Shown: positions 1 to 64,000 of the stretch, in pieces
How positions within the stretch are numbered: the stretch's first letter is position 1
Layout: the number at the start of each line of letters is the position of its first letter
Assembly: GCA_903813345.2 (NCBI GenBank)
Contig: CAIIXF020000006.1
Location: forward strand, 3,038,001-3,102,000
Source of the DNA: Owenia fusiformis
Lineage: Eukaryota > Annelida > Polychaeta > Sabellida > Oweniidae
Length of the DNA stretch: 64,000 nt
Direction: 5' to 3'
Program-made: the position numbers and the translations under genes
The notes under the pieces: generated by a model
The model's database searches: none
What the model was told of the DNA's origin: nothing
What the model saw: the letters and a program-made list of their open reading frames with translations, nothing else

Positions 1-31
1 ACGAGATTTATTTTGATCAATATTTCAAATA

Positions 32-301
32 GGGCGAAGGGGTGTAACGTCGACACCGTTTTGGGGTAACTTCGACATGTGGGGTAACTTCGACACCTTG
101 TTGTTTATTTGCTCTAATTTCCGATCTAGGGGGAAGCCATGTTTTTTTTCTCGCATGGATCGAGATCTCGCGAGATTTTAATTTTTCCAGAAATCAAACA
201 TGGTGGAAAACGGAAATTCTACTTCTAATACGTAAGTGTCGAAGTTACCCCATCCATTATGTCGACATTACCCCACATGTCGACATTACACCCCTTCGCC
301 C
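32..301. mobile_element. MITE with ~65-bp terminal inverted repeats, TA target duplication
   Basis: The first ~65 bases (GGGCGAAGGGGTGTAA...) return as the reverse complement at 237-301, and TA flanks both ends (30-31 and 302-303). The arms carry repeated GTGGGGTAACTTCGACA-type blocks. The core is 140 bp with no open frame. The TA duplication points to a Tc1/mariner-type transposase acting in trans; this is inferred from target site only. Confidence 0.8.
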
Positions 302-303
302 TA

Positions 304-3300
304 AACCAATAAAATAACGCTTCACCGTTCAGCCTAAAACGGGATGGCTTATACGAATAAGTGGTGTTGTCGTATGCTGCCCGGTAATGATGAGTTGGAA
401 TATCAAGAGTCTTGACAATACATGCACTGGCGGATCGAGGGAGGTGGGGGGGGGCATGGGGTCCGGCCCCATTTTTGAACCTTCAAAAATGATATGTATG
501 TTTATACGTATTTTAAAACCTTAAAACAGCTTCATACTATCTTATTCAAGCTTTATCATGTTTCAGATTCGGAGTGTAATGTCAAGATGGCCTCCAGGGA
601 ACTGTAGTGTAACATGCTGGACAGATATGAAAAGGAAGCTAAATTCAATATCCCATGTGGGAAGCTGAATTGTTGTGGCAAATTCCAGGTTTGTTAGAGA
701 ATTATACAGACAGACCTTTCACAGAATACTTGATTGAAGAATAAATTAGTAAGTTTTTCTTATGATTGATTTTGAATATTATATATGCACCAATGTGCAC
801 TATCAGGCCCATGGCCTACTTTTGCCAAGGGAAGTGGGTCATGAGGTAGATTTCCACAAGTCTATTTTATAAAATCCTCACATGAAATATTAAACTATTT
901 TATTTTATTGAACATTACAGGTAATGCATTTAATGTGCTTTTTTCTGAACACAAATAAAATCCAAAATATAATATAAAAATTGATATATTAAATCTTTTA
1001 GGCCTAATTGTTTTAAGTTTAGGGGAACATTTTGTATGCCTTTCATGTTAACTGATCTGGGTTAGCCATCTGTAATATGTAATAAATATGCACTGCAACA
1101 TTTGAATTATTATTGTAGTTTTCAATACTATATCTAGTACTGTGTTGTTAATTCAGGATTACTTATTACTCATTGCAGGTGACACAAGACATGCAAGAAA
1201 AGAGAGTCTATCAAAAAGAGCATAATTGATCAGTTCAACCCAAAGGAATGGTATGATCAGCAAGAGTGGCGACTAAAAGCATTACAGTTTGGAATAATTA
1301 TTCACATGAAAGACTAACATAATGCAATACATATATCACAGTAATTTTACTATAAAGCTTCCTTAAAGTTAAAAAATGGCAATAGAAAATTTTGAAAATG
1401 AGTACAAGGAAAAAGAAAAAACTGGTATCTGTGAAAGGTACATGTATGCATATTTCGAATATAATTGTGAAGGTTTCCTAATGCATTCAGACGCCTGTTC
1501 CACCATTTGGTTCAACGCCAGGATAAGTGTTCCAAAATCATGGAAACTATTTTGAGCATCTAATTGATATCAAATAGTGTACTAGGACTATAAGACTGAC
1601 CTTTATACAGGAAGCAGCTTAGAAAGATATTTATAAATTGACTTATTAACATTTATTGCGCTTTAAATCATCTGCCCCACCTGCCCAAACATGAGTTACC
1701 ATAGTAACCATATTTTTGGTCCAATAAGGGGAAAGTGCATGAAAGTTGTTGCAATAATTGCTATATTCATTTGACATATTCTGTGAAAATTTCAAATAAA
1801 GAATCACAAAACTTGATTTTGCATTTTTAGAGGATTTTTGTTATCAGAACTTATTGATTGACCTAGTATACATGTATAAAATTTTACAATAGAAGGCAAG
1901 TGAGATTCAAATATTTGTCAGCTGATGAGATATGTTAAACTCTTAAATGGATTTTGGACCCCAGAGCACATTCTTTGCAATAATTTTATAATAATTTAAT
2001 CTACATGAAATTTCATCTAATCGTTGTTTAATCTATTTCCTTTCAGATTAAACAACCCAGATGTAAATCGCATGATAACTTTTTGTACAATCCTAGATCA
2101 AAGAACATCACTGTCACCAAAATATATATTCAAATAATATATTGTTATATGTAAATGCTACAAAATGTTCAAAACACTTTAGATACCGGACTCTTTATGA
2201 TTAAGTTTACTCATATATTCTTGCATACAACATAAATAATCTATATATATTATGAAAGGTAAGTGAATTTCCTATTAAAAACTGAAACCAGAATGAAAAA
2301 AATTATCTGGTTGCAGAGTTATTGTCAAATATGTGAAATAAATCCCTTAGAGGGTGTAAAAAACATAAATCCAATTAAGGCCAAATATTTTCCAGGTGTA
2401 AATGTGCATTGTACATGATGCATGTTATCCATTTCTAAAAATTTAAGTAGATCCCTTTGACAGATTTCTTTGAAACAAAATAGTTCTGTATTAAAATAAA
2501 AGTAAAAAATATCCTTGCTTAAACCCTCTAATTACTTTCAACTACTCAAATCAATTGACCTGATTTTAGCAAAAAATAAATCAATAAAAGACCATATTGT
2601 TTTTCCAAGTGGGAAAATGTCTAGTTAACTTTAAATAAATTATAACTCAGTGCATTTATTAGTATTGCTTTAACTGTTTAAGACTGAGTGTGTACCCCAC
2701 CTCTGTGTACAGTTTTTCAAATTCTAAATCACAAGGAAAGGTTACCCAGGGAGGGGGATACACAATCTTGAGATAAGAGTAAAAAAAGACCCCTTGTGAA
2801 GTCCCCTATATCTTTATAAAAAACTCTAAGGGATTTGTCTGAAGTAAAAATACATCAAGGACTATGTGGGCCATGTGTCACGTAAGAAAAATACTAGTAT
2901 GATGCCCATTTGAAGCGATGTCTTGCAAGTAGGCTAGCGATCAGCTGTTTCAATGCAAACAAAGCATAGGCATTATGTCCTTAAAAATATCAGATGTGGT
3001 TCACATATTCAACTTCTTAAAACATATGGTCTAGTAAAAAACGGTGGGTTTGAGTCTTCATATCGATGGAGTAATCAAATAAATATAATATTCATCATTT
3101 TAGACGGAGTAATCTTTCAGAATAAGCAACATATTTGTACAGAAAACAAAAACTTATTTTTTATGGCCTTATATCCTGGCACTTGTACACATTCCTGAAG
3201 GGGGTCAACTCGGTGCATTCAATGACTTTCGGCAGCATGAGGAACAACGATTTACAATTGCGTAAGTAGTCTACTTTATTTTTTCATTCTTTTGGACAAG

Positions 3301-3350
3301 ATTATTCTGTAAATGTGATAATCAGAGGGTGAAATGCCTTTGAATTGAGC
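304..3350. other. Intergenic, AT-rich; no gene recognised
   Basis: About 3 kb without a long open frame. Two short open stretches were looked at. One is at about 640-745, beginning M-W-E-A-E-L-L-W. The other is at about 1180-1317, following an acceptor-like TTGCAG and rich in Lys/Gln. Neither resembles a family I know, and I could not link them by matching splice phases. They may be transposon debris or terminal exons of an unseen gene. Confidence 0.4.
425..478 (+). mobile_element. Terminal fragment of CACTGGCGGATC-type element
   Basis: CACTGGCGGATCGAGGGA followed by a long G run matches the terminus of the complete element at 24564-24868 (inverted there: CACTGGCGGATATGG) and the mini copy at 42295-42368. 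No matching second end was found nearby, so it is a solo end or a very diverged copy. Confidence 0.45.
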
Positions 3351-3354
3351 ATTC

Positions 3355-3720
3355 AACTTACCCTTGGCGTCATCATTTTCGGCACGGACTGAAATCGTTT
3401 GGAGATCCCCGGGTTGGAGCTGTGCAAACGTTATTTACAAACTGTTATTTAACGAAATCGTCTGCCTCTTTCAAGGGGAAATGTATGCTCCCTCCCTGTT
3501 GTCGCATTCGAGAATGCAACATTGCCTTGGCAGTAGTTTGAATTTTTATAGATTTCTATTCAAATTTCCCGCGAACTTTTTTGACTGAACTTGGGCGATA
3601 ATAGAGGAATGACGTCATGCGCCATCTATTGACGATTTCGGCGTTTTACTCCATTAGATCACGTGATTCAGTTAAATCGGGCGCGTCCAACTTGGTTATA
3701 GCAGGGTGTAAAAGGAAAGA
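3355..3720 (-). promoter_or_regulatory. Promoter-like patch with CRE and E-box; possible minus-strand first exon
   Basis: A perfect cAMP-response element TGACGTCA lies at 3610-3617 and a CACGTG E-box at 3660-3665, in a locally CpG-richer stretch. On the minus strand to its left, a short ATG-ATG-ACG-CCA reading runs into a good donor (CCAAGG|GTAAGTTG, near 3361). No downstream minus-strand exon was found before the window edge. It could be the start of a non-coding transcript or of a gene lying left of the window, or chance. Confidence 0.3.
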
Positions 3721-5035
3721 AGATATTCTGGATTTTGAAGCCCTGTGATCGGAGGATGGACTTATGAAGGGGAGTGTAAGAAATGGTTGCCAGAGGGACT
3801 CTGGTTCATATGAAATAAGAACAATGAGGTTATATTGGCTCCAGTAGTGATGAAAGAAAATTAATTTCAGAAATAAAAGGTTTATTTTGTATTATTGTAT
3901 TACAGGCCAAACAATTTACATAACGTACATAACAAACTATCGATTCAATTCGTAGAATATTTATATCCAATTTGTGTTGTGCTTTTGGCACATTAATCTG
4001 TAAAATATATCATAGCATTAACAAGAAAATCAAATGACATTCTTGTTCTCTAAGTGCATCCTGAATGCCGAAGCTGATATTAAAATTACGCGTAAAAGTT
4101 GCCTTTAAAAAGTGTTTTAAACAGACATTTTCAATCGTTTGCCATCATTTTAGAATTGGCCAGGCCGTGCCAAACGTCATTTGATTTTACTTGCTCGATT
4201 ATTTTTGTGATTCGAATGATTAATATGTACGCTAATTCATATCATCGAAATAATATTCAACTGGGATGTTTTATTTCCCAAATGTGCTGTACGAACTTTG
4301 CCATGGAAGGTAAATGTAATTTATCAATGATGTTTGCGCTTTGCTTCAATGTAATATTTGCCACGATTAATTTAATTTCTATGCTTCGATTGCCATCTCT
4401 GGCCGTTTTAATTCCGGTATCAGAGAAATATATGCCCATACGACTATTAACCTTTCCTCCCCGAAGCACGTCTTTAAGTTATGTTTGGCAGAAAGAGACG
4501 CGTGATAAATGCACTTTTCACGCTATTATGATTATCAAACGAGCGCCATGATAACCATAATGATAAACAATGTCATTCCATTACGTTTGTCTTGAGATGC
4601 AACGATATAATGAGTTGGATATAAATCCTGCATATGTGCAGATCGTCAATCCTTTTTGATATATGTCGTTCTCAGAGCTCTGTTCATATAAAGTGCATGG
4701 TAAATCTAAACTATTTTACAATCACATTGGTGTGGCATTAGTTTAGATGCGAGTAGATAATCTTGATTTACGTCAATATATATTCAAAATACCAGTCAAA
4801 GTGATGTCATATTTGAAATCTACATGTAAAAGTACATCTAGAAATATGGTTTCAAAAATTGTTTTTCAACTTTGAAAATTTATCTTTTTGAAAATCGTGA
4901 CTTCTAGTTCGGGGAGATTTCCCATAGACCCCATGCTATAAAATCAAGAAAAGTGAAATATCTTTTCTTGTATTGGACGCATACTATTTTCTTTTACTGG
5001 ACACATTTTTATTTTCATAACTAATTACGTTGATA
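3721..5035. other. Intergenic; no feature supported
   Basis: AT-rich sequence. The only open frame above 100 codons (4099-4551 +) has no recognisable domain, no splice context and no coding-like composition. I see no repeat pairing or RNA gene here. Confidence 0.4.
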
Positions 5036-5560
5036 AAGCCCGGTATACACCAATGGGGCAAAATCCGACTTGCCCCATCGAGTCCCATCTTGCCCCATCG
5101 AATCCCAATTTGCCCCATCGAATCCCACGAAGTCCCATGGGACCGTGATGACTTTGCCCCATCGTGCCCCATGGAGTCCCATCAAGCTCCATGGAGTCCC
5201 ATCAAATCCCACCGTGCCCCATTGGTGTATGTCGGGCTTCACACAACACGTCATATGATCGAAAATCCCACGATGCCCCATGGAAAGAATGAACATGTTC
5301 ATTCTCGATGGGACTCCATGGGACTTCGTGGGATTTTGCCCGATCTTGCCCCATCGAGTCCCACCGAGTCCCACGTGGGACTTCATGGGACCTCATGGGA
5401 CCTCGTGGGACTCGATGGGGCAAGATGGGGCAAAATCCCACGGAGTCCCATGGAGTCCCACGGACTTCATGGGGCAAAATCCCAAAAGGTCCCACGAGGT
5501 TCCACGCAATGTTAAGTCTATGGAGGTCCCAACTTGCCCCATTGGTGTATACCGGGCTTA
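5036..5560. mobile_element. Palindromic element built of GGGACTCCATGGGA-type words
   Basis: Both ends carry AAGCCCGGTATACACCAATG in opposite orientations (5036 onward; ending near 5560). The interior is a dense degenerate array of 10-12-base words related to TCCCATGGGA and GATGGGGCAA, read equally on both strands. A third TIR-like copy (TTGGTGTATGTCGGGCTT) at about 5222-5239 splits it into a ~204-bp and a ~320-bp block. The second block contains the 20-bp palindrome AGAATGAACATGTTCATTCT (5286-5305). Long overlapping open frames on both strands are by-products of the repeat and not genes. Confidence 0.75.
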
Positions 5561-5609
5561 AGGGTGATATTAAAATTGAACCACTATAACTGATGAATAT
5601 TCAAGTTAA

Positions 5610-7330
5610 AGGCCCCATGTAAAGTTTAAACCACTTTGGCTTATATTGTAGTCTTACCCAATGTTATCAAAGTGTGATATGTGAAACTTTTTTTTTTTTC
5701 AAAAAGTGGTTTTTGAAAGACTTTTTGTTCCAAAATTTGTGAATTTATTTAAAACCAACTTTTAGAGGTCACTCATATCTTCTAACGAGCCACAATTCAT
5801 ACCAATGCATAGCATTCATCCTCCCATGTTATTGCCGAAAAAATTAAGAAAATCGGTTGATAAACAAGCGAAAAATGAATTTATCAGTGCATGAAAACGG
5901 TTCTTGCTCTAGGGGCGAGGGAAATTGTCAATAAATGGAGTATAGTTGGTTTGGCAGCATTTTCAGTTAGGGGAGAGTCTTGGATGAAATTTCCACCTAG
6001 GTGATAGCTTCACAGAGTGGTAGGAAGTTCTTTTTTTGAAGAGTTAGCCCCCTACCCCACAAAAACACCCCACCCCAGGGAAAAAAATTGTTCACACTAA
6101 ATAACCTTAGATATTTTGATGTTTGTAAGTGACATACATAGATATTATATATATGAATCATTTGCAGTATAATTGATGCTGATTACTCCTAAAAAAATTG
6201 AATATTAGTACAAAGTGTGTTCCCCAGGGGGCAAATTCGTGACCCATTTCCTTACTATTTTGATCCTAACTTTTCAACTAGACACTGTAAGAGGTTGAAA
6301 AAATTCATGTGAAGTGCCCAATAGCAGGGTTAGTAACCCTGAAAGATGCAAAGCCATGGAAGAGGTAGGAGCTGAGAAAAAAATTGTTGATTTTTCGAAA
6401 AATTTGACATTTTTGACAACTGGATTTTGTGTATGACTATAGCTGACCCCTATAGTTCCTCGATCCATCCCTCTATGATGATATATATGGTTTTATAGTG
6501 TGGAACTAAGATGTAAAACATAATTAAGATGGGTTTTAAGGAAGTTTAAGGTTTTAAACAGGTCCAAAATTTGAAAAATTGTAACTATAAGGTTTCAAAT
6601 TTACGAATTCCAGGTAGAGCCATGGCAGACCCCTATAGTTTCTAGATCCATCCCTCTATGGTGATACTTATGGTATTGCTGTATGGAACTAATATGTAAA
6701 ACACAATTTAGATGGGTTTTAAGGAAGTTTAAGGTTTTAAACAAGTTCAAAATTTGAAAAATTGTAAATATAAGGTTTCAAATTTACGAATTTCAGGTAT
6801 AGCCATGGCTGACCCTTATGGTTTTTACATCCATACATCTATGGCTAAATATACAGTTTTAGAGTGTGGGACTAAGATTTAACATACCCAAAATGAATTT
6901 TAAGAAAGTTTAAGGTTTTAAACAAGTCAAAAATTTGAAGAATTGTAAATATAAGGTTTCAAATTTACGAATTTCAGGTATAGCCATGGCTGACCCTTAT
7001 GGTTTTTACATCCATACATCTATGGCTAAATATACAGTTTTAGAGTGTGGGACTAAGATTTAACATACCCAAAATGAATTTTAAGAAAGTTTAAGGTTTT
7101 AAACAAGTCAAAAATTTGAAGAATTGTAAATGTAAGTTTTCAAATTTATGAATTTCAGGTATAGCCAAAGATTACCCTTATGGTATTTAACTAAAATGTA
7201 AAAGATGCATAAGATGAGTTTGAAGGAAGTTCAAGGTTTTAAACAAGTGCAAAATTTGAAAAATTGATCTCGAAAATTTGTCTCAAATTCACGTTATTCA
7301 GGTACAGCCTTGAATGAGCCCTGATAATCG
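5610..7330 (+). repeat. Left inverted arm of the 8.37-kb element
   Basis: About 840 bp of unique arm sequence is followed by five to six units of the ~181-bp repeat. The whole arm returns inverted at about 11830-13979. The 64-codon open frame at 6274-6468 (-) has a near copy in the other arm at 13221-13415 (+). Because the arms are copies of each other at DNA level, this similarity is not evidence of coding. Confidence 0.75.
6430..7310 (+). repeat. ~181-bp tandem repeat (left arm)
   Basis: The phrase GGTATAGCCATGGCTGACCC recurs at about 6613 (variant), 6797, 6978 and 7159, with more diverged copies at about 6430 and 7300, a spacing of 180-184 bp. Units share TTTAAGGTTTTAAACAAGT and AATATAAGGTTTCAAATTTA. 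The two middle units are nearly identical, suggesting recent homogenisation. Confidence 0.8.
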
Positions 7331-7668
7331 AAGGTTATGAGCATAATAGTAACAACTGTGATATCATAGCTTAGAGACCAGGTGTAGAATATATACCTGT
7401 TGCAGCAGTTAGTCTGCTGCATATAGATGGAGTGAAAAGTCATGAACTACAGTAAAATCTTTCTAATCTGAATGCTACTAGACCAGCTAAAAGCGTTCAA
7501 ATTAGAAGTGTTTGAATTTTGAGGTTTTTACATCTGCAATTATTCTGGATTTTGAAGAAATATGAATGCATTCTCAATGAAAAATATTAATAATTATCCT
7601 ACACTTAGTGTACTAAATGTATAATAACATTAAAAAATAAATTTGATATTTATTGGCAAAATGAATAT

Positions 7669-7767
7669 CCGGAGGATATCGTAACGATATACTCCGGGCG
7701 GTGGATATCGTGACGATATACTCCGGAAACCCCAATATGCGGAGGATATTGTGACGATATACTCCGC
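7669..7767. repeat. Three hairpin units around GATATCGTNACGATATAC
   Basis: Units at 7669-7697, 7703-7726 and 7739-7767 each read (CGGA)GGATATCGTRACGATATACTCCG, an imperfect palindrome able to fold on itself. They are spaced ~35 bp apart. No gene or promoter is near, so function is unknown. Confidence 0.7.
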
Positions 7768-7865
7768 TTGTTGATTTCCCGCCAAATTGACTCTATTTGG
7801 CATGGAATTCATTTTGCAATGATATTATACATTTAGTACACTCCTTGTAAGTGTAGGATAATAAG

Positions 7866-8013
7866 AACATCCTATGATTTTTTCAGAATATCATTTTAAT
7901 CTACTCGGTGATATTGATAAATGCACTCGTTCGCTTCGCTCTCTCGTGCAGATATCAATATCACCTCGTAGATAAAAATGATATTCCTCAAAATCATAGG
8001 ATATCCTATAAAT
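7866..8013. mobile_element. Short palindromic MITE
   Basis: CATCCTATGATTTTTTCAGAATATCATTTT...CTCGGTGATATTGAT is mirrored by ATCAATATCACCTCGTAG...AAATGATATTCCTCAAAATCATAGGAT. The loop contains CTCGTTCGCTTCGCTCTCTCG. It is a near-complete stem of ~60 bp. Confidence 0.65.
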
Positions 8014-8432
8014 ATTAATAATATTTATACTGACCACCCAAAAAGCTTAATAGCATTCCAAAATCCAATTCAAAAGTTTTGATATCATAACAATTCAGTG
8101 TTAAACTGACAATATTTGAGCAATTTTGTAAGAAATATGTGATATTTGGTAAAAAAAAGTTCAAGTTAAACAGGTTGATTTTTCAAATATGAGTGTTCAC
8201 TGTTCGAATTAAGAGGTGTTCAGATTTCAATTTTTAAACATAGGAGTCAATGGGAGGAAGGAAAAATTGAACTGGGGAAAAGTGTTCAGATTGGTTGGTT
8301 TTCAGATAAGTCAGGTGTTGGGATGATTTGTAGGTGTTCACAATAGTCAGATGTTGGGATATACAGGTTTCACTGCTGATATATCATTTATACAAGATGA
8401 TGAACTAGAACTACTGTACTTATGACAACCAT

Positions 8433-9188
8433 GCCGATATTTTCTCTCCTATCCGGCGCATTTTCCTTAAGACCAAAATGCTAGGAATTGAAAATCTGGT
8501 TAAATATGCGCTGGACTCTGGATATCTTCCGTCGAAGAGGTCATGGAGACTGCAAATTGTCAATGCTGTAAGATCCGTCGAGGTCAAGCAATTTTTCTTG
8601 CAATGCTCATGTTATGGCAAACTTTTATATCTACGTGACTATGTCACAGACTTAAAACCTTGCATATGGTGGTTGATTTGTCAGAAATATCCTAAATGTC
8701 AAAGCCAGTGTAAAACTATGATGCAATTGATATGTAACGCCCATGTATGAAATACGAACAACTTCAATGGTTCAAAACGATGTATATTGTGTAACCTCTG
8801 TGAAACTGAAACAATTGAACATTTTATATTAAGATGCCCTATGTATGAACCATATAGGCATAACATATTTGAAGCCCTTGGCTGTCGTGGTGACAGTATG
8901 GGTGTTATTATGAAGAAAGTTTTAGGTCTCTCAGATGTTTCATGTGAGACGTTAATAATTGTATCATCATGTGTACACAAAATGTACAATCACAGAGCCA
9001 ACCTGTTGGCTCTGCTTGACACATAATTTCTCTATCACTTTATTTTTATGTTTTCCAAAACAACAACTTTTTTATCACATAATTTAATCTTATCCTTGTA
9101 TTTTATATTTTATATGTAAACCACATGTATACTAAAATGTATTCTCTCATATAAATGAGGCAATAAATATACAATACAATACAATACT
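8433..9188 (+). pseudogene. Decayed LINE 3' end (C-terminal zinc knuckle and tail), plus strand
   Basis: This is the 3' portion of a non-LTR retrotransposon. One open stretch (8478-8750), a stop, then a second (8787-9026) contain the C-terminal C-x2-C-x6-H-x4-C finger (CNLCETETIEHFILRC) that closes many LINE reverse-transcriptase proteins. The element ends with GGCAATAAATATACAATACAATACAATAC, i.e. a tandem AATAC tail at about 9163-9188. The catalytic RT core is missing (5' truncation). It faces the second LINE (9255-10365) tail to tail across a ~70-bp spacer. The two share the ATACAATAC tail and the sequence just before it, so they belong to the same or sister families. Confidence 0.65.
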
Positions 9189-9254
9189 ATAGGTGCCTTT
9201 GATAATTTTTACCACAATGTTATACTATGTCAGGAAAAGAAAGCACCCATGACA

Positions 9255-10365
9255 CTGTATTGTATTGTATTGTATTGTATTGTATATTCTTTATTTCCTC
9301 CATTAAATGAAGATTACAATTTAACATTTTAACTTAACTCAAAATTAAGGAAAAATAAAATAATAATAATAAAATGTACATTATTTACAAATATTCCAGG
9401 TATTTACATATTTAAATGTAGTACAGCATGGTTTAGCAAATAATCTATTTTCACCGCAGATACTATTAAAAATTGTTGCCAAATGCAATCATTACAATCA
9501 AATAACATATCTGTTCTGCTACCTAAAATAGTTTCAAGAAATATCTCATCATCAGTATTAAATAACGCCACAGAGTCAACAACTCCTAATGTATCAACAA
9601 CAGCATTAAATAGATTATCTCTTTCTTGAAATAGTACTTGACATTGTAATAATATATGTTTTGTGATGTCATTCGTCACACTATTGCAAAGAGGACAGCA
9701 TCTATCAGTTTCTGAGTTCAGTATTAATAAGGATAAAAGCTGTCCCAATTTCCAAGTGTGAGATGGATACATAATTCCCAATTTCCAATGTATTATTGGT
9801 TCGTACACTGTATGACTATTTCTAAAGCGATATAGAGAGGCATCCTGATTCAGCATGTGGTGCCATAATTGCTGTTGTTTTGAAAAGATTTGTGCGTTTA
9901 CTATCATTTTCCATTTGGATTTATGCATTACAACAGTAGTTTTAATATAACGTTCAAACTCAGTATATAAAATAGGATAAGAATCTTTAAGTTGCAGAAT
10001 ATCAGCCAAAAAGCCCATTTGTTTGAGGTGTAAAACGTCTCTAACCAGCAAGCTAGATATTCTAATTAGTAAAATCTGTTTTTGAACATATAGATTATCA
10101 GTTCTCAGTAGTCTGCCAAGAAACAGGAATTTCATTTTATTGATGTAACTCTCAACGGACAATAGACCAAGCGTGCTCAAGACTATAGCACTAGGTGTTC
10201 TTATAGGGAAACCTTGGATTCTTTTGGCAACCTGTCGTTGAGCACGCTCGAGCTTTTCCATTTCATTTCGTTTAATATTGAACCAAAGTTCACACCCATA
10301 AAATGCAGAAGGCATTATAATATTTTTCCATATTTTGGCACTAGTTAGAGGGCATGCTATTCCCT
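9255..10365 (-). pseudogene. LINE 3' end: C-terminal part of reverse-transcriptase protein, minus strand
   Basis: A 303-codon frame (10315-9404) can be extended to ~10365 without a stop. It begins just after the RT core with the typical AKIWKNIIMPSAFYGCELW segment and LERAQRQVAKRIQG, as in CR1/L2/RTE-like proteins. It ends with a C-x2-C-x9-H-x4-C knuckle (CPLCNSVTNDITKHILLQC). The RT catalytic domain is absent, so this is a 5'-truncated insertion. The open frame is intact, suggesting a fairly young copy. On its own strand it ends in GAATATACAATACAATAC repeats (about 9258-9285). Confidence 0.75.
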
Positions 10366-10569
10366 ATGATAATTAGTTTCATTAGTTTCTCTTGAATCTA
10401 AAATTGACCTTGGGTTTATGAGAGTAGTAAATTGGAATGCAGTTATATGGAATATTGAATTGGCTGGAATTGGACACACCTTGCCTAGAAATGTGTTAGT
10501 AAACTATGATCTTATATGGATACAAACAGTTCGTTTGACAATGATCATCTATCTTATCCTGTAAAATCA

Positions 10570-11165
10570 GAACTTAAAAAGGGGTTTGAAATGGAGATCG
10601 ATGAAACCATACCACAAATTGATAAAACTTTCGTGATTGATGCAATGGCTATGACAAAGGGAAAATGAAGATTAACTTATATGTTGAAATTTGGGGAGTT
10701 TTGGAAAGCTATATTTGACTACTCCATCAAATCTAGTAAAAGAGCCCAAAGAATAGATTTCATATAAGACTCCTAGCTAGTTGTCTCCATCAGTAAAGGA
10801 TTCTGAAAGAATGCAAAGAATGGATGCTTCCCCTATTGAACTTTAATCCATAGAAGAAATTACACCATTACCTAAAAATATGAATACCTTTGTCCAAGTA
10901 ATATAAGACAAATTTTCAAAGATTACAAAGAAATTCAATAAAGCAGCATTCTAAAAGTGTGCCAGATGTCAAGATTGTTTTAAGTGGAACTATTGGAGAG
11001 AACTAAAATATCTGTGAAAATGATAACTGAAATCTCCTGTTAAATTCCACTCCTGAAGAGGCTGATTTTGAAATTATTCACTCTGTTTTACATTCAGCAG
11101 AACATGTGGGACTGCAGTAATTTGCATCAAATGACACTGATATTATAATTTTATGACTATCATTT
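10570..11165 (+). pseudogene. Decayed transposon-associated EEAD/DTD domain gene
   Basis: Across several frames and stops one can read TIPQIDKTFVIDAMAM (about 10601-10648) and, further on, STPEEADFEIIHSVLHS (about 11047-11097) followed after a stop by ASNDTDIIIL. These correspond to the IDAMAM, EEADTRxxxH and SxDTDVLVLL blocks of a protein family very common in marine invertebrate genomes as transposon-linked copies. I read that family as PIN-like nuclease from memory of its acidic motifs; this is inference. Stops and frameshifts make it dead. It sits in the interior of the 8.37-kb TTAA element and may be its cargo or a separate insertion. Confidence 0.5.
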
Positions 11166-11829
11166 CAATAAATGAAAAAAATTCTTCAACTATGCTAGAA
11201 AATGTCATCTGCGAAACATATTGATCATATCACCATATATACTTTTTTGATCTACATGAAGATTTTAATGTGACAAGACCCTTTTACCCTAGAGTTCCTT
11301 ATATCATTGCACTAACGGAAGTTTCTAGGCCCGGGCGGGGGGGGGGTATGATCCTTATAATCCTTATTTTCCCAAATAATTACTGTTGCCTGATGACAAA
11401 TTGTTTTATTGGGAGTGTAGTGATTATAATTTGATAATTCATAACAACATTTTGTATTAGGAGATGATCATTGCTTAATTACAGAAGGGGCATAACAAAA
11501 TATAGAGAAAACATGTTTCTTTTAATTAACCATGTCTTTATGTATTTTGATAATGCAGAACATTACATCGAACATGTTGATGTGAAAAAGTAAAAATGCT
11601 ATATCACATAATAAATATCGTCAAATAATAATTAATTAGTTATAATCCATTTATCAATCAATTACTACACTGTATACGATATCCCTAGGAGCAGTTACAC
11701 TTACTGGGGGATTTATTAACCTCTCACCCCTTAGGAACTCAAGGGTTAAGTCCTCAACTCTAATGATACATGTAACATGGATCAAACCTGACCACAATAT
11801 TTTCAACATCTAATTTCTAAGCTAAGTCA
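11166..11829. other. Interior of the TTAA element; nothing recognised
   Basis: AT-rich sequence with a GGCCCGGGCGGGG run near 11330. No open frame, RNA gene or repeat pairing was seen. Confidence 0.4.
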
Positions 11830-13979
11830 TACATTCAAAAAGAGGGACATCCAGGGCTATACCTGAAATCGTAAAGGAGGACTGAAAGTATCGCAACAGA
11901 TTTCAGCAATCATATGTTGGATTTTGGCTATTTTCTGAGGATTTGAGGAGGTGCATGTATGTTAGGCCAATGCATTTCCTTCAGGAAAAGCACCCTTAGA
12001 GATGATAAAATAATTTCTATTTTGAGACAGGGAAGGTGCAAACAACCCACCCACATGCATAAATATATATGTGTATATGTATAAATATATGTGTTTTTAC
12101 ATACAGTTAACCCCTTTAAATGAAAAATACATTCCATCAGGGACTTTAAAGATATCAAATATGGGTGACCAAAATTAAGCTGAAAGCAATGGATCACATG
12201 AGTTTTCCCTATGGGAAAATAACAGGAAAATATTGTTTTCCGCTTTATCTAAAAGAAATTTATCCTTTTAATGGTTAACTATGTCTCAAAACGCAACAAA
12301 TTGATGAAAAACCATAGGTGAACGGGGTTGAAAATCAGGACGACATTTCCCAAAAATCATGTGGGTGGATTGTTTTCACCTTCGCTGTCTCAAATTCCAA
12401 ACTATTTTATCATCTCTAAGAGTTCTTTTCCCGTAGGTAATGCAATGGCCTATCATATGCACCTGCTTAAATCCTCAGAAAACAGACAAAATCCAACATA
12501 TGACTGTCTGAAATCTGTTGCGATACTTTCCGTGCTCCTTTGAGACTTGATATTTCTCAATTTTTCAAATATTGCACTTGTTAAAATTCTTAAACTTCCT
12601 TAAAATTCATCTTCGGTATGTTTTACATCTTAGTTTCACACTCTAAAAGTATATGTTTCATCATAGAAGTATTGATGAAAAAGCCATAAGGGTCATCCAT
12701 GGCTATACCTAAAATTTGTAAATTTGAAACCTTATATTTACAATTTTTCAAATTTTGGACTTGTTTTAAATCATTAACTTCCTTAAAACCCATCTAAATT
12801 ATGTTTTACATCTTTAGTTCAATACTACAAAACCATAAATATCATCAAAGAGGGATGGATCTAGAAACTATAGGGTTCAGCCATGGCTATAGCTGGAATT
12901 CGTAAATTTGAAACCTTACATTTACAATTTTTCGAATTTTGGACTTGTTTAAAACCTATAACTTCCTTAAAACCCATGTAATTTATGTTTTACATCTTAG
13001 TTTCACACTATGAAAGCATAAATATCATCAAAGATGGATGGATCTAGAAACTATAGGGGTCAGCCATGGTTATACCTGGAATTCGTAAATTTGAAACCTT
13101 ATATTTACAATTTTTCAAATTTTGGACTTGTTTAAAACCTTTAACTTCCTTAAAACCCATCTAAATTATGTTTTACATCTTAGTTCCACACTATAAAACC
13201 ATAAATAGCATCATAGAGGGATGGATCTAGAAACGATAGGGGTCAGCTATAGTCATACACAAAATCCAGTTGTCAAAAATGTCACATTTTTCGAAAAATC
13301 AACAATTTTTTTCTCAGCTCCTACTTCCTCCATGGCTTTGCATCTTTCAGGGTTACTAACCCTGATATTGGGCACTTCACATGAATTTTTTCAACCTCTT
13401 ACAGTGTCTAATTGAAAAGTTAGAATCAAAACAGTAAGAAAATGAGTCACGAATTTGCCCCCTGGGGTACACACTTTGTACTGATATTCTTTAGGAGTAA
13501 TCAGCATCAATAATACTGCAAATTATTCATATATATAATATCTATGTATGTCACTTACAAACATCAAAATATCTAAGGTTATTTAGTGTGAATAATTTAT
13601 TCCTCAGGGTGGGGTGTTTTTTGGGGGTGGGGGGCTAACTCCTCAAAAAAAGAACTTCCTACCACTCTGCGAAGCTATCACCTAGGTGGAAATTTCATCC
13701 AAGACTCTCCCCTAACTGAAAATACTGCCAAACCAACTATACACCATTTATTGAGAATTTTCCTCCTCGCCCCTTGAGTACCTGAGAAAAATGCATTTCA
13801 AAATTTTAGTTCTCATAGAAACCAATGGTACAATGATATTTGAATATTTGAGAAATGAAATGCTCACAACTTTTTTTTCAAAAAATGTTTTTTGTTCAAA
13901 AATCTCTAAAATCACTTTTAAGTCCTGACAAATAGTAAATGAATGATAAAAAATTATTTTCAAACTTTAGACGGGGACT
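11830..13979 (-). repeat. Right inverted arm of the 8.37-kb element
   Basis: Reverse-complement copy of 5610-7330. It includes four to five units of the ~181-bp repeat (for example ATGGCTATACCT-type phrases near 12702, 12884 and 13066) and the distal arm up to 13979. One repeat unit is split by the MITE at 11873-12542: the unit starts at about 11853 and resumes at 12543. Confidence 0.75.
11873..12542. mobile_element. Palindromic MITE nested in a satellite unit
   Basis: AAAGGAGGACTGAAAGTATC at the left is mirrored by AAAGGAGCACGGAAAGTATC (inverted) at the right. The arms then share GCAACAGATTTCAG and CATATGTTGGATTTTG, giving stems of about 200 bp. The loop contains TATATGTGTATATGTATA-like sequence. 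It interrupts the ~181-bp repeat, hence is younger than it. Confidence 0.7.
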
Positions 13980-13983
13980 TTAA

Positions 13984-14372
13984 AGGAAACTTTCTACTGC
14001 ACCTGAGTGCCATATGTTATCTGACCAGAATGATTGAGCCACCTAGACTGGTAACTACCTACTCGCATCTGATCGTTAATGCTCGGATGTTTTCTTTTCT
14101 TCATCCGAGTCCAACAGTAACATATGGTGTGGTCGATTTTATTGGAAATTCACAAACAGACAAAATTATGCAATGCCAGACAGTCAATGACATTCGTCAT
14201 TTTGTGCCAACCAAGGAAAGGGGGAATTAATCTTCTTTGAATGGCATTAAACATTTAATACTGACTAGTATGGTAACTATCATTCTGATACTCATCACAT
14301 ATTTCTATGAAGAAGGGACTTTTAATAAAGGGCCATGATTTCTCTTGATGAATAATTATATTAGTGCATCTG
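13984..14372. other. Spacer between two elements; no gene recognised
   Basis: About 390 bp between the TTAA element and the 4.2-kb element. The short frame at 13943-14230 crosses the transposon boundary and has no recognisable domain. Confidence 0.35.
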
Positions 14373-15035
14373 CACTGGTGATCCGCTCGATTACGCTGGT
14401 TACCAAAACGAATCGTTTTGGTAACAAGATGGCTGCTGTTCCGGCTGAAGAAATCGGAAAGAATTTTCGTTTTCCTTGATATCTCGAGATACAGCACGTA
14501 TCATCCAGATCTTTTCGGCCAAAATATGGATAAGCAATATATCTTTCTGGACAACCAAGAGATTTTAACCGAAATAGTTTGTAGGATGACAGGAACGCCC
14601 ATTTAATCCCTCGCTTTGGTTACAGAAACGAATTGATGATAATACGACAACGGTCACGCATTTGAACACACTTGTTACCGAAACGGTTATGTTTAGCTAT
14701 TGATAATCAAACAAAGAAATGTATATGTGTTATTTCTTTTTTTGAACGGCATCATATGTTACTGCATATGTTTAAGTGCTGCTACTGCAACACCGGGGAT
14801 AATCAAATCGAACGTGCTATAGAACATGAAATGGGACGGCACCTCACACAGGACCTTAAAGTGCATAAACGATATCTCAGGGAGGAAGTCGGGGAATTTG
14901 AGTATTATAAGGTCCCACCATTTTGGGATAACGGTACAAAAATAAAGGACCTCCAGAGGGAAGGAGCCAAGGTCTCCATTAATGAGACCACACTACAACT
15001 CCACATGAAGAGACTCCCATTACCCTGTGGAGGTT

Positions 15036-15131
15036 AGCCTTGCCCAAGTCGATATCCTTTTACTTATCTGATCTTGAATTATTAATAATAGAAATCAAAA
15101 TAAGTAAAAGAGACCGACTTGGCCAAGGCTA
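15036..15131. mobile_element. Mini palindromic element
   Basis: TAGCCTTGCCCAAGTCGATATC is mirrored by GAGACCGACTTGGCCAAGGCTA, with CCTTTTACTTAT / ATAAGTAAAAG continuing the stem. About 95 bp. Nested in the 4.2-kb element. Confidence 0.55.
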
Positions 15132-15864
15132 TGTTGGGGTGAATACTTTAAAACTCACTTTGTCCCTCACCTATGCATTTGGCCAAACTATGTTTATTAA
15201 CTTTCTAAAATAAAAGTATTCCGAATGGTTCCGTTGATTATTTTAGAAGTTGAATATAGTGGATATAGTGACTTAAAAGATACTGAATTTGGATGACCAA
15301 AATGAGTTGAAACCAATTGTTTTTCTAAACGGGGAAATAACATTGTCAACACTCATCTTAAGAGAGTTCAGTTTTCATTTCAATAACTCATTGATATATC
15401 AAAATAAAGAATATTCAAACATGACCGTGCTCTATTTGAATTTCTAAACCAATCAGAATACAGCATAGCCAATAATGAACGTTCATTATTTCTCCATATA
15501 GGCAAGACATTGAATCTGCTTCAAGGAACTTATATCCATGTATTGTGTGACATCACACCTGGGAATGGCGAAAATAACAGCAAGTTTGGTCATTCCTTAA
15601 GTAATGCATTAAACATTGTGAAAAATGATTGCATTGCATTGGTGAAGGGGAACATCTTTGAGAATGTATGTTCATAGGTTGATAGCTAGCTAAATACATG
15701 TATCTCCCGAGTTCGATTGACTTTATTACTCCAGATTTGCCTCTTTTGTTTATTCTTGTTCTTTTACTGGTCACGTTTTATCAACAACTATAAGGTATCT
15801 ATTCAAGACAATTATATGGTCAATAAAGGTACAGTATCTAGTTGGTAAGAAATGGGATCAAATT

Positions 15865-16985
15865 TATATCTAGGCCAAAGGTCAAGAACTAGGTGAAATC
15901 CAGTACTTTGTCATTTTTTCAATTTTCTCGGTCATCATTCAATATTTTCGCTCTGTTTTTTTCATTACGTTCCTTAGAAAAAAGCTAATTCCGAGAGGCA
16001 AATCGTTTTTTGATTACTCTTTCTGTTTTTGAGATATGGCGTCCAAAAAGTAGGTCACAGTATAAAATTCTCAGAAATCAACATATGAGTTATGAAATAG
16101 GTGTAGAATTTCCCCAGGAATCCGAATCTGAGTCAAAGGAAGGAAGTCAAGAAAATATTGAAAAAATACCAGTCCAGTCCATTTCCAGGTCCAAGTCCAG
16201 GTCCAGGTCCAAGTCAACGTCCAGGTCATGTCCAAGTCTAGATCCAGGTCTAATCAGGTTTAATCTAGGTCAAAGGTCAAGAAGTAGGTCAAATCCAGTA
16301 CTTTGTCATTTTTTTCAATTTTCTCAGTCGTCCTCCAATATTTTTGCTCTGGGTTTTGTCAGTCATGTTCTTTGGAAAAAAGCTAATCCCTTCATGCAAA
16401 TTGTTTGTGATCACACTTACCGTTTTTGAGATATGGTATCCGAAAAGTAGGTCACACTAAAAAGTTCTCGGAATTCAACGTATGAGTTATGAAATAGGTG
16501 TAGAATTTTCCAAGGAATCCGAATCTGCAAATTGAATTTTGATCCGACTTCCGGTTCGGAAGTTATGGCATTTTGAAATCTCAAAAATCGCTATTTTGGT
16601 ATCCCATGTTAAGTCAGTAGGGCTTGAGAAAATTATCAATTGTAACAACACTAGATACAGCTTGGATGTAGCCAACTTAATAAAAGCCTACAATAGAAGC
16701 CGTCCTCAAAATCTACTTTCCTTCAAAATTTGGACTCTAAAAGGCCTAGGTCAAAATCTAGGTCAAATTCATAGTTTTTCCTAATTTTTGAGATATCGTG
16801 TCAAAACCAAAAATTCTCCACATTTAACATATATGAATTATGAAATAAGGGTAGAAGTTTCACAGCCAACTTAATGAAAGCCTTCAATAGAATCGGACCT
16901 CAAAATATACTTTTCTTCAAAATTTGAACACTAAAAGGCCTAGGTCAAAATCTAGGTCAAATTCATAGTTTTTCCTTATCTTTAG
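15865..16985 (+). repeat. Two sets of direct repeats inside the 4.2-kb element
   Basis: The block at about 15870-16130 (AGGCCAAAGGTCAAG... through TATGAGTTATGAAATAGG) recurs at about 16265-16530, a ~380-bp period. A second pair, GCCAACTTAATAAAAGCC... to AAATCTAGGTCAAATTCAT, occurs at about 16670-16785 and 16860-16975. Between the first pair lies a GTCCAG-type minisatellite (about 16180-16245). One copy carries a perfect AGGTCAAAGGTCA at 16267-16279. Confidence 0.65.
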
Positions 16986-17279
16986 GATTCTGGCACTGCA
17001 CTTTAATAATATTCTTCGAAATTTGGTATACAGATAGCAAAGAGTATGTTTAAGCGTTAGCTTTTTGCTTTACCAGTCTTCGTGGTCGGAAAGTAGTCAC
17101 AATCCGAGATATGAGCGTGTGAAATTGTTTGCGGTAACGTACGTGCTCCTTTATTTACTAATTACACGATTTTTTGGATATATTGTTCGTTGGACTTTGC
17201 TCGGTGGAGTTTCCGATTTTCTAAATGACTTACACCGAAGTCACATTTGTCGTACGGAGGGCGTGCGTCGACCGCAGAT

Positions 17280-17715
17280 CAATTAAATCAGTGTATTTCT
17301 GCGGCGAGCGTAGGAAAACTACGCTCGCCTTGCGGCCTCCGAACGGCGTATCCAGTTTTTTACAGGCCGCAGAGTCGCCGTAGAAATTATAACTCGGAGT
17401 TATAATATTTGTTCATTTCTGAGGTCCCCGTAGAAATCAACTGACTAAACAAGATTGAATCATTATTTGTCAATGTTTCACGATCACTTTTCATTTGATA
17501 TTACATCCTAGCACTATGAATAACATTTATAAATTGTCCTGATGTAAATAAAATGAAAAAAAGTATCATTCATCAACAGAAATTTAAAATTCACCGTGCG
17601 GCTGCCGTGGGAAATGTGGCTGCAAAAGTATGAGATTGAGAGCGCAGAAATTCTACGGCGAGCGTAGAAAAGCTACTGGCCGCAGAAATGATAGACCGCT
17701 TGGCGGCCGTGGGAA
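17280..17715. repeat. CpG-rich hairpin repeats (GGCGAGCGTAG)
   Basis: GGCGAGCGTAG-GAAAA-CTACGCTCGCC (about 17302-17328) is a perfect 11-bp stem. A related phrase, TACGGCGAGCGTAG, returns near 17655, and CCGCAGA and GCGGCCGTGGGAAATGTG words repeat around 17590-17715. CpG density is well above the flanks. It lies inside the 4.2-kb element. Confidence 0.5.
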
Positions 17716-18603
17716 ATGTGACTTGGGTGTCAGTAACTTGCTCTCCCTGCAGTTTCTCAGTGTTTATGTCTTGTACTTTCTCCTGGACGTCATCTAAGAA
17801 TAAAAAGAAGTAGTTGTGTACGTTTTTGAATAACGTGCTGAATGGAACATTTCACGGGGCAAGGAATGTATAAATTGTAACGCATGTAATGCCACTGTTA
17901 ATTGAAGCAACCCATGAATCACAGGTCCCCATCTGGATATTTGCAAGTGCACAGAGTATCAGCAGAACAAAATTACTTTCTGATGAACCTAGCTTCGATT
18001 GATTTAGCCAAACGAATTGATAAATAACACAATTATAAACAACTACAAGAAACTATGGAGAAATGGGTAGGTGACCGGCGGCCCCCACAAAACAATCATT
18101 TAAAATCAGACAAAATGCCGGGACAGTTTCTACTGTAACCTAATGTATGCCAAGTGATTTTGGGCCAACGTATTAAATTCAAACACACGGGGAGCAAACA
18201 ATGTCATGGTAGTTATTGATCTTTTCAAAGATTCCAATCAAGGGCACAGTCAGTCAACAACTCGTTAAATAGAAATATTAGTTATCGTTTATGTAGCTGT
18301 ATCTGTCCGTTGTCGTATTATCATCAATTTTCAATCAATTCGTTTATGTAACCAAAGCGAGGAATTATTTTGGCGTTCCTGCCATCCTACAAACTATTTC
18401 GAGCAAAATCACTTGGTTGTCCAGAAACATAAATTGCTTACCCATATTTTGGCCAAAAAGATATGGATGATTCATGCTGTATCTCGAGATATCAAGGAAA
18501 ACGAAAATTCTTACCGTTTTCTTCAGCCGGAACGGCAGCCATTTTGTTACCAAAACGATTCGTTTTGGTAACCAGCGTAATCGAGCGGATCACCAGTGAT
18601 CTG

Positions 18604-19739
18604 GTACAGTAGAAATCAAAGCAATGAACACACGCACTTTTCCAATAAAAGGTTGTAAAAAGAATATTTAGGGTGGTCTTTGTATTAACGATTGCTATAA
18701 GGTGTGAAGATCATGCGAATTGCCTGGTTATTAATCCAGGGAAATAAAATGGCTGATAAAGACCTTCACGACGGATATTACATCCAATAAGTCCAGGCTT
18801 GGCCCCTATCCACCACGTCCATTGCATTCTGATATATGCTCATTGATTTTGTTTTACAACTCAAATATGACATCATATAGGCCCATTAGGTTATACATGT
18901 AGAAATAAACTAAATAGAATAAATGCCACGTTGTCCCTTATCGTGCATATTAATTCAATTCAATTCAATTAATTTCAATTTATTATTCAATTCTAGTTTT
19001 CATACAATATTAATTTACAAGTGATATGAAAAGGACACCCATAGTAATGCAAACTAGGGTAAAATAAAGGACCTCATCTGTCCTAAGGTTCCAATACACC
19101 GTTGGAAAGCTGAGAGTGTCAGACCTCAGCTAAACAAATAAAAAATACATTTTTCACATACAACCATCCTCCAACCCTCATATAGTAAACTGCATGAACT
19201 GGGGAGAGAAGAAGTCACACAATTGATCACATAGAGAATGGCACAAATATATTCTTTATGCAATTAAGTCAATGAAAAGTATACTAGTATGTAAGCTTAT
19301 TTGTAATCACTGCAACTTGAATTGGTATGTCATCCCTTTTTATGCACATAAAATATATACATTTCTCAGCAAACAAGTTTGTGTTTTTTCTTGAGTTTTT
19401 TTTGTTTGTTTTTCTTGTACCCTTAACAAGATTTGGATTTTGCCAGGTCGCAAAACAAAGAATCTACAGGCCAATAACAACACTGAGATTCAGATTCTAG
19501 ATGCAATAATATCGGTTGAGAAATTGGCTTTCTACCATCAAATTAATGATAAACCCATCTCCACTGCACCGCCAGTTACTACTTTAAAATCTAAAATTAA
19601 AAAGAGCAGTATCCTAGTGGCACTTCTTGTTTTCCAACTGTACCCTACCAAGCCTATGTCCAGTAGGGCTACTTATTTCATACCCGATACATTTCACAAT
19701 TTGATAATAGATGGAGCTAAGCTGCAAGGTACCGCCCAC
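18604..19739. other. Intergenic upstream of the forkhead gene
   Basis: AT-rich. A low-complexity TTCAA/ATTCAATT run lies at about 18950-19000. The 186-codon frame beginning at 19440 overlaps the forkhead promoter and has no recognisable domain. Confidence 0.4.
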
Positions 19740-19839
19740 TTTTCTGACCAATCAGGTTTTAATATTATGGCAGACATGACGTCATTGTTTTGTTGTAGCA
19801 GACGCTTTTTCGTGCATGGCTCAACCACCTGCCAATTTG
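19740..19839 (+). promoter_or_regulatory. Probable forkhead gene promoter and first non-coding exon
   Basis: An inverted-CCAAT-type NF-Y site context (GACCAATCAG, CCAAT at 19748-19752) is followed 25 bp later by a perfect CRE, TGACGTCA (19777-19784). No TATA box is at the usual distance. A likely 5' untranslated exon ends at a good donor (AATTTG|GTAAGT, 19839), and an acceptor (AATTTTAG|AACTGG) at 20000 would join it to the coding start exon. Confidence 0.5.
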
Positions 19840-20028
19840 GTAAGTTTTCTTATTTTCTATTTGCTGATTTTCAAACAGCTTCTGATTTCGAACGTAGAAA
19901 ATGTTCAAGCATCCGTTCCAGAAGAGACAAGTTTTGTTTGAGAATTATTGTCAATTTTTTCCATGTTTTCAGGTATTCTTTGACTGCTGACAAATTTTAG
20001 AACTGGGACTGGCAGAAATTGGGCGAAA

Positions 20029-23000
20029 ATGAATGAAAGTGAAACCGAAAGTGAAATTGAAAGAATGATTGCTGAAGCTAGTACAGAGGCAATAAACTAT
20101 TCACTTACTTTGGGAGAACCAACATCTTCGATAGAAATGGACATGCCGCTAGCTGTTAAAAATTGCAACAGTTTTAAAGTAACAACCCCACCAAAACCTT
20201 CAAGTAGAAAAAGATCGAGGAAACAAAGTCATCAAGATGTCAAACAAGATGATTGTGAATTTATTGAGATGAAAATAAGACTCCAAGATAGTCCAGACAA
20301 TAAAGAATCGCGTGAAGCAAATGACATATCATTGAGGAGAGCATTTGACATTCTTGACAGCATTGCAGAGGATAGTGAAAATGACAAAGATATTGAGAAA
20401 CACATCATGGATGTTTTGAACTCAAAAAACTTCAACAGCTGGCATCATGATTTGGGGTCACATCTTCTGAACAGTTATGGGAAAGATGAGGATATATTCC
20501 AAACAGCCTCCCTTGATGAATTGATACAGATGCCCAAACTTGGAGAAACAGGTAAGTGCTGATATACCTCTAATCAAGACAATCATGGACTTTGGTTCCA
20601 TTCTTTGATAGATTTACTTAAGGTCAGGGTGCATGATGGGAAATGTTCTGCATTCCTCAATTGAGTCACATGTTATTTTTCAAACAAGAATCACACCTTC
20701 CCTTCATTGTCTATATCTTCCAGTTTTGCACAAAGAGTGCACTTATGTTCCTACAAAAGACTTGTGAGAAGAATGTTTTGATAAAGTGTATAAAAAACAA
20801 GAAAATTCAGTGAAAAAAATCAGAAAATTTTCAGAAATTTTTTTCACTGAATTATCTCATTTTTTATACATTTTACAAAACAAACCTTCTCACAAGGCTT
20901 TTCTAGGCACAGAAGTGCACTCTTTGTGCAAACCTGGAAGATGTAAACAATGTGGGGAAGGAGTTATTCATGTTTGAAAAATAACATGTGACTCAATTGA
21001 GGAATGCAGAAAATTTCCCAACATGCACCCTGTCCTTAATTTGTAGGTATAGGGCCTAAGTCTAACATAAATTGCATAGTTAGTAATAATGCAACTGCAT
21101 GATGCAATAATGCAAGTTGAACAATACAAATTAAAAGAGACATCCTTCCCAATTTTCGTTTGGGGCATTTTCACAAAGTTTCATTATGGACATGTTTTAA
21201 TTTTAGACCTTGCCACAGCACTTGGCATCCCTGAAAACCAAAGAACACCAATAAAAACCGACACTAGACAGGACACAATTGAAAAGAAGATTAAAAACAT
21301 AGAAAGAGGCTATGAAGGCAGTTTTGGAATGGTAAAATGTTATGTCTGACTCATTTAATGAGTTTTAAGCTTTAGATTTGCTTCTAAGTTTGACTGTGTG
21401 ACTGTACATTTGACCTCAATTCAGTTTTGAGTCATAAATTATGATTGTAAGATATGATTTTTGCATGGGTTTTTACGAGTTGTTGCTTTAACTCAAAAAG
21501 TAGTGGATACTCGAGTAGGAACAATTTTGCTATTAGATACAAAATCCATAATATTCATATGATATCATATCAGACCTGCCAACCTCCCATTTAATATGGG
21601 AATTTCCTGCTAAATTGTTTGGGCCAGCTATAAAACACAATCAAACTGTGGTACCAATATACCCAACTATCTCCAACTTGAAATGACATCAATCACACAA
21701 CACAATTGGGCACAACCCGATACCTACTTGATTTGGCACAAACAGACATCCAACCAGCATAAGACAATCACAACATAACAAATTAACATGTCAAATTAAC
21801 ATGAAACAATTGGGAACAATCGATACCTACTCAATTTTGAACAATGTGACTCAACCAGCATAACACAATCACAACATAACACAACCAATTGTCAAATTAA
21901 CATTAAACAGTTGGGAACAACTTGATGCCAAACTAACATAACAAACCAAGTACAACCAGATGAATGACCACCAAAACACAATTGACTGTCACCCAATCGG
22001 AAATAACCCAAAAATGAACCAACACAACACAGCCAAATCATCATAACACAATCTAGCACAAATAGATAAACAATGACCAAAACACAATCGACTATCAAAA
22101 TATCACAACCCAATTGGGCACAACCCAATATTAGACCAACACAACACAGGCAATAAAACCAAACTGAACAGTTACACAATAAATTGTTGAATTGATACAA
22201 CACAATTAGCCACAACCATAGCACTTAATACTTAATTTACAACAGGTAAAACACAAACAAACATGATTACACCGTTTTTTGAAAATTTATCTATAAAAAA
22301 CAAAGGACATCTATCTCGTTTTTTGAGAAATTGACCAAAAACTAGTTTTTTGAAAAATCTATCAGAAAAACTACTGATTTTTCAAAAATATACCACAAGT
22401 ACTTCCAAATTTTCAAAATCTGCCCCTGGGCACTTATTACAGTGGATACTGTTTAAACCTATTTTTGAAAAAATTAGCACATTGAAATTATGGGCCTCAA
22501 TTTTTGATGAAATCCTTCTTAGCCCGGAGGGGATTTTCAGTAATAATATTTGGGCTTTAGTCCACATTCCTTGACTGATACATACTATAACAGACTCATT
22601 AATTGTGTTACATTTTCAGCTAGAAGAGTATGATATCCACAACAGAGCAGAACACTATGTTACAACTGTTACAGCTGACCCAACTTTCTATGTCTTACCA
22701 GATGACATTGTACAAGAAGATGAAATCAAGTACTCAAGCATGAATAATCGATCTTATTTCCCTCAAGGGAATCCCCAGCTTCACAACAAACAGAGCATGT
22801 TCATCCATATGCCTCACCTTGGTAAAACAAAGAAACGAAAGTCATACGATAAAATGGATTGTTACGTGCATCATACACTGCACCAGCATCATGACCCCAC
22901 TGATACCAGCACTGTTCTACCTGAAGGTACGTCCTATTGCTGATGCTCTTTAGTGACCAATAATGCCCGATTAACAACTAGTCTGAAATCCCCTGCAACA

Positions 23001-26000
23001 TTCAATGTTTCCACATTTACATCAATAAGTAATTTTGATGGACTTAATTGTGATTATAAGCCACTAACTCACAATGTTGCCATTGACCAACATTTGTTAA
23101 GCCAGATATGTTTCCTTTATTTTATATTCTATGTAATTTTAATCCATGTTCCAGGCACCAAGTTGATCAAGCCACCTAACAAGCTGGTTGAAATAGTGGC
23201 CCAAGCCATTGATGGAAGTCCTGATAAATTATTACAAGTTCAGCAGGTCTATTCAGTCTTACAGTAAGTTTTTATATTTTTTATATTTTATACTACATGT
23301 ACATGTATTAAACTCAAGAACAGGTTTATACATAAAGGGGGTGGGGTGGATGAGGGTCAGCAATTGCATCACTAGGTTGATTTACATAACTATAATCTTT
23401 GTTAACAGTGTCATAATGGTCAATACCATGGAAGGTCATCTAGATTTAAGGTCACATTGAGAAGTCAAGATCAGCTTGCAAAAAGTAAACACTGCTTAAG
23501 TCAAAATATAATAAGTTGTTCTAATAGATGTCACCTAACATCAGTTTAATAGATAAAATATAAAACAAAGTACATGTCTTGTAGACATTTTAGTTTCTGA
23601 AAAAGCACTCATGATGTGATGAATTCTTCACAATTAATGTGTTCATATTTTTTCCAGGAACAAGTACCCCTACTTCAGATATATGGACAAGTCTGCCATT
23701 ACAAGCTGGAGGGTAAGTATTTTGATCACTAAGAACTCTTGACTTGATTGTTGAGTTTATAAAAAATAGTTCATTACCTTTTTGCAATATAAACAAAATA
23801 ATTCCTATTTTGACTTAGACATAGCTTTAATATAGTACACTCACGCCCGGTGATCGTACAAAATTGATGGAGGGGGGATTAGGCGATTTCTGCAAGAAAA
23901 CTCAACAAATTTGGAAGATTTATTTTTTCAAGAGAAAATTTACAACTGAATTGCCAAATGAATAGGCGCAGTGCATGGCAAAATATGTTAGGTCATCTAG
24001 TATTTTTTTTTAACTGATACCCTTCTAAGATATGAGATCTATTAAAAAAGGCGCATCATCACCAATGTGCAAAGGTCAATGTTTTTACTTTAAATTGGGC
24101 AACAATGGTCTACACGACCTGGAATAAATAGGTATAAGTTATTATCACAATACTAATGACATTGCTCACTTTTTAGAGTTAGTTTCAATGAGTTATACAA
24201 AAAAATCAAAATAAATTATGGAGGATGGAGGGGGGGGGATTTATATGTCTTAACGATGGAATAAATTCACAAGAACTCGTTTATTTCAAAAAACTAAACT
24301 CAGTACCCCAGTAAGAAACTGGATATTATATCTTTGGAGAACGAAAAATGGGAAAATTTGGAGTCATAAGAATAAATTCAAGTAGCATGTCTTATCATGT
24401 CTTATATACATGTGATCCCCTCCTCCATCCGATCCCCCCCTCCATCCAATATTCATTTATTTTGATTATTTTTTGTATAACGCATGGAAACTAACTTTAA
24501 AAAGTGAGCAATGTCATTAGTATTGTGATATTAATGTCCCTTATACCTATTTATTACAGGTCTCAGGGGCGGATCTGGGAACCAACAAGGGGGGGGGCCC
24601 AAAGTTCTTGTCTGAGAAAAAAATGTCCGCCCCTAAAACCAAAATGTGGGCCCAAATTTTGAAATCTTGAGGCCCATTTTCTTCAAAATTTGGCCTAAAA
24701 TGAAAAAATAAGGCCTTAGAAGGCCCATTTATGACCAAAAAGGCCCACTTTTTGCGGCCACAAGGCCTTTTTTTGCCCAAAAATTTTTTTGGGCCCAATT
24801 TTTTTTTCTGGGCCCATCCAAGGGGGGGGGGCCCGGGCCCCTGGGCCCCCCCCCCATATCCGCCAGTGGGTCTTGTAGACCATTGTTGCCCGATTTATAG
24901 CAAAAACATTGACTTTTGCACGTTGGTAATGATGCACCTTTTTTAATAGATCTCATATCTTAGAAGGGTATCACTTCAAAAAAAAAACTGGATGACCGAA
25001 TATATTTTGCCATGCACTGCGCCTATTCATTTGGCAATTCAGTTCTCTTGAAAAAATAAATCTTCCAAATTTGTTGAGTTTTCTTGCAGAAATTGCCTAA
25101 TCCCCCCTCCATCCATTTTGTACGATCACCGGGCGTGACACTATTTCATTAAACAATGTCATAAGTTTCATGTCTAAATTCACTTTTTGAAAAAATGCTA
25201 AGATACCTGAAAATAATGAATTTCTGAATTTATTGTTTCTACTGCAGTTCTTCTTAAAATGTTATTTTTGTAGAGCTCAATCCGACATGCCTTGTATCAG
25301 AAATGGTTTGTGAAAGTTCCCTTTACAACTGACCTGATCAACTGCAAGGGAAGTTACTGGTGCCTCAACAAGATGTATATTCCCAAGGAGTGGAATATGC
25401 CAGGCATGCCAGTCATTCCCAAACATGGTGAGAGCTTTTCTAGTGTGAGATAGTTTTACTTGATACTGTACTCTGACAGAGAAAAGGAAGTTTTTATCTA
25501 GCAATTGCAAAATTCATTTATCAGATGTATTTTCTTTAAGAACTTTGTGATTTGACAGAAAAATATTCAATGGATTATCTTACAGAATCACTTTGAACTG
25601 AGAATGGGTAACACACCTACCATGTTATGAAGTGCACTGGTAGGCTGTCAGTTGTGAGCAGTCAATCATCTTGTCAGACCTAGATTGTGACATTTGACCT
25701 CAAAATATTTGTGATATTTTTCAGTTGTGCCCCCAAGGTCAATGCCAAGGAATGGATATGCAATGGATATAGAGAACGACCCGAACAAACTCGAAGATCT
25801 GGCTGCTGTGCAGACACTCACGATGCAACATGCAAACATCCATACCAACTTCCCAGATGTCTTTAACATCGGTGGCCAGGACTTTCCCTTGTACACCCCT
25901 GCTTCAGTGAACACAACTTTCCAACAGGGTCCCCAGTATGGATACAGCACAATCACTACAGCTACAGGGTTCAGCACACCTACTGTTTTGGATCTTAGCA

Positions 26001-27524
26001 CTACAACATCTCTGGGACTCGGTACCACTACAGAGAAAAGCAGTACAACAACCAGTCTGATTCATATCAACCCCCCAAGAGTATCAAGTATATCGTTACC
26101 AAAATATAGCTCAACTCCAACTGGAAATCTTGAATCTTTGAATTTAACATGTAGTGATGTAATGCAGGATTCTGCCATCGGAGACTCTTTGTCAAACACA
26201 TCCAGGAGCCCAAAGGATAGCCCTGCAACACAAGTCTCAATTTCAAGCCCAGTCTTTAGTTTCACAGAGCCAATAGATCTCAGTCAAACCTCAAAGGTAT
26301 GTCTTGTATAATGCAAAAGTTCAAAAAGGTAAAAGTATTAATACAAGTGTATCATTCAGTTTGTGATTCAGTTATATTAACTGAACTAGAAAATGAATTT
26401 TCAGAATTTTGACATTTGGGTTATTTTGGCTAAATTCAATATCAATATTTTTTAGAATCAGATCCAGACGATGTTTTGTATAAACCACATTCAAAATTAT
26501 TAAATTGTATATGTTTTTGATTACAAATCAATATAAAACCACCTTGACAGCAATGTATCTTTCTTGTTTCCTCAACCTTCGACAGCCAGTTTAAAATAGA
26601 TTTGAGTTTCAGGGAATTTATCTTAAATTTTGCCAAATTCTTCAAAATAAAATGGGTGCCAAATTAACCAAAATTACAATAAATCATTGTTCATGTAATT
26701 TTAATTCATATATATAAGTCTGACGTCATGTAGTACATATTAACAGTAGATTGTCAATGCATTGATTAATTTGCTACTCCAGGAAAACAAAGAGAATAAG
26801 CAACCCTCCAGTCTGTTGGACACTCCAGTGAGGAAGATACCGAAGGGGGACCAGATCAGGTGCTCCCTCAAAATCAAACAGAATGTGCCCAAGGAGAAGG
26901 CCACAAAGGGAGCAAAGCTAATTGATAAATTATCTATAAAGCAACATCATCCCGATCGATCTTCCCTAGGTAAGTACTGATAAAGTAGTGTAGATGTATA
27001 TTCAATGCTCTGAAGTCATAGAGGCAGTGTATATTTTTCAGGCAATAAAAAATGGTAAGAAGCATCTGAATCTGAACCACCCTCATAGCAGAACAAACAA
27101 GTTGCACATACAGCCATATTGTTTTCCGATTCCCCCATATGTGCATGCATGGCAGAAGGCATCGCTATGTAAAGTCCCTAAAGGCATGATCTACCAAAAC
27201 TGAATTTGTACTTTTATAAATAATTAATGCTACTTGATTTCAGGTAATATGACCAGTAAGCCCATATCCAAGTTCACCTCAAGCTCCCGCCCCAAAGGTA
27301 TCCCTCTTAAAGAGTCCAAACAAGGAAAGAATGGTGAATGTGATGATCAAGATAGTGGATATAGTGGAAGTCCATTCATGTGGGCTGAAGACTACAAGGG
27401 AGAGATCCACCCCATTATGTACCCAGGGCCTGTGTATTATGTACCATTCATGCCTGAAGGGCAGTCAGGGCATTACCCGCCAATGTATTATGCCCCAGAT
27501 CATCCGTATGAAGAACATTGGTAG
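20029..27524 (+). CDS. Divergent forkhead-box transcription factor
   Basis: Nine coding exons join in phase: 20029-20551, 21207-21331, 22620-22926, 23155-23263, 23658-23712, 25274-25427, 25725-26296, 26783-26969, 27244-27524, giving 770 codons plus stop. Order: acidic N-terminus with a basic RKRSRK patch (about residues 60-65, likely NLS); forkhead about residues 320-415 (IKPPNKLVEIVAQAID...QVQQVYSVLQNKYPYF, recognition helix SSIRHALY, then KVPF and KGSYWCL); a Thr/Ser-rich linker with VLDLS (512-516) and PIDLS (607-611), CtBP-type motifs; a KEN box (618-620, P at 623); DSGYSGS (714-720); and a Tyr/Pro-rich end. It is a nuclear DNA-binding regulator by family. The usual NSIRHN is SSIRHA, so a base-contacting Asn is lost and specificity may differ. 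The start has an in-frame TGA at 19981. I cannot assign a Fox class. Confidence 0.85.
20622..21035. mobile_element. Palindromic MITE with TTAA flanks (forkhead intron 1)
   Basis: GGTCAGGGTGCATGATGGGAA at the left is mirrored by the right end, and TTAA lies at 20618-20621 and 21036-21039. The arms match over nearly the entire ~200 bp each (CTCAATTGAGTCACATGTTA, AGAGTGCAC, CACAAG...). The transcript would form a long hairpin inside the intron. Confidence 0.75.
21650..22260 (+). repeat. Degenerate AAC/ACA-rich ~100-bp tandem repeat
   Basis: CCAGCATAAnACAATCACAACATAAC recurs at about 21756 and 21855, and GATACCTACT...CAACC at about 21719 and 21822. Many further words of the type ACACAATTGGGCACAACCC are seen. 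The + strand is strikingly poor in G. Lies in forkhead intron 2. Confidence 0.6.
23842..25137. mobile_element. Foldback element, CACGCCCGGTGATCG ends, 5-bp duplication ACACT
   Basis: Termini CACGCCCGGTGATCGTAC are inverted at the two ends, flanked by ACACT (23837-23841 and 25138-25142). The inverted arms match over ~400 bp. It is the same family as 39460-40472. It is interrupted at 24564-24868 by another element; without that insertion its size would be ~990 bp. It occupies the intron that splits helix 3 of the forkhead domain. Confidence 0.85.
24564..24868. mobile_element. CAGGGGCGGATC element nested in the foldback, 5-bp duplication GGTCT
   Basis: Left end CAGGGGCGGATCTGG; inverted right end CACTGGCGGATATGG. 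It is flanked by GGTCT at 24559-24563 and 24869-24873. The interior is built of GGCCCAAAA/TTTTGGGCC words and long G or C runs, so both strands give open frames that are not genes. Related copies are at 425-478 and 42295-42368. The intact copy of the host element at 39460-40472 shows the empty site sequence. Confidence 0.75.
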
Positions 27525-27648
27525 GGACAGCAATACACACAATTGCAGGCACACAGTGGATGGCTAATGTGGGCATAGAGGAGGTGATAAGTGCGAATAT
27601 CACCATCAAGGAGTGTAGTATGTATAAGCTAAATGCCATATCATTTTT

Positions 27649-28250
27649 GGCTCACACAGTGAGCCTATGGGATCGACCAGGCATCCGTCCGTTGGTCCGT
27701 CCGTCCGTCCGTTGGTCCGTCTGTCCGTCCGTCCGTCAACATTGGCCGCACAAATTATTCTGCCATTCGGATTGAGTCATTTCCACATTGATTTTATGCA
27801 TATCCATAATGCCTATATATCAAAGCTCTTGGAATTACAGTTTTTGGTGTTTACTAAATTTGTGGGTCAAAAAAACAGTAAAAATAAGTTATTTTTCAAC
27901 TTGCTTCAATTTGACCAATTTTTTGGGAAATCATCTACAAGTTGCCAGAAGCTCAAATCTGACATTAGTTTTAGGATTTGACCTTTACTTGACCTTCAGT
28001 GACCTTCGAAAAGTCAAAAAAGTTGATTTTTCAAATTGATTTTTGGATGTAAATTTTGGTCAGCTTTATCACAAAAGACCTTACTGAGCTCTGAATAAGT
28101 AAAATTTTCAAGGTCAAAGGTCATCAAACTAGGTCACACAACTGTGCTATCAAATTTTATTTCTCAAAGTTCGAGACTTCTAATCCAAATCAATATTTTT
28201 GTTTAAAGTCAAGATATACATTCCTCTGAAGGTTCCAAACTGTGTGAGCA
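27649..28250 (+). mobile_element. CCGTCC-rich modular repeat element in the forkhead 3' UTR region
   Basis: It begins GGCTCACACAGTGAGCC, followed by a run of CCGTCCGTTGGTCCGT words. It continues with TTGACCTTGACC/AGGTCA-type modules and ends near GTGTGAGCACAGG (inverted GCTCACACAG). It contains a perfect direct repeat AGGTCAAAGGTCA (28111-28123). Similar CCGTCC or AGGTCA modules occur at 46655-46760, 50034-50760 and 51790-51880. No protein is coded. Confidence 0.55.
28111..28123 (+). promoter_or_regulatory. Perfect DR1 nuclear-receptor-type motif
   Basis: AGGTCAAAGGTCA fits a direct repeat of AGGTCA with 1-bp spacing, the consensus for HNF4/RXR-type receptors. It lies in repeat sequence downstream of both convergent genes. 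A second perfect copy is at 16267-16279. Binding is untested; it may be only repeat sequence. Confidence 0.3.
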
Positions 28251-28555
28251 CAGGACCGTGGGTCCTATTTTTGTGATATACATGTACATGTATGAAAGAC
28301 CCTGGCCAGTGGCCAGTTGGCAGTGTGTGGCTAGCTATGAAAGAACTCAGATGTGCATTGTTAGAATAGAAGTCAAGTTATCATATACTTCCTTAGAAAT
28401 GGGCTACCTTTGAAACTTCAGATTTGAAGCTAGAAATAAGCAAAAAAGAAACAGATTAACAAAATGATGAGCTACAGAACATTTTTAGAAACTATATTAC
28501 CTTTTTAGAAACTGTATGTGGTAAATAAAATATGGGAATACAGTTGTGAGTCAAT

Positions 28556-28885
28556 GCAATTATAACGCAATGGAATACCAATTGTAATGCAATAAAATTC
28601 CAATTGTAATGCAATGAAATATCAGTTGTGATGCAATGAAATTCCAATCGTAATGCAATGAAACACCCATTGTAATGCAATGAAATACCAATTGTAAAGC
28701 AATGAAATACCACTTAAAATGCAGTGAAATACCAATTGTAAAGCAAAGAAATACCACTTAAAATGCAGTGAAATACCAATTGTAAAGCAATGAAATACCA
28801 TTTAAAATGCAGTGAAATACCAATTGTAAAGCAATGAACTACCATTTAAAATGCAGTGAAATACCAATTGTAAAGCAATGTAATA
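28556..28885 (+). repeat. 22-bp / 44-bp minisatellite
   Basis: Units of the form CCAATTGTAATGCAATGAAATA (22 bp) repeat. From about 28690 a 44-bp higher-order unit alternating CCATTTAAAATGCAGTGAAATA and CCAATTGTAAAGCAATGAAATA takes over. It lies 1 kb downstream of the forkhead stop codon, probably in its 3' UTR or just beyond. Open frames rich in FHCIT on the other strand are repeat artefacts. Confidence 0.8.
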
Positions 28886-30145
28886 TCCACTGAGGTAAGG
28901 TTTGAAATAATTGGATGAATGGGACATTCTATTTAATACATTTTCAACTTTTTTCTTTTGACACCTTCATTTGTATTCATTGCAATTTGTAATGTTATTC
29001 TGTACCTGTACCACTCTATATGTTGATACTTAACATGATATGTTAGGGAATATATCACCACTGATGACGTTTTTGTGCAGTGCTTACATTCGGAAATGGG
29101 TCAAACACGTTATATTATTAGAAAAGAACTCATTGTGGATAGTCTTGATTTTTAAGTATAAGAAGTTGATTTTTTCCTATGGAAAATCTATCAACAAATT
29201 AAAAGTTTCAGTATGACAAAAATACTGAAAATTAAAAGGGTCAAAGCCCCATACATGTGTTTGACAATTTCTTTTGAAGAGCTGAAAGCTTATTTAGAAC
29301 ATGGATGTTTGTTAAAGTTAACTTTATTTTTCATAACCAATGCATGTAGCATGCTCTAAGCTTTGATTTTGAACATGTCTCTTTCAATTAAAAAAGACTA
29401 CAACAAAACCAATATGGTTTTAAAAATAATTTCCTTTGCAACATTAAACTTTAGCAATAAATTGCTATTCTCATTTTTAGTCATTGTGCATTGTAAACGA
29501 TGAATTTGTATTTCTTATTGTAGCTTTTATCATTCTTCTATTATATTTCACATTTGGTTATTTCAAGAATGATCAAAATAAATCAGTTGTATCCAACAAC
29601 TTTATATTATAATTGTACATATGATGCGTAAATTATGTTGTACATAAGATTAATTTTGCTGTAATTACTGTAAATAATAAACATTTATTTCTGTATAAAA
29701 GTATGTAATTTAATGCACATTCTATATACACAATGTATTATACAGTATATTATTTAAACTAGAAAATAATTTATTGCAAATATTTTGTATAACATTTTGG
29801 TTTTTATTACTCAAGGGAGCAATAAAAGAAAAAATAAATGAATTTGACTGTTCTGTATAATTGGCAATAATATAGAAAATTTTTCGTTGAAATGGTATGA
29901 ATAAAATTGAACGCTCATTCTCCTGCCAAAGTATCTGTCTGAAGTAATGTAATAAATGGTTAATCATTTTGTCAGTCAAAAATTTTGCAATGTCATGTAA
30001 AACTTTGTGGTGCTAAATAGCGAATAATTTGTTGGAAAGTAGATTTCAATTAATAATATAAGGTATTATAAAATATAAGGTTTTCTGGAATCATTTTTGG
30101 AAATGTCAATGTCTAATTTTAACCCTTGAATGTCCAGGCCACTTT
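28886..30145. terminator. Convergent 3' ends of forkhead and thiolase genes with opposed AATAAA signals
   Basis: Plus-strand AATAAA at 29577-29582 and 29676-29681 could end the forkhead transcript. Minus-strand AATAAA at 29770-29775 and 29684-29689 could end the thiolase transcript, whose stop is at 30146. The signals at 29676 (+) and 29684 (-) are only 2 bp apart. Transcript ends are inferred from signals only. Confidence 0.5.
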
Positions 30146-33100
30146 CTATTGTAAGTTTTCAAATAGTAGAGCAATACCCTGACCTCCTCCAATACAGGCT
30201 GATCCAATAGCATATTTACTAGCAGTGCGTCTGAAAATACAAGTAAAACACACATAAGTATGAGCATATAAAACAGAAATGCATTCTTTACATTTAGAAA
30301 TATTTGAAGATATTGTTACTCAGCAACAATGTTAACAATGAGTATCTTCATTTGGGAATGGTGTCAGGGGCACCCGCTAGATTAGGTTGGCTAATGCTGT
30401 GGAATAGTGGTAGATATGAGATTTATCCCCCTGAAGAACCACTAAATTAAATTGATGCAAATATGTCCTATATCCCAAAATCAACAAATTTAGCTATAGC
30501 GCAAAATCAAAGACAACCAATATAGCCACATCCTATCACATAGCCATTGACTAGATTTTGGTTGACATTTATAATCCCATACAACATAGCCACACACAAT
30601 CGCATTGCCACAGATATTGTATAGCAACAGCCAATCACATACTGTAGTCAAAGACTGTGGAATGAAAATAACACACATATTCCCATTTTTCTGATCAAAC
30701 AGCCATAAAAGACCCCTGTGCCCAAAACATTAAAAGTGATTTAATTTTTACAAGTACAAACTCTTACTTAAGTTCAGCTACAAGGTGAGCAGTAATTCTG
30801 GAACCTGAGCAGCCTACAGGGTGACCTAGAGCAATGGCACCACCATTAACATTCAGCTTGGACATGTCTATACCTAATTCTTTAGCGCAAGCTATAGTCT
30901 GAGGTGCAAAAGCTTCATTTATCTGAAAAAGAGATAAAAATATATATTTTAATGAAAATACACATTTTAGTTTGACACATATTAGTTGTCATTCATTTCA
31001 TTACAGGCCTAAATGATAAGATTTAGTCCCCTCTATATTAAAGCTTTTGGTAGACATTGAAATAACATGTTAATATTAAGGTTGTTTTTCATGAAAAACA
31101 TTGAAAATGTGTTACTTCAAATAAAAAAAAACAACAAGAAGGTGCGTTCAACTCCAAGCCCTCTTCCAAAAAATAGGTTTTGCAAAATTTTGCCATGTTG
31201 TTCCATACCTCAACAAGGTCAATCTCAGCTAAAGTCTTCCCTGTCTTCTGGAGCAGGTTTGTGATTGCTGGTACTGGTCCTATTCCCATAATGCTAGGAT
31301 CACAGCCTATAAAAAAATAATGGAATAATGGATGTGTGTTACCATAGGTACTAAGCTCATATGGAAATTATCTGTGGCAGCCATTTTGATTTTGCAAGAA
31401 TACAGTGTTCGCTTCATTTTTTAGTTATATGCTAACTTATAAAAATCTGGAACAAACAAATCACTGCAATTGTTGATTTTTGACAAAATAGATTTTAACT
31501 ATGAAATTTTCCACTAATGTTTGTCCAGACCACTATAATAGCCTTAAATAACAACAAGAAATTTATACAGCATTCAAAACCTAGCAATGCATGCCTGGTA
31601 ATGTGTGAATATACATTACTTAACCCAATGGTATACCTGATATATGGTATCCTACTATTCTAACTAAAGGAGTAAGATTGTGTTGCTTGACTGCATCTTC
31701 ACTGGCAACTATTACAGCACCTGCTCCATCACAGATTCCCTGAATTCAGAAATAATACTGATTAGTTAATGAAAACACAGGATGAAATTCTGGGCTAACA
31801 TATATGATCAACGCAAGTTAGAAATAATACATGTAGAAACAAAGGCATCTTTTATCTTTTAAAAGTACAGAAAATATACAAAAAGTACAAAAATATAGTC
31901 TAAGATAATAAATTGATGGTCAAATAGTGACAGAACATAAATTAGTACTTAAAATGAAAGAGAATGTCCAAAATTCTACAGAAGATTAACTATGCAACCA
32001 CTTGCATTACAAGTTGCGTACGCTAAATGACAGTTAATGTTCTGTAAAATACATTTCTCTGTATAATAAATTGAAACTTACAGATGCATTTCCTGCATTG
32101 ACAGTTCCGCCTTTCTTGAATACTGGGGGCAGTTTGGATATCTGAGCCATGGTTGTCTCAGGCTTTGGGTGCTCATCAACCTCAAATACAACCTCACCCT
32201 TCCTGCTCTTTATTGTAATAGGAGCCATCTCCTCTTTGAATCTACCACCATCTTGGGCTGAAGGAGAGGTCACAAAATCAGTCATTGGGTGGAAATTATT
32301 AATATGAGTTGTGTAGATGAGTTCTAAAATGCATCGAAATTAGAAACGAGAAAACAGCAACTCAACAGAGTAGCAAATCTCACTGAACAAAAACTGTTTT
32401 GATAAATGGCAGCCATCTTGAAAATTTCTTCTTGAACAGAGCTCCCTTGTCCACGCCTAGCCATCGCGTAGGTAGGCGTCACCGTACAGCGTCAAAAAAT
32501 AGCGGAGTACAGTTTTCTGTACGGTGACGCAAATCAACTGCTTTGAAGCAAAAACTATGACATGTATTTAAAAAAAATTAATTTGATGAAAACTAATACG
32601 ATTTCATGTGAAATAAAACAGCATTCTCTTAGGAATGGTTTTAACTTTGTAATTATGATAAATGTTTTACGAGCACTGTTCGGATTTTTTCTAAGTGAAT
32701 CGGCCCACATAATCGACCAGAGTGAAAAAAGGTTGTTTTTTCACATTTTGTTTGGTTATTATTTTCCCTGCCGTCTGAGAGTATGGATTATTTTTATGAG
32801 AATATGTATTTGTCGACTACACATTTTAGAACGGGCGAAGATTCAACAAACAACCATTCATTATGTATATTTAAAAAATATCAAATTTGTACGGTGACGC
32901 ATCAGCTGTACGTTGACGATTCATTATAATTTGTGAGAAGTAATATAAAGAATTCATTATTTATTACTTCAAATCACATAAGTTTTAGCGTGGATGTTCA
33001 AATGTTGATCCAATCAAGTATCCCTCGTATACATGTTGTCAAAATGATCAGTGAAAGTTACTGCAGTCACTTTTGCATTTAAGATGGCGGACAGGAAGTG

Positions 33101-36100
33101 TCGATCTCAATATTTTTAGTTTTCATCGAATTCTTTAAAGTTGGCGTTATGCTTTGATGAACTATGAGACTAGGCTTATATGAAATGGAAACTCTGGAGT
33201 ATGATCATTTGTTCATATATAGTGCATGGGCGCTACAATTCAACGATATCTTCCATCGCTTAATGGAAGGTTACTGGAAATGTGTGATACGGTAGGGGTC
33301 ATGAAACCAAAAAGTCAGTATATTTGTTGCTATGTTATTATTGTTTTAAAACAAGGGATGTCACAAGTAAATCTCATCTTGCACGTGTGACTTTTAGGAT
33401 GAAAGTTGTAATATCTTGCATGGGGTAAAAATGGCTATGTAGGCTATCTTTGTTAGTCATATGAGAAAAGCCTGGTCTGTATTTCAAATGATATCAAAGC
33501 ATTGCCTCAACTTTCAAATAGTTAATTCCATGAAAACTAAAAATATCGAAATTAATACTTCCTGTCCGCCATCTTAAATGCTAAGGTGACGGCTGTAACC
33601 TTCGCTTGATACTTACCAGTGATAATGTAGATCTGACGCTTCTTTACCTCTTGTTCGAACAGTAAGCTTAGAGTTGAATGTGTTTCAGTATTTAATCCTT
33701 GTTATCAGATATACGAATTGATCTCTTCAATGTTGAATGAGATACAGCATTTGAATTTCCACACAAAAACTTATGGAATCTTAAGTTAATTTTGAGGTCA
33801 TATATTACACTTCATGAAATCTAAGGAATCGTCACCGTACAGCAGATGCGTCACCGTACAGATCTGATCTTTTTTAAATAAATGCACTGAATGATTATTT
33901 GCCGAATATTCATCTGTTCTAAAATGTGTAGATAACAAATACATATTCTCATAAAAATAATCCATACTCTCAGACGACAGGGAAAATAATAACCAAACGA
34001 AAAGTGAAAAAACAACATTTTTCTCTCGAGTCGATTGTGTGGGCCGATCCAGTCAGAAAAAATCCAAACAGTGCTCGAAAAACTTTTATCATAATTAGAA
34101 AGTTAAAAACATTGCTAAGAGAATGCTGTTTTTATTACACTCGAAATCGTATTTATTTTCATCTAATTAATTTATTTAAAACCCCCATTATAGTTTTTGC
34201 TTCAACTCAGTTAATTTTCGTCACCGTACAGAAACTGTACTACTGTATTTTTTGACGCTGTAGGGTGACGCCTGCTTACGCGATGGTTAGGCGTGTTGTC
34301 ATCAGCATATAAAATTTGATTCAAATCTGTCAACTGGTAAGTAGGTTATCTAATATTATGTTTTTTTAAGAAAAATGGCTGCCATTTTGAAATTCAGGTA
34401 CCATCTTGAAAATTCCTTTATCTCAAGACATCAGCATATAAAATTTGAATCCGTCCACTGGTACTTGAGTTATCAAAGATTATATTTTTTATAAAAAATG
34501 GTGGTCATTTTGAAATTTTGTAGTATTTTGATAATATTTTTTCGAGTGGAAGGTTTAATGCCTTTAGGCATCAGCATATGAAATTTGAACCAAGTTTATC
34601 CACTGGTTTTTGAGTTATCAAAGTTTATGTTCTGTTACAAAGAATGGCAGCCACTTTTAAATTTAGCTGCCATCTTGAAAATTCCTTCTCGACCAGAGCT
34701 CCTGTGTCCCTCGGTATCAGCATATAAAATTTGAACCAAGTCCTGCATTTCAGTTATCCAAGATTAATTTTTTTACAAAAAATTGGGGTATTTTGAATTG
34801 AGTGGCCATATTGAAAATTACTTCTCGAGCAGAGGTCCTACACTCATAAGGCATAAGCACATAAAATTTGAACAAAAATCTGTAAATTGGTATTTGAGTA
34901 ATTGCCCCGTCACACGGACGGACTGACGGATGGATGGACGGCTTTCCTATATCCCCCTTGTACTTCGTTCAGTCGGATAATAATTTCTAGGTTATCATCT
35001 TTGACTTCTTTTTATACCTATCTAAATGAAAAATGTTTTTCATGCATAAAAACTGGAATTTGGATATGAAAACTTCCTACATTCACATAAAAAGTCTCTG
35101 TGAGGAAAAAACAAAACTTAGACTATAGGCAAAATCAAAATCTGTGATTGCAGCTCAAACGCTTCCTTGTTTCCTAAACATACGAGTCTCAAAAGGGCCC
35201 TACCTGCCTTCCATCTAGATTGAGATTGGAGAGCAAATGTGTCGCATTCTTCTCTGGAAATGTTGTATTTCTCAGCCAGGTTCTCAGCTGTAATTCCCAT
35301 GGGAGTCTTGATATGGAGATCTGTTAAGGTTGCCCAGAGAGTATCCTCTAGCTAAAATGAATAGAGAAATGTTTAGAATATTTGCTTGTCATGTCTGTTT
35401 TCTAAATATCCCAATAATGCATACTTTATTTGAAAAAAAAGATTGTACAAATATCTAAAGATTGTGCAATTATTGATGCAATCTGTACATTTTGCACCAA
35501 AAAATTGGAGAGAAAACATGCATAAATCATAATTCTAAGTTCTTACTTTTAAATCCTGTCCTAGCTTAGTGCCAAATCGTGCCCCACGGAGAGTGAATGG
35601 TGCTCCACTCATGTGTTCAGAGCCACCTGCTATCCCTACATTGGCGTCATTGGTTAGGATATCCTAGAAAAGGAGCATATCGTTTAGTTAGGATAAGCAT
35701 TCTACTGTATTTATGTACAGTACGCAATGTGGTGATGTGTTCTCTAAAGTTCCCAAAGTAAAGTCTCTAAGTAAAACTTCTGATTTCTTTTCCTTTAAAT
35801 TGATGCAAGTTGACACAACCTCCAAACAAATCTCAATACAATCAAATTATAGGGCTTAAAGCTAAACTAAAACTGTAGAACCTGCTTCATTAGTATCAAT
35901 TCTTCAAAACTAAATTAATAAATTTTAGAACAAAAAATTAAAATTAGGTTCTAAATACCCAAGTGGCTGAGACTGCAGTCTTGGAGAATGCCGGGTCACA
36001 TTTAATTACAGTGTACTTTCAATTCTTCAAAACTATACAGACATAACACTGAGCCTGTAAATACCCAAGTGGCTGAGACTGCAGTCTTGGAGAATGCTGA

Positions 36101-39100
36101 GTCACATTTAATTACAGTGTACTTTCAATTCTTCAAAACTATACAGACATAACACTAAGCCTGTAAATACCTGGGTGGCTGAGACTGCAGTCTTGGAGAA
36201 TGCTGAGTCACATTTAATTACAGTGTACTTTCAATTCTTCAAAACTATACAGACATAACACTGAACCTGTAAATACCCAAGTGGCTGAGACTGCAGTCTT
36301 GGAGAATGCTGAGTCACATTTAATTTCAGTGTACTTTCAATTCTTCAAAACTATACAGACATAACACTAAGCCTGTAAATACCCAAGTGGCTGAGACTGC
36401 AGTCTTGAAGAATGCTGAGTCACATTTAATTACAGTGTACTTTCAATTCTTCAAAACTATACAGACATAACACTGAGCCTGTAAATACCCAAGTGGCTGA
36501 GACTGCAGTCTTGAAGAATGCTGAGTCACATTTAATTACAGTGTACTTTCAATTCTTCAAAACTATACAGACATAACACTGAGCCTGTAAATACCCAAGT
36601 GGCTGAGACTGCAGTCTTGGAGAATGCTGAGTCACATTTAATTACAGTGTACTTTCAATTCTTCAAAACTATACAGACATAACACTAAGCCTGTAAATAC
36701 CTGGGTGGCTGAGACTGCAGTCTTGAAGAATGCCGGGTCACATTTAATTACAGTGTACTTTCAATTCTTCAAAACTATACAGACATAACACTGAGCCTGT
36801 AAATACCCAAGTGGCTGAGACTGCAGTCTTGGAGAATGCTGAGTCACATTTAATTTCAGTGTACTTTCAATTCTTCAAAACTATACAGACATAACACTAA
36901 GCCTGTAAATACCCAAGTGGCTGAGACTGCAGTCTTGGAGAATGCTGAGTCACATTTAATTACAGTGTACTTTCAATTCTTCAAAACTATACAGACATAA
37001 CACTAAGCCTGTAAATACCTGGGTGGCTGAGACTGCAGTCTTGAAGAATGCCGGGTCACATTTAATTGCAGTGTACTTTCAATTCTTCAAAACTATACAG
37101 ACATAACACTGAACCTGTAAATACCTGGGTGGCTGAGACTATAGCCTGAAAGCCTGATCCACAGAGTCTGTTTACAGTGAGGCATGGCGTGGAAACTGGC
37201 ACTCCGTTTCTCAAAGCAACATGACGCCCCAGATATGCAGCATCAGGAGAATTCTGAAATATACATGTATGTATATTGTTTTACAGGGTGTTTTGTAATG
37301 AGACTCTGATTGGCTGTGGATGGGGGAAGTCATTATGAAACACCCTGTATATTAGCAATTATTTAATATTTAAGTTGAATGATTTGTGTAAATTCTGAAA
37401 AATAATTGCTTTATTGTTCATAAACTGAATTTCTCGCAATGACACTTTTCATCTTAATGCTCGTGCGAGCAACAGCTACAATAAAAGAACTCATGTATTA
37501 ACTAGGAAAATGGCAACTTTCTGGAATAGCAGATCCCACCAAACAAAACACATTTAACGAATCACTTAAAATTTTGATTGATTTTGAATAAACAGATAGA
37601 TGTACAGATTATTTATCTCCCTACTCGAATAACAATGTTCAGTGGGATATTGAGGCAAAAACTATTAGATTATAAATTATGTAACCTCCTTTCTCCTATA
37701 AGCCCTGGTTCTTATTACGAGAATGCCCAGAAATGGCTGATCATACAAAGCAAAAAATCTAATTGAATTAAAAGTCTCGAAAATATATACCAATGTCATG
37801 TAAGAATGCCTGAGATACTGACACAAAATATTAAAAAATAATGTCACTTGAACTATTGAGTGTAGATAAAAAATGAGTCATATATGTTCTAAGAAGTTTA
37901 ACTCAAAACATTTAGAGCGAAGAGGTGTGCGCCACAAATGGTTAGACGTCCCTGATGATAAGTTAACTGAGTTTAAGTACAACCAAAGTTCCATTATAAA
38001 TTATCTCATAACTCAAAGTCTACTTTTGTAACTCAAAGTTCAATGTTGTGTTTGATTACAACACTTTAAAAGTTCTAAAATTAAATGAATAGACGCCTTC
38101 TGAATAAATATTTTAACTTGGTAATTAGTTTAATTCTTTTTAAATTCTGTTCACACAAGAGAGTTTAAATAGTATTTACAATCTCATTCATAGCTGATTT
38201 ATAGTTTTCTATTATATATTTCCCTATCAAAGCACATGATATAACTTTAAGTTATGAAATTTAATGTAAGGGTTCTACATTATAATTTATGAAATCAATC
38301 CTCACTAGTAGCAGTTTCTTAGATTTAAATATACAGAAATTCTAAGAAATTATACAATACAGGAATATTACAAAAATAGCCTAGTGAATAACTTCTTGAT
38401 CTAATCTAATAAAAAGAACATTCATACACATTCACAAAAATAAATAATTATCTCAAAGTTCTTAGAATATAGACGTCAACTCATTTCTTTAGTTTTTTAT
38501 GTGACTCAAACTTTTGCATTAAAAACTTTAAATATTTTTAAACAAGCAGGCTTTTTAAATGGGAGTTATTAAAATTCCTATGGTATGGTTAATCCAGGAA
38601 AAGGTCTTGCTTCTGGTCACCACACATTCTTTTAGACCTCCCTGCCAAGCTATCTTTTTGAAAATGTCTATCTTTTTACATACAAAAATATAATAGTGAA
38701 ATGAAATGGCACAATCTGAAGAGCTCATATGGTGTAAATTTTTCATTTAATTAAAAAACAAGTCAAGTTTTCACTCAACATTTCTGTTATCTATCTACGG
38801 ACCAGACACACATTGTTTTTTTCTTGGCTTTGTATGATATTTTCATTCATCCCAGTTAGTTTCAAGCTAAATGTGCAAATCTGTCATATGATGATAAGAA
38901 CAGTATTGTACCACTTTAAACCCAGCATGATCTAATTGCATAATGAGTGTTAATAATTTATCACAAATGCACCCTACCTGTCCAACACTGCCTACAACAC
39001 ATGTGTCAATGATTTCTGGGTTGATACCTCCTGCCTTTAATGCAGCCCCTGCAGCAATCGCTCCTAAATCTACAGCTGTAAAGTCTTTCAGCTTACCACC

Positions 39101-41462
39101 AAATGCACCAAATGGTGTACGCTTAGCTGCCACAATAAATACGCCTAAAAGCAATCGAAGGATACATATCTCTAGATCTACAAATTTTTGCTTTGAAAAT
39201 TCATTTAGTGTTATTTCTGTTGAAAAATTCAATGTATAGTACAGTGTTTTCCACAGGATTTTTTATCAAGTTGGTGCAAAGTTCTAATTTCACAATTCAG
39301 ATCAAAATTGATCAAATATGCCCATCTTTATGATTTTTCTCATTTTCAAGTGCGTGTAAATTTTCAGGTGGGTGCAAGCTTGTTTTTAAAATCTCAGGTG
39401 GGTGCCGGGAGAGTACATATATTTGCATTAATCTCATCAATCATTACTTTGCATATATTCACGCCCGGTGATCGTGAATATGGGACGGAGGGGGGAGCAG
39501 GCAATTTCTGCTAGGAAATTCAACAAATCTGGAAGATTTATTTTTTCAAGAAAAAGTTTACTATTGAATTGCTAAATGGATAGGCGCACGGTATGGTAGA
39601 ATATGTAAGGTTTTCTGGGATTTTTTCTGAAACGATACGCATCTGAGGTATGAGATCTATTAAAAAAGGCGCAAGGCCATCAACAGGCACAAATCAACGT
39701 TTTTGCTATAAATCAAGCAACAATGGTCTGGACGACCTGTAATAAATACTTGTAAGTGATGTTATCATAACTAAATTAATGTCATTGCTGAATTTATAAA
39801 ATAAGTTTCCATATGTGAATTAAAAAATAATCGAAAATAATGAATTTGGGACGGAGGGGGGGGAGGGGACGGAGGGGGGGAGCAATATGTATATAAGACA
39901 TGATTAGAGATGTTTCGCGACTTTAAGTCCTTTTACTCCAAATGTCCCCATTTTTCAGTCTCCAGGGGTATATCATCCAGTTTCTTACTAAGTTAATGAG
40001 TTCATTTTTCAAATACAAGAATTCGTGTGAAGTTGTTTCACTTTATAGAATTATTACTCCCACCCTCCGTCCCCTCCGTCCCATTTTAATTATTTTCGAT
40101 TATTTTTTATTTTACGTATGGAAACTTATTTTATAAATTCAGCAATGACATTAATTTAGTTATGATAACATCACTTACAAGTATTTATTACAGGTCGTGT
40201 AGTCCATTGTTGCTTGATTTATAGCAAAAACGTTGATTTGTGCCTGTTGATGGCCTTGCGCCTTTTTTAATAGATCTCATACCTTAGATGCGTATCGTTT
40301 CAGAAAAAATCCCAGAAAACCTAACATATTCTACCATACCGTGCGCCTATCCATTTAGCAATTCAATAGTAAACTTTTTCTTGAAAAAATAAATCTTCCA
40401 GATTTGTTGAATTTCCTAGCAGAAATTGCCTGCTCCCCCCCCTCTGTCCCATATTCACGATCACCGGGCGTGATATTGAGATATTACTGTCAAAACAAGG
40501 ACTCAAACATGGATGACAACCCAGGTGTATATGTAAATAGATGATTGATCATCTTGGATTTTCAACCCGAATACCAAACAACCAAACTGAAATGAGAAAA
40601 TCCAAAATGGTAAGACTGGCTTGACAAAGGTCTTGCTTGGTCTGCCTAAAGCAATAGACATTGTCAGGTTAAATATACCACAATACAATACAAATGATAC
40701 AAACTATATGTTAGTGCATAACAACATGTTAATTACTATGTATGAGGACAGGGAGGCGATGTCATCCATGTAGGTAGTTGTCAGACAATGGACTGCGCTG
40801 AATGTCGCACAATTACAAACATGGACGACATTGCCCCCTGTCCTCTAAACCATATATTAGAAAATGTTATAAGACGATCAATCCAATAACATCTATATAC
40901 TCCGGTCCTCATCTAGCAAATCAGTCAGTCCATGAAAAAGGTAGTAAGTAAAAAAAATTCTTTTTGTTTCTTATTCTCTTCAACAGTTGAATGAAAAACA
41001 GGAATAATTTACATTCTTTTGTTGTTGAGGGTGCCTGAATTTTTACCAACAGACTAAATGAGAATTGCTACTTTCACATCGTAACCAAATGTTTCAGTTG
41101 TGATATTGGTCTGGTTCAAGAATGTCTTGAGCCTAAGTTGGGTCAGGCTAGGCTTGGTTAACTACTACTACTTTTCCCTTGGCTTATGCTTTTAGCTTAG
41201 TTCACTGCTAATTTTGAATAATTTGTTCTGAAAATTCAAATTCAATTGAAGAAATATTTCAATTTTTATTGAAAAAAATATTCAGTCAGATTTAGAAACA
41301 TATTTTTATCGGTTTTCGAATTGCCGAAGAAAATGTAAAGTATTGTTTTCGTAGAAAAGTGTCGTAATTATTTAACTATTGCAATATTCTTATTTGAAAT
41401 ACTACTTAAGGTGATTTCTATTGCAAAATAGTCCTGAAATGTTTACCTTTCGAAAGTGCCAT
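30146..41462 (-). CDS. ACAA2: 3-ketoacyl-CoA thiolase, mitochondrial (acetyl-CoA acyltransferase 2)
   Basis: The enzyme catalyses the last step of mitochondrial fatty-acid beta-oxidation, cleaving 3-ketoacyl-CoA with CoA to acetyl-CoA and a shortened acyl-CoA. Ten exons, minus strand: 41462-41447 (start, MALSK), 39144-38978, 37253-37125, 35663-35547, 35351-35204, 32257-32082, 31739-31637, 31306-31209, 30922-30768, 30230-30146. They join in phase to 397 codons plus stop, the usual family length. Catalytic residues are present: nucleophile C92 (NRLCGSGF), NEAF (320-323), H352 (GGAIALGHP) and C382 (SACIGGGQG). The N-terminus [17 protein letters not shown] starts the thiolase fold directly, as in ACAA2, which uses an uncleaved N-terminal targeting signal. 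It is head to head with the HELZ-like gene. Intron 3 carries the 106-bp array. Confidence 0.95.
32392..34985 (-). repeat. Modular ~120-bp repeat element, split by the 1.84-kb hairpin
   Basis: Phrases ATCAGCATATAAAATTTGA and GGCAGCCATCTTGAAAATT repeat every ~120-125 bp at 32392-32451 and 34301-34870 (about five units). A CACACGGACGGACTGACGG block ends it near 34960. The same family runs in the opposite orientation at 43320-44420. The hairpin element inserted between the CCATCTTGAAAATT and ATCAGCATATAAAA modules. It is part of thiolase intron 5. Confidence 0.65.
32452..34295. mobile_element. 1.84-kb giant hairpin element, CACGCCTAG ends, 5-bp duplication TTGTC
   Basis: CACGCCTAGCCATCGCGTA at 32452 and its inverted copy (CACGCCTAACCATCGCGTA) ending at 34295 are flanked by TTGTC (32447-32451, 34296-34300). 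The arms pair over almost all ~900 bp each, down to a centre near 33350 (AAGATGGCGGACAGGAAGTG left, inverted near 33565). CGTCACCGTACAG recurs near both ends and within the arms. Nested in a modular repeat in thiolase intron 5. Frames at 32562-32897 and 34004-34255 are arm sequence, not genes. Confidence 0.85.
35951..37124 (-). repeat. 106-bp tandem array (11 units) filling thiolase intron 3
   Basis: The marker GGCTGAGACT starts at 35965, 36071, 36177, 36283, 36389, 36495, 36601, 36707, 36813, 36919, 37025 and, in exon 3, 37131: exactly 106 bp each time with no indel. Units differ only by a few substitutions (CCCAAGTGG or CCTGGGTGG; GGAGAATGCTGAG or GAAGAATGCCGGG; ACTGAGCC, ACTAAGCC or ACTGAACC). 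On the gene's strand each unit reads ...TGTGACTCAG then CATTCTCC, a 32-base stretch, then GTATTTACAG: an acceptor-like and a donor-like site around a shrunken copy of exon 3 (exon 3 begins AATTCTCC). A decayed partial unit may precede (about 35895). Confidence 0.95.
37125..37253 (-). other. ACAA2: Thiolase exon 3 (nucleophile Cys), sharing its end with the 106-bp repeat
   Basis: 129 bp, 43 codons (residues 62-104), phase 0 at both ends, coding [11 protein letters not shown]... through [15 protein letters not shown]. On the coding strand its last bases and donor read GTCTCAGCCACCCAG|GTATTTACAGG. The same phrase (ACCCAG or ACTTGG before GTATTTACAG) recurs in all eleven units of the adjacent array, so this exon border is the twelfth member of the series. 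Confidence 0.9.
37254..38977. other. Thiolase intron 2 with a 66-bp mini inverted repeat
   Basis: ACAGGGTGTTTTGTAATGA at 37283 is mirrored by the sequence ending ACACCCTGT at 37348, a very small MITE. The remaining ~1.6 kb is AT-rich and I see no gene or other repeat in it. Confidence 0.5.
39460..40472. mobile_element. Foldback element, CACGCCCGGTGATCG ends, 5-bp duplication ATATT (intact copy)
   Basis: 1,013 bp, same family as 23842-25137. ATATT flanks both ends (39455-39459, 40473-40477). Arms of ~400 bp pair throughout (GGGACGGAGGGGGGAGCAGG, CTGGAAGATTTATTTTTTCA, GCGCAAGGCCATCAACAGGC). Located in thiolase intron 1. Confidence 0.85.
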
Positions 41463-42029
41463 TTTTCACTTAGAATCTCAGGGATTGAAGAGCTCTAGAT
41501 CTAATAAATTTCACGGGTGAAGAACAAGTAAAGTCGTACACCCTCGGTGCAAGGATAATATTTTCTCTTACTCATAATCTAGGCTATCAAGGAGAATATT
41601 TTATCCTTAGGCATTAACTTAATACCTAGACTAAGTTTTTTTCAAACTATGCTAAGTAAATAGTAGATTCTACACGATTTCAATATTCAAGAAAATAATA
41701 TTCTATTCCCGGGGATTTGTTCAGCACACTATTTAATCACCATGGTAGTCAAAGACTTATATTACAAAAAATTAAATTAGGAATTCAATTTTAAGTGTTC
41801 GAAGATTATTTGTAGTTACAGATGCTCATTATTAATTCAATAAATGCCTTTAATAGATATCAAATTGTCCCGATAAAAACCTCCCACTGAACGAAATTGG
41901 GTGTTATGTACTGGACGAAACAAAGTCAATTTCGCGGAAATGATACTTTCTGTTTCAGTGCCAGAACTGGAAACGTTTGTGTATTTATCACAGTGAATCA
42001 TCATATTTTAGTGTTGTGCGCATTGTTAT
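41463..42029. promoter_or_regulatory. Shared head-to-head promoter interval (thiolase and HELZ-like gene)
   Basis: 567 bp separate the thiolase ATG (41462, minus) from the first ATG of the HELZ-like gene (42030, plus). No obvious TATA pair, CCAAT or CpG island stands out; CpGs cluster weakly near 41885-41960 (GAACGAAATTGGG, TTTCGCGGAAATG). Both 5' UTRs must lie inside. Divergent arrangement is certain from the exon models; shared regulation is inferred. Confidence 0.65.
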
Positions 42030-45000
42030 ATGATGGGGCAGTTATTCGGGATCATTTCTGGCAATAAGGAGCAGGAGAAAAGGTAACAAAACCATGTTAA
42101 ATGAACTGTAAAGAAATGTTATGTTGTAAAAATATTTTTTTAAATGGATGTCAAAATCAAATTGCAATAGCTATTCCATTTCCAATAGCCTAGAGTCTAG
42201 ATCTAGTGGTGAATACCTTTTCATGAATTTTCCTGAATCTATGAATACATGAGCAATGCAGATCTGGACAGGCCTGAATTGAAAGTCAGGTCAGCAGGAG
42301 TGGATCTGGGAACCAATAAGGGGGGGGGGCAAATGTCAAGTCAGAGAAAAAAATCATATCCGCCAGTAGGTCAGAGTAAATAGGCTTTGGGTTTCTCACC
42401 TTGAGCCAGGCACCCAATCAGATTCAAAGTCGCGGTTTTTAATCTAGAAAATCTGGAGTTCCTTTGGTCAGGTAACCATACTGATACCGTAGCAAAGTAA
42501 ATGACCAAGCAGATAATATATGAATTTCCCAGGTATCGTCATGTGTCAGCTAATTAATTTTGACAAAAATAATTTGACTGGTCAGCACAATCGGAAAATT
42601 AGCACATAAATCAGCTGATTTGGGGATTCTTTGTAAATAGTAAATGACCAAGCAGATAACATATGAATTTCCCAGGTATCGTCATGTGTCATCTAATTAA
42701 TTTTGACAAAAATAATTTGACCGGTCAGCACAATCGCAAAATTAGCACATAAATCAGCTGATTTGGGGATTCTTTGTTGGTATAAGTGGATAGGTTAATA
42801 TGTGATACGGATTGACATGCAAAAAAGTCCAGGGGGATTTGATTGTGCTTTCCCTGGGGTGCTTTCCTATCGCCAGGTCTCTCTTTAAATACTGTAATCT
42901 GGCTCACATTTATTGGGGTGGTAGCAAAGAGAACTACTTACAACTTATCTCTTTCAAAGGTTTCCTACTAGGCCTAGACTATATACTAGATAGATGTCTA
43001 ATTAGTAATTGGTTGACCAAAGTAGTGCTCGCCTGGAAATGTGTTTTAAGTGGAACTGTTTCCTTAAGTCTTAGTGTTTCTCGTCAAATAATAAATTTAT
43101 TGCATGTACATTGAGTAAGTCATACATGTAGGTGTTCTCCTTACCTCTTCTTCTAAGGCCATCTCCGTTTGTTCCAGCTCCAGAGTTCCAACTTGTACTT
43201 TCACCCTCTTGCTACTGTCATAAACAGAATTGTGTTAAAGATAATGTACCTTCGTGTATCTCTTGGTAAAAGATGCCAGTTCATATCTATACTGGTTTTT
43301 ATTCATTATCTAGGATATAAGAAAGCTTCTGTCCATTTGTCCATCTGTTTACCCTTCTGTCCGGGCGATAACTCAAATACAGGTTGATGAATGTAGTTCA
43401 AATTTTATAGGCTTATGCCTTATGGGTGTAGGACCTCTGCTCAAAAAGGAAATTTCAATATGGCCACTCAATTCAAAATGGCTGCTTTTTTCAAAAAAAT
43501 TTAATCTTTGATAACTCGAATACTATAGTCAAAACAGAAATGTTTGTGACTACTTTGAATTAAAAAAATAAGCAATCAAATGACCATATTGAAACAGTTT
43601 ATGTAAAAATAGAAACATTTATATTCATCCTAACTTTTGTATATTTCAGATAGTAATGTATCATGTGCAGCAAAGCTGTGGCCTTTTGTAATTTAGGGAG
43701 TTTCAGCCATGTTAATTTTTCCGAAAATAACATGGCAGAGAAGTATCAAAATATAAGAGGACACAGATATGATAGCTAAACTACAAAACAAACCAAAATA
43801 TACAAAAGTTAGGATAAATATAAATGTTTTTATTTTTACATAAACTGTTTCAATATGGTCATTTGATTGCTTATTTTTTAAATTCAAAGTAGTCACAAAC
43901 ATTTCTGTTTTGACTGTAGTGATGGATTTGGTTCAAATTTTATATGCTGATGCTTAAAGACAAAGAAGCTTTGCTGAAGAAGACATTTTAAAGATGGCTG
44001 CAGATTTTCAAAATGGTGGCCATTTCTTGTAAAAAATGTAGTCTTTGATAATTCAAGTACCCCTCCACTCAAGAAGACATTTCAAAGATGGCTTCCAGAT
44101 TTCAAAATGGCCACACTTTTTTGTAAAAACTTAATCTTTGATAACTCAAATACCAGTGGACAGATTTGGTTCAAACCTTATATGCTGATGCCGAAGGACA
44201 AAGGAGCTCTGTCTGAGAAGTTTTCAAGATGACAGCTGAATTTTAAAATGGCTGCCATTTTTTGTAAAAAATGTAATTGATAACTCAAATACCAGTGGAT
44301 GAATTTGGTTCAAATTTTATATGCTGATTCCTAGAGACAAAGGAGCTTTGCTTGAGAAGAAATTTTTAAGGTGGCAGCTTTTTATCAAAATTAGTGATTT
44401 CATTTTGCAAAATGATCAGCAGTTATTTTGTTAACCTGCATAAATAGGGATTCATTCTTAATTTTCCAATTGAGGCTTGAACGAAGCCTTTAAATCAAGG
44501 TGACCTGATAGAATTCTGATTTAAGTTTTTCATTTATTTGCATAGGCATACTATGTTATTATGATCTCATGAAAGCAAACAATTTTTGGTCTTAGTATAT
44601 CATATACAGTTCTTTGTATGATTGAAACTAATGGCTGTTTCTCAGAAATATTAATTTTGAATTATTTCTCAGAAATAGCCATTTGATAGTATTATTTATA
44701 AACTTTGTGGTAATGATAACAGCTGATAATCAGCGTGCATGTAAAATAAGTGCAAACTTAATATATCTTTTAAACCTAACGATAACAAAATAAGAGCAAA
44801 ACTCAAAATTATATGTGTTAAGCATAATCAATTATGTATTTTTTTAAAGTATGTAAGTATGTATTTTCATAAAGTTTAATTTTTGCATTTGAATATTATC
44901 TCAAACTTCTCAAAACTAATTTAACTGTTAGTTTCACTTTTGGTTTCAGAACTTAACCTTGTTGTTTAGATCACTTATTTTACTAATGCTTTTGGACATA

Positions 45001-48000
45001 TCTAATGACAAACACTGCTTTAATTGTATGCTTTACACCTGGAAGGAATGAGAAGGAAGTCCTCAACTTCTTATTGGGGAGGTTGAAAATTTAGATTTTT
45101 GATATAGTGTTGGAGCAATCTGGGGATGTCTGATATATCTTAATAAAATTTTTCCAATTGTGTAGCATGCATTGTGTGCATTAGGCACAACAGACACTGC
45201 ACCAATGCTAGTTTTCCTATTATTTTGTTTTACCTGACTATTACATGTTCATTAATTTCCAATGGATCTGGAGGGAGGGTGAAATCCTATATGATCCAAA
45301 GCTTAACTTTCTGTTCTGTTTTATTGTTTTAATGTTTAGATTAAATAGGAACAAAGCTGACCAAAACCTATAACCAAGTTGGTGAACAAGGAAGACTGAA
45401 CACCATTCAAAAATTACAACTGCATGAATGTGTGACACCATTGTGATCGCTTCTACATGCATGGTGTGTAATGTTACAGCAGAATGGTGAACTGCTAGAA
45501 CTGACACTAATTGAGGTATTATTGCTTGCATGCCGTAAATGTTTTTTAGTAAGAAGTTCACATGCTATAAAAATAAATGTTCAATACTAACAGTTTCAGA
45601 TATAAAACTATTTTGACAAGTGTGCACACATACTGATGTGTTTCATTCAGCACACAAGTGTTCATCCATTTGTTGGTCCGATTGTTCGTCCAGATAAAAT
45701 TGAATACTGCTGTCAGTTTTGGTTTATATTTTTTAAGTTGATGTCTTGTTGGCATAGACCCTTGATTAAAAAAGAACTTGCAATATGGATGAAACATGCC
45801 TCCAAGTTAATGTTGTTGCTTCATTTTAAATATTGTTATTGCTTTGAATTAAATAGGCAAGTTTGTTTCTTAGTGGCATTTATTTTATGACACGATAAAC
45901 TCTCAATTTTGAATATTTTGTGGCTTGATACAAAATTAATGAGTTTCAGCTTATTTAGTTTGTCAATTTATAAGTGAACTAATCAAAAAGTTTCAGAGCT
46001 GCATTTAAATAGTATGACAATATTTGATATATGATTTATTACAGTGATATACCTCAAGCTGAAGATGATCCAGATCCTACAACTGAGGATTTAGGAATAA
46101 ACACTTGTGAACTTTCGACTAATGATACTCAACTGTGGTGTAGCAAGAGAGTACAGAAACAAAGAAAGAACAGTGATATAACTGAAATAAATGATACTGT
46201 AGAATATTCAGTAGTTACAAGTAACATCTTTGGAAGTGACTATCAGAAAATGGCAGATGGGCAGAATGTCCCATCAGAGGATGTAGATCCCAATGCAGTG
46301 GTAAGTAAATGCTCAGGATGGAAAGACTTTTAGAAAACAGTGCCCATGTCAAATGACTTTAAAAACAATTGTTTTTTGCCATTATTTAGTGTTTTGAAAT
46401 TTAAAGTAACTCAGCTTGTACTTGCAAATGCAAGTTTCAGCTGTCGACTACTGAATTAACCTCCTATTTTATGACCAACTCATTTGAATATGAATGGAAT
46501 ATTGTCAGGTTTATTTGTTTATTTTCAAATGAGTTGCCCATAAAATAGTAGGTTAATCCAGTAATTGACAGCATTGCATTGTGAATACAAGCCTAGTCTC
46601 TGAGTTTGGTCATTAAAGGTTCCTTTAGAACTAACTGTAACTTGCAACATAGACAAACCTTTTTATGTCTCCACCACATAGTTAGGGGCCATATTGTCGG
46701 CCTTTGGGCGTCCATCCGTCTGTTTGTCTGTCTTTCTGGCTGTACATCCAACAGTTTTCTCCAAAAGCGCTACAGGTATCACCTTCAAATGTTGAAACAA
46801 TCCATGCATTGAAGTAAATTGTGTGTATTCTTTAATTTTGTAGTTGCGTAATTTGGAGGAATTATTATCAAGAGCACAAGAATGTTTGAACACTAGATCC
46901 TATAATCCTTATGAAGCAAAGGCGTTACTTTTGAATAGCCTACAAGTACTGCAACATCATAAAGACCTGAGGAAACAACAACCAAATGCTAGTTTATTTC
47001 GTATAAAGCCAAAACTTCACCAATATTTGGGTTTGACTTACATTCACCTGACCAAGTACAAAGAGGTAAGAACATTACATTAAAATTACTTGTTAGTAGC
47101 AGAATGCGTTTAGGGGTAGATGGTGCTACCTTCTCTTTCAATATTACTGATGAGTATCAACATGTTTGTTTCCATTGGTTTAAACCACTTTCAATTGACT
47201 TTGGCAATTGAAATTCCAGCTTAGTCAGCGTATAAGGCACAAAAGGGTAAGTTTAGAATCAGATCATGTGTTCTGATTGAAGAACAGGCAGTTGTGATTT
47301 CTCAATTAAGTTTCTACAACTATGTATTTCATTGTCTCCAGGAGAAGATGCCTATCTGTCATGTAGCACCCCTTTCAACCCATCTCATACAATAGATCTT
47401 GATTCTCAAAAATGGTAGTCCATATTAATTAATAAAGTTAATAATTTCCATTTTCAGGAATCTAGAGCCCAGAATATACAAAGTGCTTTTGATGAGTTTT
47501 CAAATGGTAAGCATTTTTCATTACATGCAAATTGGAGTTCATTTTGGTGCTATTGACCTTTTATTGTGGTATTGGGTTAGGTTGATCACATGTCAGGGAG
47601 ACCTTAACTCAAATATTTACATACTTTTTCTGATATAAACAGGCTAGCATGTTTGCTTTGTATTATGGGGAATTGAATTCTTTTTATATAGGCATGTTTA
47701 AACATGTTGAATCACGCCACCTTTCAAATTCATCAGAGGTAAAATAAAAAACAATAACATGCACATTTGCATTGGAAGTGAATAGCAGAACATCAGTTCA
47801 AAATCAGAGATAAAATTGAAATGCGTAAACAGAAAATACAGGAAATCGAAACCATAAACCATATGGGTAATGTGAGATGAAGTATTTAAAATATGATAAT
47901 ATGTTTCCAAGGCAGATGGAATTCGATTTTTATACAATAAAGGAGACAAAGGTATAATGATTACAAATAATAGACTGGTAAATCTTAGCATAGCACTGTC

Positions 48001-51000
48001 ACTCATATTTACTATAATCAATCATCGTCAAATTCACAATTGTCCATTCTCAAACCATGGCATGTAGGGTACAGTATTTATATAAACAAAAATGTGACAT
48101 CATGTACATGCATTAAAGCTGAACACAGTGGTGAACTGAACAGTATATAATTACAATCATAATACATTGGATAATATTATCAGAGGTTATGTCACCATGA
48201 CATGAAATATGCCTAAGTTTCACCAATATAGGTGACCCTTGGGAGGCTCCATATTTGGGCAAGAACAAAGGCAGGCCTGTCAACTGTCCCGCAATTTGCG
48301 TATTTGTCACGCATTTGCTGAAGAATTTGAATGTCACGCAAATACGCATTTTACCTGGTAATTGTCAAGCAAAAATATTTCTGTAGAGAATTTTTCAAAA
48401 TACGTTTACGATACGATAAAAATACGAACGTCGAAAAAAACCGAACGCAATTTGTTTGGATTTGTCACGCGAATCCCGTATATGTCACGCATGTTTATTG
48501 GAAATTTTCGTACCTACCTTTTCAGACATTTTTGGCATGGTCTCGTAGATAAAAGATGAAAGTTTTTTCCCCTATACACAGTTTTTAATTCAGTTTTGCC
48601 TTTTTGATACCCGTTACCTTTCACACCACATATTCAATGTTACCTAATATTTCAATGACAGTCTGCATCCTTACTACTACATTGTTCATCACATTTGATA
48701 TATCTGGTGGAATGTTTTGATTTCTGTGCAGATGCTGGTCTTAAGTTATTTTAGGTTTCTTAGCTTTGGTTTAGCATAAAAATGGTCCTTCAAATAGCCT
48801 CAGAGAAAAAAGTATGGGCCGTCAAATATGGTAAATAGGAAGGCCCTCACAATGTCTTATAGCCCCCTTATACAGAGAGGTCAGAGGTTCAAGAAACTGC
48901 ATTGCTGGGGATTCTAGTGTAGCTTTTGTTTGTGTATCAATTTTAGACCACTGTGTTTTCATTTGGATATGATTTGGTCTCCATGGTAACTCCTGAATCA
49001 TTTGCAGAGAATTGACCTGATTATATGTGTTTTTTTCTGCCATCGTCATCCTCAAACATCTTTTTCTGTGGCTATTTGAAGGAGTGTTTTAATGCTCATT
49101 CCAAGCAAAAAGACCTAGAACAACGTAAGGGCAACATTCAAAGATAAATCCAAAACATTCCACCAGAATTATTATCAAATGTGATGAACAATGTAGCAGT
49201 AAGGATACAGGCTGTCATCGAAATATGAGGTTACATGGATTATGTGGTGTATAAGATAAAGGGTTAAAGCATCAAAAAAACAAGACTGAAATAAAAATGG
49301 TGTATTGGGGAGAAAACTTTCATGTTTTGGCTACATGACCATGCAAAAAATGTCTGAAAATATTGATTGGTTTATCTTTGCTCTTGATATCCTTTTGGGT
49401 ACATTTTTTTGAGACACCCTGTATTTCACATCATAGTGACGTAACTGATGTATTACATACCTTTATATCAATGCAATGACGTCACACATCAAGTAGAATT
49501 TGATCAAAATGGAACATAACGCTGTGATATTGTCATGGTTATTAAAGAAATCTGATATAAAAACGAGGTATGCGGGCTATATCGGCGTAATCGGGCAATA
49601 TCAGTGGATATAGCCAGCCAACTTTTCCATTGACTTCCATACAAATGCTTCGCTAGGTATGTAATACACCAAGGTATTGATCACCTTCATTGGTAGTAAA
49701 CAAATACTTCATATGCAAATCAATATGATGCAATACTATATGTACAAAACTATCATCAATACATGATATGACCACTGATTTTGCATTTTTAGCCCTTTGC
49801 TGCGACAATTTAACTCCTGAAATTATATGTGATGTCACCAATCCACTACAAATTCTTGTGAAAGATAAATGTCTTTCCTGGTTGGTAAGTAAATAGTACA
49901 GTACATGTATATATATGTTAATGTGGAAGAAACTTTAGTATTTCACTTTTTACATGTTCAATAGAAGTGCTGAAAAAAGAAGGCTGTAAGTTTTTTGTTT
50001 TCTATGTTTTTAGAAAAAGATTTATGCAGTTATTATGTCACCACACCACCAAAAAGTGGCAACATATTGTTATGGTCTCCGTTTTTTTTTTTTTAATGAC
50101 AGCGGTTGGCGATCAGTGGTTGGTGGTTGGTGTCTGTCGCAAATTCTTACAACTTCCAATAACTCCACAAATACTGTTTAGACTGACTTTAAAATTTTTC
50201 AAAATCATCTACAAGTTCTCAGAAGTTCCAATCTGACTATAGATATGAGATTTGACCTTCAATGACCTTCTCAATGTCAAAAAGTTATTTTTTCAACTTG
50301 CTCCAAATTCATCAATTTTTTTTAAATAAGTTCTCAAAATCCCAAATCTGACTTTAGCTTTGGGATTCTCAAGGTCTAAAAAGGTCAAAAAGGTATTTTT
50401 CAACTTGCTCCAAATTCACCAAATATTTTTAATCATCTACAAGTTCTCGGAAGCTCAAATCTGACTTTAGCTTTGAGATTTGACCTTCAATGACCTTCTC
50501 AAGGTCAAAAGGTCTTTTTCAACTTGCTTCAAATTGACCAAATTTTTTGGCAAAATCATCTACAAGTTCTGCCTTCAATGACCTTCTCAAGGTCAAAAAA
50601 TTAGGTCAAAAAGGTATTTTATCAACTCGCTTCAAATTGACTTTTTTTAAATTAAACATTTACGAAAAGTCTTTTTTCAACTTGGCTCAAATTGACCAAT
50701 TTTTTTTTCAAAAACATCTACAAGTTCTCAGAATTTCAAATCTGATTTTAGATTGAACTAATAATATTGTGATCAAGTATGTGGTGACATTTTGTCATGT
50801 TAATGCCCTGTAATATTGTTAATGTGCAGGGTGTTTCATATTCATGCATCCCCCTCTGCATAAACTCATACATGTAGCATTGCCATCCTATCATGTTATT
50901 TATCATTCTGTTCCTTACATAATATTGCAAAGTCAATCAAGGGACGGTCCTGAAAAAAGATACAATGTATGGGGGTATGGGGTCATTTAGAGAGCAATTT

Positions 51001-54000
51001 CTGGTCATTTTTGGACTCAGTCTGGTGATCTGTTCCATAGGCCAATAGTTTACATGGGTCAATTTCAAATTTTTGGGTATAATATTCAGTGAGATTCTGG
51101 AACTGATAAGGTTTTGGGCATTCTGGGGAAATGTTAGGTGGCCATTTTGGATTTTCCATCCTAAAATCTTGTCTGTAAAGTCTTGTCTGTCTACATGTTT
51201 TGAAGCAAATGGATTTACGGATGATTTTCACATTTTCACGGATGATTCTTGGTATAAAATCTAGAACTGATAATACATTCTTGGTAAATGTTTAGGTGGC
51301 CATTTTGGATTTTCTATCCTAAAATCTTGTCTGTAAAGTCTTGTCTACGCATTTCCAGGCCAACTGTTTGACGGATCGATTTCAAATTTTCGGGAATGAT
51401 TTTTGTATGAAAATTTCAAACTGACTGCCTTTTGGGATTTTTGGTAAAGGGTAAGGTGGCCATTTTGATTTTTTTTCTGAAACGTTTTCTTCAACTAATT
51501 ATTATTTGGCATTCAGGATGAAATTAATATATAGGATTGCCCATTGGTGGGGACATATTGTACACTTTTATGTTCTTGTTTTAGGATGTTGACACTACAA
51601 ACTCATATGCCAAGGTCATCAAACTGTTACGTAAATGGGCAAAATCCAACTACATCTTTGTAGAGTTGCTATTGCATTATCTTATTGCAACCAGCAAATT
51701 GACACATGTTCGAGAAAATGAGAAATCTGAGTGTCTACTTTTCCAGGCTAGATTGTCCAAAGTTCAGGTATGTATTACATTTACTAAGGGTTAAGCTATT
51801 TTGATCACCCCCCATCTTTCCGTTCAGTCGTCTGTCCATCTGTCCATCCATCTGCTGGTATATCAGTCTGTCTGGTCCATGTTTGATTGAATTTATTTTT
51901 TCATATTGAATTTGGTATTATGTGAGGGGCTGGGGACTTTTGGTGAGGATTTTTAGAAGAGTTTTTAAAATTCTTTGAACTACATTTATTCATTCATTTG
52001 TTATTTTCAGGGCAACTCCCAGAAAGCCATACAGTTATGTGATAAAGGTATGTACTTGGATTTAATTGATTAAAATCGCTAAAGGTCTATGCTTTGTATA
52101 TTTGAATGCATTAACAGGAATAAAGAAAAAAAAATGTTAAAGGTGGAATGCATAAAAAATGGAGTCCCTTATCTAGAGCCACAATGTAAACAAACTATAT
52201 CTAACATTTCAAACTCTGAACAGAGCCATGCAGATTTTATTAAACTGACAAAATCAGGGTGAATCTTTTTCAAATATCAAGTAGAAATATAAGCCAAAAA
52301 ATTAAATGGTTATCTTGGTAGATTATTAGGTTACCATTGCAGTAATTGTCTTACATGTACCTATATATGTTTTATTTAAATTGTAGCCAAAGCATTGGCT
52401 AAATCAGAGCCTGTTGAGAGAGAATTAGCCAGAGTTGCCATTAATGCTTGTTTCAAAGAAGGTGAACTCTTCACTGCACTATCTTACCTCCAAAAATTTA
52501 AGGTTAGCTCTTTGTGTACCTGTTTTTATGCCACCAATTTTTTATGTTAACTACATGTATTTGAAAATTTTCTAGTCTGGCATTTTGAATTTTGTTTATT
52601 TTGAAGCTAAAATTTTTATGTCACCACCACAAGAAGTGATGTGTTGTTAGTCCACCCGCTATGGCTCAGTGGCAGAGAGAGTCAAGGTTACCAATTTCGC
52701 TTGGCCCCGGATTCGATTCCTGGTTCAGACAAGTTTGTTTGTGCGTTATGTAATTCTGGGTGTTTGACTGAGTGGTTCACGACTCGTATAAAAGGCTGTG
52801 GTGTGTACCTGTATGTCTGTGTACCTGTGCACATAAAAGAACACAGGGCTCCTCCAAGGAGGGGTCTCTGGCTCTATCTTCGAGTGTAAAATACGTAAAG
52901 TACGGAATATACCAATGAGGTATTGCTTGCCAAATATGGCGGTAACCAAGATATAATAATAATAATATGGCATCCAACATTTTCATGGATGATGTTCAAC
53001 AGTTGATGTTTTGTCTCTGTAACAAATGACAGGTGGTGATATTTTGCCTTGTTTATGTATGATTTAAGTCCAAAAACTATGTATTTTTATGTCACCACAA
53101 GAAGGTGGTATTTTATCATGTAAATCCCATATCTGTGAAATATTTAATAAGATCCAAAATCTGATAAATCTTAGTTCAGCCACCTTGACATACATATGTC
53201 ATTTCTTGTCATCATGAGTGACATATTTTGATGCTAATGTTTCTAGGCCATCCTTCAATCCATGTTATATAACACTAAACTCATTTTTCAGGAGGATGAT
53301 AAATTTGCTGTTTTAAGTGGAGAATGCAAAGCCAAGGTGAAGGAAAAGGTTAAAGACCTTATTGGCAAAAATCAGATCAGCAGTGCTGAGTCGTATTTGA
53401 AACATTATGAGGTAAGCCAACTCAAAATCTTGAATTATTTTGTGGAAAATAGTTGCCAACTTTGAGATTTGAATTTGGTGAAGGATCAAAATTGATTCAA
53501 TTTCACATTGACACTTATGACCTGTCTCAGTTAATTTCTGAGTTTTTTATTTTATGAATTTTTTATTTTTAATTTTCATCCCAATGGGATTACTTCATTT
53601 GAAATACATAATGAGATAATTCACAATCATAATACCAATTTGTGTCTTAGTCCGGGCCCTCGGGAATATCATATTGTTACAAGGAATACATGTACTATCT
53701 TGCAATCCATCAAATTCCTATTTCATATGAATCAAACTTAATGTTAAGAGATTAATTTCTGGGGAATCTACGAGGGTTGTCCCAGTAGTAATGCACTTTA
53801 TAACATACCTATGATGATGTATAGTGCAAAGTGTACACAAGACAGCGGGCCAATATAAGTTTTGAAAAGCCCGCGCCCGCTAACTTTCTGATTGGTCAAG
53901 GCGCTGACGTCATAACCTATCAATCGAAGATAAAACTGCACGAGCAATTTTTATAAACTCATTTCAATCATTTTCAAACCATTTGTTTGTCAATTCTATA

Positions 54001-57000
54001 AGAAAACGGTACTCTCTGACCAGTCTACATCATCATAGGTATGTTATAAATCGTTTATGTCACTATCGTGGCACATATGCCCTCGGTTCTCAGAGATCAA
54101 TGTCCCTCCCAAGGTCGGGCCATATATCACTGAGACCTCGGGCATATATGCCACGATAGTGACATAACCTCTAAATATGCTCTAACTTTCTTTAATATAC
54201 TTCAATTCAGCTGAAATTTTGTGTATATAACAATTGAAGTTTTATCTATAATATCCTGAAGTTTCAGCATCCAACATTAATATTAAGTCTTAATATGGTT
54301 GCTATAGCAACATGGGGGTAGGGGTGGGCGGGGCAGGTACCAATTTTTCTAATTATGAAAAGATCCAAAGTGTTATTTTATTAATATTTCTTTATTCTAA
54401 ATGATCAAAATGTTTGGGAAATTGTTAAAATTCAGCATGATGTTAACCAAGTACAAATAATGACATTTAGCACTGTGATGTCATAATACCACAGTTCAAT
54501 GGTCACAAATTCAAAGACAGTCATGGTCAAGAAAATACAAAAATGGCTGCAATTCTCACCTGATAACAGAAGTCCTTGTGTTTAGTGGCCTAATTTCATA
54601 CTTCACTTGGACTCAAAGCCACGTAAAATTTGTGCTACCATGAAAAGATTATATAAGGAGTATATACCAGATAGAACTACAATTATGAGGTGGCAGAAGA
54701 GATTTAAAAGAGATTACTGGACCCTGGATGACAACTCCAAACATGGGAGGCAAAAACTCCACAAGTCACAGTGGAAGAAATTGCCAAGAGTGTTTGACCT
54801 GACAGGCATCAAAAGTACATAACATGCAAAAGGCGATATTTCGAGAAAATGTGAAATGGAACACTGTGCAATATACATCACTTAAATCTAAGATGTGCTC
54901 ATAGTAATTTAGTATCTTATAATGTATATTTGAGCCAACTTCTTATACCTACACAAAATGGTATTTGTTGAGTAATTATTTCATATTTTCAATTTTTTAT
55001 TCCTTTTGACGTGACTGTATAACCTGCCCCACCCTACCGAAACACACCAACTTGATTTTATTATAACATCAATATAGTTTTATCAGTCAACATGAAAATT
55101 TGTAGAATAATCAAAATGTCTCTAAGGAACATTTACTGAAAATTTCATGGAAAAATATTAATTATTGATAAAGTTAGAGCATATAGTGCATTACTTCTGG
55201 GACAACCCTCGTATATGATACAGTTTCACCATAATTTTTGTTCTGTGTGGACAATATAACTGAAACGCTTGTAGAATGATTTTGTTTGTTTTTAGTGTGT
55301 TAAATTTTGAATAAATTAATTTTGTACCATGTACATTTACTTCTATTTATCAGCACTTTTTTCAAAATAGAACTGTAAAATTGCTGTACTTGACCATATA
55401 GTGTTTTTTGAATGGGAGAGTGCATATTGTAGTTGCAAACATACATGTACATTGACTCTAAAGACTCCAAGAGAAATCAACAACTTGGGCATGAACTTTG
55501 AATTTTGTAATAATAATGAAATTCCTATACTTCCTGACATATATATTTATTGAATCAGTATGGTTTACTTCAAAACATGTCCATGTACAATGTTCTCTAT
55601 GTATTAAACAGGAGGATGGGGAATTTGCTCCATTACATGAAAAGTTAAGAAAAAAGCGCCAAGAATGGGATGATTTACTTCAAGAACGCAAAGAAGAAGT
55701 TGATGTTGACTGGCTTCCCCCAGAGATGCTGAACAGCAAAAAGGTAGGAGCAATGAATTCCCCTGAATGTTAATTTTCATTTTATATTGTAATACTTGTA
55801 CATGTGCTAATAAAGCATGAATTCTAGATCTTCAATATTATGAAAACAGGTGTATTTCATGTGTATGAGGGTTGTTCCAGAAGTAATGCACTATATACTC
55901 TCACTTTCTTTAATATTCTTCAATTCAGCTGAAATTTTGTGTTGAAATTGAAGTCAGTTACTCAGATGCTTATTCAATTATGAGTTGTGATGTCCAGTTA
56001 TAGTCCATAGGTTGTTGTAAACATTCCTGTATTTGTTAGTTTATTTGTCCTGAGTGTACTCAAACCTTTTGTTTTATATGCTTCCATTAGATGACATGCT
56101 TCCTTTAGGTGACATGCTTTATTTAGGTGACATGCTTTATTTAGGTGACATGCTTCCTTTAGATGACATGTTTTATTTAGGTGGCTTGCTTTTTTTTCGT
56201 GAACCATTTACAGTGTACATGTACATGTACATGCATTTTTGATTTTTCACATTTCACAGAACCAAAACCAATGGAAGACAATATCAAAGAAAACAAAGAA
56301 GAATACAAAACCAGTCACAAATCATGTAAGAGAAGCCGACAATATTACTATGAAGGATGAGGCTTGTTCTCAGCCAGTTAAACAACATTTGCAATACACA
56401 ACAATCGACAGTGATAAGACCCAGGCTGACTTAATAAAAACATGTGTAAGGACAATTTATTATCTACCCGATCTTTCATCATTTAATAGGGAATTATATT
56501 AAAATTGGTCTTTTATCATTAATTAAGCCAGGGATTACACTAGAATTTCCCAAAACAGGCTTTAAATGAAAACAACAGGCAAAAAAATTAATGAAAATCA
56601 TAAATTTAACATGGAAAAGTTGAAAAATCTCTAAAAAACAATATAGTGGGGGGAATTTACCCCTATATTAGGCAGAATATTTCAGATGGTGATACAAGTA
56701 TAAGCTTTGGCTTTTCTGCTTCTTAAAACCTTTTTCAAAAAATCTGTCCCTGTGATCGACGGAATATTTCACTTCTTCCCCCCAAAATCCTAGATGGCCG
56801 ACAAAGTATGACTTAAATAACATGTAGGGTGGGCAAATTTTTTTTTTTTGGAAAATTCATGCTCTCATGGTGAAATGTTGTTCTTTAAGGTGAAAATAGT
56901 CATGTGAATTTTTTTCAAATTTTTAAACTGAATTTTAGCCCTCTCCCATGGCTCCAAAGTGTGACGATTTGGCGTAAAATGGGAAATAATGTTCATTTTC

Positions 57001-60000
57001 TAGGTTCAAATAAAGAATGCAATGACAAATAACATTAATTATTATTTAAAAAACATCTAATAACTTTGCCTGATACTACAATATGAAGGTTTCAATTATT
57101 GAAAAATTGAAAGTATTTTTTAAAAAGCGTTGAAAGTGCCCTACCCCATAAAATTGGAAAAAGGAAGTTGTGGTCAATTTTATCATTCTGTAGGATTAAG
57201 TTAGAAAAGTGTATCAACAGAAAACAAATAAGTACATTCAGACCATCTTCAAAGATAACTGGATATTATAATATGATTATTATTACTATATAGGACACAA
57301 CATATTTTATATATGTGTATGATTATATGTTTATGTAGTACATGTATCACTATGTAATGTAATGTAATCATAAAATAGAGAGGTTGCTATGATTTCATCA
57401 GAGTATGATTAGACATGTTTATCTCTATGTTTAGAGCTGTAGTATACAACATACGCACAAACACATAATACTGTTATGAACTCAAGTCAGAATAAATAAT
57501 TACCGGTAGGAGTTAAGCAAGGTTCATTCCTGACACCCTTCTTATTTTGTATACTCACAAATTGGTACAATGGATACTCTATTTAATTTAATGAATTTAA
57601 TATCATCGGTACTACTGTTCTATAATTAGGAATATGCATTCACTAATTTACAACAAAATCAGTTTTTAAAAGTCATTATTACATAGGAGCCGTTTAAGGT
57701 TCACTTTTGACACCCTTCTTATTCTTTACACTTACAAATGCACTAATTTACAACAAAATCAATTTGTGTAAATTGCCAAAACAACTGAAGTTGCCAAAAC
57801 AACTGAACATTGAGTACTGAGTGAGTTTTGCAGATTTATCAATGTATTTACCATGTTTTACAACTACAACACCATTACTTTGACACCAGCAAGAAAATAA
57901 TTGCAGAATTTTGACGTGAGTTTAAACAATGGAGTATCATTGCTTGTGGCACTATTGTCCTTCAGGTTTTGTTGTGATTAGCAGCTTTAGTCTTTTTTGT
58001 CAGTTTAATTTCCATTTTTTCTGCTTCTACCCCTAAAGCTGCATACAAACTCAGAGAGGTTGGAAACAGGTTGATCAAACCTCACTCAGTTATTCAGCCA
58101 GCTCTGCACAATGCAGCCATAGTCACCATTTTTCTGTTTGGCCTATTTCTAAGAGAGCCTTGTTCCACTCTGTTGCTGTAACTCTAGCAGAATTTAACAG
58201 CCAGGAAAGGGACTATCATATTGTTCTGATGTGATGACAATCAAGTCATTTGGGCAATACATGAGTCTCATTGTAATAGTCATTACAATTAGTCACCTTC
58301 CAATCTGTTGCCTGAATCACATATGTTGCTTTGGGACTCTTTAGGCAGTTTGAAGTACTTTTGACAATTGGGTCAATATGTTGGATGTTCTATTAGGCCG
58401 TCCTGGCTTGCCTAGCTGGTTGGGTAAGTTTTGTGTCATTTAATGTTCTATAAGGAAATGACAGGGAGCTTCCAGGAGACTGCAACATTTGATATGATTC
58501 CCAGGTTACTAGGTTTTTTAGTTCAGTGAAGATACAGAGAATGGCTATTTCAGTGTCATATGCTAGAGTGACCCCATCAATCCATGAAAATACTAGTATG
58601 TTTGATGTGGGTTACCATTTCTCATTTTAAATTCATTGTACTCCTTGTGGCTCCTTTCAGAAGGATGTTCATAGCTGCCATGGATAATAATATGCAGCCT
58701 GCCATGATTCCCTTCTCTAAAGGCTGCCAACCAGTGGTGATTGTTTCAGTCAAGAATCTCAACTGAATACCTTCAAGGTGCTCTTTCTCAAGGCCAATCA
58801 CATGTTGAGGAACGTTATAATGCTTCAAAGCTGTTGAGTTCATTTGTGTGGTCCACTGCTGCCTTAGTTATATCAAGCCATATAATTGGCAAGTTGGTTT
58901 TGTGTTGATTTGTTTCTGCTATTAGCTGTGTTATAGCTGCAACATCACATGGCCTTTACTGTTGACCTCACTGTAGACAACTCGACACGGGGCTCTAAAC
59001 CCAGTAAGTCTCTAGACATGTTTAGTTTGCTTTTGTAAAAAATCTGTACTTAAATGTACAGTATTGTGCAACTCCACATGTAATTCTGTATAATTGATAA
59101 GTTCTTGTCTACCTGCCCTTATTTCATCATACTATTAAGAGATTGTGATAATAATGGACTAAGGTAGAACCTTGGAAGACTACTTCAATGTTTGCATTGA
59201 TACTTGGTTGACAATATTCTCATTTAAACTTGAAATATATTCTTGAATTATGTCTTAGATATTAAACGTATTAGAGAATGTTATAAAGTAATTCAAGTTC
59301 TAACAGAGAGGGCCAAAATAGAACCTTGAAGAACTCCTATAAAACTCTTTTTGCCAAAATTCAAATCAAAGAGGATCATAGCATTTCTTAATATAATTGC
59401 ATGTCTTAGTACTGAGTGAACCTATTGTTTAACCATATTATCTCTATGTATGAATCTAAGGTGTCATTTTTACCGAATTATGTACATATTTCAACAACCT
59501 TAAACTTTTTACTAAAATAGTATTAGGTTTGGCTGATTTGAGGGATGGGATTTTTCTTATTTGCATAAATAACTGACTAGCCCATAAATTTGCATGTATC
59601 GCAATTTTGAATATTTTCCACCGAATTCCAAGAGATTGTGATAATAATGGAGTGTAGAAGAACCTTGCGGGACTCCTTCAAAGTCTCCTTGGTACTTGTA
59701 AGACAGTGTTTTCATGTAAACTTGAAATATTAGATTGAATTATGTGTGAAATATCAACATTATTCAAGAAAACAGGTTTAATGACTAAAGTTGTTGCAAA
59801 ATAAGAGTGCTCCCAAAATAGAGCCTTGTAGAATCCCTATATAAAGGCATTTTGCCCAAATTCAGCTCATTAATGAATGTAACTGTATTTCTAGATATAA
59901 TGTACATGCTTTACTACTGAATCAAAATAATTTTAAACAATATTTATCTCTATATATGAATCTAGAGTGTCATTTGTATCGAATTACACATATACGGCAG

Positions 60001-63000
60001 CCATCTTGAATTTTTTCCTGAAATAGTGTTCAGTTTGATCGATCACAGGGACAGAATTTTTCCAAAAAGTTTAAACAACAGATTAAGCCAATAAATTTGC
60101 TTGTATCACCATTTGAAATATTTTCCACTAAATTCCCCCCACTAATAGGCAATTTTTTGAAAACAACCAGTGAAAATTGCCTGCTGCTAATGAAACCCCT
60201 GAAAGCATTGAATTTGATTCCTTTTTATGTCCCATTTTATCACACCACTGGTGGGATATAGTTGTCATAGTTGTCGTGATTGTGGTCATGATCATGATTG
60301 CCATGCTTTTTTGTCATCGCCATTTCAGGAAAACCACTCATCAGATTTTCTCCAAATACACACACATGATAAAGGATACCAAATTCTAGAGCTGATTAAC
60401 TTTTGGGTGACAATCCTGTTTTCTGGTGGTAATTTTTAAGGTTTTTCGGAAAATCTTGATATCGCCATGTCAGGAAAACCACTCATTAGATTTTCTCCAA
60501 ATTCACTCAGTAATGATAATGGATATCAAGATCTAGAGCTGATTATTAACTTTTGGGTGGCCATCTTGCTTTCTGGTGGCCATTTTTAAGGTTTTTGGAA
60601 AATTTTGTCATCGCCATTTCAGAAAAAACACTTATCCGATTCTTTCCAAATTCGCACACGTAATAGAGGATATCAAGTTCTAGAGCTGATCAACTTTTGG
60701 GTGGCCATCTTGTTTTCTGGTGGCCATTTTGAAGATTTTTCAGAAATTCTTGTCTTCGCCATTTCAGGAAAACCGCTTGTCGGATTGTCTCCAAATTCAC
60801 ACACATGATAGAGATTATCAAGTTCTAGAGCTGATTAGCTTTTGAGTGGCCATTTTGTTTTCTGATGGCCATCTTGAAGGTTTTCCGATAAATCTTGTAA
60901 TCGCCATTTCAGGAAAACCGCTTGTCTGATTGTCTTCAAATTTGCACACATGATAAAGGCTATCAAGTTCTTGAGCTGATTAACTTCTGGGCAGCCACTT
61001 TTTTTCTGGCGGCCATTTTTAAAGATTTTTGATGGTGTGATCTCTTTCACGTCATGTGCCTTGTTTGTTGTTGGTGTTCAGTGGTGGGCATTTGGCAGTC
61101 AGTGGTTGGTGTCTGTAACAAATGGCAGGTGATGACATTTTGCATGGTAGTGCCTTGTTAATTTTTGTAGCAAGAAAAGGTAGTAGCTTTGTAATGAGTT
61201 TACAATTTTTTTTTCATTTAGACTGATGGTGTCAATTTTGGAATTGAAAATGTGGACACAACTTGTTTTCCTGGTACTTCAAATTTTATGGGCATGCATT
61301 CAGAAAAGTTGAGAGGTAATGGAGACAGCAATGTAGACACAGAATCAAGTGTAGAAGATTCCACAATTGATGATTCTAACCTTGGGCCATTCACTGTTGT
61401 AAAAGGTAAGAAAAGTGGGAAGGCCAGAATTCAGAATGACACCAAAAGACAATCAGTAAAAGGAAAAGCTCCAGGGTTACCAATGTCTCAAAAACCAAAA
61501 CCTAAGCCACCTGTGAAAGTCACCTACAAAAAGGGACACAAAGAAAGAACAGAATGGAGTAACTTTTGTATACCTTGTAAGAAGAAATTCAATGCAAAAC
61601 AACAGTATGAAGAGCATATCCAATCCCAGAAACATCAACGTAATGATGCCTTTTTTACATCAAAGGACACTGCTGGGAAAGCGACACTCACCCAAAATAA
61701 CAAGTTACAACCACAAATAGAACCAACTGTCATTCCAGGCCCTCATGATGTGAAAGAAGGAAACATCTTGAAAACAAATGATACAATTTCTGACACCAAG
61801 GCAAGCTCTTCAAGACCAGAAGAACTGTCTGAGGAAAGGTTAAATGGATCCAAAGATACAATGCTGCTTGACCAAAAAGATATGCTGCAAACGCCGACTA
61901 TTATCAATCAAGAAGAAAGAAAAATGAATGATGCAAAAGTAGATAAAAAAGTTGTTGAAACTAATGCAATCAATTCAAATGTAATAATGCCATCTGGTGA
62001 GGAGGAAGAGGTAGAACTTGAAGGTCCATTCAAGCAGCAAAATGGTGAAACTGAAACTAGTTGCGGTGATATTGTCACAAAGATAGAAATGGAAAGAAAC
62101 AGTGGACTAAGCTTTGTTTTTGATGATGATAAATCTGATGGTCTTTCAAGATGTAGCAGTAGGGCTTCAGGTATGAAGAAGATAAATAAATCATATATTT
62201 ATCATATTTTTCTTTTGTTTTGAAATAGATCTTACATCATATGTCCTGAAACATAATATATTAAGTGGTAGCAAAGAATAGAAAGCAAAATGAAGCAATG
62301 GGAGTAATAATTTCAATAATCATGTTGATATGTTCATTTGACTCCTGAAATTAGGCCTGAAATTAGGCACTTCATGCACCCTAGTCCTACACCCATTCTT
62401 ACTTCATCATACCCCGTTCATTATGTGTGCAAAAAGGAAAGGACGTGATGTACCATACCTGCGTTAAATGTTTATGTAAAAGTATCGAGTGCTAATATCT
62501 ATAAATATGTTTTAGTGTTACAAGAAGACCCAGCTATAATGCAAATAAAAGACACTGTCCCTGCTACAATGTCTTTGCAGCAACCAACAGCTATCAAAGA
62601 ACTACAAAGAAAACCTGTTTCAAATGAAGGTAAAAAAAACAAAAAACAACATGTTATTAGGACATCCTTGTCCAAGTGTCTGCTAACTATGGTAGCACAT
62701 TTCAATATTTCGACTCAAATAAGATTTCTGAAATTTCCCAAATAGTATTTTGTCCTCAAGTTAGTAAATGGCTGTCATTTGTATTGTCAAAGTCACCTTG
62801 CATTATAAAATGCTCTTCTCTTTTGAGAGGAATACTGGTATTGTTTTGGCAGATTGTTGCAAATTTCAAAATAGGTGCAATCTATATTGTTGTAAACCAG
62901 AGTATGTGTACAAACATACACAAACTTACATTACTGAAATTCTCTTTTAGTGGTTCAAGATAACTCATCCATACATCCTGAGGCGCAAACACAAGACAGG

Positions 63001-63807
63001 GTTTCAACAACAACTGCTTGGCACAAACCAATTGCCATCAAAAACATACAGATGAAACATGTTTCAAACAAAAGTAAAGCTTCTTCATTTATGTAGTTAT
63101 AGATATTTTGGAGAACATTCAAGAATGACTTGGTTACGAACCATTCAGTACCCGATAAACAGTCTCTTAAATCAAGTCTTATGTCTCTGTTTAGTTCAAA
63201 AAACCTTAACATCTGTTTCACAGTAAGTGAAAAAGTTGTAAAAGTTGTACAAGGTCAGTGATGTAATGGTGAAAATGAAGTTTTGATAAATATGATCTCC
63301 ATGGAATCTGAACTTGAAAGTCTTGATATTGTTTCTCAGACATCAATCTTACACAATTAATCATTACAGGAAAAACTGGTATTCTTCAACTTTTGCGATG
63401 TACTTTTAGGAATACCAGTTAACCAGTCATCGAGAAAAAGGCACATCCCTAACCATTGTGATATCTGTCATAAAATATGCAATTCAGAGGTGCAATTTGG
63501 ATACCATAAAGGATCTAAGAAGCACCAGAGGAAAATGATAAAGAAACGAAATGAAAGAAAATGGAACTTTAGAACTTTACCAAAAGATTGCACATTTGAA
63601 CTCTGTGACAAACATGACAAAGGGAATAAATGCGAATACTCATTCGTTGAAATGAAGTTCAATAAATGTGATAAAGCACATGGGCAGGATGAACTTGATG
63701 AGTGGCATGAGCAGGATGACCATAATAAAATGTTTGACAGAAAATACCACAACCTGATGTCATACATACAAGACATGCAAAATGGGAAATCAGATCAAAC
63801 CATATCT
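42030..63807 (+). CDS. HELZ-like protein, N-terminal part: TPR-like repeats, two C2H2 and one CCCH zinc finger (runs off the window)
   Basis: Fifteen exons join in phase: 42030-42082, 46045-46300, 46844-47065, 47458-47506, 49793-49884, 51585-51767, 52011-52047, 52387-52502, 53292-53411, 55612-55743, 56260-56445, 61222-62170, 62516-62629, 62951-63073, 63410-63807; 1,010 codons so far, the last ending in a good donor. Start MMGQLFGIISGNK. Residues about 100-420 are Ala/Leu-rich helices (TYIHLTKYKE, QGNSQKAIQLCDKA, EGELFTALSYLQKF) resembling TPRs. Two C-x2-C-x12-H-x5-H fingers (C598/C601/H614/H620; C894/C897/H910/H916) are of the U1/dsRNA-binding type. Then W-N-F-R and C943-x8-C-x11-C-x3-H968 with QDELDEW, like the CCCH finger of HELZ. 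A superfamily-1 helicase domain is predicted beyond the window. The role, RNA binding or mRNA control, is inferred from family. Confidence 0.8.
42295..42368 (+). mobile_element. 74-bp mini copy of the CAGGGGCGGATC element
   Basis: CAGGAGTGGATCTGGGAACCAA, a G run, GTCAGAGAAAAAAAT and ATATCCGCCAGTA, i.e. both ends of the 24564-24868 family with the middle gone. GGTCAG flanks both sides (42289-42294, 42369-42374). HELZ-like gene intron 1. Confidence 0.65.
42496..42781 (+). repeat. 143-bp tandem duplication
   Basis: AGTAAATGACCAAGCAGATA through TCAGCTGATTTGGGGATTCTTTG is present twice with spacing 143 bp (42496 and 42639) and about four differences. HELZ-like gene intron 1. Confidence 0.8.
43320..44420 (+). 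repeat. Modular ~120-bp repeat element with a nested palindromic MITE
   Basis: It starts with a CTGTCCATTTGTCCATCTG block. Units of TTCAAATTTTATATGCTGATGC, AAATGGCTGCCATTTTTTGT and TTTGATAACTCAAATACCAGTGG follow. Opposite orientation to 32392-34985. A MITE sits inside at about 43522-43920: TAGTCAAAACAGAAATGTTTG is mirrored at its right end, and ACTACTTTGAATT and TACAAAAGTTAGGAT words pair within. HELZ-like gene intron 1. Confidence 0.65.
46439..46571. mobile_element. Palindromic MITE (HELZ-like intron 2)
   Basis: CAGCTGTCGACTACTGAATTAACCTCCTATTTTAT is mirrored by ATAAAATAGTAGGTTAATCCAGTAATTGACAGC. The stem continues with CAACTCATTTGAA / TTCAAATGAGTTG. About 133 bp. Further right, about 46655-46760, is a short TATGTCTCCACCACATAG...CATCCGTCTG fragment of the modular repeats. 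Confidence 0.7.
48500..49345. mobile_element. ~850-bp foldback element (HELZ-like intron 4)
   Basis: GATGAAAGTTTTTTCCCCTATACAC and CATTGTTCATCACATTTGATA on the left arm return inverted near 49300 and 49180. AATAGCCTCAGAGAAAAA (48797) pairs with TTTTTCTGTGGCTATT (49061), so the fold runs to the centre. Just left, about 48270-48500, a GTCACGCA-rich stretch repeats GTCACGC several times. Confidence 0.6.
49450..49667. mobile_element. MITE with TGTATTACATACCT ends
   Basis: TGTATTACATACCT at 49450 is mirrored by AGGTATGTAATACA at 49667. GGCTATATC/GATATAGCC words pair inside (about 49577 and 49610). It lies 125 bp upstream of HELZ-like exon 5. Confidence 0.6.
50034..51520 (+). repeat. Two modular tandem repeats in HELZ-like intron 5
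   Basis: 50034-50760: starts TATGTCACCACACCACC; then ~110-bp units of CTACAAGTTCTC, AAATCTGACTTTAG, TTTGACCTTCAATGACCTTC and CAAGGTCAAAAAGGT. 51000-51520: ~157-bp units with TAGGTGGCCATTTTGGATTTT and CTAAAATCTTGTCTGTAAAG (51160, 51320). Both are non-coding and share modules with 27649-28250 and 60220-61110. Confidence 0.6.
52653..52967 (+). mobile_element. tRNA-derived SINE
   Basis: An RNA polymerase III internal promoter is visible: A box TGGCTCAGTGGCAGAGAG (from 52663) and B box GGATTCGATTCC (52709-52720), spaced as in tRNA genes. A ~200-bp unrelated body and a 3' tail of ATA triplets (about 52953-52967) follow. It does not fold as a complete tRNA, so it is called a SINE. It is inserted in a TATGTCACCACCACAAG modular repeat in HELZ-like intron 8. 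Confidence 0.7.
53771..55211 (+). mobile_element. Degraded mariner transposon with nested elements
   Basis: The ends CGAGGGTTGTCCCAGTAGTAATGCAC and the inverted right copy (CGAGGGTTGTCCCAGAAGTAATGCAC) are flanked by TA (53769-53770, 55212-55213), as in mariner. The frame at 54607-54822 retains a transposase N-terminal helix-turn-helix segment (TTIMRWQKRFKRDYWTLDD). The rest is lost. A MITE (53799-54048, ATAACATACCTATGATGATG ends) and a hairpin (54054-54169, TATGTCACTATCGTGGCA) are nested near the left end. It lies in HELZ-like intron 9. Confidence 0.75.
54607..54822 (+). pseudogene. mariner transposase N-terminal relic
   Basis: 72 codons containing a paired-type helix-turn-helix remnant (KEYIPDRTTIMRWQKRFKRD) and the basic HGRQK segment that in mariner precedes the catalytic domain. 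No DD34D catalytic residues remain. Confidence 0.55.
55864..55960 (+). mobile_element. Second, partial mariner left end (empty-site witness)
   Basis: TGAGGGTTGTTCCAGAAGTAATGCACTATA runs straight into CTTTCTTTAATATTCTTCAATTCAGCTGAAATTTTGTG. In the first mariner the same two parts are ~390 bp apart, which shows that 53799-54169 was inserted there. Located between exons 10 and 11 of the HELZ-like gene. Confidence 0.65.
56090..56190 (+). repeat. 18-bp minisatellite, about six units
   Basis: Unit GGTGACATGCTTTATTTA with C/T and G/A variants. Ends 70 bp before the acceptor of HELZ-like exon 11 (56260), so it is close to the branch-point region. Confidence 0.8.
56446..58029. other. HELZ-like intron 11, first part
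   Basis: AT-rich. The phrase AAGGTTCA...TGACACCCTTCTTATT occurs twice (about 57520 and 57698) as part of a diverged direct repeat. No gene was recognised. Confidence 0.4.
58030..59000 (-). pseudogene. Decayed reverse-transcriptase fragment (non-LTR type)
   Basis: On the minus strand 58843-58622 reads ...ETITTGWQPLEKGIMAGCILLSMAAMNILLKGA. This resembles the TTxWxxLEKGIxxGCTxS segment of a LINE reverse-transcriptase family in invertebrates. Further 3' a degenerate SIDGVTLAYDTEIA may correspond to the FxDDxTV active site, with the catalytic Asp pair damaged. Stops and frameshifts throughout. The family is recognised from memory only. Confidence 0.4.
59139..60135 (+). repeat. ~500-bp direct tandem duplication, diverged
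   Basis: GAGATTGTGATAATAATGGA opens both copies (about 59140 and 59631). AAACTTGAAATAT, AATAGAACCTTGAAGAACTC / AATAGAGCCTTGTAGAATCC, ATCTCTATGTATGAATCTA and TTTTCCACCGAATTCC / TTTTCCACTAAATTCC follow in the same order. HELZ-like intron 11. Confidence 0.7.
60220..61110 (+). repeat. ~146-bp modular tandem repeat, five units
   Basis: CGCCATTTCAGGAAAACC recurs at about 60319, 60463, 60612, 60758 and 60902. Each is followed by GATTnTCTCCAAATTCACAC, CAAGTTCTAGAGCTGATTA and GGTGGCCATCTTGTTTTCTGG. It opens with TTATGTCCCATTTTATCACACC. It is related in modules to 51000-51520. It ends ~110 bp before HELZ-like exon 12. Confidence 0.75.
62516..63073 (+). other. Tandemly duplicated exon pair in the HELZ-like gene
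   Basis: Exons 62516-62629 (38 codons) and 62951-63073 (41 codons) both start and end in phase 1. Their peptides align: VLQEDPAIMQ...TMSLQQPTAIKELQRKPVSN and VVQDNSSIHPE...TTTAWHKPIAIKNIQMKHVSN. Shared positions are V-x-Q, I, T, P-x-AIK, Q-x-K and VSN. Either can be skipped without breaking the frame. Confidence 0.6.
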
Positions 63808-64000
63808 GTAAGTTTGGGAGTCATTTTGGAATCGTGAGATAAGCAAATAAACATATTTTCTTAGTAGACGAATCTATAATAACAAAAATGTTGCTCACTC
63901 CTTTTTTATTATTTATTCAGTTTTATTCATATAAAGTAATTATTTCAAAATACAAATACAAATAGCAGCTCACTCTGATGCTGTCTATGTACTTTTCTAT

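What the first reader, a model, noticed from the sequence alone, without database searches (positions are those of the whole stretch)
35951..37253. A 106-bp tandem array that grew out of a coding exon border
Eleven units with a period of exactly 106 bp and no indels fill intron 3 of the thiolase gene, and the series continues in register into the last ~24 coding bases and splice donor of exon 3. Each unit keeps a donor (GTATTTACAG) and an acceptor-like CTCAG or CCCGG around a 32-base mini-exon beginning CATTCTCC, where exon 3 begins AATTCTCC. It looks like an internally deleted exon 3 amplified with its flanks. A 32-base exon is not a multiple of three, so inclusion would shift the frame behind the catalytic Cys92. 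The array could act as a splice decoy or a poison-exon switch, or be a neutral minisatellite.
Basis: partly seen in the sequence, partly recalled or inferred. Interest (0 to 1): 0.75.

Follow-up and report, generated by a model that had tools for sequence, protein, structure and literature searches.

The report
Minisatellite copying an exon's splice border
In the genome of what is very probably the marine worm Owenia fusiformis, the end of a fatty-acid-enzyme exon together with its splice site has been copied eleven times into the next intron; it is most likely harmless DNA growth of a kind known from lancelets, but a small survey found the same thing in several other genes of this worm, which raises the question of how splicing ignores so many decoy sites.

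Summary
The array is real: 11 head-to-tail 106-bp units, no indels, fill 80% of intron 3 of an ACAA2-type mitochondrial thiolase gene. The repeat runs in register into the end of exon 3 (16/16 bases identical, 20/24 beyond) and its donor. It occurs nowhere else in the 498-Mb genome. The poison-exon reading is weak: only 1 of 11 units combines an AG acceptor with an exon-like CAG|GT donor, and none has a pyrimidine tract. Internal deletion of exon 3 is not supported beyond an 8-base match; a contiguous copy of the exon 3 end plus intron 3 start fits as well or better. The genome is very probably Owenia fusiformis (12 chromosomes; Fox genes on exactly the nine published chromosomes). Arrays spanning splice borders are known as "mirages" in amphioxus. 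Here 11 more were found in a gene sample of about 285 kb (ALDH, a second thiolase, five CCT genes, an aminoacyl-tRNA synthetase). Excess over random placement: 10 against 4.3 expected, P=0.004, but P=0.12 if one four-array gene counts once. All five acceptor-side arrays sit at AG|GT (background 25%, P~0.001, post hoc). Best reading: neutral border minisatellite, a new member of the mirage kind, apparently the first in an annelid. No RNA was available.

The parts
37125..37253 (-). Exon 3 of the ACAA2-like thiolase gene, 129 nt, phase 0-0, encodes [43 protein letters not shown]
   Evidence: profile match; joined protein matches 4c2j; CAG|GTATTT donor
35664..37124 (-). Intron 3, 1461 bp (acceptor TTTTCTAG before exon 4 at 35547-35663)
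35959..37124 (-). Array: 11 complete units of exactly 106 bp, GT-to-GT, 92-100% identical; private to this intron
37115..37140 (-). Source border: last 16 nt of exon 3 (identical to the ends of units 1, 4 and 9; CCCAG variant) and the GTATTTACAG donor
35880..35958 (-). Diverged terminal half-unit: GTATTTA donor copy, a ~16-bp longer A+T-rich spacer, then TAGTTTTGAAGAATTGA shared with the units
   Evidence: alignment (score not significant on its own, P 0.14)
35547..35663 (-). Exon 4 of the same gene ([14 protein letters not shown]...GQDLK)

Best explanation
A neutral, border-spanning minisatellite of the kind called 'mirage' in amphioxus. Shown: a 106-bp segment that straddles the end of exon 3 and the start of intron 3 is repeated 11 times in the intron. 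Inferred: one tandem duplication across the splice donor placed a second border copy in the intron; unequal exchange or slippage then multiplied and homogenised it, while the exon kept its own border and was largely excluded from homogenisation. Splicing is inferred to stay normal because the authentic donor is the first one reached and the one nearest to exon 3, the decoy donors behind it are equal (3) or weaker (8), and no unit has a credible acceptor. The genome is prone to such arrays, as at least 11 others were found at donor and acceptor borders of conserved genes.
For: Array anatomy and uniqueness. Identity to exon 3 is perfect at the border and decays upstream. Variant types are shared between units at lags 3, 5 and 8 (97.4-97.5% against 95.5-95.9% at other lags) and units 2, 5 and 10 are identical, as expected from unequal exchange. 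Strong donor and AG acceptor rarely coincide (1 of 11 units). Same architecture in unrelated genes of this genome: L014 second thiolase acceptor 94 bp x 8.7, L027 ALDH donor 113 bp x 4, L046, L050, L051, L053 and L054 (four arrays) CCT genes, L058 aminoacyl-tRNA synthetase acceptor 40 bp x 24.8. Published mirages: tandem duplications of 5' and 3' intron/exon boundaries in amphioxus, copy-number variable, normal mRNA by RT-PCR (PMC3087553, PMC3902484).
Against: No RNA-seq junctions or population data were available, so normal splicing and copy-number variability are inferred from amphioxus. The excess of border arrays (10 against 4.3 expected, P=0.004; P=0.12 if L054 counts once) may mean that borders are favoured, in which case 'random neutral' is incomplete. 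In the small ACAD sample no array crossed a splice border.
Confidence: 0.78

Rival explanations
1. Regulated splice decoy or poison exon: the 32-nt mini-exons or decoy donors are used to send ACAA2 mRNA to decay.
For: All 11 units keep GTATTTACAG, 8 of 11 keep CTCAG. The authentic donor is itself weak (0.79, no G at +5), and 3 decoys equal it. Use of any later donor adds an in-frame stop 20 codons behind exon 3.
Against: No pyrimidine tract (longest run 3; real acceptors of the gene 4-10), 3 units lack AG, 8 decoy donors are weak, and only unit 9 has both. Published mirages are not used in mRNA. Units are homogenised, so keeping the sites needs no selection.
Confidence: 0.08
2. The unit is an internally deleted copy of the whole exon 3 with both flanks (intron 2 acceptor, exon 3 start, exon 3 end, donor), later amplified.
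For: AG|CATTCTCC against AG|AATTCTCC, P=0.002; local alignment through the acceptor P=0.007; right of the AG P=0.001 against real sequence.
Against: Anchored alignment into intron 2 is no better than chance (P 0.34-0.39) and beyond the first 8 exon bases P=0.11. A contiguous exon-3-end model explains the same bases (P 0.001-0.01) without a deletion of about 97 nt.
Confidence: 0.2
3. Splice borders in this genome are preferred sites of array birth or survival, not random hits. In acceptor-side arrays, survival depends on AG|GT, which lets a wrongly used decoy acceptor regenerate a donor and be spliced again (recursive removal of each unit as a GT..AG mini-intron).
For: 10 of 25 arrays cross exon edges against 4.3 expected, P=0.004. 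All five acceptor-side arrays (L014, L050, L053, L054, L058) are at AG|GT while 33 of 131 called acceptors are, P about 0.001; donor-side arrays show no such need (4 of 7 end in AG).
Against: Found after looking. P=0.12 if L054's four arrays count once. The fresh ACAD sample gave no splice-border array. AG|GT is invariant in the copies but so are their flanks, so no constraint is shown.
Confidence: 0.3
4. Assembly artefact: collapsed or inflated repeat, or a chimaera.
For: Copy number cannot be checked without reads; PMC3087553 reports one mirage that was misassembled in a genome draft.
Against: Nine variable columns give several distinguishable unit types, the downstream flank is unique, and similar arrays with different units lie in many genes.
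Confidence: 0.04

Closest known systems
[quoted passage not shown]
   Same: Tandem units of tens to ~160 bp that span a 5' or a 3' splice border, lie in the adjacent intron, copy the splice signal, homogenise within the cluster and exclude its boundary (PMC3087553, PMC3902484)
   Different: Here in a genome that is very probably an annelid, up to 25 copies, in six of about a dozen CCT/aaRS genes sampled. Polymorphism and mRNA not tested here.
Intron gain by tandem duplication of AG|GT proto-splice sites (Rogers; Zhuo et al. 2007; Gao and Lynch 2009; all as cited in PMC3087553; potato RdRp PMC4974935)
   Same: Tandem duplication across AG|GT makes GT..AG units
   Different: Here an existing intron is filled; the units carry intron sequence and no new intron position was shown.
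Earthworm metallothionein intron-1 minisatellites and unused tandem exon-4 copies (PMC12783039)
   Same: Annelid; intronic minisatellite of ~180-bp monomers; tandem exon copies absent from mRNA
   Different: The minisatellite is not described as spanning an exon border.
Poison exons / recursive splice sites
   Same: Decoy splice sites in an intron; a shift of frame if used
   Different: No credible acceptor in the ACAA2 units; recursion only conceivable at the acceptor-side arrays of other genes.

Membership tests
Mirage (border-spanning minisatellite) | Tandem head-to-tail units of minisatellite size | tested here: met
   106 bp x 11.2, 95%, no indels
Mirage (border-spanning minisatellite) | Unit spans an exon-intron boundary and copies its splice signal | tested here: met
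   16/16 exon 3 bases plus the 10-base donor in register; 10 further matches of the exon 3 donor border in the intron
Mirage (border-spanning minisatellite) | Private to the host gene, not a dispersed repeat | tested here: met
   only this locus in 498 Mb, with the tool's caveat on common words
Mirage (border-spanning minisatellite) | Copy-number instability between alleles or somatically | not testable with these tools
   one assembly, no reads
Mirage (border-spanning minisatellite) | Normal mRNA despite the copies | not testable with these tools
   no RNA data
Poison exon | Functional acceptor and donor around the cassette | tested here: not met
   sequence only: no pyrimidine tract; AG with CAG|GT donor in 1 of 11 units
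Poison exon | Conserved and included in NMD-sensitive transcripts | not testable with these tools
   no relatives or RNA
Intron gain by tandem duplication of AGGT | New intron whose ends are homologous to the flanking exons on both sides | tested here: not met
   the unit carries intron 3 sequence next to the donor; in L014 the unit carries a polypyrimidine tract, not the upstream exon end

The most novel reading that the evidence does not exclude
Splice-border minisatellites are pervasive in Owenia (thousands of borders if the sampled rate of roughly 7 arrays per 100 conserved exons holds). They are born or kept preferentially at AG|GT junctions because recursive splicing removes each decoy unit as its own mini-intron, so the genome is a natural experiment on how the spliceosome chooses among up to 25 near-identical sites and a continuing source of intron sequence.
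Probability: 0.22. Interest if true: 0.8.

Novelty: new member of a known kind. Interest (0 to 1): 0.52.

Why it matters
Mirages were found in the held literature only for amphioxus. Finding them at a dozen borders in a small sample of what is very probably an annelid genome suggests either that they arise repeatedly or that they have been overlooked in many genomes. Arrays such as L014 (7 decoy acceptors with the same 30 bases of intron and most of the same exon start as the true one) and L058 (25 copies) make a sharp test of exon definition, first-AG choice and recursive splicing, and a practical warning for gene prediction and for copy-number typing.

Tried and rejected
Satellite or transposon origin of the unit: rejected, one locus only and no match among 190 kb of sample. 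Structured RNA: no Rfam family in the window, fold z-scores -0.4 and -1.6. Amphioxus as the source: considered when the mirage papers surfaced; rejected because of 12 chromosomes, no GFP-family match (a weak negative) and the Fox-gene map fitting Owenia. COX1 to settle the organism: not in the assembly. ALDH-wide repeat detection by profile: only 12 of 214 candidates were scored, so not usable. Model of an internally deleted exon 3: not supported by anchored tests. Test of constraint on AG|GT in the copies: uninformative because flanks are equally invariant.

Full report
WHAT IS THERE. The window lies at G000:C6:3038001-3102000 of a 498-Mb eukaryotic assembly. On the minus strand from about 39.1 to 30.7 kb is a thiolase gene. 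Eight exons (exons 2 to 9) were modelled by hand. Joined, they give a 368-residue protein that aligns without a gap to human mitochondrial 3-ketoacyl-CoA thiolase ACAA2 (4c2j, E 5.9e-165). Exon 3 is 37125-37253 and ends ...GTC TCA GCC ACC CAG|GTATTTACAG. Intron 3 is 35664-37124. TRF finds 106 bp x 11.2, 95% matches, 0% indels. Twelve donor copies stand 106 bp apart from 37124 to 35958. The array makes up 1166 of 1461 bp of the intron.

UNIT ANATOMY. Nine of 106 columns vary among the 11 units. Units 2, 5 and 10 are identical, as are 3 and 8, and 6 and 7; mean identity is 97.4-97.5% at lags 3, 5 and 8 and 95.5-95.9% at other lags, as unequal exchange would leave. The end of exon 3 is identical to units 1, 4 and 9 over 16 nt, then 20/24 and about 25/32. 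The donor GTATTTACAG is exact in the 11 donors that head a unit. The terminal copy at 35958 keeps GTATTTA and, after a longer A+T-rich spacer, TAGTTTTGAAGAATTGA. No other locus in the genome matches the array or its downstream flank.

WHERE THE UNIT CAME FROM. Two origins were tested for the ~45 nt upstream of the shared end. (A) A contiguous copy of the last ~55 nt of exon 3 (CACTGTAA...): anchored alignment P=0.0075-0.01 by dinucleotide shuffles under two scorings and 0.145 under a third, gap-averse one; 0/500 and 0/173; 0.001-0.005 against random real sequence. The stretch is also close to an inverted repeat of the unit's own intron part (P 0.02-0.07). The core claim, a copied exon border, is certain; A is preferred to B, but neither extension is proven.

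DOES IT DO ANYTHING? With an approximate metazoan donor table (from memory, so only relative scores matter) the real donor scores 0.8, three decoys the same, eight decoys -3.1 (TGG|GT); the other donors of the gene that were located by motif score 1.1-6.2. Acceptor-like CTCAG has AG in 8 units; the longest pyrimidine run is 3 against 4-10 for the gene's real acceptors. Only unit 9 has AG and CAG|GT together. Use of a later donor would add [20 protein letters not shown] and a stop. The anatomy argues against a maintained cassette; it cannot exclude rare use. No structured RNA was found.

ORGANISM. Twelve chromosome-size contigs (62.2, 35.8, 34.9, 31.9, 42.5, 40.8, 39.8, 39.3, 38.9, 37.5, 37.3, 36.7 Mb). 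Forkhead genes lie on C1, C3, C4, C5, C6, C8, C9, C10 and C11 only. If contigs are in lexicographic order of chromosome names, these are chromosomes 1, 2, 3, 5, 6, 7, 8, 11 and 12, exactly the nine reported for Owenia fusiformis, with clusters on 5 and 7 as reported for foxQ2 (PMC9539403). That species has 12 chromosome-scale scaffolds and 505.8 Mb (PMC9977687). Identification is by this fit, not by a name in the data. The species is an annelid.

IT IS NOT ALONE. The thiolase profile search itself showed eight evenly spaced matches in a second thiolase gene. There, 94-bp units repeat the acceptor CTCCCCTTCAG and 78 nt of the last exon, 8.7 copies, eight exact acceptors including the true one. 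An ALDH gene repeats the exon GVFNVVTGSG...FTGSTG with its donor (GTAAGT or GTGAGT) four times. In loci of CCT and class I aminoacyl-tRNA synthetase genes, chosen only by gene family, 9 of 18 arrays cross an exon border: L046, L050, L051, L053, four in L054, and L058. A direct search for copies of each exon border within 2.5 kb found these again. Over thiolase, CCT/aaRS and ACAD loci (168.7 kb, 151 exon matches; the window itself left out) 10 of 25 arrays cross a border against 4.3 expected from random placement, P=0.004; with L054 counted once, P=0.12. The ACAD loci, fetched as a fresh sample, gave three arrays and none at a splice border; one (L063) starts in the last codons of an exon and runs into what looks like the 3' UTR. 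So the phenomenon is common; a true preference for borders is suggestive only.

AN UNEXPECTED REGULARITY. All five acceptor-side arrays sit at exons that begin with GT (AG|GT), against 33 of 131 called acceptors, P about 0.001. Donor-side arrays end in AG in 4 of 7 cases. One reading is tolerance: decoy acceptors precede the true one, and using one is harmless only if it recreates a donor and the unit is then removed as a mini-intron. This was noticed before it was tested, the count is small, and copy conservation is uninformative. It is offered as a hypothesis.

COMPARISON. [quoted passage not shown]; the original 2002 Adh paper was not found in the library). The present array meets the structural definition; polymorphism and mRNA are untested. 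Searches of the held library found no report of mirages in an annelid or of such arrays in Owenia; papers not held could contain one.

VERDICT. Observation confirmed; interpretation partly supported. The array is best explained as a neutral border minisatellite (mirage). The wider result is that this genome carries many of them.

Noticed in passing
L054 (G000:C11:133001-143000), 1-615, 1945-2344, 6071-7142, 8615-9089: One CCT chaperonin gene carries four separate border arrays (105 bp x 5.9 donor, 96 bp x 4.2 acceptor, 53 bp x 20.2 donor, a ~30-bp complex donor array).
   Followed up: partly
L014 1491-2308 (C11:21156491-21157308): Second thiolase gene: seven decoy acceptors nearly identical to the true acceptor of the last exon over 30 intron bases and most of 78 coding bases.
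   Followed up: yes
L058 1656-2648 (C11:11019656-11020648): 40-bp acceptor-border unit repeated 24.8 times before an exon of an aminoacyl-tRNA synthetase gene.
   Followed up: partly
L063 3499-3727: 31-bp x 7.4 array that starts in the last codons of an ACAD-type gene (KKQQAKL stop) and continues into what looks like the 3' UTR: the same growth at a coding end without a splice site.
   Followed up: partly
L065 (C1:35562701-35564300), matches 504 bp apart: Whole exon of an ACAD-type gene duplicated in tandem (76-84% identical around both borders): possible alternative exons or two adjacent genes.
   Followed up: no
window 6483-7189 and 12539-13247: Two tandem arrays of 181 and 183 bp units that match each other and appear to be in inverted orientation 5-6 kb apart; perhaps the ends of one mobile element.
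   Followed up: no
L063 (C12:32321001-32329000): The same C-terminal ACAD exon is found four times within 6 kb at uneven distances.
   Followed up: no
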